Source: Paludibacter sp. | GTDB lineage: Bacteria; Bacteroidota; Bacteroidia; Bacteroidales; Paludibacteraceae | Direction: 5' to 3' | Length of the DNA stretch: 64,000 nucleotides | NCBI GenBank assembly: GCA_019163375.1 | Contig: JAFLKK010000004.1 | Coordinates: 310,001 to 374,000 of the forward strand | Shown here: piece by piece, positions 1 to 64,000 of the stretch | Position numbering within the stretch: position 1 is the first letter of the stretch | How the letters are laid out: the number at the start of each line of letters is the position of its first letter | Made by a program: the position numbers and the translations under genes | The notes under the pieces: generated by a model | What the model was told of the DNA's origin: nothing | Seen by the model: only the letters and a program-made list of their open reading frames with translations | Database searches by the model: none

Positions 1-381
1 TTTTTTCGTACCGATACAATTAGTATTATTGTGGATGGAAAAGATGATGTAGTGGCATTGGGTATTGCCATGCCCAGCTTTACAAAAGCATTGCAGAAAG
101 CAAAAGGTCGACTTCTTCCTTTTGGATGGTATTATATGCTCAAAGCATTGAAGAAGAATGATATGGTGGACTTGTATTTAATGGCAGTTCATCCTGATTA
201 TCAAAACAAAGGAGTTAATTCTATCATGTTTGCTGAATTGATGCCACGTTTTGCAAAAAATGGTTATAAATTTGCAGAGAGTAACCCTGAACTGGAGTTG
301 AACACTCAAATGTCGGCGCAGTGGGGTAGCTTCGAGCACGTAAATCATAAACGAAGAAGAGTTTATATCAAACAACTATAA
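1..381 (+). CDS. GNAT-like N-acyltransferase, C-terminal part
   Basis: The reading frame is open from the first base, so the N-terminus lies upstream of the window and the ATG at 31 is probably internal. The stretch DLYLMAVHPDYQNKGVNS looks like the acetyl-CoA-binding motif A of GNAT folds (R/Q-x-x-G-x-G/A), followed by a helix and a late ESNPELE strand. Large Bacteroidota GNAT-like proteins commonly end this way. The substrate cannot be told from this fragment. About 140 bases separate it from nadB on the same strand. Confidence 0.7.
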   Translation, partial: FFRTDTISIIVDGKDDVVALGIAMPSFTKALQKAKGRLLPFGWYYMLKALKKNDMVDLYLMAVHPDYQNKGVNSIMFAELMPRFAKNGYKFAESNPELELNTQMSAQWGSFEHVNHKRRRVYIKQL

Positions 382-520
382 ATTAATTGATTCAAAACTT
401 ACAAATTGTGCTAACAAAATAGGGTTGGTATTTGTTCTACAAGCTATTGATCAGTTGATTCCGGCTCATTTTGTTCTAGTATGTATCGTTAAATAGCTGA
501 ACTATATCAGTTCCATTATT

Positions 521-2098
521 ATGACGCGTAAATTTGATTTTTTAGTAATCGGTAGTGGCATTGCAGGCATTAGTTTTGCCCTGAAAGCCGCACAGTATGG
601 CAAAGTAGCTTTGCTATGTAAAACTACGCTGGGAGAATCCAACACTTCGTATGCTCAGGGCGGTATAGCGTCTGTTACTTATGCCCCCGACAGTTTCGAG
701 AAGCATATCGAGGATACGCTTATTTCGGGTGATGGTCATTGTAATTTGGCTGCGGTTAAGAAGGTTGTTTACGAAGCTCCTTCACAAATTCAGGAGTTGC
801 TCAACTGGGGCGTGGACTTTGATAAGGATGAGAACGGTCTTTTCGACCTTCATCGTGAGGGTGGACACTCGGAGCACCGCATACTTCATCACAAAGATAA
901 CTCGGGTTTTGAGATTCAGGAAAGCCTTATACGCCAGGTAAAAGCGCATTCCGAAATTGAAGTGTTCGAGCATTATTTTGCTATCGAAATTCTGACTCAA
1001 CACCATTGCGGACAAATAGTTACTCACCATACACCTAATATTGAATGTTATGGTGCTTATGTGCTGGATCAGCGAACCAATAATATTCATACTTTTTTAG
1101 GCAAAATCACATTGCTGGCCACAGGTGGTATTGGAAGTGTTTACTCCACCACCACTAATCCCGAAATTGCTACCGGCGACGGAATAGCCATGGTACACCG
1201 TGCGCGCGGGGTGATTAAAGACATGGAATTCGTACAATTTCATCCTACGGCATTGTTTCACCCGGGCGAACGTCCTACCTACTTAATTACCGAAGCTATT
1301 CGTGGATATGGTGCGGTGTTGCGCACACAGGATGGTAAGGAATTTATGCAGAAATACGATGAGCGTGGCTCTTTGGCGCCCCGCGATATTGTGGCACGCG
1401 CCATCGATAATGAAATGAAAATGCGAGGGCATGATTATGTGTATCTGGATGTTACACGAATGAATGCTGAAGAAACAAAAACTCACTTCCCCAATATTTA
1501 CAAAAAATGTTTGGAGCTGGGTATTGACATCACCAAGGATTTTATCCCGGTTTCGCCCACGCAGCATTACTTGTGTGGTGGAATAGTGGTCGATCTGAAC
1601 GGTAAATCATCTATCAATCAATTGTATGCCGCCGGCGAATGCTCATGTACAGGTTTACATGGAGCTAACCGCTTAGCATCTAACTCCTTGATAGAGGCAA
1701 TTGTGTATGCCGATGCAGCTTTGAAAGATGCATTGCAGCAACTCAATTCAATTAGTTTCAACGACTGTATTCCTGCCTGGAACGACGAGGGTACATCACT
1801 TCCCGAAGAAATGGTACTTATTACCCAAAGCTTTAGAGAGGTGGAGCAGATAATGAGTACCTATGTCGGAATTGTCCGCTCTAATTTACGATTGAAACGT
1901 GCGATGAAGCGATTGGAAATTTTGTACCGTGAGACTGAACATTTGTTCGAAAAATCAGTTGTGTCGCGCGAAATATGCGAATTGAGGAATGTTATAAGTG
2001 TTGCTTATTTGATTATTAAACAAGCTATTATGCGCAAAGAGAGTCGCGGATTACATTATACTGTCGATTATCCCGAACGAATGAAAAGTGAGCAATAA
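521..2098 (+). CDS. nadB: L-aspartate oxidase NadB
   Basis: A 525-residue flavoprotein that oxidises L-aspartate to iminoaspartate, the first step of de novo NAD synthesis, in the cytoplasm. The N-terminal dinucleotide motif GSGIAG sits at residues 11-16. The SNTSYAQGGIA segment (about 40-50) and the GGHSEHRI active-site segment are typical of the NadB/fumarate reductase flavoprotein family. HLCGG-type flavin contacts (QHYLCGGIVVD) and GECSCTGLHGANRLASNS complete the FAD site. The length is normal for the family. The usual partners nadA and nadC are not next to it. Confidence 0.95.
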   Translation: MTRKFDFLVIGSGIAGISFALKAAQYGKVALLCKTTLGESNTSYAQGGIASVTYAPDSFEKHIEDTLISGDGHCNLAAVKKVVYEAPSQIQELLNWGVDFDKDENGLFDLHREGGHSEHRILHHKDNSGFEIQESLIRQVKAHSEIEVFEHYFAIEILTQHHCGQIVTHHTPNIECYGAYVLDQRTNNIHTFLGKITLLATGGIGSVYSTTTNPEIATGDGIAMVHRARGVIKDMEFVQFHPTALFHPGERPTYLITEAIRGYGAVLRTQDGKEFMQKYDERGSLAPRDIVARAIDNEMKMRGHDYVYLDVTRMNAEETKTHFPNIYKKCLELGIDITKDFIPVSPTQHYLCGGIVVDLNGKSSINQLYAAGECSCTGLHGANRLASNSLIEAIVYADAALKDALQQLNSISFNDCIPAWNDEGTSLPEEMVLITQSFREVEQIMSTYVGIVRSNLRLKRAMKRLEILYRETEHLFEKSVVSREICELRNVISVAYLIIKQAIMRKESRGLHYTVDYPERMKSEQ

Positions 2099-2141
2099 AA
2101 TCTACATTTTGGTAGAATTAAATTGATTTAAAACGAATTCA

Positions 2142-2531
2142 ATGAAGAAAACAATTACTCTTTTAGTTTTGCTTATTTCAGTTGTGACGCTTTTTGCTCA
2201 AAGTGCTGCGAAGGGAGATTTGCATGCTGCAACTCCATTTGTTGTTGTAAGGCTGGATGGGTCGCAAAACGGCTGGCCTAAGGGTGATAATGACGCAGCT
2301 ACGGCTCCCACTGTAATTGTTACGGGTAATGAGAGTGTTAGTTTTAGCGCTACAACCAGTGGTATTTTTATAACGATTATCGATGGTACTAATAAAATTA
2401 AATTGTTCGCACTTACCGGTCAGTTATTGTTTAACGGTGATTTAACGCAAGGGCGCTTCTTTATACCTACAAAGCAAGGTATTTATTTCTTAAGAATAAA
2501 TAATAAGAGTTTTAAGGTGATCTGTAAATAG
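2142..2531 (+). CDS. Tiny secreted protein ending in a T9SS-like sorting domain
   Basis: 129 residues with a clear Sec signal peptide (MKKTITLLVLLISVVTLFA, cleavage near residue 20). The last 45 or so residues (IKLFALTGQLL, then QGIYFLRINNKSFKVICK) match the type A C-terminal sorting domain of the type IX secretion system, which exports proteins across the outer membrane in Bacteroidota. That leaves only about 60 residues of mature cargo, with no recognisable domain. It starts 43 bases after nadB on the same strand. It could be the remnant of a longer secreted protein. Confidence 0.7.
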   Translation: MKKTITLLVLLISVVTLFAQSAAKGDLHAATPFVVVRLDGSQNGWPKGDNDAATAPTVIVTGNESVSFSATTSGIFITIIDGTNKIKLFALTGQLLFNGDLTQGRFFIPTKQGIYFLRINNKSFKVICK

Positions 2532-2581
2532 TGAGTGCAACTTTTAGGGCAAATGAAATTTTATCAACTAAATATAGAAAT

Positions 2582-2887
2582 ATGATCAAACACATTGTTT
2601 TTTTTGGATTGGCTGAAAGTGCAGAAGGTAAAACGAAGTTGGAAAATGCACAAATTATCAAGACTGAGTTAGAAAATTTGAAAAATCTTATTCCGGAAAT
2701 CAAAAGTATAGAAGTGGGTATCAATTCACCAAATGCCCCCAAAACGAATTTCGATATTGCATTGTATTCGGAGTTCGATAGTTTCGAAACCCTTGATATT
2801 TATCAGGAACATCCTGAACATAAACGTGTGGCAGCTTATATTGGCAAAGTAAGAACCGAGCGTGCGGCTGTTGACTATGTTGTGTAA
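2582..2887 (+). CDS. Dabb (stress-response A/B barrel) domain protein
   Basis: 101 residues from the ATG at 2582. The MIKHIVFFGL opening is the usual first strand of Dabb proteins, so this start is preferred over an upstream in-frame start at 2531 that touches the previous stop codon. The dimeric ferredoxin-like fold is supported by the alternating strand/helix pattern and the HPEHKRVAAYI segment common in the family. The biochemical role is unknown for most members. It is followed directly by a strong bidirectional terminator. Confidence 0.8.
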   Translation: MIKHIVFFGLAESAEGKTKLENAQIIKTELENLKNLIPEIKSIEVGINSPNAPKTNFDIALYSEFDSFETLDIYQEHPEHKRVAAYIGKVRTERAAVDYVV

Positions 2888-2910
2888 ACAGAAACGCAAA
2901 TGACAAACAA

Positions 2911-2946
2911 AAAAACCTCGTAGGCAATGTGCCTACGAGGTTTTTT
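2911..2946. terminator. Bidirectional rho-independent terminator
   Basis: A perfect 11-bp stem, CCTCGTAGGCA (2916-2926) and TGCCTACGAGG (2930-2940), with a 3-base loop, is flanked by an A tract on the left and a T tract on the right. It lies between convergent genes and can serve both strands. Confidence 0.9.
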
Positions 2947-2974
2947 GTGCTTTTTTTGTGCTGAGTAACTGACC

Positions 2975-3415
2975 CTACATAAACAGTCCGTTGAAATACA
3001 TCCACACGATATAACGGACAAACTTACCCACCAGCATCGAAATGGCCACTACCCACCAACGGCAACGAAAAAAGCCGGATGCTACGGCAATAATGTCGCC
3101 AATGCCCGGAAGGAATGAAAAGAAAGCAATCCAATCGCCATGTTTGTGTATCTGTGTGCTGAATTTCTCAATTTTTTCACGTTTGATGCGGAAGTATTTT
3201 TCTATCCATTCAATTTTGCCTAATCGGCCGAGATAGTAGCAGGTCATACCACCTAACCAATTACCCATTGTTGCAACAATAACACAACTCCAGGCATTGA
3301 AGCCTCCAAATACCATGGCCGAGAAAACTAATTCGGAACTAAAGGGAACCACAGTAGCTGCAAGAAATGAGGCGATAAATAAGCCAAACAGGCCTAATTC
3401 AGTAAGTCCGGGCAT
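2975..3415 (-). CDS. YqaA/DedA-like (SNARE-associated) membrane protein
   Basis: 146 residues with about four hydrophobic segments. It matches the YqaA branch of the DedA/VTT superfamily: a re-entrant FLAATVVPFSSELVF segment near residues 18-32, GNWLGGMTCYYLGRLG, and FLPGIGDIIAVASGF. DedA-superfamily members are implicated in lipid flipping at the inner membrane; what this one moves cannot be told. Its start codon is one base from the stop of the upstream membrane-protein gene, so the two form an operon. Confidence 0.85.
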   Translation of the reverse strand: MPGLTELGLFGLFIASFLAATVVPFSSELVFSAMVFGGFNAWSCVIVATMGNWLGGMTCYYLGRLGKIEWIEKYFRIKREKIEKFSTQIHKHGDWIAFFSFLPGIGDIIAVASGFFRCRWWVVAISMLVGKFVRYIVWMYFNGLFM

Positions 3416-3416
3416 C

Positions 3417-4409
3417 TTAGTTTATCAGGTATTTTGAAACGATAAAAATGATATTCAAAGCTATAAAAACAAGAAATAGAATACCATAAAAGTTATTCTG
3501 TTTCAGGGTAAATGGGTGAGCAGCTAAAAACGCAAATGTGAGGGCGATAAATGGTAAAAAAGAGGGGGCGTGCTGTTCAAAAATGATGCTTAGAATGCTT
3601 ACAGCAAAAAGGATGAGCACCAGAAAGCTAAGCTTGCTGCGGGTGTGAATAGCATCGCGACTGTAACTTGAGAACATTCCCACCAGACAAATTATCATTA
3701 TTATTGCCATCAACGAAGCATAGATAAGATTGGGCAGGGCATAGGTTGATACATCAAATTGAGAAACAGTATTATGTTTTACAAAATCGAAAATTTGTGT
3801 TGTTGGATTCAGGTAATAGGCTATGGATAAATAAAGTATCCACGGCGTAATAGTTCCAAAAATCGAGGATAAAAATGTACGTATTGAGAAGCTCTGCATC
3901 ATCATAAAACCAATCCAACAAACCGGAATTAAGAAGATAAGCGGGTTAATAATAATACTGCTCACGCTCACGAGAAAACTTCCCATAAGTGCTTGCTCCA
4001 CCGCTTTTTCATTTCGGTACATGCTAAAGATGGAGAATAAGGCAATGATAAATAACGACAGAGCCAGATGCGAACCATTGGCAATATGTGCTTCGTTCCA
4101 GGTGGCTAGCAGCAATAAAAAAATAAAAACAGGCAGAAAGGTTCTGGTGCGGATAAAGGAGAATTTATTATTCAGTTGTGTAATTAAGTATGCATTCAGA
4201 AAAGCGAACGAAAAACTAAGCAGATTGGAGAGTAATGTGTTCGGAATCAATATGGATTGAAGATAACCTACAGCTATACTTTTTACAGGCGACACGGTTG
4301 CAAGCCGGGCTCCCAGATAGGCAGACATCCACAATAAGAAACACGAAACGACCAACAGTGCTGCCAATGGTATGCTTGGGGTAATAAGTTGCTTTAGTTT
4401 TATTTTCAT
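3417..4409 (-). CDS. Polytopic membrane protein (DUF6427-like)
   Basis: 330 residues from the ATG at 4409 (MKIKLKQLITPSIPLAALLV), with about nine or ten hydrophobic helices and almost no soluble domain. An upstream in-frame ATG at 4460 would place the start inside the 4441-4487 hairpin, so it is rejected. The layout resembles the Bacteroidota-only DUF6427 family, whose function is unknown. It is cotranscribed with the YqaA-like gene. The family name is an inference from topology and length only. Confidence 0.65.
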   Translation of the reverse strand: MKIKLKQLITPSIPLAALLVVSCFLLWMSAYLGARLATVSPVKSIAVGYLQSILIPNTLLSNLLSFSFAFLNAYLITQLNNKFSFIRTRTFLPVFIFLLLLATWNEAHIANGSHLALSLFIIALFSIFSMYRNEKAVEQALMGSFLVSVSSIIINPLIFLIPVCWIGFMMMQSFSIRTFLSSIFGTITPWILYLSIAYYLNPTTQIFDFVKHNTVSQFDVSTYALPNLIYASLMAIIMIICLVGMFSSYSRDAIHTRSKLSFLVLILFAVSILSIIFEQHAPSFLPFIALTFAFLAAHPFTLKQNNFYGILFLVFIALNIIFIVSKYLIN

Positions 4410-4440
4410 AAATAGTGAAATCTTTTTATCAGTCGTATAA

Positions 4441-4487
4441 CAACAGACAAGTGTCTGCATATTTATTTTGCAGTCACTTGTCTGTTG
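4441..4487. terminator. Hairpin between dcp and the membrane-protein operon
   Basis: A perfect 13-bp inverted repeat, CAACAGACAAGTG (4441-4453) and CACTTGTCTGTTG (4475-4487), has a 21-base loop. It sits downstream of dcp on the minus strand. The T tract on that side is weak, so it may only attenuate. Confidence 0.6.
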
Positions 4488-4494
4488 GTTGGTT

Positions 4495-6591
4495 TTATTT
4501 CAATCCTCGTTTTTTCAGCAACGCATCCGGTTTCGGATTGGCACCCCTGAATTTGCGATAAAGTTTCATTGGGTCTTCAGAATCACCACGTTCCAATACA
4601 TTTTTGCGTAATGAGGTCGCTAGTTTTGGATTGTATATGTCGCCCGATTGTTTAAATGCATCAAATGCATCCGCATCGAGTACTGCAGCCCATGTGTAAC
4701 TATAATATCCTGCCGAATAACCACCACCGCTAAATATGTGGTTGAAATAGGTGCTGCGGTAGCGAGGTATAATTTGTGGAATCAAACCGATACGTTTCAT
4801 CGATGCATCTTCAAAAGCAGTTACATCAAAATCAGCCGTATCTTTTATGGTATGGTAGTCCATGTCCAGCAACGAAGCTGCAAGTAATTCAGTGTTGATA
4901 AAGCCTTGATTAAAAGTGCCTGCCAGTTGAATCTTAGCCATTAGTTCCTTTGGCATTACTTCGCCGGTTTTATAATGACGTGCGTACGTTTTCATAATCT
5001 GTGGTTCCCAGCACCAGTTTTCCATTATCTGTGATGGAAATTCAACAAAGTCGCGCGACACGTTTGTTCCCGATTGAGTAGGATAGGAGCATTGAGTCAA
5101 TAAACCATGAAGGGCGTGGCCAAATTCATGGAAAAGAGTTTCCACCTCGTCCATGTTCAATAGTGAAGGAGCGCTGGCTGTTGGTTTTGTAAAGTTTCCT
5201 ACATTGCAAATGATGGGGCGGTGGTTGATACCCTCTTTTTTATATTGATCGGTAATGTTATTCATCCATGCTCCGCCGCGTTTTCCTGCACGGGGGAAGT
5301 AGTCGGTGTAAAGAATGCCAATAAGTGCGTTAGTGGCGTCGGTAACTTCGAACACTTCCACATCAGGATGATAGACAGGCATATTGCTCAACTTCTTGAA
5401 TTTTAAGCCAAAAAGCTTTGATGCCAAATCAAAAACTCCCTGGCGGACATTTTCCAGTTTAAAATAAGGTTTCAATAGTTCTTCGTCCAAATCGTACTTT
5501 TCTTTGCGCAATTTTTCGGAATAATACCACCAGTCCCAAGCTTCAATCTTTTCGCCTTTTCCTTCTTTATCCATCATCTTTTGTAACTCGATGGCTTCTT
5601 CCTTGGCCTTACTTACTGCCGGTTCCCATACCGATTGCAAGAAGTTATACACGTTTTTGGGTGTTTTTGCCATGGTGTCGTCCAAAATAAAATCGGCCGA
5701 AGTTGCAAAACCTAATAGTTGTGCACGTTGTGTGCGCAGTTTCATTATCTTGTTGATAATGGATTTGTTATCTTTGCTGTTATTGTTGTCGCCACGTTTG
5801 CTGTAGGCAGTCAATAGATCTTTGCGAAGCTCACGGTTTTCGCTGTATTGAAGCACGGGTATAAAGCTTGCCTTTTGTGTGGTGAAAAGCCATTTGCCTT
5901 CTTGTTTATCTGCTTTAGCAGCTTCGGCAGCAGCTTGACGCACGCTTTGTGGAAGACCGGCTAAGTCAGATTCTTTATCCACTACTTTTTTATACGAATT
6001 GGTTTCGTCGAGTACATTTTGACCGAAAGCCAACTCTGCTAATCCGAGTTCCTTGTTGATGGCGCGTAACTTCTCCTTCTGAGCCGGATTTAGAGCTGCT
6101 CCACTACGAATAAAGTTTCGGTGGTATCTTTCCAGTAAACGAATCTGTTCTGCCGTTAAACCCAGTTTTGCGCGGTTGTCATATAGTTTTTTTATGCGGG
6201 CAAATATTTTTTCATTCAGATAGATATTGTCGTTATGCTCCGATAATACAGGTGAAATGTCATTGGCAATAACCGCCATTTGCTCATTTGTTTCGGCCGA
6301 ATAAAGATTGAAAAATACCGATGATACCTTTTTAAGTAAGTCGCCGCTAAAATCCAATGCCTGAATGGTGTTGGCAAAAGTAGGGGCTTTTTTACTGTTG
6401 GCAATGGCGTCTATTTCGGCTTGTTGTTGTTTAATGCCTGCGGTGAAACCAGGCATGTAGTGCTCGTTTTTGATTTGGTCGAAGGGTGGAGCACCATATT
6501 TGTTTTTGTACGTTTCAAAAAACGGGTTGTTGGCTTCTGCTGATCCCATAAGGAAAAATCCAATCATAAGGGTTAATACTGTTTTCTTCAT
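4495..6591 (-). CDS. dcp: Peptidyl-dipeptidase Dcp (M3 family)
   Basis: A 698-residue zinc peptidase that releases C-terminal dipeptides from oligopeptides. A signal peptide (MKKTVLTLMIGFFLMGSAEA) indicates a periplasmic enzyme. The HEFGH zinc motif is at residues 488-492, within LFHEFGHALHGLLTQ, followed by the SRDFVEFPSQIMENW segment that supplies the third zinc ligand region. Length and the FSGGGYSAGYYSYTWA segment are typical of the Dcp/oligopeptidase A branch. It has its own promoter (6682-6713). Confidence 0.93.
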   Translation of the reverse strand: MKKTVLTLMIGFFLMGSAEANNPFFETYKNKYGAPPFDQIKNEHYMPGFTAGIKQQQAEIDAIANSKKAPTFANTIQALDFSGDLLKKVSSVFFNLYSAETNEQMAVIANDISPVLSEHNDNIYLNEKIFARIKKLYDNRAKLGLTAEQIRLLERYHRNFIRSGAALNPAQKEKLRAINKELGLAELAFGQNVLDETNSYKKVVDKESDLAGLPQSVRQAAAEAAKADKQEGKWLFTTQKASFIPVLQYSENRELRKDLLTAYSKRGDNNNSKDNKSIINKIMKLRTQRAQLLGFATSADFILDDTMAKTPKNVYNFLQSVWEPAVSKAKEEAIELQKMMDKEGKGEKIEAWDWWYYSEKLRKEKYDLDEELLKPYFKLENVRQGVFDLASKLFGLKFKKLSNMPVYHPDVEVFEVTDATNALIGILYTDYFPRAGKRGGAWMNNITDQYKKEGINHRPIICNVGNFTKPTASAPSLLNMDEVETLFHEFGHALHGLLTQCSYPTQSGTNVSRDFVEFPSQIMENWCWEPQIMKTYARHYKTGEVMPKELMAKIQLAGTFNQGFINTELLAASLLDMDYHTIKDTADFDVTAFEDASMKRIGLIPQIIPRYRSTYFNHIFSGGGYSAGYYSYTWAAVLDADAFDAFKQSGDIYNPKLATSLRKNVLERGDSEDPMKLYRKFRGANPKPDALLKKRGLK

Positions 6592-6681
6592 TTTTTTGCT
6601 AATGGTTTTATCACAGTTTTTTTTTGCTAAACAAGGAAAAAACTGTGAGTTGTATTTTTATTAAATGCTTTATTTGTATTG

Positions 6682-6713
6682 CAAAGGTACAAATATTTTG
6701 AATTAAAATACAA
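6682..6713 (-). promoter_or_regulatory. Bacteroidota-type promoter of dcp
   Basis: On the minus strand TACCTTTG (6682-6689) matches the -7 consensus TAnnTTTG, and a TTG (6711-6713) lies 21 bases upstream, as expected for the -33 element of the primary sigma factor. The dcp start codon is about 90 bases downstream. Confidence 0.7.
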
Positions 6714-6747
6714 TAAATTGCACAAAAACCCACTAATCACAAGGAGT

Positions 6748-7680
6748 TTAGAGCGAGGATAAAATATCCAAAGCGGCAACTTTATCTTTGTTTAGTTGCT
6801 CTGTCAATTCATTCAGTCCATTGAATTTTTTTTCGTCGCGAATCTTCCGGATAAATTCAACTTCAATTTCCTGATTGTAAATGTCATGGTCGAAATCGAA
6901 TATATTTACCTCCAGACTGGTTTTGAAGTCATTACTGAGTGTAGGCCGGGTACCAATATTCATCATGCCATTATATGTACCATTATTCCAATGCAACCGA
7001 ACTGCATAAACACCCAACGGTGGAATCATTTTCTCAGCATTCTCCGGAACCAGATTGGCTGTTGGGAAACCGATTTTTCGACCAATCTTAAATCCGTTGA
7101 CGACTTTGCCTTTTACCGAGTAATTGTAACTTAACAACGAGTTTACAGAATGAAAATTGCCTCTTTGAATTTCCAACCGGATTTCCGACGAACAAATATG
7201 TTCGAACTCGGCAGTTGCATAGCGTTTGGCTTGTATCACTTCCATGCCCATGCTTTCACCATATTGCTTGTATTCGGTAAAGCCTTCCAACCGATCGTGC
7301 CCAAAGCGATGATCGTGCCCCACAAATAAGGTGCTGACTTTAAATTGGTCTTTTAAAATCGACTTTAAAAAATCATGTGCCGACAGAGCTGCCATTTCTT
7401 CTGTAAATTCAAGTACTATACAAGTATCGATACCCGTTGTAGCAAGTTGCGCTATTTTCTCCTCGAGGGTATTGAGCAATTCGGGATGAAAACCGGCACT
7501 CAGAATGCTGCGGGGATGTTTTGCAAAAGTAATCACCACACTTTGAAGGTTCTGCACTTTAGCCGAAGCAATCACCTGGTCAATCAAAAATCGATGACCA
7601 ACGTGTACTCCATCAAAGATGCCCACAGTTGCCACACAGGGCAGTAGGTTGGCGGTATTAGTATGATATATTACATTCAT
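6748..7680 (-). CDS. ribF: Bifunctional riboflavin kinase / FAD synthetase RibF
   Basis: A 310-residue cytoplasmic enzyme that phosphorylates riboflavin to FMN and adenylylates FMN to FAD. The N-terminal FAD synthetase has the nucleotidyltransferase motif GIFDGVHVGH (residues 21-30) and the FVGHDHRFGHDR segment. The C-terminal flavokinase domain starts near residue 180 with GKVVNGFKIGRKIGFPTANL. Length is standard. It sits 30 bases downstream of the HAD phosphatase gene and is probably cotranscribed with it. Confidence 0.95.
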   Translation of the reverse strand: MNVIYHTNTANLLPCVATVGIFDGVHVGHRFLIDQVIASAKVQNLQSVVITFAKHPRSILSAGFHPELLNTLEEKIAQLATTGIDTCIVLEFTEEMAALSAHDFLKSILKDQFKVSTLFVGHDHRFGHDRLEGFTEYKQYGESMGMEVIQAKRYATAEFEHICSSEIRLEIQRGNFHSVNSLLSYNYSVKGKVVNGFKIGRKIGFPTANLVPENAEKMIPPLGVYAVRLHWNNGTYNGMMNIGTRPTLSNDFKTSLEVNIFDFDHDIYNQEIEVEFIRKIRDEKKFNGLNELTEQLNKDKVAALDILSSL

Positions 7681-7710
7681 AAATCTATTTTCGCGAGTAA
7701 GAAGTACAAT

Positions 7711-8349
7711 CTATAAATGCTCGTTGATATTTGTTAGAAGGAAGCTCAAATCTTCTTTTGGGTCTACGAAATATGTCTGCATACCTAATTTCTTAGCCTG
7801 CTCAATGTTTTTTGGTCCATCGTCCAACAGTAAACATCTGTTAGCCGCTACTTGTTCCTGGTTAAGTATAGCTTCGAAAATTTCAGCATCCGGTTTCGCC
7901 ATTTTCATATCGTACGATCGGTAGCATTTGTCGAAATATTCATCGATGCTCCTGTTTTTGTAACTAAAAAAAGTTTGTTCGGCATATGGAAAATGAATGG
8001 CATTCGTGTTGCTAAGCATAATTACGCGATATTTTTTTCGCAGTTCGTACACGATATCCAGTTTTTCGGACGGAATTCTTACTAAAAAGGCATTCCATGC
8101 ATCATCAATTTCTTTGTCGGTAATGGTGTTGGTGGTCATTTTTCGGATTTCAGACCTAAATTCATCGGCACTGATTTTTCCTTTTTCCAATTGCATAAAG
8201 AATCCCGATTGTCCAAAATTACTCAGGTATTTCTCCACGTTTTCAACTCCTAATTTCTTGAAATTGAGAATTGATTGGTTCATGTCAAGGTCAATAAGTA
8301 CGCCACCAAAATCGAAAATAAGAGTAGATATATTGCTGAAATGTTTCAT
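7711..8349 (-). CDS. HAD-superfamily (subfamily IA) phosphatase
   Basis: 212 residues. Motif I is DFGGVLIDLD near residue 13, with a G in the usual second-Asp position, as in many epoxide-hydrolase-like or YihX-like HADs. Motif II is MLSNTNA, the lysine is in MAKPDAEIF, and motif III is LLLDDGPKN. A helical cap lies between motifs I and II, giving the IA layout. It probably dephosphorylates a small sugar or nucleotide phosphate. A TATCTTTG -7 element on the minus strand at 8418-8425 may be its promoter. Confidence 0.88.
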   Translation of the reverse strand: MKHFSNISTLIFDFGGVLIDLDMNQSILNFKKLGVENVEKYLSNFGQSGFFMQLEKGKISADEFRSEIRKMTTNTITDKEIDDAWNAFLVRIPSEKLDIVYELRKKYRVIMLSNTNAIHFPYAEQTFFSYKNRSIDEYFDKCYRSYDMKMAKPDAEIFEAILNQEQVAANRCLLLDDGPKNIEQAKKLGMQTYFVDPKEDLSFLLTNINEHL

Positions 8350-8376
8350 TTGTGATCAAAAAAGTGTTGGATAATT

Positions 8377-8406
8377 TTTGCGGTTTCGTAAATTTTACTA
8401 CTTTTG
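8377..8406 (+). promoter_or_regulatory. Promoter of the tRNA gene
   Basis: TTTG (8377-8380) and TACTTTTG (8399-8406), separated by 18 bases, match the Bacteroidota -33/-7 consensus and lie 40 bases upstream of the tRNA. Confidence 0.65.
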
Positions 8407-8445
8407 CATTCGCTTTGCAAAGATACTAAAATTTTCGCAAATGTG

Positions 8446-8520
8446 GGGCCTATAGCTCAGTTGGTTAGTAGCACCTGACTCATAATCAGGGGGTCACTGG
8501 TTCAAGCCCAGTTGGGCCCA
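8446..8520 (+). tRNA. tRNA with CAT anticodon (Met or lysidine-type Ile2)
   Basis: A 75-nt cloverleaf without encoded CCA. Acceptor GGGCCTA pairs with TGGGCCC (one wobble); anticodon stem CCTGA/TCAGG encloses loop CTCATAA; the T arm is CTGG TTCAAGC CCAG. The GGGCC acceptor and CTGGTTCAAGnCCAG arm resemble bacterial Ile2 tRNAs (CAT read as lysidine-AT) as much as elongator Met; sequence alone does not settle it. The D arm reads GCTCAGTTGGTTAGTAGC, one base longer than usual, and its fourth pair is broken. The 3' half from 8475 is the attachment core of the downstream element. Confidence 0.9.
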
Positions 8521-8521
8521 C
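8475..8521 (+). repeat. Left attachment site (47-bp core)
   Basis: Identical over 47 bases to 20455-20501, running from the anticodon stem to one base past the tRNA 3' end. The flanking bases differ on both sides. Integration here preserves the tRNA. Confidence 0.95.
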
Positions 8522-8534
8522 TCCTTGATAATCA

Positions 8535-8567
8535 AGCACTTACACCGTTGTGTGTAGGTGCTTTTTT
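8535..8567 (+). terminator. Terminator after the rebuilt tRNA
   Basis: AGCACTTACAC (8535-8545) pairs with GTGTAGGTGCT (8552-8562) apart from one mismatch, and a run of six T ends the structure. It belongs to the element and replaces the native tRNA terminator, now at 20514-20549. Confidence 0.85.
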
Positions 8568-8848
8568 GTTGCTTGCGAAATCGAGGTGAAATCACAATCC
8601 TTAAATTGCGACTTTTCAAAACTTTCTCTTTCAGATGAATTAATTTGCGTTTTTGCTTTGTCGGTGGGTGAAAATATCAAAACTACGGACTTCAACGCGC
8701 CAGTCTTGCCTTATCTCCTTCAATTCACTTTTACTGCTCTCTAAGGACGTTTGAACTGTTGCGGTGAAAATGTACAACTAAGCCAATAAAAAGCCTCACG
8801 CGTCTTGCAAACCGCTGAATCCTGCTAGATACGGGCGAAGCAAGTCAT

Positions 8849-8878
8849 GTCCTGTCCTATAAAATCAAGTCCTGTCCT
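8849..8878 (+). repeat. Two 10-mers spaced 20 bp apart
   Basis: GTCCTGTCCT occurs at 8849-8858 and again at 8869-8878, and a related CATGTCAC follows at 8887. Spacing of two helical turns suggests a protein-binding array close to the attachment core. Confidence 0.6.
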
Positions 8879-9429
8879 GTCATATCATGTCACACAACAA
8901 CCGCACTATAAAAAGAAATGCCTATCCAACTAATGTAAGATAGGCAAGACTTAGTCAAACTATTGAATTAAGTATTATTGCGGCAATATATAATCTTTAT
9001 TTGTAAGACGGTACACCCCCCTATGTAATGCCGGCGTTACACACCCGCACTGGGTACTCATGGAATTTTTCTTATTTCAAATTTTTTATATTTTTTTTGA
9101 AACTTCCGTATAGCCTAAATTCCCATATTTGTAAACTTCTAATTCTAATTAATAAAATTAAATTATATCCCATTTTACACCAAAATAAATTAAATGGGTT
9201 AATAATTATTTTTCGGATAATTCAATTTATTAACCTAACTTGTAACTATCTAATATATACTTATATACTTCATTAACTGGGTTAATAACTATGAATATAT
9301 AGTATTTTACAAAAGGATTCGCATAGTGGGCATAGTTACCCAGATTTAGGGTAACTACCGAAATTGAGCTTAGCCTATTGGAAAAAGGGGTCGTTTTTTC
9401 TGTTAAATAAGTATATGGTATTGATAATT

Positions 9430-9476
9430 AATATGTTATATTTTTGTTAGCGTCGGTTAACATACTATAACATATT
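9430..9476. repeat. 11-bp inverted repeat
   Basis: AATATGTTATA (9430-9440) and TATAACATATT (9466-9476) are perfect inverse copies with a 25-base centre that itself contains GTTA/TAAC. It lies 150 bases downstream of the DUF4468 gene and has no T tract. Confidence 0.6.
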
Positions 9477-9622
9477 GAGCGGTTAGCCACACTGTCTTGC
9501 CTATTTTTAGATAAATTGGAAAAAGTTTGATAGCGGTCATTTTTTTCTCAAATTTGACATTGACCTAGTTGGCGGCTTAGAAACACTTAGAACCTCACCC
9601 GAATCCTATGAATTAATCAAAG

Positions 9623-10327
9623 TTAAAAATCATCTGATTTGCACATTGAAGTTTTTAGCGATGTGATAAGATTTTCCATTGTTTCAACTTCTGATATGTA
9701 GAAATCCTTTCTGTCTGGACTTTTAATTCCTTTTATTCTTGAATTGACAGTTTCAAGGTTTGTATTATGTGCTTTTAACTCTTTTCTTTTTAAACTTACC
9801 GTGTTTATGCTTTCAAGAGAATCTTTAGTGTGAATTAAACTAGGTAACAGCTTCTCATCTTCTAAATACATTTTCAATCTGTAATTTGCATCATTCCCCC
9901 GAACAACATCGCTTGTCACTTCTCCTAAAAAAGACATTGTACATTCAGTGTCAATCGTAATGTCATCGACAGTATACCTGTACTTATTGTCTTTACATTC
10001 AATTGTGAATGTGTAATTTATTGTTTCTGAATTTCCAACAGAAATATCTCCTTTCCCAAGTGGAACAGTATAAGGCACTTTACTTTTAGCTTTAAAAATC
10101 AATTTGCCATTTACAGCATCTTCAAATTGTATAACACTTTTATAATCTCCAAAAGATTTAGCTATCCATTTCTGAGCGTTTGAATATAAAACAGTTTTAT
10201 TTAAGTTGCACAGAACCACTTCTTCATACTTTACTTGATTGTTTTCATCTACAGGGAACTTTTTGCTTTGAGCATCGACTCTTATAAATGTAGCTAATAC
10301 GATTAATAGAAATAATGTTTTTTTCAT
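9623..10327 (-). CDS. Secreted DUF4468 (TBP-like fold) protein
   Basis: 234 residues with a signal peptide cut near residue 19 (MKKTLFLLIVLATFIRVDA). Residues about 30-120 fit DUF4468: a KYEEVVLCNLNKTVLYSNAQKWI opening, a SVIQFEDAVNGKLIFKAK strand pair and a YTFTIECKDNKYRYTVDDI strand pair. The C-terminal part is helical. Function is unknown. It is the last of four minus-strand genes, three with N-terminal export or anchor signals, at the left end of the element, probably cargo in the cell envelope. Confidence 0.75.
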   Translation of the reverse strand: MKKTLFLLIVLATFIRVDAQSKKFPVDENNQVKYEEVVLCNLNKTVLYSNAQKWIAKSFGDYKSVIQFEDAVNGKLIFKAKSKVPYTVPLGKGDISVGNSETINYTFTIECKDNKYRYTVDDITIDTECTMSFLGEVTSDVVRGNDANYRLKMYLEDEKLLPSLIHTKDSLESINTVSLKRKELKAHNTNLETVNSRIKGIKSPDRKDFYISEVETMENLITSLKTSMCKSDDF

Positions 10328-10357
10328 AATGATTTGTTTAATAATTAGTATTCGGTA

Positions 10358-10705
10358 TTATTTCCTACAATCAATCATTACTGTGCCAGCTTGGCAGATA
10401 AATACGTCATTGACTCGAACATCATTTTTATAATGCTCTTCTAAATCTTTCCTTAATTTTTCATATTCATCATTCGTTACAACCTTTTGAATTTTGACAT
10501 TAACTAATCTTCCAATTGGAGTTATTGTATAAATCCCATCGCTTGTTGTTTTAGTATGTTCTGCACCTCCAAGAATACCATAACTTTCATAAGTAGATAC
10601 TAAGGATTCTACAAGCACATCAGTTTCTTTGAAAAGTTCTTTTTTGCTTGGTGAACATCCAATAGTAAAAATAAAAATCGCAAAATAGATAAGTGTCTTT
10701 TTCAT
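10358..10705 (-). CDS. Small lipoprotein, element cargo
   Basis: 115 residues with a lipobox ending at Cys17 (FTIGC). The mature part has a long helix, then short strands and a C-terminal VFICQAGTVMIDCRK with two cysteines that could form a disulfide. No family recognised. 30 bases separate it from both neighbours, so it sits in one operon with them. Confidence 0.7.
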   Translation of the reverse strand: MKKTLIYFAIFIFTIGCSPSKKELFKETDVLVESLVSTYESYGILGGAEHTKTTSDGIYTITPIGRLVNVKIQKVVTNDEYEKLRKDLEEHYKNDVRVNDVFICQAGTVMIDCRK

Positions 10706-10734
10706 TGCATTGTAATTTAAGATTAGAGATATGT

Positions 10735-11079
10735 TTATTTGTGTATTAAATTATCGTATGAAGGAAAATCTTCACCTAATCTAGTGAATTTTTTAATGTA
10801 CTTCTCTTTCAATTTAGGATAATGCAAATCAAACACTTCTTTTGTTGGTCTGCCTTTTAAATAGTGCATTAATGGGTCATTCCAAACATCTCTTAATAAT
10901 TTGATTTTTGCTTCGACTTTATAACCATTCGCAATTAAAAAATCAATACTATCATTTTCTTTCCATGACTTTTCTTTCAAGTCTTTAATGTCGCTTGCTA
11001 TTTGAAAAAACTTAACAATCATTGCAATTGAAATTATAAAATAAACAATCGCAATACAAAATATTAGTTCTTGACTCAT
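10735..11079 (-). CDS. Small membrane-anchored protein, element cargo
   Basis: 114 residues. One N-terminal transmembrane helix (about residues 5-27) is followed by a charged helical region, presumably cytoplasmic. A stretch of K/E-rich residues and LHYPKLKEKYIKKF suggests a helical bundle. Not recognised. It lies between two lipoprotein genes with 30-100 base gaps. Confidence 0.65.
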   Translation of the reverse strand: MSQELIFCIAIVYFIISIAMIVKFFQIASDIKDLKEKSWKENDSIDFLIANGYKVEAKIKLLRDVWNDPLMHYLKGRPTKEVFDLHYPKLKEKYIKKFTRLGEDFPSYDNLIHK

Positions 11080-11181
11080 CGTGTTTAAAATTAAGTTATT
11101 ATTTGTGGCTTATAATTATATGATTGTAATTTAGATTGCCGAAAATTGGATCATTGTGTATTATGTTTTTCGGAGCCTTGT

Positions 11182-11655
11182 CTATTTTTCTCTATAATAT
11201 CCAGTAACATATTTTGATTGCGAGCCTTTCAAAGAGAAATTGTCCGAGCTTACGATAAGGAGACTGTAGTAATTGTAAAGCTTTTTATCAGAAGTACCAC
11301 CTTTAAGATATATGAATAATTCACTTGCATCTTGCGAAACATAGAAATAGCAATTTACTCCAGGCTCATTTGTTTTCCCAAAGCCTTTGTAAACACATTC
11401 ACCATGTGCAGTTAATGCAACAACCTTTCCATTCAAATAATCATCTTCGTAAATATCTAAGGGTGATGTATAAACTTTTAAAAATTCGATGGATGAATTA
11501 TAGTCAAATTCTACTTTACTACTAAATTTTCCAGTCATCATTGCAAGAGCCTTTTTTTGAGGTTCAGAGTATGGACTGATATAATTATCGTCTTTAGAAC
11601 AGCTCGAAAGTGTTAACATTAAAATCGCAAATAGCATTACTTTTTTCATTTTCAT
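11182..11655 (-). CDS. Lipoprotein, element cargo
   Basis: 157 residues with a lipobox ending at Cys19 (LTLSSC) followed by SKDD, typical of Bacteroidota surface or periplasmic lipoproteins. The rest is mostly beta strands (FSSKVEFDYNS, VVALTAHGECVYKGFG, NCYFYVSQDASELFIYL), suggesting a small lipocalin-like or Spi-like barrel. Not recognised. Its 5' leader of about 270 bases holds the large nested inverted repeat at 11747-11860. Confidence 0.72.
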   Translation of the reverse strand: MKMKKVMLFAILMLTLSSCSKDDNYISPYSEPQKKALAMMTGKFSSKVEFDYNSSIEFLKVYTSPLDIYEDDYLNGKVVALTAHGECVYKGFGKTNEPGVNCYFYVSQDASELFIYLKGGTSDKKLYNYYSLLIVSSDNFSLKGSQSKYVTGYYREK

Positions 11656-11746
11656 TTATTTTTAGGGGTTTATAATTTTACCGTAATGTAATGCTATTAC
11701 AGTAACAACCCACCTAAAAACAAAATGCGTGGGTCATCACATAATC

Positions 11747-11860
11747 AGTGTAAGTGGTACGGCCAGTACCAAACAACCCTAATAAGTTATGCCCACGCAA
11801 AACGTGAGCGTTAAACTTATCATTCGAGGGTTGTATAAAAATTGGCCGTTTCCTTACACT
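11747..11860. other. 114-nt nested inverted repeat (structured RNA or recombination site)
   Basis: Five paired blocks nest in order: AGTGTAAG/CTTACACT (11747-11754, 11853-11860), ACGGCCA/TGGCCGT (11759-11765, 11843-11849), ACAACCCT/AGGGTTGT (11773-11780, 11827-11834), ATAAGTT/AACTTAT (11782-11788, 11814-11820) and CACG/CGTG (11794-11797, 11803-11806). That is 34 perfect pairs with small asymmetric internal loops. No T tract follows, so it is not a simple terminator. If the -7 element at 11921-11928 is used, it lies in the leader of the lipoprotein mRNA. Confidence 0.8.
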
Positions 11861-11920
11861 CAAACAATAGCAAAACGCTATATAATATTTTGAAAATCAA
11901 TAATTCGCATTATTGAATTG

Positions 11921-11928
11921 CAAAGATA
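11921..11928 (-). promoter_or_regulatory. Possible promoter of the cargo operon
   Basis: TATCTTTG on the minus strand matches the Bacteroidota -7 consensus. No -33 TTG is seen at the right distance. The first downstream gene starts 266 bases away, after the nested hairpin. Confidence 0.4.
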
Positions 11929-12020
11929 TAATTTTATTTTTAATAGATGGTCTATTTACTAAAAAATGTTTCTATATTTACGCCCGATAGAATAATTTAC
12001 TAACTTTAAAAATTGATATT

Positions 12021-12239
12021 ATGAGTAACAAAATTATTAGAGTAAAAATTGTTGATATTGAAGACCACATTAAAAGTGGAGTGAAAGTTGTAGAAGATGA
12101 AATTAATAAAGAAATCCAAGAACTAGAAAGGCTTAAGGATGTAATTTCAATTAGTTTGATTTTAGGACTTTCTGAAGAAAAAACAGAATATGCAGTGAGT
12201 GTCACAAAAGCGGCTATGATTACGTATGAAGTGAAATAG
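12021..12239 (+). CDS. Small helical protein on the opposite strand
   Basis: 72 residues, charged and mostly helical (EDEINKEIQELERLKDVISIS), with no signal or membrane helix. It is the only plus-strand candidate within the element. The composition looks like a real protein, while the antiparallel frame (11978-12268) is a serine/leucine-rich shadow. It sits between the cargo operon and the large minus-strand operon. Not recognised; it could be a small regulator. Confidence 0.5.
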   Translation: MSNKIIRVKIVDIEDHIKSGVKVVEDEINKEIQELERLKDVISISLILGLSEEKTEYAVSVTKAAMITYEVK

Positions 12240-12321
12240 AGTCCTAGCCCAAAACACAACAAATCCACCTACATCTTCACAGACTGGGGGGATTTTTGAT
12301 TAAATTAACACACTATATTTC

Positions 12322-12513
12322 TTATTCAAATTCCTTTAACTTCTCGGTATTCACTTCTAGCAATCCGTTTTCACCAGTTTTTAAGTATCTCTCGATTACC
12401 AACCCTGTATTTATTCTTATAGCTACTTCATTTAAGAAGTCGTACATTGCAAGCTGATTTTCAGTATAATCATTCAAACCAGTCTTGCCTTTTATCTCTT
12501 TATTATTTCCCAT
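12322..12513 (-). CDS. Small hypothetical protein
   Basis: 63 residues, soluble and helical (NQLAMYDFLNEVAIRINTGLVIERYL). Not recognised. It is the last gene of the coupled minus-strand operon, six bases after the 32-residue frame. Confidence 0.6.
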   Translation of the reverse strand: MGNNKEIKGKTGLNDYTENQLAMYDFLNEVAIRINTGLVIERYLKTGENGLLEVNTEKLKEFE

Positions 12514-12518
12514 TGTAT

Positions 12519-12617
12519 TTATTGTTTGACTTTTATATAAATTCTTTTTTCTTGAACTCTAATATTTTGAGGTAGTGGGTTTGTAGTCCCCACTTCTATT
12601 TTTATTCTATCTCTCAT
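12519..12617 (-). CDS. 32-residue protein coupled to the Fn3 protein gene
   Basis: MRDRIKIEVGTTNPLPQNI opens a 32-residue frame whose ATG shares a base with the TAA stop of the preceding gene (TAATG, 12619-12615). Such overlap means termination-reinitiation coupling and is the main support for this frame. It is basic at its C-terminus. Function unknown. Confidence 0.55.
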   Translation of the reverse strand: MRDRIKIEVGTTNPLPQNIRVQEKRIYIKVKQ

Positions 12618-13921
12618 TATGCAATGATTTTAACGGAAGTAATTGTAATTGCCCCAGCCGCATAATAACTGCCAATCTTAATAACCGCTGTCATTGCTGA
12701 TGGAATAACAAGGTCGATATATGTCCCCGTAATTCCGTAAGCATCTAAATAAAACGTTGGGTCGCTAGTTTCTCCATTCCAAACAATTATTTCCGCACCG
12801 GCTAAATCGGTTTCTCCTCCAGTTCCAGTAGCTCTGATATGATATGTTCCCGCTTCTGTAAATACTACGTTTACACTTGCGCTTTCATATCCAGTTTCAA
12901 TAACCTCTGGGGCTGTAGTTTCGTAAATAATCGTTTCTGACGCTATTGTTTCAAAGCTAATTACATTACCATAAGAAGTGCCGATTGCGTTTGTTGCATA
13001 GGCTCGGACATAATATGTAGTAAGTGCAGAACCCGTAGAAAATACAGAGTTAAATGCTCCAACTGTACTTTGTGCGCCTAAGCCAATTTCTGTTGCATTG
13101 GCAAGAGTGGGGGTAGTGTCTGTTGCGCTGTAAACGAAACCATGAGCAGTGATAGCCGATAAGCCGTTACTTGTTGTAGCCCCGTTAAAAGTAGCCCCTA
13201 CTGCTGTAATAGTTGTTACTGCATCTGTGGTCAATGTTGGAGATGTTGGCTCTGGTGATGGGGTAAGCGTTGTAAACGATACTGGGCTAGATACAGACGT
13301 TCCATTTAGGTTTGTAGAGAATGCGCGAACATAATATGTGACAGCCCCAACCAACCCACTTAATGAAGCCGTATAAGCCCCCTCGAATGGTTTAGCCCCT
13401 AAATTGATAATGTGATCTGACGCATCGGGCGTGGTATGCGTAGCACTCCAGTAAAATCCGTGCTGTGTTACTGCTGTATTACCGCAACTTGTAACGTTAC
13501 CACCAAGCAAAGCAGATGTTTCAGTAACTGAACTAGCAACAGAAGCCGTTACTACTGAAGCCGTAAATTCTTCATTTGTAGGGGGCGTGAAGTTGGTAAC
13601 ATAATCAGCATTAAACCAGAGTAATGTCTGAAAATTTGTATGTTCGATGGATATAATATCTCCCTCAATTTTACCATCGTATATTGTTGCAAATATTTTA
13701 TCCGTCACAAGTCTTATTTGTGCATTTGGAGATACCTTATCCATTCTAAGAGAGTATTTAGAAACAAGTACGCCACTGTTCATAAATGATTTATTAAGCT
13801 CTATTCGGCAGTTTGTATCAACTGTGCGCGCTGTTCTCCACACAGGGGAATCAGAAGAACCGTAATTAGTCATTTTCTCAATATATATCTTATCCGGGTA
13901 TCTTGGATTATTAATTTTCAT
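12617..13921 (-). CDS. Fn3-repeat structural-type protein
   Basis: 434 residues, no signal peptide. Residues 1-110 (YPDKIYIEKM, IYDGKIEGDIISIEH) vaguely recall phage head-closure or neck adaptors. Then come two Fn3-like repeats of about 90 residues, each with the HGF(Y/V)(W/Y)SAT and YYVRA(F/Y)(S/A)TN signatures (about 125-225 and 230-325). The C-terminal 100 residues form a beta-rich region (FTEAGTYHIRATGTGGE) like a small jelly roll. Fn3 repeats of this kind often decorate phage particles and help in host attachment. The virion role is an inference. Confidence 0.65.
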   Translation of the reverse strand: MKINNPRYPDKIYIEKMTNYGSSDSPVWRTARTVDTNCRIELNKSFMNSGVLVSKYSLRMDKVSPNAQIRLVTDKIFATIYDGKIEGDIISIEHTNFQTLLWFNADYVTNFTPPTNEEFTASVVTASVASSVTETSALLGGNVTSCGNTAVTQHGFYWSATHTTPDASDHIINLGAKPFEGAYTASLSGLVGAVTYYVRAFSTNLNGTSVSSPVSFTTLTPSPEPTSPTLTTDAVTTITAVGATFNGATTSNGLSAITAHGFVYSATDTTPTLANATEIGLGAQSTVGAFNSVFSTGSALTTYYVRAYATNAIGTSYGNVISFETIASETIIYETTAPEVIETGYESASVNVVFTEAGTYHIRATGTGGETDLAGAEIIVWNGETSDPTFYLDAYGITGTYIDLVIPSAMTAVIKIGSYYAAGAITITSVKIIA

Positions 13922-13935
13922 AGTTATTAATTTAA

Positions 13936-13965
13936 TCCAGTCTTGCCCTGATTGACAAGACTGGA
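13936..13965. repeat. Hairpin built from the element's GTCTTG word
   Basis: TCCAGTCTTG (13936-13945) and CAAGACTGGA (13956-13965) are perfect 10-bp inverse copies with a 10-base loop, between the 194-residue gene and the Fn3 gene. No T tract follows on the minus strand, so it may be an operator or attenuator rather than a terminator. Confidence 0.7.
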
Positions 13966-13974
13966 ATGTTTATA

Positions 13975-14559
13975 TTATTTGTTAACGAAATCACAAACGA
14001 ATTTATCTGTATCTGCGCTGTAAACGCCATTAAGGCTTTTGGTAATATAGGCTTCTCTGATTGGGTCAAGAGGTCTGCCAACGTTAAGGAAATTAGTATA
14101 TGCCTTAATGTATTCTAACATTACCTCCACGTCATCTGAGATTTCCATTCTACATGATTTCTCAATAAATGCGTCCAGTTCGTCCTTATCATACGCGAAT
14201 GTACGTTTAGTGCCCTCAATATGTTTTAGGCTTACCACGTCATTGAAACGAGCCGTGAATGAGTGTATGGTTGAGTAATTACACATATTGTATATTCTAT
14301 TAAACGGTTTTCGCTCGTCATCAATTTTTGAGTCTGGAACGTAAGTATCTCCGTAAACTGCATTCATATAGCCGTTAAATTTATTGTCGAAAACGAAACG
14401 TTTAAATCCGTTTTGGTCTTTCAGAATGTCTTCCATTTCCTCCTTAGTTGGGGTCATACGATTTTCAGTTAAATACTTTTCCATTGACGATATTTCTTTT
14501 TCGCAACGTGCTGCTTCTGCTCTTAGTGATTTTTCTTTGTAAGAATTGTAATATTTCAT
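13975..14559 (-). CDS. Hypothetical helical protein
   Basis: 194 residues, soluble. A coiled-coil-like N-terminus (LRAEAARCEKEISSMEKYL) is followed by a mixed region with FNRIYNMCNYSTIHSFTARF and a DDVEVMLEYIKAYTNFL helix. Not recognised. It is in the coupled operon between the small paralogous proteins and the Fn3 protein. Intergenic hairpins or GTCTTGCC words flank it on both sides. Confidence 0.65.
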   Translation of the reverse strand: MKYYNSYKEKSLRAEAARCEKEISSMEKYLTENRMTPTKEEMEDILKDQNGFKRFVFDNKFNGYMNAVYGDTYVPDSKIDDERKPFNRIYNMCNYSTIHSFTARFNDVVSLKHIEGTKRTFAYDKDELDAFIEKSCRMEISDDVEVMLEYIKAYTNFLNVGRPLDPIREAYITKSLNGVYSADTDKFVCDFVNK

Positions 14560-14638
14560 CTTGTGTTAATTTTGTAGTCCACCCATCTGTGGATTGCTTT
14601 TTAAAGAGGGGCAAGACTGGGGTTGCTATTTTGTTAAT

Positions 14639-14818
14639 TTATTTGCCTAGTTTTGCATTAATCTCTGCAAGCATCTGCTCTACTGATTTCTTAGGAGCTT
14701 TATCAATTCCTAGTTCGGCTGCGTAGTTATTTACCGATTTTTGAATACTGGCTCGTCTACGGGCTACTTCTTTTTCTGGAACTTCTACAAGTTCGCCTTT
14801 TATCATTTCTGTGACCAT
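14639..14818 (-). CDS. 59-residue protein, paralogue A
   Basis: MVTEMIKGELVEVPEKE opens a 59-residue frame on the minus strand, ending KKSVEQMLAEINAKLGK. The tail LAEINAKLG matches the tail LAELSAKLG of the upstream neighbour, and both have an acidic E-x-x-A-R-R/Q-x-A segment before it. The two are tandem duplicates. Helical, soluble, function unknown. Confidence 0.65.
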   Translation of the reverse strand: MVTEMIKGELVEVPEKEVARRRASIQKSVNNYAAELGIDKAPKKSVEQMLAEINAKLGK

Positions 14819-14837
14819 CTTTTTATCTTTTTATTTG

Positions 14838-15029
14838 TTAGTTACCTAATTTTGCACTAAGTTCCGCAAGCAGAGTGTGGGTTGATTTTGTGATTACTGG
14901 AACGGTTTTAAGCCTTTCATTTGTTTTCTCAATAGCTTTATCTACCATTTTTGCAGCCTTAGCTTGTCTTGCTGCGATTTCTTCTTTTGTGAGTTCAGTC
15001 CACTCACCATTGTCATTTAAACCAATCAT
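14838..15029 (-). CDS. 63-residue protein, paralogue B
   Basis: 63 residues: an ELTKEEIAARQAKAAKMVDKA helix start and the tail TLLAELSAKLGN, shared with paralogue A, 19 bases downstream. Strongly helical and charged. It could be a scaffold or tail-assembly-like small protein, but nothing proves this. Confidence 0.65.
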   Translation of the reverse strand: MIGLNDNGEWTELTKEEIAARQAKAAKMVDKAIEKTNERLKTVPVITKSTHTLLAELSAKLGN

Positions 15030-15177
15030 TTTTTCTATTTTTATTTATTGTTACTAATTTAGTGCTGCGGTTCTTCTCATTTAGTTCTGCTCTATTGTAA
15101 GAGATATATAAGTGAACCACACCCACCTTTTTAAATTCTACCACAAGTAAATTGGTTTATTTAACCATGTTTTTACT

Positions 15178-15357
15178 TTACAAATCAATTTGCTCACGTT
15201 TTGAGCGTTTTTTCTTCCTTTTAGCATCTGATTTCTTTTTATTAATGCGTTTCTTTTTTTGAATTTCCTTTTCTCCTATCGATTCCGTGTCGGCAATGTA
15301 GTTTATCACTACCACTTTTGTAATCCCAAATCTTGTCTTTCTAGTTTCGATACTCAT
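15178..15357 (-). CDS. 59-residue basic protein
   Basis: MSIETRKTRFGITKVVVINY begins a 59-residue frame whose second half is almost all Lys, Arg and Ser, giving a nucleic-acid-binding character. It starts seven bases after the 29-residue frame, in the same operon. No family recognised. Confidence 0.55.
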   Translation of the reverse strand: MSIETRKTRFGITKVVVINYIADTESIGEKEIQKKKRINKKKSDAKRKKKRSKREQIDL

Positions 15358-15364
15358 AAGTTCT

Positions 15365-15454
15365 TTATCTTAATACATGTGCAAGTCTGTCTAAACTGTT
15401 TTGAATGCTCGCGTACTTAGCGTAAATGTCTTGGACTAATTCTTGTTGGCTCAT
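15365..15454 (-). CDS. 29-residue protein coupled to the TerS-like gene
   Basis: MSQQELVQDIYAKYASIQNS begins a 29-residue helical frame. Its ATG overlaps the TGA stop of the preceding gene (ATGA, 15454-15451), which is the main support for translation. Confidence 0.5.
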   Translation of the reverse strand: MSQQELVQDIYAKYASIQNSLDRLAHVLR

Positions 15455-15912
15455 TGTGCTAGAGCCTCCTTTCTCTTCTTTTCTGCTGCGTATAAGTGAC
15501 AATCTTCAATACATCTAGCGGGAGTGTAGAACTTAACGTCGTCTACTTCCTTGCTCTCCACCTCTTTTTTCATATTCTTAATATTGGCGATTTTCTCGTA
15601 AGCTGCCAGTTTTACTTTGTCATCTTTGGATCGTGAAGCTATCCTTGTGAATTTCCTAATCAGTGCCGCTTTGTCAAGTTCATCATCGCCGCTGTCGAAC
15701 TCCTCTAAGTTCTCTACTGCTTCATCTTCATCATCCTCGAACCATTCTGCCAGTGCGGTCTTTTTCTTTGAAGAGAGGGTTAATAAACTTGCATCATTGG
15801 CTTTACTATCGAATAGTAATCTGAATGCATCTGCTGCTCTAAATTTTCCCGATTTGACTAAGACTACAAATGCTTGGTCTTCCTTCGAGATTTCATTTTT
15901 CTTTTTGCTCAT
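15451..15912 (-). CDS. Acidic helical protein, weakly like a small terminase subunit
   Basis: 153 residues. Residues 10-40 (QAFVVLVKSGKFRAADAFRLLF) recall the HTH start of phage small terminases, where a segment of the type F-x-x-x-L-x-x-G-x-x-x-x-A-A-x-R opens the protein. A very acidic centre (EWFEDDEDEAVENLEEF) precedes KFTRIASRSKDDKVKLAAYEKIANI, like the oligomerisation helices of that family. A satellite-encoded small terminase would redirect packaging of a helper phage. The resemblance is by eye only and could be chance. Overlaps both neighbouring genes. Confidence 0.6.
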   Translation of the reverse strand: MSKKKNEISKEDQAFVVLVKSGKFRAADAFRLLFDSKANDASLLTLSSKKKTALAEWFEDDEDEAVENLEEFDSGDDELDKAALIRKFTRIASRSKDDKVKLAAYEKIANIKNMKKEVESKEVDDVKFYTPARCIEDCHLYAAEKKRKEALAQ

Positions 15913-16120
15913 AATCTGCTTTTAAATAGATTCGTACATTATCTTTAAATTCTCCATCATAGGGTGTGCGTTCCCAAAATACAGGTGTCTTGCCCATTTC
16001 TTTTCTTCCAAAATATCGTAACAATTTCAATTCTTGTGCTTCTGTTAATCCTTTGAAAAAGTAGAGATAATCACCGCTTAATCCAAAATTATCGTGTCCG
16101 TTACCTACTTCAAATTTCAT
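15893..16120 (-). CDS. 75-residue hypothetical protein
   Basis: Mixed alpha/beta, with GLSGDYLYFFKGLTEAQELKLL and VFWERTPYDGEFKDNVRIYL. Its ATG shares a base with the TAA of the upstream gene (TAATG at 16122-16118), and its 3' end overlaps the next gene by 20 bases, so translation is coupled on both sides. Not recognised. Confidence 0.6.
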   Translation of the reverse strand: MKFEVGNGHDNFGLSGDYLYFFKGLTEAQELKLLRYFGRKEMGKTPVFWERTPYDGEFKDNVRIYLKADYEQKEK

Positions 16121-16662
16121 TATGCCGCTATTTTAGATTTGGTTACTCTCTTTTTCCTTAACTCTGGGTGTGCGTGAGGTTTTGAAGCTTTTCTGTCAAC
16201 GTGGCTTTCTGCTACTCTATCATTTGAACTAAAGTCAGCGCGAGGGGCGTATTTACTACACTTTGCGGCAAAATTGATGATTTCTTGTCCACAGTAGAAG
16301 CCTTGTGGTGTAATGCTAATGTCTCCCGATACTGTTAGTTCTGCAATCTCTTGTGCGTTCCAACCAGTAAGCCATCTGACGTCTCCGATACTATCTAAAG
16401 GGTAGACAGATAAAAGTCCGAATTTGGCTGTCCTAAGAGCTGTATTAAGGTCAGTACCTTTAAGTAATAATGCACCAGTGATATTCATAATTGCATCATC
16501 GTCATTTACTCCTGCTGCAAATGCTGCTTTAGCCATTTTGTTAGCTAATACTGCGTCTGATACTTCAAAGGGAATGGCAAGACCTACTGGCATGTTTTCA
16601 AGGATTGCTTGTACTAATAATGCGTCTTTTTCTGATTGAGTTAAATTTACTAAGTTTGTCAT
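16120..16662 (-). CDS. Hypothetical protein, first gene of the coupled operon
   Basis: 180 residues. The first 125 are small-residue-rich helices (DDDAIMNITGALLLKGTDLNTALRTA) and the last 40 are basic (HPELRKKRVTKSKIAA), which suggests binding to nucleic acid or to an acidic partner. No family recognised. It lies just after the iteron cluster and heads the 16662-12322 operon. Confidence 0.65.
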   Translation of the reverse strand: MTNLVNLTQSEKDALLVQAILENMPVGLAIPFEVSDAVLANKMAKAAFAAGVNDDDAIMNITGALLLKGTDLNTALRTAKFGLLSVYPLDSIGDVRWLTGWNAQEIAELTVSGDISITPQGFYCGQEIINFAAKCSKYAPRADFSSNDRVAESHVDRKASKPHAHPELRKKRVTKSKIAA

Positions 16663-16783
16663 TGTTGTAGGTGTTAGGTGTTAATTTATTAGTGATTGAT
16701 TGTGTTATTTGTAATTTTTAAGGAAAAAATGTAATAATGAACGGTCGCTCATCGACTCTGTGATTTTGCGTTAATTTGATAAC

Positions 16784-17033
16784 ATTGTTCCATTGTTCCA
16801 AAACTGTTCCACGTTGAAAAGCTCGTAGACTGGCTCTGGTAAAGGATTTGCAGCGTTGTTCCAAAATTCCACTTTTTTTCAACAAGTTTGTAACACGCAC
16901 CCAGTATATACCTTATTATTTCTTTAAAAAAAATGGAACAAATGGAATATAGGGCTAAAAGCGGCTACAGTAAAGGATTTTGGTGTTCCAAAACCACGCT
17001 TGATTTTTGGAATATTTTTGGAATTTACGGAAC
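16784..17033. other. Iteron cluster, candidate replication origin
   Basis: TGTTCCA occurs at 16786, 16794, 16805, 16857 and 16984, with an inverse TGGAACA at 16934; looser TTCCA/TGGAA copies lie at 16867, 16943, 17008 and 17019, and a CGGAAC at 17028. The first two repeats are in tandem with an 8-base period. Between the clusters is a run from 16895 to 16935 that is mostly A and T. The array sits directly at the 3' end of the helicase gene, as in phage-satellite origins. Confidence 0.65.
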
Positions 17034-18161
17034 GTCGTTTTTTTCGTCTAAAAAGAAATTAAATGGTCGGCTCTGTTTTTCTACTCCGTGATAATTTATG
17101 TATCTGCGTTTTACTGGTTTTGGCAATTTTAATTCCTCAACTAAAACATTAGTAATTTCCGAGATTGAATACTTTCGGTTAAAAATCTCAACAAAATCAC
17201 TTGCGGTTGCTCCCATTGTCTTAACTTCGTCGTCTTCCATTTTATTTTGAACATAAATTAGAATATCTTTAGCTAATTTTGATTTTGAATGTTCAATGCA
17301 ATTTTCTAACGCGTCTGTTTTTAGTTGCTCTTGACTAAACCATTGTCTGCTTTGTGATACTGGAACCGACATTGTGCGCCGTTTTATCCAATATAAGAAA
17401 GCCGGAATTTCTTTTTCAATATCACTAAGGAAATTAGGGTTAAACTCTTTTAACTTGGGTACTTTAATTATCCAAAACCTAATATCAGACTTTTCAATGT
17501 GTGCGAAATCCTTTTCTCTATTGCTGCAAAGGGTAAATTTTCCAAAGAAAGGCATCAATTTATGTTCAGAGTGCATTTTTCTTAATAAAATAGTCTTTGC
17601 AGTACTATCTTGCTTTATACGCTGCTTAATAAAGTTCTCGTCAATTGAACTTTCATCTATTCCGATAACCAATTTCGAAGCGTACACCGCGTTGAATGGT
17701 TGTATGTACTCTGACATTTTAGAGATTACTGCATTTGATCCAAACAACACCTTGTCAAAATCAAGTAAGCTAGTCTTACCTGTCCCCTGAAGCTCTGAAA
17801 CCAATACCAGTATAGGCTGTATCTGTGTTGGCTGCTGTAGAAGCAATTGGTAGCGGTCGTAGCCTATATCAACTTGGTGTTGGAATATGTGCTTAAACAT
17901 CTTTTCAATTGTCGGGAAATTGCCGTTGCATTCCTTGTGTTGTAATGGGTTCGAGAGATTGTAGAAGTTATTTACTCGTAATCTATAGTTTTCAAAGTCA
18001 TGCTCCACTGTGAAGCCGTAGTACTGTTCTATAGATTTGATATTTACTCCATCATCTTTAATCTCACGTTTATCCCTTTTAATTAACTCTCCGTTTACCA
18101 TTTGGTAATAAACGTCCCCGATACGAGCAAAAGTTGTAATGTCTGTTGATAAGTGTGACAT
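17025..18161 (-). CDS. SF3-like replicative helicase (DUF5906 type)
   Basis: 378 residues. Walker A GTGKTS is at 126-131 (VSELQGTGKTSLLDF), Walker B ending IDE is at 168-170, a sensor asparagine (LCSNREKDF) is near 214 and an arginine-finger candidate (DIRFW) near 228. This set fits the SF3/P4-type helicases annotated as primase-helicases. An archaeo-eukaryotic primase domain is absent: the N-terminal 100 residues are short and without its DxD motif. It probably opens the adjacent iteron origin. Confidence 0.85.
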   Translation of the reverse strand: MSHLSTDITTFARIGDVYYQMVNGELIKRDKREIKDDGVNIKSIEQYYGFTVEHDFENYRLRVNNFYNLSNPLQHKECNGNFPTIEKMFKHIFQHQVDIGYDRYQLLLQQPTQIQPILVLVSELQGTGKTSLLDFDKVLFGSNAVISKMSEYIQPFNAVYASKLVIGIDESSIDENFIKQRIKQDSTAKTILLRKMHSEHKLMPFFGKFTLCSNREKDFAHIEKSDIRFWIIKVPKLKEFNPNFLSDIEKEIPAFLYWIKRRTMSVPVSQSRQWFSQEQLKTDALENCIEHSKSKLAKDILIYVQNKMEDDEVKTMGATASDFVEIFNRKYSISEITNVLVEELKLPKPVKRRYINYHGVEKQSRPFNFFLDEKNDVP

Positions 18162-18198
18162 AGGTTAAATATTTGTGTGTTAAATAAACGTTAACTTG

Positions 18199-18255
18199 TA
18201 GGAATATCCAATAAAAGTATTATCTTTGTATCGTGGTAAAAATATGCTATTCCTA
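18199..18255. promoter_or_regulatory. Inverted repeat between the HTH and helicase genes
   Basis: TAGGAATA (18199-18206) and TATTCCTA (18248-18255) are perfect inverse copies 41 bases apart, around a TATCTTTG -7-like word on the plus strand (18221-18228). No plus-strand gene follows, so an operator or antisense promoter is possible. Confidence 0.4.
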
Positions 18256-18271
18256 TAAATGTAAATAAAAG

Positions 18272-18565
18272 TTAATTCTTTAAGGCTTCTTCTATTTCTG
18301 AGTCGTACCCGAATAGCTTGCAGCCAGTGTAATAAACAGGGATGCGTTTTTCATTTATCATTCTTTGAGCCGTTCCAGTTGATATGTGGAGATATTTTGC
18401 AATCCCTCTTACTCCCTCGACTCTCTTCTTTTCAACTCTTTGCTCTGTCTCCGGTGGTTTGATAAGAGCTAATTTTTCTGCTACTTTCTCTGAAATTAAC
18501 TCGACCAAATAATTTAGTATTGAGTCGAAATTGGCATTTTGTGGTACTGGCGCTGTCTGTGTCAT
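18272..18565 (-). CDS. Helix-turn-helix protein (excisionase/DUF3853 type)
   Basis: 97 residues. The C-terminal half has GIAKYLHISTGTAQRMINEKRIPVYYTG, a winged HTH_17-like fold in which a helix-turn-helix is followed by a short wing and DSEIEEAL. The N-terminal half is a helical region. Such proteins act as excisionases or early regulators in Bacteroidota elements. It lies 26 bases after the 67-residue HTH gene. Confidence 0.72.
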   Translation of the reverse strand: MTQTAPVPQNANFDSILNYLVELISEKVAEKLALIKPPETEQRVEKKRVEGVRGIAKYLHISTGTAQRMINEKRIPVYYTGCKLFGYDSEIEEALKN

Positions 18566-18591
18566 GGTTTTGAGTTTTTTTTGTGTCGTAA

Positions 18592-18795
18592 TTAGCCCTG
18601 TCTTGCCACAATTCCCAATCTTTCTCTAACTAGTGCGACATCGAATACGATGGTCTTTCCTGACTGCATGTAAGTTCCCTCTAGCTTGTCTTTTTTGATG
18701 GTGTGTGCGGTAGGGTGGCTGCACTTTAGTAATTCTGCCAAGCCTTGCAATCCGTAGACGTACTTTGTTTGGTCTTTTTCTGTTTGTTCTTTCAT
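18592..18795 (-). CDS. Small DUF3853-like HTH protein
   Basis: 67 residues. GLAELLKCSHPTAHTIKKDKLEG is a helix-turn-helix, followed by the wing TYMQSGKTIVFDVALVRERL. It is a family often found next to integrase in Bacteroidota elements, and may direct excision or repress the element. It is the first gene after a good promoter (18824-18854). Confidence 0.72.
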   Translation of the reverse strand: MKEQTEKDQTKYVYGLQGLAELLKCSHPTAHTIKKDKLEGTYMQSGKTIVFDVALVRERLGIVARQG

Positions 18796-18823
18796 AAATT
18801 ATACATCTTTTATGTTTCTTTTA

Positions 18824-18854
18824 CAAAGGTACGAAAAAAAATCGACTCTCGCAA
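18824..18854 (-). promoter_or_regulatory. Promoter and repeats upstream of the HTH/helicase genes
   Basis: On the minus strand TTG (18854-18852) and TACCTTTG (18831-18824), 20 bases apart, form a good Bacteroidota promoter. Just upstream the word CGTAAAAAA repeats near 18866 and 18883, with related CGAAAAAAA at 18832, which may be operator sites. Confidence 0.65.
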
Positions 18855-18915
18855 GTTTTTTCGTAAAAAACCGTAATAAATCGTAAAAAATAGCCAAAAC
18901 TGTGCTAGTGTATCA

Positions 18916-18944
18916 TAAAAAATGCCAAACTCATAAAGTTTGGC
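18916..18944 (-). terminator. Terminator of the integrase gene
   Basis: GCCAAACT (18924-18931) and AGTTTGGC (18937-18944) form an 8-bp stem. On the minus strand a run of T (complement of 18917-18922) follows, 35 bases after the integrase stop. Confidence 0.8.
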
Positions 18945-18978
18945 ACGATTTTATTGAAAAGATTTTTGTCTTCTTGCA

Positions 18979-20292
18979 CTACTCCAATAACATCTTATTA
19001 AACGTCATTCGTTTTTCTGGTGGAAATAAGGAAATGTATCCGCCAGTAACGTTTTTTACTGTATGTCCCATTGCCTGAGAAATATATTTTTCAGAAACTC
19101 CCGCATGGGTTAGATTCGTGGCGTATGAATGTCGGGCGTATGTCATAGTTATGTTAACGGGTAGTTTTAGTAATTTGCAAACAACCTCTAGCCTGTCTGC
19201 AATATTAGAATTTTTCTGTGAGATTATCTTTTTGATTTTGGTTTCGTTAGTCTCGCCATCTAAAATGGACGGAAAGATTAAAGCTCCTTCTTTTGGTTTC
19301 GTTCCATACTTATTTAAAATCTTTTTCAGTTCGGGGATAAGTGGTATTACAACCTCAATGTCTTCATCGGTGGTGGCCGCTGTCTTCTTTCGGATAAATT
19401 GCAGTTCGGTTTCTTTACTTTGAAAATAATGCTTGTTGTATCTTAGTAAAGCCATATCGGCAAGGTTTAATCCATTGCCAAGGTAGCTAAACATCCAATA
19501 GTTGATTGCTTCAAATTTGGCATCTTTTGTTTGTGTGTTCCATTTGCTTGGTGCTTTGAAGTTCATTATTTGTTTGATAGTTGCAATGTTGATAAAGTCA
19601 TTGCTTCTACTTCTTCCTTTCTGGATTGTTATTTTGTTCTCTTTTTTCATTCCGAATGGATATTGAGATTGTTTTAAATATCCCTTTCTTATACATTCGT
19701 TTATTGCTACCCTACAAGCTCTCATGTACATTCCAGAAGTGGTGTTGCTTACGTTCATTTTCTCTCCCCACTTTTCAATCAGTTCTACACCTATACGATT
19801 AAATGAAATATTGCTCCCGATGTATTTTGTAAATGAATTGTAGGCATCGTTATAAGAGTTGGCAGTTCCGATTCTCTTTTCTGATCGTCTACTTTCGATA
19901 ATATTAAGCCATACATCGCTAAAATTAGTTTCGCTTCGTCCTGTCAAAACAGCTTTTAGATTCTCCATTGTAAAGTCATCCTTATTTAATAGAATGGTTG
20001 CTGCATCTTTTACTTTATTGAATACAATAATTTGCTGCTCCTTGTCATTGTATAGAGAGCCTAGTTTTTGAATGCCCCGCCCTGTTGCTTTGACTAAGTC
20101 TTGCCATTGGCTTAGAGTGCATTTGTATCCAGTGCGATGATAGTAGGTTGTGCGGTTGCAATTGACGCGAACAGCAACAGGCAATAACTCTTCTTTGCGT
20201 CTGGTGTCGAGGGTTAACGATAGGTAAACATTTTCAAGCTTTACCGATTCAATTGAGATGATTTTTTCTGCTGTTGCTTTACTGTCTTTCAT
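18979..20292 (-). CDS. Tyrosine recombinase (integrase) of the element
   Basis: 437 residues in the Bacteroidota layout: an arm-binding domain (RRKEELLPVAVRVNCN, YHRTGYKC), a SAM-like core-binding domain (about 130-220) and a C-terminal catalytic domain. The ARHSYATNLTHAG box, AMGHTVKNVTGGYISLFP and the tyrosine nucleophile in GGYIS are clear. The first catalytic Arg position reads YLGNGLNLADMALLRYNK, as in related recombinases that lack a standard Arg there. It sits 160 bases from the right attachment site and most likely recombines the 47-bp core. Confidence 0.92.
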   Translation of the reverse strand: MKDSKATAEKIISIESVKLENVYLSLTLDTRRKEELLPVAVRVNCNRTTYYHRTGYKCTLSQWQDLVKATGRGIQKLGSLYNDKEQQIIVFNKVKDAATILLNKDDFTMENLKAVLTGRSETNFSDVWLNIIESRRSEKRIGTANSYNDAYNSFTKYIGSNISFNRIGVELIEKWGEKMNVSNTTSGMYMRACRVAINECIRKGYLKQSQYPFGMKKENKITIQKGRSRSNDFINIATIKQIMNFKAPSKWNTQTKDAKFEAINYWMFSYLGNGLNLADMALLRYNKHYFQSKETELQFIRKKTAATTDEDIEVVIPLIPELKKILNKYGTKPKEGALIFPSILDGETNETKIKKIISQKNSNIADRLEVVCKLLKLPVNITMTYARHSYATNLTHAGVSEKYISQAMGHTVKNVTGGYISLFPPEKRMTFNKMLLE

Positions 20293-20454
20293 GGTGCTTA
20301 TTATTATGTTGCGAAATCACTGCGAAATCACGATTTTAGAACAGCACAAAACTACATAAAACAATTTATATGTGCAAGTAATTGAAAATAAAACTTTTGA
20401 ATAAATTATTGATACCAAATAAAACTTAAAAAATACCAGATAAAACAGTTCTGT

Positions 20455-20501
20455 CTGACTCATAATCAGGGGGTCACTGGTTCAAGCCCAGTTGGGCCCA
20501 C
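20455..20501 (+). repeat. Right attachment site (47-bp core)
   Basis: The original 3' end of the tRNA, identical to 8475-8521. It lacks the 5' half of the tRNA, so it is not a gene. The base before it (T) and after it (C) differ from the left copy. Confidence 0.95.
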
Positions 20502-20513
20502 CCTTGAAAAGTC

Positions 20514-20549
20514 AAAAGGCTTCACAGAAATGTGAAGCCTTTTATTTTT
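20514..20549 (+). terminator. Original terminator of the tRNA gene
   Basis: AAAAGGCTTCACA (20514-20526) and TGTGAAGCCTTTT (20531-20543) form a perfect 13-bp stem with a 4-base loop and a T-rich tail. Confidence 0.9.
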
Positions 20550-20735
20550 AATATGGTTGGTTGTTATATCATTTTCAGCACTAAATTGAATAAATTCTAC
20601 ATTGGAGCAACTCAGGAAGATGTTTCTTTGAGAGATATTTACATTGATCCCTTATTCAGAGCGCGACTTGAAGTTGCACTCTGAATATTTTTACTCCACC
20701 TACTTTTTACATTGATCCATTTTTTTTTGAGGGGG

Positions 20736-20765
20736 AAGCAGAGCCATTCGGCTCTGCTTTTTCTT
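20736..20765 (+). terminator. Terminator-like hairpin
   Basis: AAGCAGAGCC (20736-20745) and GGCTCTGCTT (20750-20759) form a perfect 10-bp stem with a 4-base loop, followed by TTTCTTT. No plus-strand gene ends just before it. Confidence 0.65.
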
Positions 20766-20772
20766 TAGTTAT

Positions 20773-20799
20773 TCGTACCCATGCACCGACTAAGGTTGT
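20773..20799 (+). repeat. 27-bp repeat, copy 1
   Basis: Matches 38486-38512 at 26 of 27 bases (one C/T difference); the core is ATGCACCGACTAAGGTTGT. Flanking sequences do not match. The two copies lie at either side of the minus-strand sugar locus. Confidence 0.7.
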
Positions 20800-21258
20800 T
20801 TGTATTTAACCTGAAGTAATGTCTAAGGAAGATGTAATATAGTGTTGCTACTTAATAAAAACAATGTGTAACATGATACACAGTACTTTAGGATGTAAAT
20901 GCATTTGACTGCTTTGTTCGGAAAGTATCAAATAGAAATTGTGCTGCCAATTGTAAACCTACAATATGATTTGATTATTTATCAGTTTGTGAATACAATT
21001 CATGAACCTAATTTGTAAATCAACCATTGTGCAAACCTTATTCACTGGCATAAAAAACTATCGAGAGTATCCTGATTTGAAGAAGAAACTTCTGCTGAAA
21101 TGCTACAGAAGAAATGCCATGTCGAGGAGGGAGAGGGAGATTTAATTACATCATCATTTTTACAAAAAACAATAAATAATTGGAATACGGGGATGTGTGT
21201 TTTTCATTCAAAGGATTAACTTTTCCATACAATTCATTGACGTTTAATTGTTATATCT

Positions 21259-21753
21259 TCAATTGTTCATGATTTTTTTTATAGTTATTTTAAACCATTT
21301 CAGTCTTTTCGAAACATGTAAAATGAACAATATAAATAAGATTATTGTCAGTTTGTCGTGTATTTCCAGAAACACCTTCCGAGTTATTTCGTCATTTCCA
21401 GTTAAATCAACCATCCAGGGTATATAGCCAGTAATTGCTACTAAGATAAAAACCGTTGATAATAAAAATACTTGTGTATTTTTTTGAATAAGATTTTTCT
21501 TTATAATTGTTTTAAACCAACTCCAATGTTGGATAAAATGAAAAACCATAAATACAGTCAGTGATAAAATTGAAATCTTATGAATATTCGTCCACCCTGA
21601 ATAATTGAAGTGTAACACCGTTTTGTTGAAATCAATAACTCCATGCTGTCCTATGTGATAACTTAATTGTATAAGAAAGCCAGAATAAACAACAATAAAG
21701 CCTGTAATGAGCAATGCAATATTAATTATGAGTCGGGAATAAGGATTCTTCAT
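21259..21753 (-). CDS. DUF4405-like four-helix membrane protein
   Basis: 164 residues with four transmembrane helices. Histidines near helix ends (YHIGQHG, NIHKISIL, MVFHFIQHW, EIHDKLTIILFILFILHVSKR) are placed like haem ligands of cytochrome-b-type DUF4405 proteins. It follows a ferredoxin gene by 11 bases, so it may pass electrons between the ferredoxin and a membrane acceptor. Haem binding is an inference from residue placement. Confidence 0.72.
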   Translation of the reverse strand: MKNPYSRLIINIALLITGFIVVYSGFLIQLSYHIGQHGVIDFNKTVLHFNYSGWTNIHKISILSLTVFMVFHFIQHWSWFKTIIKKNLIQKNTQVFLLSTVFILVAITGYIPWMVDLTGNDEITRKVFLEIHDKLTIILFILFILHVSKRLKWFKITIKKIMNN

Positions 21754-21764
21754 TTGAGATTTAT

Positions 21765-22004
21765 TTAGTTGTTAGCTGAAACCTTTGATATTGCATTAAA
21801 TTTACAAGTATTCACACATTTCGAACAACCTGTACATTTGTCACTATTGTTGATAAGTGCATGTTTATGCCAAGGCAAATTCACACGTCCAAATACATTG
21901 TTTGAGCATGCTTCGATACATTTCCAACACGCCTCACATTTTCCGGTATCAAGCAGAATATATTTAGTCTTTGCTTGTCTACGGTTATTTCTTCTTGTTT
22001 CCAT
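21765..22004 (-). CDS. 2[4Fe-4S] ferredoxin-type protein
   Basis: 79 residues from the ATG at 22004 (METRRNNRRQ). Two CxxCxxCxxxC clusters are seen: CEACWKCIEAC and CTGCSKCVNTC. An upstream in-frame ATG at 22052 is less likely, because a TATCTTCG -7-like element on the minus strand lies between it and this start. Probably a small electron carrier for the DUF4405 protein next to it. Confidence 0.85.
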   Translation of the reverse strand: METRRNNRRQAKTKYILLDTGKCEACWKCIEACSNNVFGRVNLPWHKHALINNSDKCTGCSKCVNTCKFNAISKVSANN

Positions 22005-22069
22005 AGTTTTTTTGCGAAGATACGGCTGTAAGAATGATTGGGACGATAACAAAAGATAAGAAATGAAAC

Positions 22070-22624
22070 CTATCTTTTATTTCTTATTCTACTCAATGAA
22101 ACCGGTGTTATACCTAAAAATGAGGCTATATAATGTTGCGGAATGCGCTTAATTATTTCAGGTTTATTTTTAATCAAATCGTCGTAACGCTCTTTTGGAG
22201 TGTCTGTTATTCTGGAAAGAAAAAGCTGTGCGTAGTTCCTAAATCGTTGAAAAATAAAGCTCTGAAACCTAGCTTTAAATTCGGGATAGATAGTGAAAAG
22301 TTTTTCAAAGTCATCTTTTCTAACCGAAATAATTATTGAAGGTTCAATACTTTCAATGGAAAACAAACTTGGTTCACCATTCATAAAACTATCAATTGAG
22401 GCTACCGGTTGCCCTTCCATGAAAAATTGAAATGTAATATCTTTCCCGTCTTTATTAAACCACTCGCGCAAACAACCCTTCTTGACAAAATGTACATAAT
22501 TGGCGATTTCACCGGCATTTAGTAATACGGCCTTTGATTCTATTTTTCTTTCTATAAAAATATCACCAAATTTGTCCCAGTTTCCTTTATCTTCTTTTAC
22601 TTTTTCAATTATTTTGTTAATCAT
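22070..22624 (-). CDS. Crp/Fnr-family transcriptional regulator
   Basis: 184 residues. The cyclic-nucleotide-binding barrel spans about 20-130 (NAGEIANYVHFVKKGCLREWF, GQPVASIDSFMNGEPSLFSIE). The C-terminal HTH is IPQHYIASFLGITPVSLSRIRNK. The degenerate phosphate-binding cassette suggests that it may not bind cAMP. It starts upstream of the ferredoxin and DUF4405 genes, with a 65-base gap, and probably controls them. Confidence 0.88.
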   Translation of the reverse strand: MINKIIEKVKEDKGNWDKFGDIFIERKIESKAVLLNAGEIANYVHFVKKGCLREWFNKDGKDITFQFFMEGQPVASIDSFMNGEPSLFSIESIEPSIIISVRKDDFEKLFTIYPEFKARFQSFIFQRFRNYAQLFLSRITDTPKERYDDLIKNKPEIIKRIPQHYIASFLGITPVSLSRIRNKR

Positions 22625-22904
22625 ACTACAGTTTGAATTTAAGATATTATGGATGCAAATATAACTACTTCTCGGATATTATCCCAGCCAAAGTAAGATT
22701 GTTGTGCATGTAACTGCAACCAATAAAAATATTTTTGGATAGTCGATATCGGTAAAAACTAAGAAAGAATGCCTGATTTTGAACTATCAGACACTCTTTT
22801 TGACCTTAAACTAAACTATATTTAAACAACAAGAAACCACTCTATATAAGCCTACAAGTGCAATAACCAAACTATGCTATAAAAATTAGATTTAATACGT
22901 GTGT

Positions 22905-23783
22905 TTAATTTGTAAATTTCTCCAAATAAGGCTTAGTTATTTGCATACAGTAATCCCAAATTATTTTTTCATTTTTTTTGGTATAGAATTTTTCACTCGG
23001 GTTCGTTATTTTCTTATCAGAAAAATATTTTCCTGTAACGTTTTCAACGTCTTTTGAAGTTGCTAAATAAATGGCTGTTTCTGCTCCTTGTTTGGGTTTT
23101 CTTGAAAATGGCCTTGATAATTTGAGTAGAAAATCAATTAAAAAACCTTTTTTTGCATTTTGCCCAAACGCTGTTTTAACCATACCTGGATGTAGCGAAT
23201 TAACAGTTATATGGGCTAGCCCTTTTTCTTTCAATTCGGTAGCCAAATGCTGTGTTACCCAAATCAGGTATAATTTAGATTGTCCATAGGCAGTTCCAAA
23301 TGTATAGTTGTTTTCCAACTGTATATCATTCAAGTTAAGTATTCCGCTCAAAGAGTGTGCTGATGAAGAAACGTTGATAATCCGTGCAGCAGGACTTTTT
23401 ACTAAAACCTCCAATAATAATTGGCTAAGAAGAAACGGCGCAAATAAGTTGAGTGCAAATGTTTTCTCATTACCATCTATTGTTGTTTCTCTCTCTGTGC
23501 CAAACATTGCTCCTGCATTATTTATTAACACGTCCAGTCGTTCATATTTTTTCTTGAGTTCGTTTGCCATTCGTTTTATATCAGCTAGTGAGAAGAAATC
23601 CGCATACACATAATCTATTTTTTGATTACCAGTTTCTGACTTAATCTCTTTGCATGCTGTCTCTGCTAACTCTTTAGTTGGGCCATGTACGATAACGGTA
23701 TTCCCTTGCTTTGCCAAGGTTTTTGCAGTTTCTTTTCCTATACCACCTGAACTTCCTGTGATAAATATTATTTTACGTTCCAT
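22905..23783 (-). CDS. SDR-family oxidoreductase (retinol-dehydrogenase-like)
   Basis: 292 residues, Rossmann fold. GSSGGIG at 10-16 binds NAD(P), NNAG is near 89, Ser and YGQSK form the catalytic Ser-Tyr-Lys set. The length and the SLHPGMVKTAFG segment fit the RDH/WWOX-like branch that reduces small carbonyls. The substrate is unknown. 59 bases separate it from a second SDR gene on the same strand. Confidence 0.88.
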   Translation of the reverse strand: MERKIIFITGSSGGIGKETAKTLAKQGNTVIVHGPTKELAETACKEIKSETGNQKIDYVYADFFSLADIKRMANELKKKYERLDVLINNAGAMFGTERETTIDGNEKTFALNLFAPFLLSQLLLEVLVKSPAARIINVSSSAHSLSGILNLNDIQLENNYTFGTAYGQSKLYLIWVTQHLATELKEKGLAHITVNSLHPGMVKTAFGQNAKKGFLIDFLLKLSRPFSRKPKQGAETAIYLATSKDVENVTGKYFSDKKITNPSEKFYTKKNEKIIWDYCMQITKPYLEKFTN

Positions 23784-23842
23784 ATTGCTATTGTTTATTG
23801 TCAGTATTATCTAACCGTTTATTTCAATTAATCACCGATTTG

Positions 23843-24649
23843 TTATTGCTTTAATGTTATTCTCATCATCTTACTGTTGAAATTTGTCGCAAACCTTGGA
23901 TTCAAGCGGTAGAGTAGATCTAAAAAGCTTGCATCTTTTCCAACGGTTACCCTGAACTTATTCCTCTCCATACTTCTGATAATAATTTTCGCTGCTTTTG
24001 TCGGAGAAAGTGTTAGTAAATCCTGGATAAACGCAACATTGGTTTTGAGGCTGTCAACGCCGGAATTTGCAGTTATATTTGTTGCAATTGCCCCGGGATG
24101 AACTACTGTAACCTTTACGCTTGTGTTTTTAAGTTCAACATAAAGTCCTTCAGTAAGGATTTTTATAGCTGCTTTGGCAGCGCCATAAATAGTTTGTCCG
24201 GGAAAAGAAATAAACCCACCCATACTTGAAATATTCACGATATGTGCTTCGGGGCGTTTCAGCAAAAGTGGAAGGAATGCTTTCGTCATATTCAGCGTAC
24301 CATAAAAATTCACATTCACTATCCTATTTATCTGTTCAATTGGCATGTCGTTAATAGGAATGAATTTCTGAATGATACCTGCATTATTAATTAATCCGTC
24401 AACCGAGCCAAAGTGTTTAATAATTTCTTCAGGCAATGCATCCACTTTTGCTTTATCTGTAATATCTAAAACGTATCCCTGAAAGCGGTCATCACCTACT
24501 CTTGCAATCTTTTGGGTTTCGGCAAGGGCTTCCTGATTAAGATCAACTCCAGCAACATTTGCCTGCTTGCTCAACAACAGCAAACAAAGTTCTCTTCCAA
24601 TACCGTTTCCTGCTCCGGTTACTACTAATACTTTATTTTGGGCTTTCAT
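23843..24649 (-). CDS. SDR-family oxidoreductase
   Basis: 268 residues from the ATG at 24649 (MKAQNKVLVVTGAGNGIG); an in-frame TTG at 24673 is less likely. TGAGNGIG binds the cofactor, NNAGII and YGAAKAAI supply the structural and catalytic residues. Its C-terminus (SMERNKFRVTVGKDASFLDLLYRLNP) is common in SDRs linked to fatty or aromatic carbonyls. It follows the GH3 gene by 20 bases and may be cotranscribed with it. Confidence 0.88.
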   Translation of the reverse strand: MKAQNKVLVVTGAGNGIGRELCLLLLSKQANVAGVDLNQEALAETQKIARVGDDRFQGYVLDITDKAKVDALPEEIIKHFGSVDGLINNAGIIQKFIPINDMPIEQINRIVNVNFYGTLNMTKAFLPLLLKRPEAHIVNISSMGGFISFPGQTIYGAAKAAIKILTEGLYVELKNTSVKVTVVHPGAIATNITANSGVDSLKTNVAFIQDLLTLSPTKAAKIIIRSMERNKFRVTVGKDASFLDLLYRLNPRFATNFNSKMMRITLKQ

Positions 24650-24669
24650 ATATTTATAATTGTATTTTA

Positions 24670-26877
24670 TCAATTAACCAGTTCAACTATTATATTATTT
24701 TCCTTTACACTAATGAAATAGTCTCCTGATTCCAGAACCCTTTTCCCTGTTTCGTCCACGTAACTAAAATCCCTATCGAGATCTACTTCAAATCGAAATA
24801 TTTTTGTCTCACCGGCTTTAATAACTTGTTTTTCAAAAAACTTCAACTCTTTTATTGGTCGGGTTATCGAACACACAGGGTCGGAAATAAACCAGTGAAC
24901 AGTTTCTGCACCATCCCGGATTCCTGTATTTGTAACTGGTATTTCTACCACAAGTTTATCTCCATGTTTAATTTTTAGCTGAGAAGCTTTAAGTTCGCCA
25001 TACTTAAAGGTAGTATAGCTTAACCCATATGTAAATTCATACCGTGGATTATTTGGTATATCCTGATATCCTCCCTTATTTTTACGAGCACTTTGCCGCA
25101 TATTGTAATAAATTGGAATTTGCTCTGCCGAATAGGGAAATGTCATAGCTAATTTACCTGAAGGATTAATTCTCCCTGATAGTATTCCTGCCACAGGTCT
25201 TCCCCCATTCACTCCTGGTTGCCAAATTTCAACAATAGCATCACTTGCGGGTTCAATGCGGTTTAGTTCCAGAGGTCGACCATTAGAAAGAATCAATACG
25301 ATTGGTTTTCCAAGCTTTTTCAATTCGAGTAGCAAATTCTCCTGTATCTGAGGCAATGATAAAGTTCTGGAACCATTCTCACCACTCCAGGTCTTTTTTT
25401 CACCTAAACAAACTAGAATCGCGTCGGCTCCTTGTGCTACTTTTGTTGCTTCTGCAAACTTAGAAGTATCATTACCATCAAAATCACAACCCTCAGCATA
25501 CAGGAGTTTCATGTTTTTAAATTCCGACTCCAACCCTTCATAAATGCTGACAACATCTTCAGCTTTGCCATGAGCTGACCATGAACCCAACAAATGTTCC
25601 TTGTTTTTAGCCATTGGCCCAATTACTGCTAACCGCGATTTCGTAGACAAAGGCAGTGTATTCTTTTCATTTTTAAGAAGTACGATTGACTCTTCAACCA
25701 ATTTTTCGACTGTTTTCAAGTTTTCCGGCAGCAAATAACGTTTATCTTCTGCTTTTACCGGGATGTATGGATTATCAAAAAGGCCTAATCTGAATTTCAC
25801 CCGCAAAACACGCCCAACAGCATCGTTAATTTTTTCGATTGGGATTGCACCTTCATTCACCAGTTCTGCTAAAGACTGCAGATAATATCTGTCATTCATA
25901 TCCATCTCAACTCCTGCCTGAAATGCCTTTAAAGTTGCTTCTTTCTTTGACCCGGCTACTCCCTGACGAATAAGTTGCTTGACAGCATCCCAATCGGAAA
26001 CCACGAACCCATCATGTTTCCATTTATCTTTCAAAACCTCTGTTAATGTATAATGGTTTGATGAAGCAGGAACACCGCTTATGTCATTGAATGCACTCAT
26101 AAGAGTGGCTGCACCGGCTTTAACTCCAGCTTCAAAAGGAGGTAAATAGGTATTCCATAGAGTTTGTTTAGATATCTCTGAATACGTGTAATCACGTCCA
26201 CCCTCGGAGGCTCCATAACCTACATAATGTTTCAGACATGCTGCTATATTCTTTGTGTTTGATAAATCAGTGCCTTGATATCCCTGAACGGAAGCTACTG
26301 CAAAAACCGCATTGGTATAAGGGTCTTCTCCATATCCTTCAGCAACACGTCCCCAGCGTGGGTCACGTGCTACGTCTATCATTGGAGAAAAGGTCCAGTC
26401 AACACCTGAAATTCGGGCTTCTTGTGCTGCTACTGAACATGATCGCTTAACTAATTCAGGATTCCACGAACATGCCTGCCCTAGTGAAATAGGATAAATA
26501 GTCCGAAAACCGTGAATAACATCATAACCAAACAAAATTGGAATACCAAGCCTTGATTCTTCCATTGCATGACGTTGAACACTATTTCGAAATACGGGGT
26601 CATATCCAAAATAGATAAGAGAGCCTATTTCAGCAGGCACCTTTTTAACTGCCTCCCCTACATTATTAGGATTATCATTATTACCAACCAGAACTTGATT
26701 GAGTTGATACACTTTCTCTTCCAACGTCATTCTTGACACTAAGTCATTTATCCGTTTTTCAACAGGGGCATTGGCATCCTTATAGAGCGGTTTTTCTTTT
26801 TTGGCTTGTGCAAAAGAGCTATTCATTATGCCTAAAAGTAATAAACAGCTAATTATAGTTAACCTTTTCATTTTCAT
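24670..26877 (-). CDS. bglX: Periplasmic beta-glucosidase BglX-like (GH3)
   Basis: 735 residues with a signal peptide (about 1-23). The (beta/alpha)8 domain carries WTFSPMIDVARDPRWGR and the nucleophile Asp295 in VVSDWDAV; the alpha/beta sandwich domain and a C-terminal Fn3-like domain (EIPVTNTGIRDGAETVH) follow, the standard BglX layout and length. It hydrolyses terminal beta-linked glucose or xylose from oligosaccharides in the periplasm. It belongs to the minus-strand sugar locus. Confidence 0.92.
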   Translation of the reverse strand: MKMKRLTIISCLLLLGIMNSSFAQAKKEKPLYKDANAPVEKRINDLVSRMTLEEKVYQLNQVLVGNNDNPNNVGEAVKKVPAEIGSLIYFGYDPVFRNSVQRHAMEESRLGIPILFGYDVIHGFRTIYPISLGQACSWNPELVKRSCSVAAQEARISGVDWTFSPMIDVARDPRWGRVAEGYGEDPYTNAVFAVASVQGYQGTDLSNTKNIAACLKHYVGYGASEGGRDYTYSEISKQTLWNTYLPPFEAGVKAGAATLMSAFNDISGVPASSNHYTLTEVLKDKWKHDGFVVSDWDAVKQLIRQGVAGSKKEATLKAFQAGVEMDMNDRYYLQSLAELVNEGAIPIEKINDAVGRVLRVKFRLGLFDNPYIPVKAEDKRYLLPENLKTVEKLVEESIVLLKNEKNTLPLSTKSRLAVIGPMAKNKEHLLGSWSAHGKAEDVVSIYEGLESEFKNMKLLYAEGCDFDGNDTSKFAEATKVAQGADAILVCLGEKKTWSGENGSRTLSLPQIQENLLLELKKLGKPIVLILSNGRPLELNRIEPASDAIVEIWQPGVNGGRPVAGILSGRINPSGKLAMTFPYSAEQIPIYYNMRQSARKNKGGYQDIPNNPRYEFTYGLSYTTFKYGELKASQLKIKHGDKLVVEIPVTNTGIRDGAETVHWFISDPVCSITRPIKELKFFEKQVIKAGETKIFRFEVDLDRDFSYVDETGKRVLESGDYFISVKENNIIVELVN

Positions 26878-26897
26878 GTAACTGTATTTGTTGTAAA

Positions 26898-27686
26898 TTA
26901 TTTATTTTTATGACTAAAAAGCCAGCTAAAAACACCTGGCTCTTTAAAAGTGTTATCCCAAGAGTTGTGATATACGCCCGGATATTCAGTGTATTTGATT
27001 TCACGTTTTCCATCGTTCAGCAGTTTGAATGCATCGCGTGCATAATTTACGGGAACAACCTGATCGATTGCACCGTGGAACAGCCACAATGGAGTTTTTT
27101 TGTTGTGTGCTGTAAACCAATCAATATCTACTGCACCACACATGATAAAAGCCGCCGCAAAGGTTTTTGGCATGCGTATCAACAATTCGTATGTTCCCAT
27201 GCCACCCATTGATAGTCCGCCAACATAAACCTGTTTCTTATTTATCTTGCCGGAGTTAATCCACTCTTTGGTCAAGGCCATCAATAATTTCATAGATGTA
27301 TTAGCTGCGCTGTCCTTGTAAAAGGTGAATTTAAACTTCATTGGACTACCTTTTGGTAAGACCTCTCGTTTTGCGTTTACCCAGTATCCAATTTCAGGAC
27401 ACTGCGGTGCAATAACTATGGCTGGATAATCGCTTTGTAAATTATCAACTAACCACTGACCACCATTTTTGAGCTGTTTTTCATTATCTGTACCACGTTC
27501 ACCCGCACCATGCAAAAATATAACCAGCGGGTATTTTTTGTTCGGATTATAATCCTTAGGGAACATTATACGATAGGGTAATGATTGAGAATTTACCGTA
27601 TAAACCCGTTTCTCAAATACTGACATGACTTGAGCCGATAACGGCAAAGTAATAAGCATCAACAGAAATAAAATTGTTTGTTTCAT
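26898..27686 (-). CDS. Secreted alpha/beta-hydrolase esterase
   Basis: 262 residues with a signal peptide (MKQTILFLLMLITLPLSA). VIFLHGAGERGTDNEKQ is the oxyanion region, Ser159 is the nucleophile in GGLSMGGMGT, and PLWLFHGAIDQVVP plus YPGVYHNSWDN place the acid and His. It fits phospholipase/carboxylesterase-like (CE1/dienelactone hydrolase) enzymes that remove acyl or feruloyl groups from polysaccharides. It is packed between GH3 and GH43-like genes. Confidence 0.87.
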   Translation of the reverse strand: MKQTILFLLMLITLPLSAQVMSVFEKRVYTVNSQSLPYRIMFPKDYNPNKKYPLVIFLHGAGERGTDNEKQLKNGGQWLVDNLQSDYPAIVIAPQCPEIGYWVNAKREVLPKGSPMKFKFTFYKDSAANTSMKLLMALTKEWINSGKINKKQVYVGGLSMGGMGTYELLIRMPKTFAAAFIMCGAVDIDWFTAHNKKTPLWLFHGAIDQVVPVNYARDAFKLLNDGKREIKYTEYPGVYHNSWDNTFKEPGVFSWLFSHKNK

Positions 27687-27692
27687 GACGAA

Positions 27693-29438
27693 TTACTTAA
27701 TAGTTATTATTTTAGTCCCTTTGGTAATTCCCGATTCGTTAAACGTATCGATGCTAAAATAATAGGTAATACCTTTGTTCAAGCCTGTAAGTTTTACAGA
27801 GTCACTATCATATACCATAAAAGACGTGTAAAGTTTATTTGCATCAATACCATAGTTAACTACATAGCCGGTGCCCGATTTATCTTTTGTCCATTTTACA
27901 ATCGCTTTGCGAGAGTCAGCATTGCGGTTAACTTCAAATTGAGTTACTCCCTGGGGTTTCTTCCCTTTTTTTAATCCAAATATTCTAAGGTCGTAAATAG
28001 AGAACTTTCCTTCAGGAACCTGCACATTCTCAATTTTTATATATTTCGCTTTCAACGGTTTGTCAAGCTCTATATATTCATGGCAAGCATCTTTTGTATT
28101 GTTGCTTTTATCAATTATGACTTTCCAAGTTTTCTGGTCGTTAGAAGCTAATACTTTGTAACAATAAGGCAACACCTTACTTTCCGGTCTAAGCTTAGCT
28201 TCATTATCTGCAAAATTCAATTGAATGGCATTTATGGTTACATTATTATCCAGTTCTATGCTCAGCCATTCACCTTCGTCGCCGGTTTTTGCCGACCACC
28301 AGGTCTGAATATTTTCATCAGTTGCATTTACAACAGGAAACTTTTCCAATGAAGATGACGCGGCAAGTTTTTTATTATAGGATAAGAGCATCCAGCCTTT
28401 GAAAAGATCTTCTTTTTCAAAATCTATTTTGCGGGTTGGCATTTTGGTGGGATAATCTCCAAATGCAGTGTATGTATGCAGTACTCCATCCTTGTCGAAA
28501 GCTGCCGGAAACAATCCCAAACGCCTCTCGTAAGGGTTGCGCACAGAAACAGACAAACTTGTTATGTGCCAATAATTACCGTACTTATCCTGAAATGTTG
28601 CGCTGTGACCTGATCCTGAAATGAAACCTCCCGGTTTGTAAGAAAAAGGGCTGTAGGCTTCAAATTTGAATGGACCAAGGGGCGAATCAGACTTGTATAC
28701 GCCATCGCCATAAATTTTAAGTTGTGTTGCAGGAGCCGCATATTGAAGATAGTACTGATTGTTGTACTTTGTCATCCATGCTCCTTCGCAAAATCCTTTC
28801 CTTTCTTTACTTCCATCTATCCAAATCTCCCAACCATGTTCCTGCATATTAGGATCAAAAAGAGAAACACGATCTGTCATAGGTTGCAAGTTTGCATCGA
28901 GTTGCACCCCATACATCGGCATGAAATTGGAAATCCCCCAATAAAGGTAAACTTTACCATCATCATCTTTAAAAAAACATGGATCCCAAACTGCAATGGA
29001 AAGTTTTTGCTTCATTGGTTTCCATTGATCTTCGAAAGGGTTGGTAGTATAATAAATATTATTTTTCTCCAATGAAGAACCAATATAGAATACTGTATCA
29101 CCTTTAATAAGCACATCAGGAGCATATTCGTCAATAATAGGCATACTCTTGATGGCAATATATTTCCAGTTCAACATATTATCCGAATACCAATAACCTC
29201 CTGAATGTGAGGCAAACAAAAAGTAGGTACCTTTATATAAGTGTACCACAGGATCGGCAGCTTCTCTGAAAAACATATCGTTTCCTATAGGTTCGGATCT
29301 AAAATTAAAATGATAATTCAAATCCATCGGATTGCAAAATGTCTTTTTTTCGGTCTGTGTTTTTGAACCGATTTCACCTGCCAGCACTATTACTCCACTT
29401 AGAATAAATAAGCAGATTAGAATTATTGATTTTTTCAT
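27693..29438 (-). CDS. GH43-like glycosidase with discoidin and Fn3 domains (copy 2)
   Basis: 581 residues with a signal peptide. The five-bladed propeller (about 30-325) has the GH43 triad: Asp in REAADPVV, Asp in VWDPCFF and Glu in FCEGAWM. A discoidin (F5/8 type C) domain follows near 345-495 (DNVTINAIQLNFAD, KYIKIENVQVPEGKFSIYDLRIFG), then an Fn3 domain. It is a close paralogue of the 32114-33838 product. The family contains arabinofuranosidases, xylosidases and galactofuranosidases; the substrate is not clear. Confidence 0.88.
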   Translation of the reverse strand: MKKSIILICLFILSGVIVLAGEIGSKTQTEKKTFCNPMDLNYHFNFRSEPIGNDMFFREAADPVVHLYKGTYFLFASHSGGYWYSDNMLNWKYIAIKSMPIIDEYAPDVLIKGDTVFYIGSSLEKNNIYYTTNPFEDQWKPMKQKLSIAVWDPCFFKDDDGKVYLYWGISNFMPMYGVQLDANLQPMTDRVSLFDPNMQEHGWEIWIDGSKERKGFCEGAWMTKYNNQYYLQYAAPATQLKIYGDGVYKSDSPLGPFKFEAYSPFSYKPGGFISGSGHSATFQDKYGNYWHITSLSVSVRNPYERRLGLFPAAFDKDGVLHTYTAFGDYPTKMPTRKIDFEKEDLFKGWMLLSYNKKLAASSSLEKFPVVNATDENIQTWWSAKTGDEGEWLSIELDNNVTINAIQLNFADNEAKLRPESKVLPYCYKVLASNDQKTWKVIIDKSNNTKDACHEYIELDKPLKAKYIKIENVQVPEGKFSIYDLRIFGLKKGKKPQGVTQFEVNRNADSRKAIVKWTKDKSGTGYVVNYGIDANKLYTSFMVYDSDSVKLTGLNKGITYYFSIDTFNESGITKGTKIITIK

Positions 29439-29454
29439 ATGCGTTCTTTTAAAC

Positions 29455-32037
29455 TTAAAGTGTGGTTGTTTCTTGTGATATTATATTAATCGAAGCTGAC
29501 TTTAAGCAAGCAGCACTAGCTTTAAGAGTAATCTTGCCAGCAGCACCATTAGGCTTTACAATAACCAATCCTCTTCCCTGATATACCTTCTTCTGGTTTT
29601 GCTGAAAGCTCGACATGTCACTTACATTACCATTCCCTACGCCTGCAATGGTAGCATTACCTGTAAGTTGATAAGTAACTTGCAAATCATCAATATTAGG
29701 TACTACATTCCCTTTTGCATCAATAATCTCCACATTTACATAAGATAAATCATTTAAATCTGCATTTATGGTCGTACGGTCAGCTACCAGGCGGATTCCC
29801 ACAGGTATTCCAGTTGTTGTCAAGACGGTTTCACATGTTTTCTTTCCATTATCAAAACCTTTAGCAACAAGAGTCCCCGGATGATAATCTACATCAAAAG
29901 CAGCTGTTACAGACCCTTCAGGAACGGTTTGTTCAGCAATCACTTTTCCATTTAATTCCAATTTCACTACTTTGCTTCTGGTGTAAACATGCACTTGCAT
30001 CTTTTTACCTTCTTGTCCGGGCCAATTCCACGATTTTAATTCTTCAGGAAATCCCCATGTTGCAATTGATTCTACTTTGCCTGACGGTATCGGATAATGT
30101 ACGAGTATTTCGATAGGGCTAATTCGCCAGACTACATCCTGATAAAAGGATGCTTGCTTTTTATTACCAATCAAATCAAAATCACCAGATCCTGAGTTGT
30201 AGATAGGCCATTCATCTTTAAAAAACTGACCCATGCCCATTAATCCCGTTAATTCGGGTCTGCCTTCAACTTTCAGTCTTGACTTACCAAGTCCTGCTTC
30301 GCCGATATAATCAAAAGCTGTCCACTTAAAGCTACCTATCATCCAAGGGCTTTGTTCAGATTTTTCCCAATTTTCTAATGTAAAAAGGGGTAATGATTCC
30401 GTCACTACATAAGTTTTGTTAGGATTTTTGGCATGTTGAGCATCGAAGAAATGTACTGTGGCGCTGTCACGTAAGAATTGCTTGGAATTACTTTCAAGAA
30501 AGTAATTATAGCCATCAACATCCAGATTTTCTAAATGTGGCTTATACGTTTCCAAAGATGCTTTTGTATAGGGTGGTAAGTAAACCATTGCTTCAGTGAC
30601 AGGTCGGGTAGAATCCAATTTACGCACTTCATCAGCCAGTTTTTTCCCAATCTCCACACCTAGCAAATCGGGAGCTTCGTAAATTTCATTCCCGATACTC
30701 CACATGATTACTGAGGGGTGATTTCTGTCTCTAAAAATCATGGCCGCTAAATCTTTTTGCCACCATTGATTAAAATAAAGACTATAATCGTCCGGATTTT
30801 TAGGTCTTACCCATGTATCAAATGCTTCGTCCATAACCAACATACCCAAGCGGTCACAAGCATCTAACAATGCCTCAGATGGAGGATTGTGGCTTGTGCG
30901 TATTGCATTATAGCCATTTTTCTTTAGTATCTCTATTTTTCGCTCTTCGGCTCTGTCGATTGCAACAGCACCCAATGGCCCATTGTCATGGTGGATACAT
31001 CCACCTTTCATTATAATTGCTTTACCATTCAACAAAAATCCTTTAGTTCCATCAAATTTTAGACTTCTGATACCAAACACTGTTTCTACACGGTCAATGG
31101 TTTCTGTACCATTTTTGATTTCGGTAACAGCTTTATAGAGTTGTGGTGATTCTAATGACCATAAAGCCGGGTTAGAAAGTGTTATGGTTTGATCATCTTT
31201 AATTGATTTACCTGTTACTAATTGCAGTTCTTTTTGGGTAGTACCAACAGCTTTGCCACTTGGATCGTGAATGGTAGTTACCAAATTGATAGTACTATTG
31301 GATTTTTGTTCATTGTTTATGGTAGAATTTATTTTTACCGTTGCACTTTTTTGTGATACTTCCGGAGTAGTAACATAAACTCCCCATGTATCCACATGAA
31401 CCGGGTTAGTTACTGTCAACCATACGTGGCGATAGATACCGGAACCGGCATACCAACGAGAATTTTTTCCTTCGTTTCGCACGTTGACAGCAATTACGTT
31501 TTCCTGACCAACAGGTTTTAGATAAGGAGTCAAGTCATAATAAAAAGGAGTATATCCATAAGGATGATTTCCTAAGAGTTTCCCATTCAGCCAAACAACT
31601 GCATTTTGATACACTCCATCAAAATGAATAGAGACGCATTTGTTTATATGAGCTTGTTCAGTTGCAAACTTCTTCCGATACCAGCCGATGCCACCGACAG
31701 TCCAACCTGTAGCCGCTCTTCCTATGCTGCTCTTCGAGAAGGGACCTACAACTTTATCCTGAGTTTGGTTGGGCAAATCCTCAATACTCCAATCATGCGG
31801 CAAGTTGATTTTTCTCCATTTTGAATCATCAAAACCTGACAACTCAGCATCTGAAACACTATCTTTTGTAAATTGCCACCCTTTATCAAAAAGCGAAGTA
31901 CGTAGAATAGAGGTGTTTTTTGCCATTGAAGACAAAACTGAAATGAATGCAATTAAAATAATGATAAAAACTCTTTTCAAGAAAATTGCAATATTTGCAA
32001 TACTATCTAATTGATTCTGCATTGTTGTGTTTTTCAT
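29455..32037 (-). CDS. GH2 beta-galactosidase-like enzyme
   Basis: 860 residues with an N-terminal hydrophobic export segment. It has a jelly-roll sugar-binding domain, an Ig-like domain, a TIM barrel with acid/base Glu451 in WSIGNEI and nucleophile Glu547 in VVTESLPLF, and C-terminal DUF4982-type beta domains (AKGNVVPNIDDLQVTYQLTG). It probably removes beta-galactose or a related sugar from side chains. The two GH43-like genes lie on either side, which suggests joint action on one glycan. Confidence 0.9.
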   Translation of the reverse strand: MKNTTMQNQLDSIANIAIFLKRVFIIILIAFISVLSSMAKNTSILRTSLFDKGWQFTKDSVSDAELSGFDDSKWRKINLPHDWSIEDLPNQTQDKVVGPFSKSSIGRAATGWTVGGIGWYRKKFATEQAHINKCVSIHFDGVYQNAVVWLNGKLLGNHPYGYTPFYYDLTPYLKPVGQENVIAVNVRNEGKNSRWYAGSGIYRHVWLTVTNPVHVDTWGVYVTTPEVSQKSATVKINSTINNEQKSNSTINLVTTIHDPSGKAVGTTQKELQLVTGKSIKDDQTITLSNPALWSLESPQLYKAVTEIKNGTETIDRVETVFGIRSLKFDGTKGFLLNGKAIIMKGGCIHHDNGPLGAVAIDRAEERKIEILKKNGYNAIRTSHNPPSEALLDACDRLGMLVMDEAFDTWVRPKNPDDYSLYFNQWWQKDLAAMIFRDRNHPSVIMWSIGNEIYEAPDLLGVEIGKKLADEVRKLDSTRPVTEAMVYLPPYTKASLETYKPHLENLDVDGYNYFLESNSKQFLRDSATVHFFDAQHAKNPNKTYVVTESLPLFTLENWEKSEQSPWMIGSFKWTAFDYIGEAGLGKSRLKVEGRPELTGLMGMGQFFKDEWPIYNSGSGDFDLIGNKKQASFYQDVVWRISPIEILVHYPIPSGKVESIATWGFPEELKSWNWPGQEGKKMQVHVYTRSKVVKLELNGKVIAEQTVPEGSVTAAFDVDYHPGTLVAKGFDNGKKTCETVLTTTGIPVGIRLVADRTTINADLNDLSYVNVEIIDAKGNVVPNIDDLQVTYQLTGNATIAGVGNGNVSDMSSFQQNQKKVYQGRGLVIVKPNGAAGKITLKASAACLKSASINIISQETTTL

Positions 32038-32113
32038 AAAATAATTATTAAATATCTTTTTTATACCTTTTTACGTTGGATTATTAAATTGTTCTACAGT
32101 AATTTAAATACAA

Positions 32114-33838
32114 TCACTTATTCTGAGTTTCGATAACTTTTATTGTTTTGGTAATCCCATTCTCATTGAAAGCTTCAATTGTAAAATAATACTTCAGTAA
32201 ACTGTTCAGGCTATGGATTGTTATAGAATCGGAGCCTAATACCTGATAGTTTAGGTATAACTTATCAGGTGCTGTGCCATAACGGATATTGTATCCGATT
32301 GCATTGGCACTTTTTTGCCACTTGAGTGTAACATTACGTGCATCAGCTGTATCGCGAATAGCTGTGAATGAGGACACCGGCTGAGCTACTTTTCCGTTGC
32401 CTTTACCAAAGATCCGTAAACCGGATAGGGCAAATTTTCCATCAGGCACATGATAATTAGTCAACCTGATATAACGGGCAGATACCGGATTTTGTAATTC
32501 AATATAATCGTGTGGCGCGTCAGTTTTGCTAGTTCTCTTATCGGAGAGAATCTTCCATGATTTCTTGTCGCTGGAGTATTCAAGCAAATATTGATAATAT
32601 ATCGAGTCCGTGCGTCCTAAAATAGTTGTTGCTTCATCAAAATAGTTTATCTGAACAGCATTTACCTTTGATTGTTTTTGCAAATCAACCAATATCCATT
32701 CACCTTTATTACCTGTTTCGGCACTCCAATATTTACGAATTTCTTCATTTGTAACGTTTTCCTTTTGATGGTCGGCTAATGTGGAAGATACTTCAACAGG
32801 TTTTTTATACGACAATAACATTCCGGAAAGTTGATAATCTTCTGGGCCTTTCATGCGTTTTTGTGGTACTGCATGCGGAAAATCGCCAAAAATTGTGGAG
32901 GTATAAAAGGTTCCGTCTTTATCGAAAAAAGCAGGAAACAGACCTAATCGTCTTTCAAAATGATCCTTGACAGAAATTGTCATGGTTCCCATGTGCCAGT
33001 AGTTGCCCCATTTATCCTGAAATGTGGTACTGTGCCCAGCTCCACAAATAAAACCTTCGGGTTTGTATGAGAAAGGGTTGTTATCAGCTACTTTGAATGG
33101 ACCTAAGGGAGAATCTCCAACATATAATCCATCCGCATAACTTTTGTATTCAGTTCCGGGAACTGCATATTGTAAATAATACTTATCGTTATGCTTCGTC
33201 ATCCAGGCACCTTCAACCCAAGGTTTTCGCCTTCCGGTATAATCGTTATAATCGCTTGGACGCTCCCAGCCATAGTCTTTGGTATTACTAATTACCAGTT
33301 CAGCTTGAGAGCCAATGGGTTCAAATGTTTCTTTATTTAATTCTAGCCCATAGATGGGCTTGATGTTAGAAAGACCATGATACAAGTACAGACGTCCATT
33401 ATCATCTAAAAATAAGCATGGATCATTGGGAGTAAACGGAAAATTTTCTTTGACTATTTGCCATTTTCCTGTTAACGGATCAGTTGATTTATAGATTCGT
33501 CTATCAAGCGCCATGAAATATACAGCATCATTCATGACTACAGCAGCAGGAGCATAGTCTTCGAGAGGCAGGTCGGTTGTAGTGACAAATGACCAACTAA
33601 TTAAATTATTGGAGACCCAGTAGCCTCCTGATTTAGATGCAAACAGGAAATATTTACCTTTAAATAAAACCACTACAGGATCGGCTGCCTCACGACGAGA
33701 AGGACTATTTAATTGAAACCTGTAATTGAGATTTAAAGGATTACAACTGGTTGTTTGTTTATGTATCTTTTGAGCATTGACTTGCAATGAACAAAGTGTA
33801 AAGAAGACGAATATTGCCCTTAATAGTGGATTTTTCAT
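32114..33838 (-). CDS. GH43-like glycosidase with discoidin and Fn3 domains (copy 1)
   Basis: 574 residues with a signal peptide. The triad is in REAADPVV, PNDPCLF and WVEGAWM. Discoidin (VNAVQINYFDEA, PVSARYIRLTNYHVPDGK) and Fn3 (YNIRYGTAPDKLYL) domains follow as in the 27693-29438 product. Conservation of all three acids in both copies suggests that both are active, perhaps on different linkages. A hairpin at 33985-34012 separates it from the gene upstream. Confidence 0.88.
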   Translation of the reverse strand: MKNPLLRAIFVFFTLCSLQVNAQKIHKQTTSCNPLNLNYRFQLNSPSRREAADPVVVLFKGKYFLFASKSGGYWVSNNLISWSFVTTTDLPLEDYAPAAVVMNDAVYFMALDRRIYKSTDPLTGKWQIVKENFPFTPNDPCLFLDDNGRLYLYHGLSNIKPIYGLELNKETFEPIGSQAELVISNTKDYGWERPSDYNDYTGRRKPWVEGAWMTKHNDKYYLQYAVPGTEYKSYADGLYVGDSPLGPFKVADNNPFSYKPEGFICGAGHSTTFQDKWGNYWHMGTMTISVKDHFERRLGLFPAFFDKDGTFYTSTIFGDFPHAVPQKRMKGPEDYQLSGMLLSYKKPVEVSSTLADHQKENVTNEEIRKYWSAETGNKGEWILVDLQKQSKVNAVQINYFDEATTILGRTDSIYYQYLLEYSSDKKSWKILSDKRTSKTDAPHDYIELQNPVSARYIRLTNYHVPDGKFALSGLRIFGKGNGKVAQPVSSFTAIRDTADARNVTLKWQKSANAIGYNIRYGTAPDKLYLNYQVLGSDSITIHSLNSLLKYYFTIEAFNENGITKTIKVIETQNK

Positions 33839-33984
33839 AAAGTAGATTTTCTAAGGATAACCGTAATTGTCAATTCATTTGATTTCTGCGAAAAAAGGAG
33901 GGCGCGTTAACTATTAGCTAAATAAAGGAGGTCGCTGAAAATTGATTAAAAAAAAGGAGTAAAAATATAAATTTGGAACTGAAT

Positions 33985-34012
33985 AGTAGGGTGGCTTATG
34001 TGCCACCCTACT
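33985..34012. terminator. Hairpin downstream of the small secreted protein gene
   Basis: AGTAGGGTGGC (33985-33995) and GCCACCCTACT (34002-34012) form a perfect 11-bp stem. On the minus strand no T tract follows, so its strength as a terminator is uncertain; on the plus strand a T-rich run follows. Confidence 0.6.
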
Positions 34013-34017
34013 ATTTT

Positions 34018-34407
34018 TTATTTTGCATCAGTTTTTGCTTCAACTTTTCTCACTCCTGTACAATCAAACATGTCCATCAATGATCCGGTTACATTATTAT
34101 CATCTTTCTTTTCTAAAAAAAGATAACAATCGTAACCACTCGCAGTGTAATAGCCTGTTACAGATCCGTCTTTCTCTTCGACTTTAGAAAATACGTCTTT
34201 AGGTTTACCTTCATTCAACATAAATCCAGTTAACTTACCATCTGTTCGTTCAAAAACGACATCCATTTTTGCCTCACCTTGAGGCAGACCTGTTATTGTA
34301 ACAGTCCATTTACCTACAAAATAATCAGCAGGTGCCTGAGCTTTTGCTCCAACAGAAAATACCAAGCTGCAAACAATAGCAGCAATAAAAACACTTAATT
34401 TTTTCAT
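34018..34407 (-). CDS. Small secreted lipocalin-like protein
   Basis: 129 residues with a signal peptide cut near residue 23 (VGAKA). The mature part is a run of beta strands: FVGKWTVTITGLPQGEAKMDVVFER, GKLTGFMLNEG, GSVTGYYTASGYDCYLFLEKK, a pattern common for secreted ligand-binding barrels in sugar loci. Function unknown. It lies just after the TonB-dependent receptor gene. Confidence 0.72.
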   Translation of the reverse strand: MKKLSVFIAAIVCSLVFSVGAKAQAPADYFVGKWTVTITGLPQGEAKMDVVFERTDGKLTGFMLNEGKPKDVFSKVEEKDGSVTGYYTASGYDCYLFLEKKDDNNVTGSLMDMFDCTGVRKVEAKTDAK

Positions 34408-34549
34408 GACGTTTAATTTTTAGAATTTTTGATTTTTGTAGTTTAAAAAATGATTTTGGAATTTTAAGAACCTAACTCTCAAAGTTCTTTTTTATGAAGA
34501 ACTTTGATGAGTCAGGTATTTCACAACTAATTTTATACCTTTTATTAGT

Positions 34550-36937
34550 TTATAGTTTGAGATTTACAGTAAATTCTATTGTACGTGGACGAATACAAGA
34601 TGCATTAATTGTCTTTCCTATGTAAGATGGTTCTGTTGCAGCTGTAATTTGATCAGCTCCTTGCATAGATCCACTAATACCAGTCTGGTTTAAGAAATTG
34701 ACAACCTGTAATTTCATATCGCAGTTACGACTCATACGATACTCAACGCCTGCAAAGTTTTCCCACCAAGGTTTGTAGTAAATAGAATTGGGAAGATTAC
34801 CATATTGTTTTCCAAAGTAACGCATGTTTGCAAATAGTCTAAAATTTCCTAATTTATAGCTAGGATCTATTTCTATTAACACTTTCGATAATGCAGGAAC
34901 TACTTTGTTATTATATGAATATGTTTGTCCATATGCACTTACACTATAGTTTTTGTATTGTGGGTTTTGTAAAGTCAACAATAAGTGTAAGTTGAAATTT
35001 TTAAACGGACTTGTCATAATGTCAGTGGTCCAACCCAGTGTTTGAATATCATAAAAAAGTGGATACACGTGAGTCTTTGAAGCTGCATTTGCTGGGTCAA
35101 ATACGTCTAAGGCAGTAACGGCATTGATTTTTGAACTACGCGTCACTTTTGATACAATACTAAATTTATCACCATGATTGTAGTAAACTCCGGCACCTAA
35201 AAATATCACTTTGATTTGATTAGACTTAGCATCGGTAGTTTGTGATAGTTGATTTCCGTTCTCATCGCGTGCCGGTTGTCCATATGCATCTACAAATGGA
35301 TTTCCGTTAGCATCTTTACCACTTGCAGGATAATCATAGTATCTATTGAGGTAATCGTTATAGGTAACGTCGCCCAGGAAGCCAAAATCGTGTGTTAATT
35401 TGGCAACAAAACTTCCAACAAGCACATGATTCCATTTATTTTTGAAGTCAACTGTCATTAAGGGTTTATCGTTTATAAACGAATTAGCATATGGATTATG
35501 AAGTTCCTGATCATCTTCTTTTTCTATACGAGCTCCAACTGATAAATCAAAGATTTTACCAACTGAAAAATCATCCGAAAAATACAAGGCTGCTTTATTC
35601 GTTTTAATTTTAGTCATGTCACCAGCAACACCTAATACTCCATTCACATCAGTGATTTTCATAAAAAATGGATAAGCTGGGTTAGGGCTTACATTTCTTG
35701 ACCAATCTACCAATTGTGGATTAGGTGTTACTGTTTGATAATACACAGAGTAGTCAGATTTTTGTAAACCTGTAGCATAGTACTGTTCTGTTAATCCAAG
35801 TCGTAAATTATGTTGATCTATTTTTTTTGTAAGTTCGATACGAGTGAGTGATTGATCAATTTTGGTTGGTTCAACCATTTGATTAGCTACCATTTGAACA
35901 TCGCCGGAATAAGCTGCTCCTGATTCATGCAGATTGAACTGATTGGTTGAATTAGCTGAAGTCACCCCCAATGTCAGTGGAAATTGGATAAGAAACGGAG
36001 ACTTCGAATGCATATACATTGATGAATATTTCAATCTAAAACCATTTCCAAATTTATGATCACCATACAAATAGAGAGCATCAGATATGTTTCTATTATA
36101 TTTGTCATCACCAAGATTCATTTTTACTGATTGACCGGTATTGGCATCTGCATAGCCAACGTCTCCATTCCCGACTGTATAACTATCTTGTCCCAATTTA
36201 AATCCGGGATATGGCGAAAAACTACCTTTCCCATTGTAAATAAGCGGATAGTAATTATTAATATCCGATATTTCTTCCCAATGTTTATACAAAAGTTTTA
36301 CAGATCCATTTTTATATCTTTTAGAGATACCAGCCTTGAACATTTCAGCTCTTTCGTCGGAGTACCTGCTATACATTCGGTTCATACCATTCCTACTTGC
36401 ATAAGTTTCATGAATACCGAGTACGTAACCCCAGCCTTTTTTACCAATAGGACCGGAAATGTTACCACTATAGGTCAAATTCCCCCAGCTATTAGTATAT
36501 GCCGAAAAGAATCCTTTAAACTTTGATCCCGCTTCGCGGTCGTTACTCGTCACGCTAAAGCCTACTTTACCAAAAGTCAGCGCACCTTCAGCAAGCGAAA
36601 GCAATCCGATTCCACCAATACTAGCATCATACTTCCATACTGAAGTGACAATTTGAGGATAAAATTGAAAAATCACCGGCACGTCATTTTCTAAAATCTG
36701 AATATCGCCTCCGGGAGGAATTCCAATATTGATTTGTCGTGGTGTAGTAGCCGAAGATGCATTCTGCATTAAGTTTTGGTCTTTTTCTACTTTTTTGTTT
36801 GTACTAATCGAGTCGTTAGTAGCCGTGATAGATTCAGACTTGCTCTTTTTTCTTGACTGTGCATAAGACTGATTTGGTAATACTGCTCCGAGAGCAATTA
36901 ACATACCTAGCCCAATAGGAATAAATGTTTTTCTCAT
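34550..36937 (-). CDS. TonB-dependent receptor-like outer membrane protein
   Basis: 795 residues from the ATG at 36937 (MRKTFIPIGLGMLIALGAV), preferred since it opens the signal peptide; an upstream ATG at 36967 falls in the repeat array. A low-complexity linker (residues 25-70) precedes a plug-like region (GIPPGGDIQILENDVPVIFQ) and a beta barrel of about 650 residues ending TIEFTVNLKL with the terminal aromatic/hydrophobic pattern. There is no carboxypeptidase-like N-domain and no SusD partner, so it is not a SusC. Confidence 0.8.
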   Translation of the reverse strand: MRKTFIPIGLGMLIALGAVLPNQSYAQSRKKSKSESITATNDSISTNKKVEKDQNLMQNASSATTPRQINIGIPPGGDIQILENDVPVIFQFYPQIVTSVWKYDASIGGIGLLSLAEGALTFGKVGFSVTSNDREAGSKFKGFFSAYTNSWGNLTYSGNISGPIGKKGWGYVLGIHETYASRNGMNRMYSRYSDERAEMFKAGISKRYKNGSVKLLYKHWEEISDINNYYPLIYNGKGSFSPYPGFKLGQDSYTVGNGDVGYADANTGQSVKMNLGDDKYNRNISDALYLYGDHKFGNGFRLKYSSMYMHSKSPFLIQFPLTLGVTSANSTNQFNLHESGAAYSGDVQMVANQMVEPTKIDQSLTRIELTKKIDQHNLRLGLTEQYYATGLQKSDYSVYYQTVTPNPQLVDWSRNVSPNPAYPFFMKITDVNGVLGVAGDMTKIKTNKAALYFSDDFSVGKIFDLSVGARIEKEDDQELHNPYANSFINDKPLMTVDFKNKWNHVLVGSFVAKLTHDFGFLGDVTYNDYLNRYYDYPASGKDANGNPFVDAYGQPARDENGNQLSQTTDAKSNQIKVIFLGAGVYYNHGDKFSIVSKVTRSSKINAVTALDVFDPANAASKTHVYPLFYDIQTLGWTTDIMTSPFKNFNLHLLLTLQNPQYKNYSVSAYGQTYSYNNKVVPALSKVLIEIDPSYKLGNFRLFANMRYFGKQYGNLPNSIYYKPWWENFAGVEYRMSRNCDMKLQVVNFLNQTGISGSMQGADQITAATEPSYIGKTINASCIRPRTIEFTVNLKL

Positions 36938-36965
36938 AATGATTAAATTTAATTGTGTTTTGTTC

Positions 36966-37010
36966 ATTGCGCAATTACATTGCTTTATATTGCGCTATAT
37001 TTGCGCTATA
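36966..37010. promoter_or_regulatory. Repeated TTGCGC operator-like sites
   Basis: ATTGCGCAAT (36966-36975, a perfect palindrome), ATTGCGCTATA (36989-36999) and TTTGCGCTATA (37000-37010) lie just upstream of the TonB-dependent receptor start. A further AAAGCGCAATAA at 38354-38365 lies upstream of the Nudix regulator gene. The pattern fits binding sites of that regulator. Confidence 0.55.
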
Positions 37011-37388
37011 AAAGTATGGAACATTTTTTTAATGGCAATGAAAAATTATCATAAATATTTGAATACAATGCATTATTTATGATTGTATAAATAGTGTATT
37101 GTGATAAATTAAACACAATTGACTGATATAGAGGCGCTAGGTTGAAATATAGATAATTTGCTCCAAATCGAATATTTATCAAAAAATGTGTGGTTGCTTC
37201 AATAAACGTTACAAATTTGAGAGTATATTAATAAAAAAAACTACAATTTCTGATTTCAAATAAAGATGCAAATCATAAAATATGAAACTTTGTGTATTTT
37301 TACTACTATAAAAATCAATTTTTCCATCTACTCAAAAAAATCATCTTGCACAAAATGGGACATTGGAAGTTTGAATTACGAAAATAAA

Positions 37389-37420
37389 AAGCCCAATTCT
37401 GTATTTGCAGAATTGGGCTT
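37389..37420. terminator. Terminator of the Nudix regulator gene
   Basis: AAGCCCAATTCTG (37389-37401) and CAGAATTGGGCTT (37408-37420) form a perfect 13-bp stem with a 6-base loop; the minus strand continues with TTTTATTTT. Confidence 0.85.
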
Positions 37421-37488
37421 ATATAATTGAAAGGAGTAATAGGAAATAATCTTAGATTGATATATTTTAACTGCTTGGAAGTTTGAAT

Positions 37489-38253
37489 TTAATTAGGAGC
37501 TATTGTTATTCTATCATTTAGCGCATTTTGATAATTGTCTTTGTGGAACTTGTATAAAAAAGGAGAACGATGTTGACCTATACTTCGTTTTTCATCCAAT
37601 TTCTCAATAATCTCCAGAGAGAGTAATTTATTTGGGAAATGACGTCTATCGAATTTTTTTTCTAATATCGTTTCATATAATGCTTGAATTTCCGGCAAAG
37701 TAAATTTCTCCGGTAATAACTCGAAACCGATAGGCTCATGGAATATTTGATTTCTAAGAGTTCCAAGTGCTGTAGTAACTATCTCATTATGATCCATAAG
37801 TAAATCATCCGGAATTTCATTTATATTTACCCATTTATAATCCTCAACAAAATAGTCTTGTTTTATTTTTGCTTTTGCGCAGTCAATTAAAGCATAGAAA
37901 CCTATTGAAAGTGTACGTTGCCTCAACCAACTATTAGCTGGTAAATAATTCGTTGGATCAATGGGATACTGCATGCTACGATAAAAACTATCACCGAAAA
38001 TATGAAATTGTTTCAGAAAAATATTATCGATAGAGGTTCTTTCTTTTAGAATTCGAGTTGCAGCAGCTGTTAACATTTCCTCTCTTTTGACATATCCACT
38101 TGGAATTCCCCAACCAATTCCTAATAATTTTGTTAGCAACACTTTCAGCTGTTTGTTTTCATATCCGAAAATAACGCATTCAATTGAGAAATGTGGCAAA
38201 TAAACTTTATCACCATTCGTAATAAACTCTTGTAATTCATTAAACGTATCCAT
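37489..38253 (-). CDS. Nudix-domain sugar-responsive transcriptional regulator (NrtR/AraR-like)
   Basis: 254 residues. The N-terminal Nudix domain (about 15-155) has a degenerate Nudix box, GIPSGYVKREEMLTAAATRILKERT, lacking parts of the catalytic GxxxxxExxxxxxxREUxEExGU pattern, as in NrtR-type regulators that sense rather than hydrolyse. The C-terminal winged helix (FTLPEIQALYETILEKKFDRRHFPNKLL) is characteristic. Relatives in Bacteroides, such as AraR, control pentose loci. A repeated TTGCGC site lies upstream of it and of the receptor gene. Confidence 0.87.
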   Translation of the reverse strand: MDTFNELQEFITNGDKVYLPHFSIECVIFGYENKQLKVLLTKLLGIGWGIPSGYVKREEMLTAAATRILKERTSIDNIFLKQFHIFGDSFYRSMQYPIDPTNYLPANSWLRQRTLSIGFYALIDCAKAKIKQDYFVEDYKWVNINEIPDDLLMDHNEIVTTALGTLRNQIFHEPIGFELLPEKFTLPEIQALYETILEKKFDRRHFPNKLLSLEIIEKLDEKRSIGQHRSPFLYKFHKDNYQNALNDRITIAPN

Positions 38254-38485
38254 AAAAACAATTTTCTATAATTATACCATATACCTGCAAAGATAAGAAT
38301 TGATATGGAAAGAATATCCAGTTTCAAATAGGGTTTTAATAATTATTATACATAAAGCGCAATAATGGCACATTGCAGTAGACAATATGAATTATTGAGA
38401 AATCCAACTTAGTTACACTTCGACAAGAACTAATCCATTTGGCAAAAATACTGTTGTGTTATTCTTTTAATTACATATTGAAGTG

Positions 38486-38512
38486 TCGTACCTATGCACC
38501 GACTAAGGTTGT
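38486..38512 (+). repeat. 27-bp repeat, copy 2
   Basis: Matches 20773-20799 at 26 of 27 bases. It lies 490 bases upstream of susC in non-coding DNA. See copy 1. Confidence 0.7.
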
Positions 38513-38755
38513 GCTATTACAATAAGGTTGTTTTTTAGAGGTTGAACGAGCGGAATGTAGAATAAATCCAGGTTCAAAAACCGGACAAGAGTAAAATATC
38601 CTAAAAAGTTGAACTTTCAATACATGATGTGAAAACATACAAATATATCTTAACGAGATTGGCAGAAAACAGCCTCATTTGTACATTAGTCTGCACATAA
38701 TTAGCTATTTACATAAATATAGTTATTTGCAATAAACAGAATAAAAACTATTTTA

Positions 38756-38827
38756 TGTATCAAATGTACACGATGATGCAACAATTTTTACAGTTATTGT
38801 TGGTTATTGACTCTATTTTTGCAACGT
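38756..38827 (+). promoter_or_regulatory. Shared operator/promoter block 1 (upstream of susC)
   Basis: TGTATCAAA begins a 72-nt block that matches 49673-49744 without gaps at 53 of 72 bases. Half-sites TGTATCAAA (38756) and TGCAACAAT (38777) are 21 bp apart; the -7 element TATTTTTG is at 38814-38821. This is probably the binding site of the hybrid sensor encoded at 53988-56750. Confidence 0.75.
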
Positions 38828-39069
38828 GGTTTTCCCCTTATTGCTATCCGAAAATCGGAACTCTGATATATTGGGAAGGAAAAACTTCAACGCTAAAGAA
38901 TATACTAAGAATGAAATTTATCATTTCACCAATAAATTAAATTGTTATGAGGAATTATTACTTAATTTTGTTATATCTATATTGATATAACCGAGTTCAT
39001 AATTATTGTGTAACTGTTGCACATTATTTTTAAATCAAGTTATATAGTTAATTTTAAATCAAAAAAATC

Positions 39070-42000
39070 ATGAATGAAAAAAGCAAATTTCAATGCGACA
39101 CGCTAAGAAAATTGAAGATGTTGGTTCTGTTTTGCACAGTAAGTTTTGCATTAATGGCTCAAACGAAATCAATTTCAGGAGTTGTAAAGTCATCAGAAGA
39201 TGGCGAGAGTTTAATTGGTGTAACTGTAATGGTGAAAGGGACTTCTACCGGCACTATTACCAATATAGATGGTAAGTATAGCATCACTGTACCAAATTCA
39301 GACGCTGTGTTGGTATTCTCTATGATTGGAATGAAAAAAGAGGAAATGAAAGTTGGTGCTAACACCGCTTTAAATGTAACTCTATCTCCCGACTCTAAGG
39401 TGATGCAAGAAGTTATTGTAACAGGTTACTCAACTCAAAAGAAAGCCGATTTAACAGGTGCTGTAACTGTTGTTGATGTAAATGACCTTAAAAAGGTAAA
39501 CAATGCCAACGCTATGCAGTCTCTACAAGGTAAAGTAGCAGGTATGGTAATTACCACCGATGGTTCTCCTAGTGGTTCTGGCACTACTGTACGTTTAAGA
39601 GGTATTGGTACACTTGGAAATAATGACCCATTGTATATTATCGATGGAGTACCTACTAAAGAAGGAATGAATCAGTTGAATCCTAATGACATTGAATCTA
39701 TTCAGGTACTGAAGGATGCATCGTCTTCCACAATTTATGGTTCAAGAGCTGCAAATGGCGTTATCATTATTACTACTAAAAAAGGTAAAGATGGAGTTTT
39801 ACAGATTTCGGCCAATGCACGTACAAGCTATTCTTTTTATAGTTCAAAACTTGATGTTCTAAATGCCCAACAATATGGACAAGCATTTTGGCAAGGTAAA
39901 GTGAATGATGGTTTAGATCCAAACGCTAACTCCATTTCATATCAATTTGACTGGGCTAAAGATGCTAATGGAGTTCCGGTGTTGAATAAAGTTATTCTAC
40001 CTGATTATTTGAATGCTGACAAAACCTTAAAAACTGCTGATACAGATTGGTTCAAAGCCGTATCGCAAGTTGGTGTTTCAAGAAATTATGATGTGACTTT
40101 GTCAAACGGTTCGGAAAAAGGACATTCATTAGTATCCGTCGACTATACTAAAAACGATGGTATTATCAAGACAACAAATTTTGAACGTGTAACTGCTCGT
40201 ATCAATACAGATTACAAATTATTGCATGGAAAATTGGTTGTTGGTGAGAATTTATCTCTAAGCAGATCATCGGAAGTGGCAAATAATGTACTGGATCCTG
40301 CACTACAAGCTCTACCAATTATCCCTATTCACACTGTAGATGGAATTGGCTGGGGTGGTCCTGTAGGTGGTATGAACGACCGTCAAAACCCGGTTAGACT
40401 TCTTGAAGACAATAAACAAAACAATGTTGTTAATTTGCGGATATTTGGAAATCTTTTTGCTGATGCAGAATTGATGAAACACTTACATTTTAAAACAAAT
40501 TTAGGTCTAGATTACACTGGTACAAATTATAGAAACTTACAATATACTTATAAATCGGGTTATTTAAGTAATGCTACAAATACTGTTACCAATTCTCAAC
40601 GTATATCTACAAACTGGGTGTGGAGTAATACCTTAAACTATCAATTTACTAAAGGGAAACATGCATTTGATGCTTTAGTTGGAACTGAGTTGGTATATCA
40701 TGGTGATGAGTGGTTTTATGCTACAGGGGAAAACTTTGAATTACAAACACCAGATTATATGTACTTGAGTGCCGGTACCGGCCAAAAAGGAAATGGTGGT
40801 TTAGGAGCAGTAAATACCCTCTCTTCTTATTTCGGAAAAGTAAACTACGTATTTGATGAAAAATATCTGGCATCTGCTACATTGCGTTATGATGGTTCTT
40901 CTCAATTTGGTAAAAATAATCAATACGCTACATTCCCTGCCTTTTCGTTGGGATGGAGAATTAGTCAGGAGGATTTTATTAAAGATAAGGTACCTGCTAT
41001 CTCAAACCTTAAGTTAAGACTTGGTTGGGGTCAAACAGGTAATCAGGAAATTGCCAATAATGCCACTCAAACACTTTACAACACAACCTATAATAGCACT
41101 TCAGATGTAACATGGAATACACCTAATAGTACTGCATACTCATTATCAGGTGCTAAATCTGGAACTCTACCTTCAGGTTACCTCAAAATTCAATCAGGAA
41201 ATGATAATTTGAAATGGGAAACAACCACTCAAACAAATATCGGACTTGACTTTGGTTTTTTTGACGAAAAACTATACGGATCATTAGACTACTTTATTAA
41301 AGACACTAAAGATATTCTTGTTCAACCTGCTTATATAGCAGTAGTTGGAGATGGAGGTAGTCAATGGTTGAATGGAGCTAGTATGAATAACGTTGGTTTT
41401 GAAATGCTACTTGGCTATAGAGGCAAAATTGGATCCGATTTCAAGTTTGATATTACAGGTAATATTGGAACATATAAAAACAAGATTACTCAACTTCCCG
41501 ATGCAGTTGTAAACACTTATGGTGGAAATGGATTAGGAGATAATATCCTGGGTCATGCAATCGGTACCAGATATGGTTACATTGCTGATGGTTTATTCAC
41601 AACTCAAGAAGAAGTAGCTAATTCACCAGTACAAAATGGAAAAGGATTAGGTCGACTTAGATTTAAAGATATAAATGGCGATGGAGTTATTGATACTAAA
41701 GACCAAACCTGGGTTCAAATTCCGCATCCTGATTTCACATACGGTTTAAACTTTAGTTTCGATTACAAAGGATTTGACTTAAATGTCTTCTTCCAGGGTG
41801 TTGGTAGAATTGACGTTGAAAATGTTGTAAAATATAGCACTGATTTCTGGTCGGTTCGCGAAAACAATTCCAACAAAGGAACTCGCTTGTTAGGGGCTTG
41901 GTCACCAACCAATACGTCTTCGACTATTCCTGCAATAACAAGTGCCGATGCCAATGCTGAAGGTAGATTCTCAACCTATTTTATTGAAAATGGTGCCTAT

Positions 42001-42207
42001 CTCAAGTTAAGAAACTTGCAATTAGGTTATACTATTCCGAAGAATATTACAGAGAAATTCAAAGTTAGTAATATACATATGTATGTTAGCGGACAGAACC
42101 TTTTGACAATCAAAAGTAAATCGTTTACCGGAATTGATCCTGAAAGTCCATCTTACGGATATCCAATCCCAACAACACTTACTGCTGGGTTGAACGTTTC
42201 ATTCTAA
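39070..42207 (+). CDS. SusC-like TonB-dependent outer membrane transporter
   Basis: 1045 residues. After the signal peptide (ends near residue 31, ALMAQ) comes a carboxypeptidase-regulatory-like domain (SISGVVKSSEDGESLIGVTV, about 35-110), then the plug (VTGYSTQKKADLTGAVTVV, RGIGTLGNNDPLYIIDGVP) and a 22-strand barrel. This is the standard SusC/RagA form. It imports oligosaccharide captured by SusD across the outer membrane using TonB energy. Position in a fructan locus predicts fructo-oligosaccharide as substrate. Confidence 0.95.
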   Translation: MNEKSKFQCDTLRKLKMLVLFCTVSFALMAQTKSISGVVKSSEDGESLIGVTVMVKGTSTGTITNIDGKYSITVPNSDAVLVFSMIGMKKEEMKVGANTALNVTLSPDSKVMQEVIVTGYSTQKKADLTGAVTVVDVNDLKKVNNANAMQSLQGKVAGMVITTDGSPSGSGTTVRLRGIGTLGNNDPLYIIDGVPTKEGMNQLNPNDIESIQVLKDASSSTIYGSRAANGVIIITTKKGKDGVLQISANARTSYSFYSSKLDVLNAQQYGQAFWQGKVNDGLDPNANSISYQFDWAKDANGVPVLNKVILPDYLNADKTLKTADTDWFKAVSQVGVSRNYDVTLSNGSEKGHSLVSVDYTKNDGIIKTTNFERVTARINTDYKLLHGKLVVGENLSLSRSSEVANNVLDPALQALPIIPIHTVDGIGWGGPVGGMNDRQNPVRLLEDNKQNNVVNLRIFGNLFADAELMKHLHFKTNLGLDYTGTNYRNLQYTYKSGYLSNATNTVTNSQRISTNWVWSNTLNYQFTKGKHAFDALVGTELVYHGDEWFYATGENFELQTPDYMYLSAGTGQKGNGGLGAVNTLSSYFGKVNYVFDEKYLASATLRYDGSSQFGKNNQYATFPAFSLGWRISQEDFIKDKVPAISNLKLRLGWGQTGNQEIANNATQTLYNTTYNSTSDVTWNTPNSTAYSLSGAKSGTLPSGYLKIQSGNDNLKWETTTQTNIGLDFGFFDEKLYGSLDYFIKDTKDILVQPAYIAVVGDGGSQWLNGASMNNVGFEMLLGYRGKIGSDFKFDITGNIGTYKNKITQLPDAVVNTYGGNGLGDNILGHAIGTRYGYIADGLFTTQEEVANSPVQNGKGLGRLRFKDINGDGVIDTKDQTWVQIPHPDFTYGLNFSFDYKGFDLNVFFQGVGRIDVENVVKYSTDFWSVRENNSNKGTRLLGAWSPTNTSSTIPAITSADANAEGRFSTYFIENGAYLKLRNLQLGYTIPKNITEKFKVSNIHMYVSGQNLLTIKSKSFTGIDPESPSYGYPIPTTLTAGLNVSF

Positions 42208-42237
42208 TATTATTCATAGACAATAAAAAAAAATACA

Positions 42238-43926
42238 ATGAAAAAAATAATATTTTTATTCGCTATAGCTACGCTGTTTTCATGTAGCGATTTTTTGGAT
42301 GTAACTCCAAAAGGTGTACTGAGTGACACTCAGATATCTAGCCCAGAGAAAGTCGATAATACTGTAAATGCTGCTTATGCAAGCCTTGGTAATGATCATT
42401 ATATTACGCCATTTAGTCTTTGGCCTTATGGAAATGTTCGTTCGGGAGATGCTTACAAAGGTGGACGTGACGAAGGTGATATTCAGGCATTCTACTTTAT
42501 GGAGACATTCAAGAATGTAAAATCTGACTTTGGGGAAATGGATGCATTATGGTTTCAGTATTATGTAGGTATTTCGCGTGCAAATTCGGCTTTAAAAACA
42601 TTGAATACACTTACAGAAGCTGACTTCCCTAAATTAAAAATCAGACAAGCAGAATGTCGTTTCATTCGTGCACATTATTACTTTCAATTGAAAGAACTTT
42701 GGAAATATGTTCCTTTTATTGACGAAACAATTGCGATTGCCGATTATCCAAGCATCTCGAATAGAGCATTGACAAATGATCAAATGTGGGACAAAATTGC
42801 TGATGATTTCAAATTTGGAGTAGACAATTTACCTGCTATTCAAACTGAAATTGGAAGAGCAAATAAAGCTGCTGCAACAGCCTATTTGGCTAAAACAAGA
42901 TTGTTTCAGGCCTATGAGCAAGATGATAGAAACAATGTAACTAGCATTAATGCAACTAAGCTTCAACAAGTGGTTGATCTTATCAATACTATCCCTGCCA
43001 CTTATGGATTAGTAGCTGATTATGCAGACCTATTTACACCAGGAGCAACTGAAAATGGGAATGAATCGCTATTCGCTGTACAATTTTCGAATAAGGGAGA
43101 CGGTACAACTTATGGTCGTTTAAACTTTGGAGATGTTTTGGGTACACCAATGGGAATCGGCTGTTGTGATTTTCATAAACCAAGTAAAAACCTAGCCAAT
43201 GCATTCAAAACTGATCCTACTACCGGATTACCGATGTTTGACACATACGATGCTGCGCCTCTTGATTTAAGTGCCGATAAAGTAGATCCACGTTTGAATC
43301 ATACAATTGCTATTCCTGGTCACCCATGGAAATATGATCCAACTACTATTTATCAAGAAAGCTGGAATCGTACCCCTGATGTTTACGGTGTTTATGCTTC
43401 ATTAAAAGAAAATGTTTGTAAAAGTTGCTATACACAAGTTGGTCCATTTTATGGTAATACAAAAAACAGAATCATTCTTCGTTTTGCAGATGTATTGCTT
43501 ATGAAAGCAGAAGCGTTAATTGAGTTAGGTGGTGGAGCAAATCTTGAAACTGCACGTCAAATAATTAATCAAATACGTACCAGAGCTGGAAATAGTACAG
43601 CTCATCTAAAAATGGCTGATAATTCATTCGAATCGCAGTTTAATGTGGGCACTTATGGCCTTGCCGGTTGGGATCAAAGTTTTGCCCGTAAGGCTTTACG
43701 TTGGGAACGCAGACTTGAATTGGCTATGGAAGGTAATCGTTTCTTTGACCTAGTAAGATGGGGCATTGCTGATACCTATATGAATGGATACTTTGCAACA
43801 GAAAAATCTAAAATTACTTATTTGAAAAATGGATTATTTACAAAAAATCGTGATGAATATTTGCCAATTCCAGATAATCAAATGAGATTTAGCAAGGGCG
43901 TCTACATTCAAAATGCCGGATATTAA
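42238..43926 (+). CDS. SusD-like surface glycan-binding lipoprotein
   Basis: 562 residues with lipobox Cys16 (TLFSC) and the SDFLDVTPKGVLSD start of the SusD family. TPR-like helices (CRFIRAHYYFQLKELW, RLELAMEGNRFFDLVRWG) form the scaffold, and the long variable region binds glycan. It forms the lid of the SusC transporter. The gap to susC is 30 bases. Confidence 0.95.
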   Translation: MKKIIFLFAIATLFSCSDFLDVTPKGVLSDTQISSPEKVDNTVNAAYASLGNDHYITPFSLWPYGNVRSGDAYKGGRDEGDIQAFYFMETFKNVKSDFGEMDALWFQYYVGISRANSALKTLNTLTEADFPKLKIRQAECRFIRAHYYFQLKELWKYVPFIDETIAIADYPSISNRALTNDQMWDKIADDFKFGVDNLPAIQTEIGRANKAAATAYLAKTRLFQAYEQDDRNNVTSINATKLQQVVDLINTIPATYGLVADYADLFTPGATENGNESLFAVQFSNKGDGTTYGRLNFGDVLGTPMGIGCCDFHKPSKNLANAFKTDPTTGLPMFDTYDAAPLDLSADKVDPRLNHTIAIPGHPWKYDPTTIYQESWNRTPDVYGVYASLKENVCKSCYTQVGPFYGNTKNRIILRFADVLLMKAEALIELGGGANLETARQIINQIRTRAGNSTAHLKMADNSFESQFNVGTYGLAGWDQSFARKALRWERRLELAMEGNRFFDLVRWGIADTYMNGYFATEKSKITYLKNGLFTKNRDEYLPIPDNQMRFSKGVYIQNAGY

Positions 43927-43953
43927 TTCCATTAATCATTAAAAAATAAAAAT

Positions 43954-45045
43954 ATGAAAAAGCATATTAAATTATATTTATTGCTACTTGTGCTGCCATT
44001 TATTGCAGCAAGTTGTTATGATCGGAATAACTTCGACATTTCAGCACCTAATTTGCCGGCTGTAAACAATTTGCAATATACACTTATCGGTGATAGCGTA
44101 AAGTTAACATGGACATTGCCTCAGGGACATGATAGCCTGAGTGCTTCTATCGCGTCTAGTGATGCAACAGTTTCAGTTTCTGGAAATCCAACTTCTTATA
44201 CCTTTGGATTGGTTGAAGTGCTTAAAGAATACAGCTTTACAGTGAAAATTAAAGACACAAAAGGAAATTTGTCTTTAGGTCAAACAGTTCGATTTACTCG
44301 TCCGGGTGCTAAAATAACTAAATTTGCAGTTGACACAATAAATGGGAAGGTTGACAACTTGAAGAGAGAAATCACACTTTATCTTCCTGTTGGAACAAAC
44401 GTCAAAACATTGAAACCGACAGCTGAATTTACCACTGGTGCAACACTAAGTCCTGCTTCAGGAACAACAGTTGATTTTACTAACCCGGTAACGTACACAA
44501 TCGTAAAAGACAATTTGACATTTACATATACCGTAACTGCAATTGTGGCTGAAGCACCGCTTGATTATGTAGTTGTGTATAATGGTGAAAATGTTGCTCC
44601 TATTTGGGGTAATCTTGCTGCAGACGTGATTAATGATGCTGTAAACCCATTAACGACTGGAATTAATAAAACTCTTAAATGCTGTTCAATTAATCGTGAC
44701 AATGTATCTGGAGATCATGGTGGTCAACCTTGGTCAGGTGGTGCATTATGGGGTGCGAATAAAGTAAATTTAGATCCTGCTATCTACAATAAATTCACAG
44801 TGATGGTATTGAAAGAAACTGCTGGTGATGTTCAACTTGAAATCCAGAGGGATGGCGAGAATGACAAAGACTGGCTGCGTGCCAATTATTCCGGGGCTCA
44901 TCTCGGCGAATGGCAGGAGTTAACTTTTATGATTCCGGCAGGTCGTACAGCTGTTATCAACAATATCTTGATTGAACCAGGTATTGACGGTGTTGATCAT
45001 GCTCAAACTATTTATTGGGATGAACTAAGGATATATAAGAAATAA
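43954..45045 (+). CDS. Surface glycan-binding lipoprotein (SusE/SGBP position)
   Basis: 363 residues with lipobox Cys21 (FIAASC). Domains in order: an Fn3/Ig-like domain (about 40-120), a second Ig-like region resembling the DUF5018-type repeat (KITKFAVDTINGKVDNL, about 120-205) and a C-terminal beta-sandwich (VVVYNGENVAPIWGNLA through IYWDELRIYKK) with a CBM-like look. It probably gives the surface its fructan specificity. It follows susD by 27 bases and ends with a terminator. Confidence 0.82.
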   Translation: MKKHIKLYLLLLVLPFIAASCYDRNNFDISAPNLPAVNNLQYTLIGDSVKLTWTLPQGHDSLSASIASSDATVSVSGNPTSYTFGLVEVLKEYSFTVKIKDTKGNLSLGQTVRFTRPGAKITKFAVDTINGKVDNLKREITLYLPVGTNVKTLKPTAEFTTGATLSPASGTTVDFTNPVTYTIVKDNLTFTYTVTAIVAEAPLDYVVVYNGENVAPIWGNLAADVINDAVNPLTTGINKTLKCCSINRDNVSGDHGGQPWSGGALWGANKVNLDPAIYNKFTVMVLKETAGDVQLEIQRDGENDKDWLRANYSGAHLGEWQELTFMIPAGRTAVINNILIEPGIDGVDHAQTIYWDELRIYKK

Positions 45046-45054
45046 ATAAACATT

Positions 45055-45101
45055 AAAGGAAGTGCGTTATGTATTTTATTGCATAACGTGCTTTCCTTTA
45101 A
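45055..45101 (+). terminator. Terminator of the susCD operon
   Basis: AAAGGAAGTGCGTTATG pairs with CATAACGTGCTTTCCTTT over 17 bases with a bulge and one mismatch, loop TATTTTATTG-like; a run of A/T follows. It is nine bases after the SGBP stop. Confidence 0.8.
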
Positions 45102-45304
45102 AAATTTCAAAACTTTATCTTCAATTTAATTTGTAGATTGTTCTAAAGCTAGTATTCTGAATATTAGAATTGGTCGAGTTTAATGTCATGTTAATAACAT
45201 AGTTAGTCCATACCAATCTAATATTGATAAAATGTACAAAAATGCTGTTGATAATTTAAAAACAAGATAATTTGATTTAAGGTTGGTTGTTAATTGGTTG
45301 TTTT

Positions 45305-45338
45305 ATCTTCCGGGGATTTTGTCCCCGGAAGATTTTTT
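45305..45338 (+). terminator. Second terminator
   Basis: A perfect 12-bp stem, ATCTTCCGGGGA (45305-45316) and TCCCCGGAAGAT (45322-45333), with a T run to 45338. Confidence 0.85.
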
Positions 45339-45469
45339 CTTATCAAGCAATCAACGATTCTTTCTTATTGTCAATGGTTTAAATTAATGTTCGGAAGAAA
45401 TAGCAAGGAGCGCTTTTTACTTTTATTGATAATGATACTCCAACGAAGTTTGCGAATATAAATCATCTT

Positions 45470-45541
45470 TGAATCAAACGCACATGATAATGTATCAAAA
45501 TTGATACTGAAAGTAAATCTATGTGTCTATTTTTGTATCAG
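45470..45541 (+). promoter_or_regulatory. Shared operator/promoter block 2 (upstream of the pseudo-GH32 gene)
   Basis: Half-sites TGAATCAAA (45470) and TGTATCAAA (45491) are 21 bp apart; -7 TATTTTTG is at 45528-45535, the same 58-base offset as in the other two blocks. The second half-site also sits in a palindrome GTATCA/TGATAC (45492-45507). Confidence 0.72.
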
Positions 45542-45673
45542 TATAATCTCATTCGTATTGAAGGAGGAAAATTACTTCCACAAATCACTGATTTTAATCT
45601 AAGTGGATTAAATAAAAGTTTAATGAGATAATGTAAATTGCAACTATAAAAATTCCTTTATTCCTATCTATTT

Positions 45674-47203
45674 ATGAAACAATCAATTTATATACTATTT
45701 GCACTGGTTTTTTTTGTTAGTTGTAAAAAAAATGGAAATGATGCCGTAAGTGAATCATCACTTAATTATCCAAAAATCCATTATTCATCAACGAACCACA
45801 ATGTTGGTGCGCCTGTATCATTATTATTTCAAAATGGTATATATTCATTGTTTTATAAAGAATTTAAGTCGGATAAAAAAGTAGTTTGTCCAACTTATCT
45901 TACCACAAGCAAAGATCTGATTCATTGGCAAACAGCTCAGCCGGTAGCTTTTTTCAAAAACGATTTGAATATTCTAAACAGAACAGTAGTTCTCAATTCA
46001 CAAAAATCCGATCCACAAAAGACTCTTGCAGCTCTATTAGTCGTTGATCCTGATAAAAACGAAGAAAATAGTAATTGTTATTTCAAATTATCCTACAGTG
46101 ATATTCAAGGTATAATATGGACAGAGAGTGAAGATAAAATTGAATTTCCGCTTAAAGTTAAGAACGATTTCAATCCTTCAGTTATTTGGGTTGAAAATCA
46201 TAAGAAATGGATTATGTCTATAGTTGACGACCAAGTTGTAAAGATATTCTCCTCACTTGATTTAAAGAAGTGGAAATTTGAAAGCTCAATAGATAAAGAG
46301 CTACAGTATACGGCCAATATTTGGCTAAAAGCAACTCTTTTTCCTCTAAATAATGGTGATAATTGGGTGATGTTAGTTGATCAGGAATTTGTAAATCCTC
46401 GTGATGGTTCTTCTATCCAATATTTTATTGGAACTTTCGATGGAAAGAGCTTTTCTGCTCCAGTTTCATCAAAATCACATTGGCTTGATTATGGCAAAGA
46501 TAATATTTACAATGTAGTATGCGCGGGTTTGCCTGCCAATGCTAATCCAACAGTTATTGGCTGGAAAAATAATATCGATTATACTATGATTGGTAGCATG
46601 AAACCTTTTTGGGGGAGTTTTACTATTCCAAGAACTTTAATGTTAGATGAATACTCCGGAGAAAAAGTATTGGCCTCTCAACTTGTCAAATCTTTAAGTA
46701 TAATTGAGTCTAAGAGCATATCATTACAGGACTTAGATGTAACAGAGAACCTGGATATTTCAAAGAGAATAACAATTCCATTAACTCCGTCAGTAATAAC
46801 AATAAAATTCAAAACTTCGGAAAAAACCCGTTTGACATTCCCTGCCAGATATGGAATACAGTTTGAAAATGACAAATTCGAAAAACTAATTGTTGGGTAC
46901 GATGCATTTAAAGAGTGGTATTTTGTTGATAGAATGAACTTTGTGAATGTAAATGAAAACTCACAATTTAAGGGAATGGATGTTATGCCATCATATAATT
47001 CATATTCGGTTATGACCATAAAAATGATTGTAGATGATTCGTCAATAGAACTTTTTACAACGAATGGAAAACAAGTAATGTCTGAGAATTTCACGACAGG
47101 TTCCAAATTCAATAAAATATCATTATTTGCCGAAAATGGAATAATTAAAGTCAATGAGTTGACCATACAAAGCCTGAAAAGTATTTGGAATAAGAAAGAA
47201 TAA
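45674..47203 (+). CDS. Catalytically dead GH32-like lipoprotein
   Basis: 509 residues with lipobox Cys17 (FFVSC). The fold is GH32: QYFIGTFDGKSFSAPV and HWLDYGKDNIYNVV match the neighbour enzymes, and a C-terminal beta-sandwich (SIELFTTNGKQVM) follows. All three catalytic sites are changed: Ala46 in NVGAP replaces the nucleophile Asp of NDPNG, Asn167 in FNPS replaces the Asp of RDP, and Leu218-Lys219 replace the Glu-Cys of WECPD. It cannot act as a normal fructosidase and is more likely a surface fructan-binding protein. Confidence 0.85.
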   Translation: MKQSIYILFALVFFVSCKKNGNDAVSESSLNYPKIHYSSTNHNVGAPVSLLFQNGIYSLFYKEFKSDKKVVCPTYLTTSKDLIHWQTAQPVAFFKNDLNILNRTVVLNSQKSDPQKTLAALLVVDPDKNEENSNCYFKLSYSDIQGIIWTESEDKIEFPLKVKNDFNPSVIWVENHKKWIMSIVDDQVVKIFSSLDLKKWKFESSIDKELQYTANIWLKATLFPLNNGDNWVMLVDQEFVNPRDGSSIQYFIGTFDGKSFSAPVSSKSHWLDYGKDNIYNVVCAGLPANANPTVIGWKNNIDYTMIGSMKPFWGSFTIPRTLMLDEYSGEKVLASQLVKSLSIIESKSISLQDLDVTENLDISKRITIPLTPSVITIKFKTSEKTRLTFPARYGIQFENDKFEKLIVGYDAFKEWYFVDRMNFVNVNENSQFKGMDVMPSYNSYSVMTIKMIVDDSSIELFTTNGKQVMSENFTTGSKFNKISLFAENGIIKVNELTIQSLKSIWNKKE

Positions 47204-47304
47204 CATTGCTTTACAAAAAATACCTTGGTGAAAATACAACATAATAAACTCTCAATTAAGACAAATATAAATAGGGTTTAATTTGGAAGTAATAGTTTCC
47301 TTAA

Positions 47305-49629
47305 ATGAAATGTAGTATGAAAAAAAATGAAAGTGACTCAAAAAAAAATAAATCAAAAAAAACAAGGAATATTGGAAAATCCTGGTTGTTTATTTTTATA
47401 TTATCATTGACAATAAGCTCTTTGCATGCCCAGTATACAGAAACATACCGGCCTCAGTATCACTTTTCTCCAAAAACAGGTTGGATTGGTGATCCGGATG
47501 GACTGGTGCGTTACAACAATAAATACCATCTTTTTTGGTGGGGACATGCCACATCCAGTGATTTGGTTTACTGGACCGAAAAAAGCTGGCCTATGCTAGG
47601 CGACAACACTGCATTCGATTATTATTCCGGAAGTGTGGTGGTTGATGCAAATAACTCTGCAGGCTTTAAAACAGGTACATATGCACCAATGGTTGCTCTC
47701 TTTACAAATCACAACAAAGTGACAAGTCTCGATGCACCTGCAATATCATCAAGCAATGATTATCTCACTGATTATACGAATTTTTATCTTTATAATAGTG
47801 GATCACCGATTATGGCAACTGCCAATGGATTCAGAGATCCGAGCGTATTCTGGGATGCGGCTAATAATCAATGGGTAATGGCCATTGCAGCCAATGCCAC
47901 TAATAAAACAATTCAGTTCTATAGCTCCACGAATCTGAAAACATGGAAAGCGTTAAACTCATTCGGACCTTTAGGTTCAAAAGAAAATTGGTGGGAATGT
48001 CCGGATTTAATTCAACTACCGGTTGATGGAGACCCCAGCAATAAAAAATGGGTGTTGCTTTGCAGTTCAAGTACCAAAGTTCAGTATTTCTTGGGGACTT
48101 TTGATGGACTTTCGGGATTTACTGTAGATCCTACTTGTGACTCGTATTTAAGAAAAGGTACAGGTATTCAGGGTGTATTATTTGCTAATTTTGAAACAAC
48201 CGGTTATACCGGTTGGACAGCAACAGGAACAGCTTTTGGGTCGGGTCCTGCAAGTGGAAATCTGGGGGTACAACAAGGTGTAAATGGCTATTTAGGAAAT
48301 AAGTTGGTAAATTCATTTAATTATGGAGATGGTCCAACAGGGACATTGACATCAGATACATTTACAATCAATATGAATTGTATCAACTTCCTGATTGGGG
48401 GTGGAAAAACACCGGGAGCTACATGTATAAACCTTATTGTTGATGGTTCTGTAGTCCAATCGACAACGGGAAGAAATAATGAAGTATTGAAGTGGGCAGG
48501 TTGGAATGTTTCTTCCTGGATAGGAAAAACGGCTCAGATTCAGATTGTGGATAACAGCACCGGAAGCTGGGGACACATCAATGTTGATCATATTGTATTT
48601 GCTGACGCACTGTGGAATAATAATATTGAGCATGCTCTTATTGCAGATTACGGAAGTGATTTTTATGCTGCCAGAACATATCGTGATTATGACAATGTTG
48701 AAAACCGAACAGTATGGATGGGTTGGCTGGGTAACTGGGATTATGCCAATTTAACGCCAACCAGTTGGGGACGTGGTCAAGAATCATTGCCCCGCGAATT
48801 GTCTTTGAAAACTTTTGCGGATGGAATCCGGTTGGTACAACAGCCCATTCCGGCATTGAAAAAGCTCAGAAATGACAGTGTTATTGTTACAAATAAATCT
48901 GTTCAGAATACACAAACCCTTACAGAGTTTACTCCTGCTTATAATTACTACGAAATAGATGCAGTATTTGATGTGTCGGCAGGAGCCAATTTCGGATTAA
49001 ACCTTTGTGTTAGCGGTACTAATAAAGTGGTATTAGGCTATGACGCCACCAGTTCTAATTTATACCTCGACAGAACAAAATCGGGTAATGTGGCATTTAG
49101 TTCGGCTTTTCCCAATGTGGTTACGGCTCCACTTTTGCCTGATAATGGACAGATTAAATTGCATATCTATATTGATCAATCATCTATTGAAGTCTTTGCT
49201 AACGATGGAGTTCGGGTTATGAGTTCATTGATTTATCCGGATGCATCAAGTAAATTAATACAGCTTTTCTCAACTAACGGAGCAACTATTGTACAAAGTC
49301 TGAAAGCTTATAATCTGAAATCGATATGGAAAACTTCACCTACTGCAGTTAAACCAGTCTATGATACGGGGAATAAGGAAATAAGCCTATATCCAAACCC
49401 GGTAAAGAACGGACAGGCAATAGCAATAAACTTTTTAAATGAGGCTTTTACGGGGAAAAATTTAAAACTGAAGTTATTTACGTTACAAGGGAAATTAGTG
49501 TCTGAAGAGAACTACACAGCTGCAGGTAGTTCTATTTCTCACATTAGCAATGGCTTAGCTGCAGGTGTTTACATTGTTACAGCTCAGTCTGAAGGTTATA
49601 CGAAAGTTTCGAAACTTGTTGTTCAATAA
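47305..49629 (+). CDS. Multidomain GH32 with inserted domain and T9SS tail
   Basis: 774 residues. N-terminal signal anchor (about 22-43), then a GH32 propeller with WIGDPDG, FRDPSVFW and WWECPDL, so nucleophile, stabiliser and acid/base are present. Residues about 287-433 are an inserted beta-sandwich (YTGWTATGTAFGSG, INFLIGGGKTPGATC, GSWGHINVDHIVFAD), lying between FDGLSGFT and ADYGSDFYAARTYRD. A C-terminal T9SS domain (SLYPNPVKNGQAI to KVSKLVVQ, about 692-774) shows export to the surface or medium. It probably cuts long fructans outside the cell. Confidence 0.9.
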   Translation: MKCSMKKNESDSKKNKSKKTRNIGKSWLFIFILSLTISSLHAQYTETYRPQYHFSPKTGWIGDPDGLVRYNNKYHLFWWGHATSSDLVYWTEKSWPMLGDNTAFDYYSGSVVVDANNSAGFKTGTYAPMVALFTNHNKVTSLDAPAISSSNDYLTDYTNFYLYNSGSPIMATANGFRDPSVFWDAANNQWVMAIAANATNKTIQFYSSTNLKTWKALNSFGPLGSKENWWECPDLIQLPVDGDPSNKKWVLLCSSSTKVQYFLGTFDGLSGFTVDPTCDSYLRKGTGIQGVLFANFETTGYTGWTATGTAFGSGPASGNLGVQQGVNGYLGNKLVNSFNYGDGPTGTLTSDTFTINMNCINFLIGGGKTPGATCINLIVDGSVVQSTTGRNNEVLKWAGWNVSSWIGKTAQIQIVDNSTGSWGHINVDHIVFADALWNNNIEHALIADYGSDFYAARTYRDYDNVENRTVWMGWLGNWDYANLTPTSWGRGQESLPRELSLKTFADGIRLVQQPIPALKKLRNDSVIVTNKSVQNTQTLTEFTPAYNYYEIDAVFDVSAGANFGLNLCVSGTNKVVLGYDATSSNLYLDRTKSGNVAFSSAFPNVVTAPLLPDNGQIKLHIYIDQSSIEVFANDGVRVMSSLIYPDASSKLIQLFSTNGATIVQSLKAYNLKSIWKTSPTAVKPVYDTGNKEISLYPNPVKNGQAIAINFLNEAFTGKNLKLKLFTLQGKLVSEENYTAAGSSISHISNGLAAGVYIVTAQSEGYTKVSKLVVQ

Positions 49630-49672
49630 ATATGCTGAATAAAAATCTAATTCAGGCATTTAAAGGTATAAT

Positions 49673-49744
49673 TGTATCAAAAATACACGATAATGAAACA
49701 AACGTGACAGTAGAATTGCATATTTGATTCTATTTTTGCAACGT
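49673..49744 (+). promoter_or_regulatory. Shared operator/promoter block 3 (upstream of the GH32 lipoprotein gene)
   Basis: Half-sites TGTATCAAA (49673) and TGAAACAAA (49694), 21 bp apart, and -7 TATTTTTG at 49731-49738. The end TATTTTTGCAACGT is identical to block 1. Confidence 0.75.
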
Positions 49745-49771
49745 AAATAGTTAACCCAATGTTTTGAAAAA

Positions 49772-51538
49772 ATGAAAAAATCAATCTTCTCTATTTTAAT
49801 TGCACTATTATTGATAAATAGTAGTTGCATATCTCAAAAAAAGTCAGCAGGTGAGAATATATCTGTCGATTACCAAATACAATCATCCTATCTGCTTATT
49901 CCTGTCGAAGAGAAAGCGCCCGAAGTAAAGATAAAGGTAAGCGCTCCGAACTCAACTACGTCTGTACCTTATGATGTACATTTGGCTCTAAATCAAATAG
50001 ATTATTGGGTGCCTGTTGATGTAAAAAAGTGGAAAGGTCAAAAAGTAACCATTACTTATTTAGATGTAAAGGCGTCCACTTTAGGTGTTAATGAAGCAAA
50101 ACAGTCGGATAGGTTTGATTTTAAATATGACGAAACTTACCGTCCTCAATTTCATTTCAGTCCGGAACACGGTTGGATGAACGACCCCAACGGAATGGTG
50201 TATCTCGATGGCGAATATCATCTTTTTTATCAGTATAACCCTTACGGATGTATGTGGGGAAATATGCACTGGGGACATGCAGTTAGTACCGATCTCACTT
50301 CATGGACTTATTTGCCAACAGTACTTGCCCCTGATAGTTTGGGAGCCATTTTCTCGGGGAGTGCAGTGATTGATGTAAATAATACAGCCGGTTTTGGAAA
50401 AAATGCCATGGTGGCTATTTACACCAGTGCTGGAAAGGTTCAGGCTCAATCCATTGCCTATAGCACCGATAAAGGCCGCACATTCACTAAATATACTAAA
50501 AACCCGGTTTTGCCCAATCCCGGAATCACCGATTTTCGTGACCCGAAAGTGTCATGGAATGAAGCAGCCAACCAATGGGTTATGGCTTTAGCCACCAAGC
50601 AAACTGTGACTTTTTTTGGTTCGCCAAACCTGAAGGATTGGACTAAACTGAGTGAGTTTGGTGAAGGGATAGGCTCTCACGCTGCGGTTTGGGAATGTCC
50701 CGATCTTTTCCCTATGACTTACGACGGGAAAACAAAATGGGTACTGATTGTGAGCTTAAATCCAGGGGGTCCTAATGGTGGTTCGGCAACTCAATATTTT
50801 ATCGGAAATTTCGATGGTAAAACATTTAAACCGGATGCACTTCCTTATCCGCTTTGGTTGGATTATGGTCGCGATAATTATGCGGGAGTAACTTTCAACA
50901 ATATTCCAAAAGCGGATGGTCGCCGGATTTTTATGGGTTGGATGAGTAACTGGGACTATGCTAATCAGGTGCCAACCTTAAATTTTAGAAGTGCTAACAC
51001 ATCTCCTCGCGAATTAGCCATTGTACATAATGGGCAACACCTTATTGTGAGCAGCAATCCGGTAAAGGAAATGAATAGTCTGAAGGATAGAATTTCAGAG
51101 ATGCCCGATTTACAGGTAGACAAAGAAGCAACAATAACCGAATTGCTAAAAGATAATGATGGCAGTTACGAGATTGAAATGTCAATACAACCCGTAAATG
51201 CAGAAGAGTTTGGCTTTAGTTTGAATAATGCTAAGAATGAAGTATTGAAATTTAATTTCGATAATTCAACAGGCTTCTTTAGCATTGACAGAAAGAAGAG
51301 TGGAATGACTGACTTTAATGACCGATTTGCTTTGGGAATGAATGCTCCACTTGGAAAAAAAGGTGTTTATAAAATCCGGTTGCTTGTAGACAAAGCCTCT
51401 GCCGAATTATTTATCAACGATGGAGAGATTACGATGACAACGCTGTTTTTCCCTTCAGAATGGATGAATCAACTAAAGTTCTATTGTAAGACAGGGAAAT
51501 TGAAAGTCGAAAATATCAAAATCAATAATATCAAATAA
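49772..51538 (+). CDS. GH32 fructosidase (levanase/inulinase) lipoprotein
   Basis: 588 residues with lipobox Cys19 (INSSC). An N-terminal DUF4980 domain (about 25-115, SSYLLIPVEEKAPEVKIKVS) precedes a GH32 propeller with GWMNDPNGMVY, FRDPKVSW and WECPDLFPM, and a C-terminal beta-sandwich (ASAELFINDGEITMTTLFFP). This matches the Bacteroides fructan-locus enzymes that release fructose at or inside the outer membrane. The porter gene starts 10 bases downstream. Confidence 0.94.
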   Translation: MKKSIFSILIALLLINSSCISQKKSAGENISVDYQIQSSYLLIPVEEKAPEVKIKVSAPNSTTSVPYDVHLALNQIDYWVPVDVKKWKGQKVTITYLDVKASTLGVNEAKQSDRFDFKYDETYRPQFHFSPEHGWMNDPNGMVYLDGEYHLFYQYNPYGCMWGNMHWGHAVSTDLTSWTYLPTVLAPDSLGAIFSGSAVIDVNNTAGFGKNAMVAIYTSAGKVQAQSIAYSTDKGRTFTKYTKNPVLPNPGITDFRDPKVSWNEAANQWVMALATKQTVTFFGSPNLKDWTKLSEFGEGIGSHAAVWECPDLFPMTYDGKTKWVLIVSLNPGGPNGGSATQYFIGNFDGKTFKPDALPYPLWLDYGRDNYAGVTFNNIPKADGRRIFMGWMSNWDYANQVPTLNFRSANTSPRELAIVHNGQHLIVSSNPVKEMNSLKDRISEMPDLQVDKEATITELLKDNDGSYEIEMSIQPVNAEEFGFSLNNAKNEVLKFNFDNSTGFFSIDRKKSGMTDFNDRFALGMNAPLGKKGVYKIRLLVDKASAELFINDGEITMTTLFFPSEWMNQLKFYCKTGKLKVENIKINNIK

Positions 51539-51547
51539 ATCAATACA

Positions 51548-52891
51548 ATGTCAAATAACAAGTATTTATATTGGACAACCTTTGTTGCCATTAACGGAGG
51601 ATTACTTTTCGGGCTTAACATGGCCGGAATTTCAGGAGCAGTGGATATGATCAAAGGTCAGTTTTCTCTTACCGACAGCGGATTGGGAACGGTAGCTGCA
51701 TTGCTGACTTTCGGATGTCTTATCGGTGCCTTATTTACCGGTAATTTTACCGAAAAATACGGACGGAAAAAAGTTATGATAACCACTGCCGTGTTGTATA
51801 TCATTTCTGCATTGGGCTGTGCGCTTGCCGAATCGTCTACCATGCTGATTGTCTTCCGCGTATTATCCGGTTTGGCTGTAGGCGGAACGTCGGTAGTAGC
51901 TCCTATGTATATTTCAGAGATAGCACCCGCCAAAAACCGCGGACGATTGGTTTCATTTAATCAGTTTGCCATTACCATTGGTATCGTTTTAGCGTATATT
52001 TTTGATTACCTTTTAATTGGGCTGGGAGAGAATGCATGGCGTTACATGTTGGTAGTACCTGCAGTTTTCGGAGTGTTGTATCTGATATTCTTGTTGGCAA
52101 AATTTCCAGAAAGCCCACGCTGGTTATTGGCTCACGGACAAAAAGAGGAAGCCATTAAAGTGCTGAACAGTATTGGAGGCAGTGCATTGGTTGCCGAAGA
52201 ACTTCCCGAAATGGAGCGCACCTTACTTGCTGAACAGAAAAAGGATAAGATGTCTTTTGGCGAATTGTTTAAAGGTAAAACCGGAAAAATTGTTTTGATT
52301 GGCACGATCATAGCAGCTTTGCAACAAATAACCGGAATCAATGCAGTTATCATGTTTGCACCGGACATTTTTCAGGCAGCCGGTTCGGTTAAAAGTGATT
52401 CGATAATGCAAGCCATGATTGTGGGTATGGTAAATTTCCTCATGACTATAGTAGCCTTGTGGTTGGTTGATAAAAAGGGACGAAAAACGTTACTCTTGTG
52501 GGGTGCGGTGGGAATGATTATTTCATTGGCTTATCTTAGTTATGAGTTTACAAAACCTGTTCAAAACGGATTTGGTGTGATGGCCGCCCTATTGGTATAT
52601 ATCTCATTCTTTGCAGCGTCGTTTGCTCCGGTTATGTGGGTTATTATTTCTGAAATTTACCCCAATCGCATCAAAGGAGTAGCAATGTCCTTTTCCACCG
52701 CTGTTAGCTGGCTGTGTACTTTCCTCACCGTTTATTTTGCACCGATTATCCACGGAGCTTTAGGATTGCAATACCTTTTTGGCATTTTTGGAGTATTCAG
52801 TATCATTGCATTTGTGTTTGTAAAATTCTGGATTCCGGAAACAAAAGGAAAATCATTGGAACAAATTGAAAAAGAATTAGGACTCTACTAA
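51548..52891 (+). CDS. Sugar porter (MFS), probable fructose permease
   Basis: 447 residues, 12 transmembrane helices. The MFS sugar porter signatures are present: NFTEKYGRKKV, FPESPRWLLAHG between the halves, and FWIPETKGKSLEQIE at the end. In Bacteroides fructan loci the equivalent gene takes up fructose across the inner membrane; the same role is predicted from its place between GH32 and fructokinase genes. Confidence 0.92.
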   Translation: MSNNKYLYWTTFVAINGGLLFGLNMAGISGAVDMIKGQFSLTDSGLGTVAALLTFGCLIGALFTGNFTEKYGRKKVMITTAVLYIISALGCALAESSTMLIVFRVLSGLAVGGTSVVAPMYISEIAPAKNRGRLVSFNQFAITIGIVLAYIFDYLLIGLGENAWRYMLVVPAVFGVLYLIFLLAKFPESPRWLLAHGQKEEAIKVLNSIGGSALVAEELPEMERTLLAEQKKDKMSFGELFKGKTGKIVLIGTIIAALQQITGINAVIMFAPDIFQAAGSVKSDSIMQAMIVGMVNFLMTIVALWLVDKKGRKTLLLWGAVGMIISLAYLSYEFTKPVQNGFGVMAALLVYISFFAASFAPVMWVIISEIYPNRIKGVAMSFSTAVSWLCTFLTVYFAPIIHGALGLQYLFGIFGVFSIIAFVFVKFWIPETKGKSLEQIEKELGLY

Positions 52892-52903
52892 TTAATAATT
52901 TAC

Positions 52904-52924
52904 AATTCATAATTCATAATTCAT
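52904..52924 (+). repeat. 7-bp tandem repeat between permease and fructokinase genes
   Basis: Three perfect copies of AATTCAT, plus a partial fourth (AATT). It may be a slippage-prone spacer. Confidence 0.7.
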
Positions 52925-52941
52925 AATTGAATATTAATATC

Positions 52942-53832
52942 ATGGAAAACATCATTGTAGGCATTGGAGAAATATTATGGGACGTATTTCCCAGCGGAAA
53001 GGTATTGGGTGGCGCACCTGCAAATTTTGCATATCACGTTTCGCAATTCGGATTTGAAGGATATGCTGTAAGTGCCATCGGCAACGACGAATTGGGAGCA
53101 GAAATTATCAGTTGTTTGAGCAATAAAAAGCTAAACTATCTTATTGAGAAAACGCCTTTTGCAACAGGAACCGTTCAGGTAACCTTGTCGGGCAACGGAA
53201 TTCCTCAGTACGAAATCTGCGAAAATGTGGCTTGGGACAATATCCCTTTTACCCCCGAAATGGAAGCATTGGCACGTAAAACACAAACCGTTTGCTTTGG
53301 TTCGCTGGCGCAGCGAAACACAGTATCAAGAACTACCATTAATCGCTTCCTGGATTGTGTGCCCGAAACGGCACTTAAAATATTTGACATCAATCTGCGT
53401 CAACAGTTTTATACCCTGGAATTGATTGAACATGCACTGGATCGATGTAATATTCTGAAGATAAACGATGAAGAAGTGTTAATTGTTGGCAAACTATTCG
53501 GTTGGGAATCGAAAAGTGAGTTGGAAGTGTGTAATCAACTACTTCATAGCTGCGACCTGAAAATGGTGGTGCTTACTAAAGGATCTGAAGGTAGTTACGT
53601 GGTAACGCAAACTGAAACTTCGTTCAAGTTGACCCCATTGATTGAAGTAGCCGACACGGTTGGTGCGGGTGATTCGTTTACTGCCGCTTTTGTTGCATCT
53701 TTATTAAGTGGGCAGAGCATTTCTAACGCTCACCAAATAGCGGTTGATGCGGCGGCCTACATTTGTACGCAAAAAGGAGCAATGCCTGCGTTACCGGTTT
53801 CGCTCCTGGAGAGAGTGAAAAAGCTGGCGTAA
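52942..53832 (+). CDS. Fructokinase (PfkB family)
   Basis: 296 residues from the ATG at 52942 (MENIIVGIGEILWDVFP); an upstream start at 52927 would extend it by five residues only. GGAPANFAYHVSQFG is the PfkB signature 1, DTVGAGDSFTAAFVA the ATP/catalytic signature 2 with the catalytic Asp. It phosphorylates fructose delivered by the porter. No frk-type regulation is seen; probably cotranscribed with the porter gene. Confidence 0.93.
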   Translation: MENIIVGIGEILWDVFPSGKVLGGAPANFAYHVSQFGFEGYAVSAIGNDELGAEIISCLSNKKLNYLIEKTPFATGTVQVTLSGNGIPQYEICENVAWDNIPFTPEMEALARKTQTVCFGSLAQRNTVSRTTINRFLDCVPETALKIFDINLRQQFYTLELIEHALDRCNILKINDEEVLIVGKLFGWESKSELEVCNQLLHSCDLKMVVLTKGSEGSYVVTQTETSFKLTPLIEVADTVGAGDSFTAAFVASLLSGQSISNAHQIAVDAAAYICTQKGAMPALPVSLLERVKKLA

Positions 53833-53849
53833 AAAATTTTGTTCAAGCT

Positions 53850-53881
53850 AAACCGGTCGGGCTTGTATGTTCGACCGGTTT
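53850..53881 (+). terminator. Terminator after the fructokinase gene
   Basis: AAACCGGTCG (53850-53859) and CGACCGGTTT (53872-53881) form a perfect 10-bp stem, followed by GCTTTTGTTTT. Confidence 0.82.
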
Positions 53882-53935
53882 GCTTTTGTTTTAAAGTTGG
53901 TGATGATAAAATTAAATTTTATCCAATAAAATTAC

Positions 53936-53943
53936 TACATTTG
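53936..53943 (+). promoter_or_regulatory. Promoter -7 of the hybrid sensor gene
   Basis: TACATTTG matches TAnnTTTG, 45 bases before the ATG at 53988. It rules out a start at 53952, only nine bases downstream of it. The -33 element is not clear. Confidence 0.55.
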
Positions 53944-53987
53944 AATTCGAATTGAGTGTTGACCTTTCACTTAAATTCATCAGCACA

Positions 53988-56750
53988 ATGAAACTGAATC
54001 ACACACTATTTCTTTTTACGGTACTTTTCATCCTTTTAGCTTGTAACCCCGGCAAATCCAATCAGACAAAAGTGATTGGTGTTTCGCAATGTAGCGATGA
54101 TGCCTGGCGTCGAACAATGAACAGCGAGATGAAGCGCGAAGCATCGTTTAATCCCGGAGTAGAAGTTAAAATCAAAACTGCATACGATAGTAATCAACAG
54201 CAAATTCGCGATATCGAAAGCTTTATTGCCGATAGAGTTGATTTAATTATTGTCTCTCCGAATGAGGCTATTCCTCTTACACCCGTTATCGAAAAAGCTT
54301 TGCAGGAAGGGATTCCTGTTGTGTTGGTCGACCGTAAAATCAATTCGGGGAAATACACAGCATTTGTTGGAGCCGATAATTTTCAGATAGGAAAGGAAGT
54401 TGGTGTTTATATTGCCAATCTGCTCAATGGCGTCGGAAATATTGCTGAAATAAGAGGATTGAAAGGTTCCACTCCCGATTTCGAAAGGCACAGAGGTTTC
54501 ATGGATGTGGTAGGGAAATATCCGGGTATTCACGTTGTTTATCAGGCCGATGGTGGCTGGCTAAGAAAACAGGCTAAACTGGAAATGAGTACTGCATTGC
54601 AAAAATCAATCCCTATCGACCTTGTTTTTGCTCACAACGATGAAATGGGCACAGGTGCTCAAGAGGCAACAGCAGTATTTAGCGGTATAAAGAAACCAAC
54701 GATAGTCGGTATTGATGCACTTCCGGGTACAGATGGCGGAATCCAAAAGGTATTAAATGGAGTACTCGATGCTACTTTTATTTATCCCACGGGCGGTGAA
54801 AAAGCTATTCAGACTGCCGTAAGAATTTTAAACAAAGAACCGTTCGATCGCGATAATATTCTCTACACGGCTGTGGTGGATAAAACAAATGCACGTGTAC
54901 TAAAACTTCAAACCGATCAAATCATTCAGCATCAAAACCGAATAGGACAACTGAATGTGGTGTTAAACCAAAATCTGGCAAAATACAGTACCCAACGTAT
55001 GCTGTTAGTCAGTTCTCTAATGGTACTATTCCTCATTCTTATATTGTTATTCCTGATAATACGGGCATATAGCAGTAAAAATAAATCCAACAAAATTCTC
55101 GAATCGCAGAACATTGCTATCAGCAAACAAAAAGAAGAACTATCCGAACAGCGCGATCAATTGATAGTGCTTTCTAAAAATCTGGAAGAAGCAACTCAGG
55201 CTAAGTTGGTGTTTTTTACGAATATATCGCATGAGTTTCGCACACCACTGACTTTAATCCTTGGCCCGTTGGATAGTTTGGAAAGTAATGAAAAACTTAC
55301 TCTTGCCGGACAAAAACTGGTGCAACTCATGCGTAAAAATGTGCATGTATTGCTTAAACTCATCAACCAGATTATCGATTTTCGTAAATACGAAAACGGA
55401 AAAATGCAAATGTATTTTACGCTCACAGATTTGAAAAGCTATATTTCAGAAATTTGCGATTCATTTATTGAGTTTGGAAAAAAGAAACACATTCATTTCA
55501 CGTTTTCGGCTTCCGATGATGATTTTACCTTGTGGTTCGATTCGGATAAAATGGAAAAAATCTGCTACAATCTTCTTTCCAATGCATTTAAATTTAGCAG
55601 TGAAAACGGGCGAATAGATGTTCGTCTCGATAAAGTGATACTCAACGATGAGGAGGTAGCACAGCTCACGGTAAAAGACAATGGCGTTGGGATTTCGGAG
55701 CATCACGTACAAAATATTTTTGAGCGCTTTTACAAAGTCGACAGCAGAGCAACAGGCTCCGGCATTGGCTTACACCTCACAAAAGTACTTGTGGAGTTAC
55801 ACAATGGTACAATAACTGTGGAAAGTGCCGAGGGAAAAGGGACTCGATTCAGTGTGCTTATTCCTTTCAGGCAGCGGGAGATTCCGATTGTAGAGCAGTA
55901 TCCAACGCTTAACTCCAATGCCGACAGAGAAGAAGATATGTTGATTCTGGAGTCGGAAGAGGAAGCTCCCGAATTGGAACATTTACAAACAGGCAAGCCT
56001 TTGGTGTTGATTGTTGAAGACAATGTGGATGTAAGGGTTTATGTAAAAAGTCTTCTAATGGATAGTTTCGAAGTCATCGAAGCACCAAACGGTCAAATCG
56101 GACTTTTCAAGGCCATGAAATTTGTTCCTGAGCTTATCATCAGCGATGTGTCGATGGACGTAATGGATGGCTTTGAGCTCTGTAAACAAATCAAAGAAAA
56201 TTTGTCTACCAGTCATATTCCGGTCATTTTACTTACTGCTTTCGCCCAGGACGAACAACGAGCCATGGGCTTCGAGAGTGGAGCGGATGCCTATATCCCC
56301 AAACCGTTCAATGAAAGTTTGTTGAGAATTCGTGTCCGTAAACTCATCGAGAATAGGGAAAAAGTAAAAGGCTATTTCCAGAAAAATCTCACCTTTGGTG
56401 AACGCAAAGAAAATGTTGCGGAGATCGACAAAACCTTTATCAATAAATTCCGAAAGATAATAGAAGAAAAGCTTATTGATAGTGATTTGAACGTTGATGA
56501 AATAGGTAAGAGTCTGGGATTGTCGCGCGTGCAATTGTATCGTAAAATCAAGTCCCTGACCAATTATGCGCCCAACGAACTGGTAAGGATAATCCGCTTG
56601 AAGGCAGCTGAACAATTGATACTCAAAACCGAAAAATCCATCTCCGAAATAGCATACGAAACAGGATTTTCATCACCCTCGTATTTTACCAAGTGCTTTA
56701 AGGAATATTTCAACGAGAGTCCGACGGAGTATGTAAAAAGAATTAAGTAG
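53988..56750 (+). CDS. Hybrid two-component sensor, fructose-type
   Basis: 920 residues. An N-terminal signal with lipobox-like ILLAC (Cys19) leads to a periplasmic type 1 sugar-binding domain (about 28-320, VIGVSQCSDDAWRR, VIVGIDALPGT-like ends). A transmembrane helix (about 340-365), HisKA with His415 in ISHEFRTPL, HATPase, a receiver with Asp720 in IISDVSMD, and a C-terminal AraC HTH (SLGLSRVQLYRKI, ETGFSSPSYFTKCFKEYF) follow. This is the layout of BT1754, which senses fructose and controls the fructan locus of B. thetaiotaomicron. Confidence 0.95.
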   Translation: MKLNHTLFLFTVLFILLACNPGKSNQTKVIGVSQCSDDAWRRTMNSEMKREASFNPGVEVKIKTAYDSNQQQIRDIESFIADRVDLIIVSPNEAIPLTPVIEKALQEGIPVVLVDRKINSGKYTAFVGADNFQIGKEVGVYIANLLNGVGNIAEIRGLKGSTPDFERHRGFMDVVGKYPGIHVVYQADGGWLRKQAKLEMSTALQKSIPIDLVFAHNDEMGTGAQEATAVFSGIKKPTIVGIDALPGTDGGIQKVLNGVLDATFIYPTGGEKAIQTAVRILNKEPFDRDNILYTAVVDKTNARVLKLQTDQIIQHQNRIGQLNVVLNQNLAKYSTQRMLLVSSLMVLFLILILLFLIIRAYSSKNKSNKILESQNIAISKQKEELSEQRDQLIVLSKNLEEATQAKLVFFTNISHEFRTPLTLILGPLDSLESNEKLTLAGQKLVQLMRKNVHVLLKLINQIIDFRKYENGKMQMYFTLTDLKSYISEICDSFIEFGKKKHIHFTFSASDDDFTLWFDSDKMEKICYNLLSNAFKFSSENGRIDVRLDKVILNDEEVAQLTVKDNGVGISEHHVQNIFERFYKVDSRATGSGIGLHLTKVLVELHNGTITVESAEGKGTRFSVLIPFRQREIPIVEQYPTLNSNADREEDMLILESEEEAPELEHLQTGKPLVLIVEDNVDVRVYVKSLLMDSFEVIEAPNGQIGLFKAMKFVPELIISDVSMDVMDGFELCKQIKENLSTSHIPVILLTAFAQDEQRAMGFESGADAYIPKPFNESLLRIRVRKLIENREKVKGYFQKNLTFGERKENVAEIDKTFINKFRKIIEEKLIDSDLNVDEIGKSLGLSRVQLYRKIKSLTNYAPNELVRIIRLKAAEQLILKTEKSISEIAYETGFSSPSYFTKCFKEYFNESPTEYVKRIK

Positions 56751-56802
56751 CAGTAATTGTTTTTTTTATGTGCGGGGAAAACAGGGGAGTTGTATTAATG
56801 AA

Positions 56803-56837
56803 AAAACCTCAATTGATTGAAAATCAATTGAGGTTTT
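56803..56837. terminator. Terminator of the hybrid sensor gene
   Basis: A perfect 16-bp stem, AAAACCTCAATTGATT (56803-56818) and AATCAATTGAGGTTTT (56822-56837), with a 3-base loop and flanking A/T runs, so it can work both ways. Confidence 0.9.
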
Positions 56838-56845
56838 ACTTTGAA

Positions 56846-56859
56846 AGTACCCAGAGCCG
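56846..56859 (-). other. Possible tRNA 3'-end fragment (attachment half-site)
   Basis: The minus strand reads CGGCTCTGGGTACT, like the end of a T stem plus acceptor stem. No full cloverleaf is present. It precedes the integrase gene by 190 bases, which would fit an attachment core of the second element. The identity is an inference from 14 bases. Confidence 0.35.
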
Positions 56860-57046
56860 TGTCTGAAATATGTAATTTCACGAAACTACGGGATAACAAA
56901 ACATTACACTAAATTCAATATAATACATTGATATACAACTATAATGCATAGTTTGAAATTAAACTTGATTAAAAATAATTACAGAAAAATACATATTTAC
57001 GGGACGAAAATAGTATATTTGTCCCGTAAATAAAACAATCTATATT

Positions 57047-58387
57047 ATGAATATCAAGACTTTTGTTAAGAGGGGTAAAAAGGAATTTACGGATGTATGT
57101 TTTCGAGTTCGTGACACCACAGTCGATTTGCATTATAAAAGTGACATTGTAATTAACCCAAGCGACTGGGATGAGAAAAATCAATGTATCAAAAAACCAT
57201 CGGGCAATATTTTGGATGCTCAGAAAAAACGACTCATCAAATTGACAGACGAGGTTGACAATCGGAAGAAGTTAATTAGGGACTTATTCTTAGCCCACCC
57301 GAATCCTGAATCCCTTACATCTGTTTGGTTAGTAGATGCAATTGATAAAACATTGCACCCTGAAAAGTATAAGGAAGAGGAAGCTCACCAACAAACCATC
57401 TTTGAAGCCTTTGATGAATTTCTGGATAAAAGGTCTTTAAGTGATATTCGCAAGAAAAATTTTAAGGTTATAAGAAGAGCATTGCAACGATTTGAGTTAT
57501 TTAAGTCGTTAACAGCACCTTTTACTCTTACATTTGACAGTTTAACACTTGATGTGCTTATTGAACTGGAAGACTATCTATTTAACGAACACACAATCTG
57601 TGAGGAGCATAAAGCTATTTATGAAGCCATATCAGAGAGTAGAAAGCCAGTAGCTAAAGGGCAAAATACTATAAATGATATTTATACAAAAATTCGTACT
57701 TTTATGATATGGGCAAATACTCCAGACCCTACCACAAAAATAGCTAAAACAGCAAACAATGCTTTTGGTCGGAACGGGTACAAAATTAACGAATGTGTCT
57801 ATGGAACTCCGTACTACATTACAATTGAAGAACGGAATAAGTTATACAACCATGATTTTTCAGACAATAAGGAACTTGCAATTCAACGTGATATTTTTGT
57901 ATTTCAATGCCTGATTGGTTGTCGAGTTGGTGACTTGTATAATATGACTAAAGCGAATGTAATCAATGGGGCGGTTGAATATGTGGCAAGAAAGACAAAT
58001 GATAAAAAGAAAATTACGGTTCGTGTGCCACTTATCCAAATGGCAAAGGATATTCTCAACAAATACCCCGATTGCGAAACGCTTTTACCGTTTACAATTG
58101 AGCAGTATTATAACGTGGCAATAAAAGAAATGTTTCAGCTTGCAGGATTAACAAGAATTGTTACGGTTATTAATCCTAAAACGGGTTTAGCCGAGCAACG
58201 ACCGATTAACGAAGTGGCTTCATCACACCTTGCAAGACGTTGTTTTATCGGGAACTTATACAAACAAGTTAAAGACCCGAATCTGGTCGGTGTTTTGTCG
58301 GGGCATAAAGAAGGTAGCAAGGCATTTTCCCGTTATCGTGAATTGAGTGAAGAAATGAAAATAGATACTGTTAAACTGCTAGAATAA
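57047..58387 (+). CDS. Tyrosine recombinase (integrase)
   Basis: 446 residues. The arm-binding domain is N-terminal (VCFRVRDTTVDLHYKSDIVINPSDW-like), followed by a SAM-like core-binding domain (about 110-240). Catalytic residues are seen: Arg in GCRVGDLYNM, HLARR, the His of LSGHKEG and the Tyr in SRYREL. It is distinct from the integrase at 18979-20292. Its stop is followed by a hairpin at 58396-58424. Confidence 0.92.
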   Translation: MNIKTFVKRGKKEFTDVCFRVRDTTVDLHYKSDIVINPSDWDEKNQCIKKPSGNILDAQKKRLIKLTDEVDNRKKLIRDLFLAHPNPESLTSVWLVDAIDKTLHPEKYKEEEAHQQTIFEAFDEFLDKRSLSDIRKKNFKVIRRALQRFELFKSLTAPFTLTFDSLTLDVLIELEDYLFNEHTICEEHKAIYEAISESRKPVAKGQNTINDIYTKIRTFMIWANTPDPTTKIAKTANNAFGRNGYKINECVYGTPYYITIEERNKLYNHDFSDNKELAIQRDIFVFQCLIGCRVGDLYNMTKANVINGAVEYVARKTNDKKKITVRVPLIQMAKDILNKYPDCETLLPFTIEQYYNVAIKEMFQLAGLTRIVTVINPKTGLAEQRPINEVASSHLARRCFIGNLYKQVKDPNLVGVLSGHKEGSKAFSRYRELSEEMKIDTVKLLE

Positions 58388-58395
58388 CAACTACA

Positions 58396-58424
58396 AATAA
58401 CCGTCCGTACTTTGGGCGGTTATT
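58396..58424 (+). terminator. Hairpin after the integrase gene
   Basis: AATAACCG (58396-58403) and CGGTTATT (58417-58424) with more G-C pairs inside. It lies between two convergent genes. Confidence 0.65.
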
Positions 58425-58438
58425 CTACATTAAGTGTG

Positions 58439-59521
58439 CTATAGATTTGAGATCAGATTCATGTCCTCAGATATAAGTGAAATTGCATTATCAAATCCTC
58501 CGTCTGTCAACATTCGCTTAGCGGCTCCTAAATGTTTTAGCATTTTTTCTTTTTCCAACTCATCTTTAATGTCGCTAAATTTAAACATTTTATATAAAGC
58601 CTGATAATAGGTATTACTTTTTTGCTCAACGCCATCCCACCTTTTTGTAGTCACTGCACAAAGTAAACGCTGTAAAACTGCACCCTTTCCCCAAGAAAAC
58701 TTAAATATTCCAGATGACGTTTTTTCGTCAGGAACTACTCCTAGCGATACCAATATATAGTACAAGTAGTAAGCTACAATAATCAAATTCTCATTTACAC
58801 TGATTTGGTTGTTGATTAATTTTATTATTTCATTTTCAGAAATAGTATTTTTGCTGTTATTTGCTTTTGCTTCAATGAACTTACAACATACTTCATCAAC
58901 TATTGCGAGATTTTCTTCTGTATTAAGATCTTCCCCCATTTTATTATGAACCATTGCGGTTATGACATCGCTAATAAGTTCATCATCTCTCTCTGGGAAA
59001 AATGGAAGACTTGTTTGAAAATCTAGTTCCTTCTTGTACCACTTGTATATATTTAGAATGTTCTGCTGTTCATTGAGATCATAATCAGAAAATTCTGTTT
59101 TGGTCATAAGGTTAGGTTTGCTTTCTTGTATTCTGACTACTTCTGGTATTTTTACAGAAGTAAATTCTTTATCGCCAACCATTTGAATATCCTCTAAGTT
59201 TTTGACATTATCAAGAAAGACAATCGTTTTGCCTAAATTTTCAAATTGATAGTCAAAAGTGTAATCTGTGTTAAAAAACTCTCCAAAAAAGTACGGAAAC
59301 ACGCAGTTGTCATACCTATTTACCTTCTCTAATAGCCATTTAATTGCAGAAGTCCAGTCGTAAACCTTTAGGGTTCTGCTGTGAATGTCAGGTATTGTGT
59401 TAAGTTCTGAAGCAATAAAGTTTAGCAAACTGTCATTTGTATTTTGATACCCCAAGCAATAAAGAAAATTTAATTCACTTTCTTCGGGGGTATTTATATC
59501 TTTTCTTGGAGGGAAGTACAT
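58439..59521 (-). CDS. Hypothetical protein on the opposite strand
   Basis: 360 residues, soluble, acidic, no signal peptide. Sections such as GKTIVFLDNVKNLEDIQMVGDKEF and SWGKGAVLQRLLCAVTTKRW look like a folded alpha/beta protein with a helical C-terminus (DELEKEKMLKHLGAAKRMLTDGGF). No family recognised. It is convergent with the integrase gene and divergent from the HTH operon, the typical place for element cargo. Confidence 0.7.
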   Translation of the reverse strand: MYFPPRKDINTPEESELNFLYCLGYQNTNDSLLNFIASELNTIPDIHSRTLKVYDWTSAIKWLLEKVNRYDNCVFPYFFGEFFNTDYTFDYQFENLGKTIVFLDNVKNLEDIQMVGDKEFTSVKIPEVVRIQESKPNLMTKTEFSDYDLNEQQNILNIYKWYKKELDFQTSLPFFPERDDELISDVITAMVHNKMGEDLNTEENLAIVDEVCCKFIEAKANNSKNTISENEIIKLINNQISVNENLIIVAYYLYYILVSLGVVPDEKTSSGIFKFSWGKGAVLQRLLCAVTTKRWDGVEQKSNTYYQALYKMFKFSDIKDELEKEKMLKHLGAAKRMLTDGGFDNAISLISEDMNLISNL

Positions 59522-59792
59522 TTTTTTGAATTTTATTTAAACTGTTTATAATTAAGAATATACAAAATAGTTGAAAAATCTACACTCAAAACTAATCAGA
59601 GTTGAAACAATTCAATGGTAAAAGTATGAAAGTTGAATTGATTTAGCAAATAAAACTTCTAGGTTGAATAGAATTAAACGCTCGTTGATTCACGTATATT
59701 GTTGAATAGCAGTAATTTTACATCGTTCTAAAATGAGTTGCGCAACATTTTTTTATGACGAGCTAAAAAGAGGTTAAACATAAATACAAAAG
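59522..59792. other. Control region between divergent genes
   Basis: About 270 bases of AT-rich DNA with no gene. No consensus TAnnTTTG promoter is clear on either strand. It must hold promoters for the 360-residue gene and the HTH operon. Confidence 0.4.
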
Positions 59793-60104
59793 GTGATGAA
59801 TATAGATGAGATACTAAGAAGTGGTACAAATGTATCAATTACAATTTCGGCCAACGACCTGTTAGAGGTCATTAATTACACTGTGACTGTAACTCGTAGA
59901 GAAATGGAACAACTTGTCAACGATGACAAAATGGAGGCTTATTTGACAGCTGATGAGGTCTCAGAGATGATTGGCGTAACTAAAGTTACTTTATGGAGAT
60001 GGTCTAAGCGAGGTTATCTAATGCCCACTGAAGTTGGAGGTAAAAGAAGATACTGTAAAAGTGAGATCACAGCTAAGTTTCTTAATCAAAATAGTGCAAA
60101 ATGA
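59793..60104 (+). CDS. Excisionase-like HTH protein
   Basis: 103 residues. The C-terminal half is an HTH_17 (MerR-like) domain: YLTADEVSEMIGVTKVTLWRWSKRG, then GKRRYCKSEI. Such proteins direct excision or repress transcription in Bacteroidota elements. The stop overlaps the next ATG (ATGA, 60101-60104), so translation is coupled. Confidence 0.85.
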   Translation: MMNIDEILRSGTNVSITISANDLLEVINYTVTVTRREMEQLVNDDKMEAYLTADEVSEMIGVTKVTLWRWSKRGYLMPTEVGGKRRYCKSEITAKFLNQNSAK

Positions 60105-60793
60105 GCAAAGTATATAAAAATAACAAAACGAATGGTCAAGAGCCAGCGCAAAAAGTCAAAATATCTGATTTGAAATTCAATGTTATAACTCCAGTTAATC
60201 TGAGTTGTATTCTTGAACCTGTAGAACTTGTAATATTTATTGCATTACTACACCAATGCAATGTGTCTAATAAACCAATATCGCTTTCAATGATAGCAGG
60301 CTTTACTGGATTGACTAAATCAAGAGTGTCTGGAAATATTAAGAGCTTAGTGAAACTTGGGTTAATTGCCATTGGACGGGAGACAAAACTTGGAACTTAT
60401 TATTATATTGAAGTAGAAGAAATAGTGATTTTTTTGAAAGATTTCAATGAAATAAAAGACCCTGTGATTCGGCTTCAAGTTGGAGACTTAATTAGAGCGT
60501 TTTCTGGCTTAGAAACTAAAAATAAAAGCGCAATAAAACTATTCGCTGGATACAAGGAAACTGGGGTTTTCTGTTTTGATGAATCTCTTAGTGTTAATAA
60601 TGATAATGTTTTCAATCAATCAATAAAAGTCCTAAATGAATTTATCAAGCTTGAAGCCAATAACATTTGGCTAACTAGTCAAATTCAATACTATATAGCA
60701 AAACGTCTATGTGATCGGGCTGTGGAAATTGGTGAAAAAATAAACAAAAGTGTTGAACTCAACGAACAAACAAACGAGTACTATGGAAAATAG
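60101..60793 (+). CDS. Winged-helix replication or regulatory protein
   Basis: 230 residues. A MarR-like winged helix fills about 45-110 (ISLSMIAGFTGLTKSRVSGNIKSLVKLGLI, then the wing TYYYIEVEE). The rest is helical. It may regulate the operon or start replication. Its 3' end overlaps the next gene by 11 bases. Confidence 0.75.
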   Translation: MSKVYKNNKTNGQEPAQKVKISDLKFNVITPVNLSCILEPVELVIFIALLHQCNVSNKPISLSMIAGFTGLTKSRVSGNIKSLVKLGLIAIGRETKLGTYYYIEVEEIVIFLKDFNEIKDPVIRLQVGDLIRAFSGLETKNKSAIKLFAGYKETGVFCFDESLSVNNDNVFNQSIKVLNEFIKLEANNIWLTSQIQYYIAKRLCDRAVEIGEKINKSVELNEQTNEYYGK

Positions 60794-61685
60794 AGATAAA
60801 TACGGTTATGATATTACTCAGCTAAAAGCTGAATATCAAAAATATTTGGAAGACCCCTATAAACGTGGTTTGGAGTCTGGACTAGCTGAATTCGATTCAA
60901 TTGTTCGATTGTCGCCAAGTAGTTTCGCAATTTGGACTGCTAGTGCTGGAGCTGGAAAAACAACATTTATCAACTATTATAGCTATATAATGGCAAAGAA
61001 ATATAATTGGAAAACGCTGTTCATTAGTTTTGAAACACCCATATACAGCCACATAAAGGATATTATTCAAATGGATAAGGGTAAGAGTTGTGAAGAACAA
61101 ACTATCGAAGATTTTGATTCTATTGAATCGCTATCAGACAACTTCATCTTTGCTCAAACTGATTCTATTTCAGACATAGATCAAATAAGTCGTTGTATAA
61201 AATATTATGTAGAAAATCATAATATTAACTCAGTCGTTTTAGACCCGTTCAATTACATCAATATTGACGGAAATATGGATACAAATAATATTGGTAAAGC
61301 ATTAAGACGGCTGGCTAAAATTCCCAAAAGGTATAAAATCCTGTTGAATTTAGTTGCTCACCAGAGAAAATTACAAAAGGATGAGCCGAGCGGTGAGAAT
61401 ATTCTGGGTTCGGTACATTTTAAAAACATGGCTGACTTTATTATTGTTATGAAACGTGATCTTGAAAATAATTCTGTATTAATTACAGCTGATAAAGTTC
61501 GAGATAATGTAGATAAAGGAATGATGGGTGAAACCATTGAATTGTACATGGATACTAAAAACAAACACTTCTCTTCAACCAGACCACAAAAGGTTGATAA
61601 TTCAACAGATTTATTGACGAGAAGTTTATTAAAAGATCATTTAGCTAATAGGAATAAAGATACAGAATGGAAACAAAGAGCATAA
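60783..61685 (+). CDS. RecA/DnaB-like ATPase (replicative helicase type)
   Basis: 300 residues from the ATG at 60783 (MENRDKYGYDITQ), which overlaps the previous stop; an in-frame ATG at 60750 is further inside the previous gene. Walker A is SAGAGKTTF, Walker B SVVLDPFNYI, and LNLVAHQRK with GSVHFKNMADFIIVMKR are typical of DnaB C-terminal-like helicases. The N-terminal DnaB domain is missing. Likely to unwind DNA for element replication. Confidence 0.87.
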   Translation: MENRDKYGYDITQLKAEYQKYLEDPYKRGLESGLAEFDSIVRLSPSSFAIWTASAGAGKTTFINYYSYIMAKKYNWKTLFISFETPIYSHIKDIIQMDKGKSCEEQTIEDFDSIESLSDNFIFAQTDSISDIDQISRCIKYYVENHNINSVVLDPFNYINIDGNMDTNNIGKALRRLAKIPKRYKILLNLVAHQRKLQKDEPSGENILGSVHFKNMADFIIVMKRDLENNSVLITADKVRDNVDKGMMGETIELYMDTKNKHFSSTRPQKVDNSTDLLTRSLLKDHLANRNKDTEWKQRA

Positions 61686-62659
61686 CTGAAATATTGAATA
61701 TAAAATTCAAGTTTTACAAAAACGTATTAGTAACTGACGGTATTGTAATGACCCTGTCGGATATAATCCAAAAGCCTCATGAATTAAACGCAATAAAAGC
61801 GTTTCGTAAACGAGTAATAGGAATGAGCTATTCTGAAAAGCAGCAATTAAAAGATGATATGCGACCTGATTTACCTTGTTTTACACCAACAGGATTGTTC
61901 GGAGCAAATAAATCTATTTCTAGCCTCGTAGCCTATTCAAATATCATTTCAGTTGACATAGACCCAACGAATGATAAGGGTGACGGAAACTCAAAGGAAA
62001 CAATGGAGAAGGTGCCTGAAATACTCAGGTGCAATCCCTATGTTTTTTACTACAATAAATCTTTGTCGAATAGTGGCTATTATGCACTTATTCTGGTTGA
62101 TGGTACAATAGAAGACTACTATCCGCATTACCAAGCCTTGTTGGAAGATTTTAAAGTGCTGGGCGTTGAACTGGATAAAAATGCGGTTAAGATAACCCAA
62201 CCAAGATTCTTGACTTTGCCAGAAGAGGGTTTTATGAAAGATAGTTGCGAGGTCTATACAAAGAAAAGTGTTCTGGAAGTAAAAAGATCGGAAACTACAA
62301 CAAACATAAAAAGAGATAATGTCAACAATGCGATTATTGATGTCAACTCATTAAGTAAGCTTGAAAAAATTATATGTATTGTTGAAAATGAGAAACTCAA
62401 TATAGTTGTTGACCATAAAGCAAATTTTGAAATTCGATGTGTAATTAAAAATATAGCTGGTTCTGGCGATGAGGGTTTTAAATTATATAGACGTGTTATG
62501 AACTTTAGACCTGATTATGCAGACAATGCAGTTATTGAAAAATGGAATGCAGATGAAAGATATGGTAACTTTAGCATTGGTACAGCTTATTATCACCTTG
62601 CTGAAGCAAGACGAAAAAAGGTATTTCAAACACTGAATAGAAAATTATTGAGAAAATAA
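61667..62659 (+). CDS. BT4734/VirE-N type primase-like protein
   Basis: 330 residues. IISVDIDPTND, LRCNPYVFYYNKSLSNSGYYALILV and KITQPRFLTLP match the BT4734/BF3469 family, an AEP-type primase-polymerase fold common in Bacteroidota elements. The C-terminal part (ADERYGNFSIGTAYYHLAEARRKK) fits a linker or PriCT-like domain. It overlaps the ATPase gene by 19 bases. Together they could form a replication module. Confidence 0.85.
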   Translation: METKSITEILNIKFKFYKNVLVTDGIVMTLSDIIQKPHELNAIKAFRKRVIGMSYSEKQQLKDDMRPDLPCFTPTGLFGANKSISSLVAYSNIISVDIDPTNDKGDGNSKETMEKVPEILRCNPYVFYYNKSLSNSGYYALILVDGTIEDYYPHYQALLEDFKVLGVELDKNAVKITQPRFLTLPEEGFMKDSCEVYTKKSVLEVKRSETTTNIKRDNVNNAIIDVNSLSKLEKIICIVENEKLNIVVDHKANFEIRCVIKNIAGSGDEGFKLYRRVMNFRPDYADNAVIEKWNADERYGNFSIGTAYYHLAEARRKKVFQTLNRKLLRK

Positions 62660-63230
62660 AATCATTTATGGATTATTCTGGGTTATCAGAATCTTATTCA
62701 ACCGTATGATTATGGTAACAGACAATTATCTAAAACCAGATTAAGTAGTTCAATCTCGATAACAAGAGTGTTATTGAAACTTAGTTGAGTTGTAATTGTC
62801 TCGATACCAATATATAAATATATAAAATATATTTATAAAATATAGAAATACAACTTCAACAGCTTTTTAAACAAAAGCATGTCTCGTTGTAATTGGTTAA
62901 TGCGTTCTTTTTTTTTACTTCCAATGTAAGTGTCCCTGGGTAATGAGTTTAAGTCAGAGTCTGCTATTCAATTTTTCACATTTCAAAGTTGCTCAAAATG
63001 AGTATCGGTACACTGGGATTTTTTTTTAGTAATTCTTTGTAAATCACTTAACGATTATTTGTGAGTTCTAACATTATTTACTTCCTTTGTTCGTGAATTT
63101 TAAAGTGAATATATGCGAACAACTTGCTCACTTATATGATTTAGTTCGCATGCACGGATGTTAGCGGTCAGGCTAAAAAAAATAACAACGTAAGTATAAA
63201 ATTGAAACGACATATAAAAAACATTACAAA
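62660..63230. other. Non-coding AT-rich region
   Basis: No gene found. A perfect 10-bp inverted repeat, TATAAATATA (62813-62822) and TATATTTATA (62828-62837), sits in an almost pure A/T run, and a second, ATGCGAAC/GTTCGCAT (63113-63120 and 63144-63151), lies before the last gene. The first could be a melting region of an origin next to the replication genes; the second an operator. Confidence 0.45.
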
Positions 63231-64000
63231 ATGCCCAAATTCATAGAACAAATAATTATTGGATTAGCTGGATTTCTTTTGACAGTTTTCCTTCCTAAGC
63301 ACTTTGTGACTTTAATTAGGGAGTTGATAAAGTTTATTTTTGTTTCACTTATAAAGTATTGGTATTTAACCGTATCTATTTCTGGACTAATCGCTTTCGT
63401 TAATTTCAAAACTAATTATTTATTTCTTGGTCATTTTACATCGTACAAATTTATTTTGATTGTGATTTTTTCGGTGATAATTATTGTTTCAATTATTGCA
63501 TTACTGAGAGAATTATTAAAGATTTATAGCCCAATAAATATTGCAATATATGGTTGTTTCAGTGTCAAAGAAAATGAATATCTAACAATTGATATTGACT
63601 CTGAAAGTTTAAATGAAAAAATTGAGAGTGTCACAGACGAAATCACTTCTTCATTTTATAGTTATAGGAATAAATTCATAAAAACAAACAATATTATCCT
63701 TCCGAAATTTATTTCGATTTTCTTAGGCAATAGTGGACTCAATAAGTTTCTTAGGAAAAGAGTTACAAAAGCTAAACACTTAGCAACGTTGCATTTTATT
63801 CGAGATGTGAATAAGCAGAATATATTGGCTATAATAAATTATGATAAAGCTAATCTTAGTAATCTTGATCCTATCTCGAACGCAGAAAGGTTAATAAACA
63901 ATCTTTCGTCAGATAACGATCTAAACTGCTCTAAAATAATCGAATTGACTGTAAAAGTTTATTTACTTTTATTTGGACAGTCTTTGACGGACTTAATGCT
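63231..64000 (+). CDS. Membrane protein, N-terminal part
   Basis: The frame from the ATG at 63231 (MPKFIEQIIIGLAGFLLTVF) is open to the last base (256 codons seen). Three hydrophobic segments lie at about 5-22, 44-60 and 70-92; a soluble region of over 150 residues follows, with INIAIYGCFSVKENEYLTI and ATLHFIRDVNKQNILAIIN. No family recognised. It is the first gene after the replication module and probably cargo; an anti-phage or envelope role is only a guess. Confidence 0.65.
   Translation, partial: MPKFIEQIIIGLAGFLLTVFLPKHFVTLIRELIKFIFVSLIKYWYLTVSISGLIAFVNFKTNYLFLGHFTSYKFILIVIFSVIIIVSIIALLRELLKIYSPINIAIYGCFSVKENEYLTIDIDSESLNEKIESVTDEITSSFYSYRNKFIKTNNIILPKFISIFLGNSGLNKFLRKRVTKAKHLATLHFIRDVNKQNILAIINYDKANLSNLDPISNAERLINNLSSDNDLNCSKIIELTVKVYLLLFGQSLTDLM

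Follow-up and report, generated by a model that had tools for sequence, protein, structure and literature searches.

We report a 12.0-kb island (positions 8475-20501 of the window, the 64-kb stretch of Paludibacter sp. DNA analyzed here) which, with a probability of about two thirds, is a phage satellite working like a Gram-negative phage-inducible chromosomal island (PICI), with a LoVEphage-like helper and a small-terminase-like protein of its own. The combination of a relative of a phage packaging-region gene with the island's own integrase, helicase and iterons suggests a spread by parasitism of gut tailed phages. The integrase would insert the island into a tRNA-Met gene and, together with an HTH protein, excise it, and the DUF5906 helicase, to judge by the layout, would replicate it, starting at the iteron cluster that adjoins the 3' end of its gene. 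Homology and synteny point to a further step, in which the 153-aa protein would act as a small terminase: it would mark the DNA of the island and attach it to the large terminase of a temperate, LoVEphage-like phage, and the capsids of the helper would be filled with this DNA.

To our knowledge, the well-studied phage satellites come from Proteobacteria, Firmicutes and Actinobacteria. Among the papers listed by full-text literature searches, judged by titles and the starts of abstracts, none deals with a phage satellite of Bacteroidota, which leaves absence in print unproven. If the satellite reading is true, it provides a named helper group (LoVEphage-like), a candidate packaging gene and exact att junctions, and therefore makes Bacteroidota satellite biology directly testable; it would also give a transfer route for islands without relaxases.

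Boundaries and gene content

As the preliminary description had claimed, the island is bounded by perfect repeats in a tRNA gene, tRNA-Met(CAT): both copies are exact, measure exactly 47 bp and have no extension on either side (8475-8521 versus 20455-20501). The empty site is present in a genome of the same genus (L102), where the tRNA is joined straight to the sequence of the island's right flank (48 nt, 90%); the further right flank finds similarity in L105 (83%) and L118 (79%). The integrase does lie near one end, with the correction that the intact tRNA marks the low-coordinate end and the integrase the other one. The clear genes are all encoded on the minus strand and run one way from int: integrase, two small HTH proteins, DUF5906 helicase, iterons, the packaging-type gene and cargo (Table 1). 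A plus-strand ORF of 72 aa (12021-12239) is doubtful.

Table 1. Features of the island, in order of position in the window
Feature	Position	Strand	Evidence
Intact tRNA-Met(CAT), integration site	8446..8521	+	ARAGORN; last 47 bp are the attachment repeat 8475-8521
Cargo block: proteins of 63, 157, 115, 114 and 234 aa	9623..12513	-	DUF4468 2.5e-14; phrog_4002 3e-23
434-aa repeat protein	12617..13921	-	Profile and homology searches; Fn3 is the label of the preliminary description
194-aa protein	13975..14559	-	PADLOC LmuB match weak, E 0.0018, 15 bits
Four very small ORFs: 29, 59, 63 and 59 aa	14639..15454	-	
153-aa small-terminase-like protein, LoVEphage packaging-region family	15451..15912	-	Profile 7.2e-15; synteny
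75-aa protein	15893..16120	-	No family (Pfam, PHROGs)
180-aa protein	16120..16662	-	No family (Pfam, PHROGs)
Iteron cluster directly 3' of helicase	16663..17024	-	TTTTGGAACA x3, AAATCCTTTAC x2
Primase-helicase-type protein, 378 aa, DUF5906	17025..18161	-	PF19263 3.2e-10
Small HTH protein, 97 aa, HTH_17/DUF3853-like	18272..18565	-	PF12728 3.5e-4, below its cut-off
Small HTH-type protein, 67 aa, DUF3853	18592..18795	-	PF12964 6.4e-11
Tyrosine integrase, 437 aa	18979..20292	-	PF13102 2e-13; phrog_1 5.7e-20
Second perfect 47-bp attachment repeat (tRNA 3' part)	20455..20501	+	Repeat analysis; empty site in L102

The absence of capsid, portal, large terminase and relaxase genes noted earlier was reproduced in the scans of 16 island ORFs against Pfam and of 20 against PHROGs, the 29-aa ORF being outside the latter. 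By these two collections the island has neither the prophage hallmarks (large terminase, portal, major head protein) nor the relaxase gene that is the hallmark of an integrative mobilizable element. The sole virion-type row, a tape-measure match of the 63-aa ORF in PHROGs (E 0.075), was taken as chance.

A decayed prophage which has kept its integrase, its replication gene and one packaging-region gene would likewise present an integrase and a packaging-region homologue, and relatives of the helicase do occur in the viral contigs L058 (with TerL), L059 and L060. However, the listed genes are open and point in one direction, the att sites are intact, tblastn with the helicase retrieves nothing at 1e-5 from 50,697 phage records, among them LoVEphage, and the same pairing of gene and integrase is found in a second island (L066). 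We therefore regard a prophage remnant as highly improbable.

The 153-aa protein and its phage family

A family profile made of phage and viral-contig members, with the 153-aa protein left out, finds this protein as its sole match among the 201 ORFs of the window; most of the profile members had been retrieved by a scan whose alignment included the 153-aa protein. The relationship can also be followed stepwise, from the 153-aa protein to L066 (8e-9), from L066 to LoVEphage-like phages (4e-6) and from the LoVEphage-like members to Dulem virus 40 (1e-13), where the 153-aa protein itself matched the same place at E 0.04. In the stretches retrieved from 18 distinct viral contigs, the family gene lies within 10 kb of one TerL family in 13; three of the others have only a portal or MuF-type gene and two have neither. 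Judged by its sequence, the protein is clearly phage-related. A match in G057 (E 0.0025) did not return with the family profile and was treated as chance.

We consider the protein a likely small terminase. In viral contig L077 the family gene stands directly upstream of TerL (phrog_979 2.3e-49, PF03237 1.9e-9) and overlaps its start by one base. The protein's own model was too weak for a structure search, and a phage member was used for the comparison: its model (pLDDT 75.6) predicts N-terminal helices, a long helix and a hairpin, and three small terminases together with phage protein 2ao9 occupy four of the top five rows of VIA-align. These rows are only suggestive of a TerS fold and function for the family. 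Foldseek gave no match below E 0.8 for the same model. A PDB sequence match of the family, one peptide at E 0.88, was at chance level.

It could be argued that the island is a satellite whose 153-aa protein is some other packaging-region protein, such as a scaffold, a regulator or an interference factor, and that its DNA is packaged by the TerS of the helper or by generalized transduction. The family gene follows TerL-portal-MuF in five of the 13 contigs, in seven it is encoded on the opposite strand at a distance of 5.6-8.1 kb, no TerS family matches the 153-aa family and the fold scores are weak, all of which would agree with such a role. The order and overlap in L077, the predicted helices and hairpin and the TerS chains in the top VIA rows speak against it, and we hold this role to be unlikely. 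The preliminary description had called the protein weakly small-terminase-like; its place in a phage packaging-region family is now well founded, and the terminase part of the label stays suggestive.

Replication genes and the mobilizable-element alternative

The helicase with an iteron cluster at its 3' end, proposed earlier, was borne out. The protein, which we take to be SF3-like, also matches phrog_24712 (6.2e-8) and the DNA primase phrog_1156 (1.1e-5) in PHROGs. The 362 nt between the helicase and the 180-aa gene hold 15 repeated 9-mers, compared with at most eight in 1000 dinucleotide shuffles, and none of 1273 equal-size windows of the 64 kb reaches this density. The iteron sets flank 86 nt with 70% A+T (82% in one 40-nt window); the whole region has 66%, and another window of 80% lies downstream. 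The cluster is the presumed replication origin. Alignment scans with the helicase retrieved three viral and two genome loci at 31-38%, and a PDB sequence search was without result.

The source genome encodes three further DUF5906 helicases, two of which adjoin a CHC2 primase and a Mob_Pre-type relaxase. Therefore the DUF5906 family alone is no mark of a satellite, and a degenerate mobilizable element becomes one of the main rivals: an integrative element that lost its relaxase or never had one, conjugates via oriT alone and carries the phage-type gene as incidental cargo. A seed from these relaxases finds a match in three of the 18 helicase loci examined in the order. The source-genome elements (G000:C5, C10) share with the island the helicase family and, by eye, repeated words immediately beyond the 3' end of the helicase gene; the island, in contrast, has neither the primase nor any relaxase family in the above scans, and the packaging-type gene also adjoins the integrase in the otherwise different island L066. 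A mobilizable element of this kind appears quite unlikely. A tRNA-Asp gene is located near the C10 copy.

Two other DUF5906 elements, L040 and L046, each encode a 207-aa protein resembling the gene that immediately precedes TerL in the viral contig L058 (phmmer, 1.3e-5 for L040 and 5.3e-5 for L046; BLASTP of L040 2e-8), and show no relaxase by one seed. Because neither a tRNA nor a convincing att repeat was found with them, they are leads and not members; the L040 protein matches the phage collection weakly (8e-4). A candidate 194-aa protein of L034, also concerning other DUF5906 elements, was similar by eye only (E 0.15) and was set aside.

Relatives, known satellites and cargo

In 393 genomes of the order the family profile has only two matches, the present island and L066. 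The latter lies in a tRNA-Leu gene between 58-bp att repeats, carries the family gene 33 bp from its integrase and type III restriction-modification and Fic genes as cargo, and has no TerL among ten scanned proteins. Relatives of the whole island were not found in the searches described here. In 217 genomes of the class the profile returned the source genome only. These genome searches yielded no prophage copy at all, so they may be poor at detecting phage forms. The 180-aa protein was found in the source genome only (one of 295 genomes), as was the 194-aa protein (one of 48 in the genus), and viral-contig scans with five single island proteins confirmed nothing.

The L066 gene groups with the phage gene L080 (100/99; 50% identity, 176 columns) and not with the 153-aa protein, which suggests that the two islands recruited their family genes separately. 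We tentatively propose, rating it somewhat short of an even chance, that both belong to an undescribed kind of Bacteroidota satellite, combining an integrase with a small-terminase gene that LoVEphage-like phages would have supplied on two or more separate occasions. Such satellites would form a convergent PICI system specific to the phylum, which would redirect packaging and carry lipoprotein or restriction cargo. If true, such a system targets the packaging of a prevalent gut temperate phage group. The LoVEphage-like temperate phages (MW660583, PQ571265, PQ571302) share the homologue of the 153-aa protein, but are tailed phages of about 71-72 kb with TerL, portal, head and tail genes; the records PQ571265 and PQ571302 state antibiotic induction as source.

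PMC6092414 puts the PICI origin at iterons that immediately follow the replication gene on its 3' side (section 6) and marks terS, present in some PICIs, among the encapsidation genes (figure legend). Like the Gram-negative PICIs of the EcCICFT073 type treated there, the island has flanking att repeats, an integrase at one end, one-way transcription, a small regulator close to int, iterons directly behind the 3' end of the replication gene (a likeness of layout only) and accessory genes. It differs in its DUF5906 helicase, in a regulator that is only HTH_17/DUF3853-like, in a helper that would be LoVEphage-like and in being known from sequence alone. The word start 'Bacteroid' is absent from the main text of this source. 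PICMIs (PMC10803314) are likewise small satellites that lack genes for capsid remodelling, and some of them carry defence genes as cargo, as L066 does; they differ in belonging to Vibrionaceae, in their virulent helpers and in cargo placed between prim and fis, and the text of that source does not contain the word 'terminase'. The satellite call of the preliminary description is partly supported: it gains from the 153-aa family, the second tRNA island and a helicase and iteron order as in the published PICI, while the helicase as a mark and the 434-aa protein as structural-type had to be given up.

This 434-aa protein, described earlier as Fn3 structural-type, has no fn3 match in Pfam; around residues 120-330, in its middle part, it is similar to repeat proteins that are widespread in the family. 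Whole-protein phage matches are confined to the repeat part (two records of one 735-kb phage, plus MT838140, which encodes bacterial-type proteins); the N-terminal 115 residues have no phage match and, besides self, one doubtful match (E 0.003) in 198 genomes. Since no phage homologue was found, the structural-type label is unsupported.

Both small HTH proteins of the earlier account are recovered, the 97-aa one with a match below cut-off and a possible AlpA/excisionase-type role. The 67-aa protein resembles the C-terminus of a LoVEphage-type primase gene (tblastn 3e-7 in L074, 3e-5 in L069-L071 and L073, in a small set). PADLOC reported nothing for nine of ten island ORFs, the remaining one being the 194-aa protein, and the two 59-aa ORFs have no PHROG match. 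In the cargo block the 157-aa and 115-aa proteins have lipoprotein-type signals by eye, the 114-aa protein is membrane-type and the 234-aa protein is the DUF4468 member. Among the very small ORFs, the 63-aa and the last 59-aa ones have, by eye, like endings.

Limits, gene order and replication region of the island

The preliminary description placed the island between perfect 47-bp repeats in a tRNA gene, and ARAGORN together with repeat comparison confirmed it as real with exact limits: the identity of both copies ends at either side, and the island between them has a size of 12,027 bp and a G+C content of 35.0%, compared to 36.5% in the remaining window. A perfect 17-bp inverted repeat lies near both island ends, one copy falling within the integrase gene, and possibly represents integrase arm sites. 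Neither Pfam (16 ORFs) nor PHROGs (20 ORFs) revealed a relaxase, large terminase, portal or capsid in the island, in agreement with the preliminary description. The match of a 63-aa ORF to a tape-measure family (E 0.075) was judged to be due to chance. The DUF4468 protein matches phrog_4002 (3e-23), therefore such cargo occurs on phages too. No sister copy of the entire island was found among the genomes searched.

Features of the island and of related loci (island genes in order along the minus strand, starting at the 20.5-kb end)
Feature	Position	Strand	Details
tRNA-Met(CAT)	8446-8521		ARAGORN
Attachment repeat	8475-8521		last 47 bp of tRNA-Met(CAT); repeat comparison
Second attachment repeat	20455-20501		mismatch-free copy of 8475-8521
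17-bp inverted repeat	8943-8959, 20089-20105		perfect
Tyrosine integrase, 437 aa	first from 20.5-kb end	-	PF13102 2e-13
DUF3853 protein, 67 aa	after integrase	-	
HTH_17/DUF3853-like protein, 97 aa	after 67-aa protein	-	
DUF5906 helicase, 378 aa	after 97-aa protein	-	
Iteron region, 362 nt	helicase to 180-aa gene interval		
Proteins of 180, 75 and 153 aa, in order	after iteron region	-	
Four very small ORFs, then 194 aa, then 434 aa	after 153-aa gene	-	
Cargo	far end	-	small proteins of lipoprotein type (by eye) or membrane type; DUF4468 protein last
G133 island, 12.4 kb	L066:4501-17000 (G133:C1)		perfect 58-bp repeats in tRNA-Leu(TAA)
G133 relative of 153-aa protein, 154 aa	L066:15050-15514		
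Two helicase copies 9.5 kb apart	G000:C5:116843-127242 (L005/L006 pair)		own genome; one with primase and relaxase
One helicase near tRNA-Asp	G000:C10:156000-169892 (L005/L006 pair)		own genome; with primase and relaxase
Dulem virus 40 family gene	L027:11677-12246		PP511379
TerL ORF, 916 aa	L079:3634-6384		
207-aa protein genes	L040:4980-5603, L046:5643-6266		DUF5906 integrase elements
Labilibaculum element, 6.2 kb	L061:9345-15562		adjoins tRNA-Cys; 24-bp repeats

The iteron cluster noted at the 3' end of the helicase gene was likewise substantiated: the intergenic region contains TTTTGGAACA three times and AAATCCTTTAC twice, and its 15 repeated 9-mers compare with at most 8 in 1000 dinucleotide shuffles and are attained by none of 1273 equal-size windows of the 64 kb. 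The 86 nt between both main iteron sets have 70% A+T, a slight contrast because the entire region already has 66%. Section 6 of PMC6092414 places the origin of Gram-negative phage-inducible chromosomal islands immediately 3' of the replication gene and gives it two iteron sets, one on each side of an AT-rich region.

Equivalent places in the genus were probed with the HAD-family gene left of tRNA-Met, which was matched in 41 of 48 genomes (own genome counted). Thirty of the listed places were fetched, and at least 17 of them (own locus counted) have the identical 76-bp tRNA. Locus L102 is a clear empty site, the tRNA being followed directly by the island's right-hand flank sequence (48 nt, 90%); in L105 and L118 the similarity is to more distant parts of the right flank. 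Besides the own locus, no island proteins were detected in the 30 loci at E 1e-3, and islands deeper in would escape since these loci extend at most ~1.3 kb past the tRNA.

A packaging-region gene in two tRNA islands

The 153-aa protein is named by no family library (Pfam, PHROGs). Among 393 genomes of the order it matched itself, a protein of the genome G133 (E 8e-9) and one doubtful candidate (0.0025). The G133 protein matches six LoVEphage-like records (4e-6 to 2e-5), and the LoVEphage-type protein matches Dulem virus 40 (1e-13) at the very site matched by the 153-aa protein at E 0.04. Two scans, the first with an alignment containing the 153-aa protein and the second with one lacking it, gave 18 distinct viral contigs with the family. 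The profile built from phage and viral-contig members alone has a single match in the window, where 201 ORFs of at least 50 aa were scanned: the 153-aa protein, at 7.2e-15. What had been described as weakly small-terminase-like is a member of a phage packaging-region family, and its small-terminase function is likely and as yet unproven.

A second tRNA island, in G133, shares the family gene and an integrase and differs in its other contents. There 33 bp separate the family gene from the tyrosine integrase. The island otherwise encodes a type III restriction-modification set, an AAA/DUF4276 pair, a T5orf172 protein (GIY-YIG-type), HTH and Fic proteins and one unknown; it is possibly a defence-carrying satellite. 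The family profile matches only these two islands in the 393 genomes and nothing further in 217 genomes of the class. Phylogenetically, the G133 gene clusters with support of 100/99 with the phage genes L080 (50% identity, 176 columns) and L094, apart from the 153-aa gene, whose position is unsure because its branch is long. Both tRNA islands, with differing contents, combine an integrase with a packaging-region gene from one phage group; in view of the tree, the gene was apparently acquired separately by each.

At the Dulem virus 40 family gene the record's gene calls lie on the opposite strand, and the annotation is probably wrong. The L079 large terminase (TerL) carries, by eye, an apparent insert at its Walker A motif that looks like a candidate intein. 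MT838140 (L028), labelled Bacteriophage sp., is probably a bacterial fragment because its proteins are bacterial-type (repeat lipoprotein, glycosidase-like).

Proposed mobilization by a helper phage

The insertion site, the gene order, the iterons, the relatives of the 153-aa protein with their gene neighbourhoods and the absence of recognised relaxase or virion genes were established by the analysis. In the mechanism proposed on this basis a helper phage would trigger excision, the DUF5906 helicase would replicate the island starting at the iterons, the 153-aa protein would recognise island DNA and the helper's large terminase would package it. According to the review PMC11389934, terminase genes point to phage mobilization and relaxase genes to conjugation; by this rule the island falls on the phage side. 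The helper would be external, because the host genome gave no match for the TerL family of the LoVEphage group. LoVEphage was characterised in PMC8525569 as a highly prevalent, probably temperate phage, and a Bacteroides dorei genome carries a prophage-like copy.

Relatives of the DUF5906 helicase

The DUF5906 helicase by itself is no satellite marker. The own genome has three further copies, two of which accompany a CHC2 primase and a Mob_Pre-type relaxase; the third is 9.5 kb away from one relaxase-linked copy, and no relaxase of this type was seen beside it. When 18 of 33 listed helicase loci from other genomes were read, a single seed search for this relaxase family alone found it in three. 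Helicase relatives occur at E 1e-8 in 28 of 295 genomes of the order (own genome counted) and in the viral contigs L058 (adjoining TerL), L059 and L060; none was found in phage records at 1e-5.

The 207-aa protein encoded by each of L040 and L046 is related to L058:1883-2551, the gene directly upstream of the viral-contig TerL, and by this relationship these loci appear as a second, distinct pairing of a packaging gene with DUF5906 integrase elements. The Labilibaculum element encodes an HTH protein, a DUF5906 helicase, a BT4734-type primase, a DUF5681 protein and an integrase.
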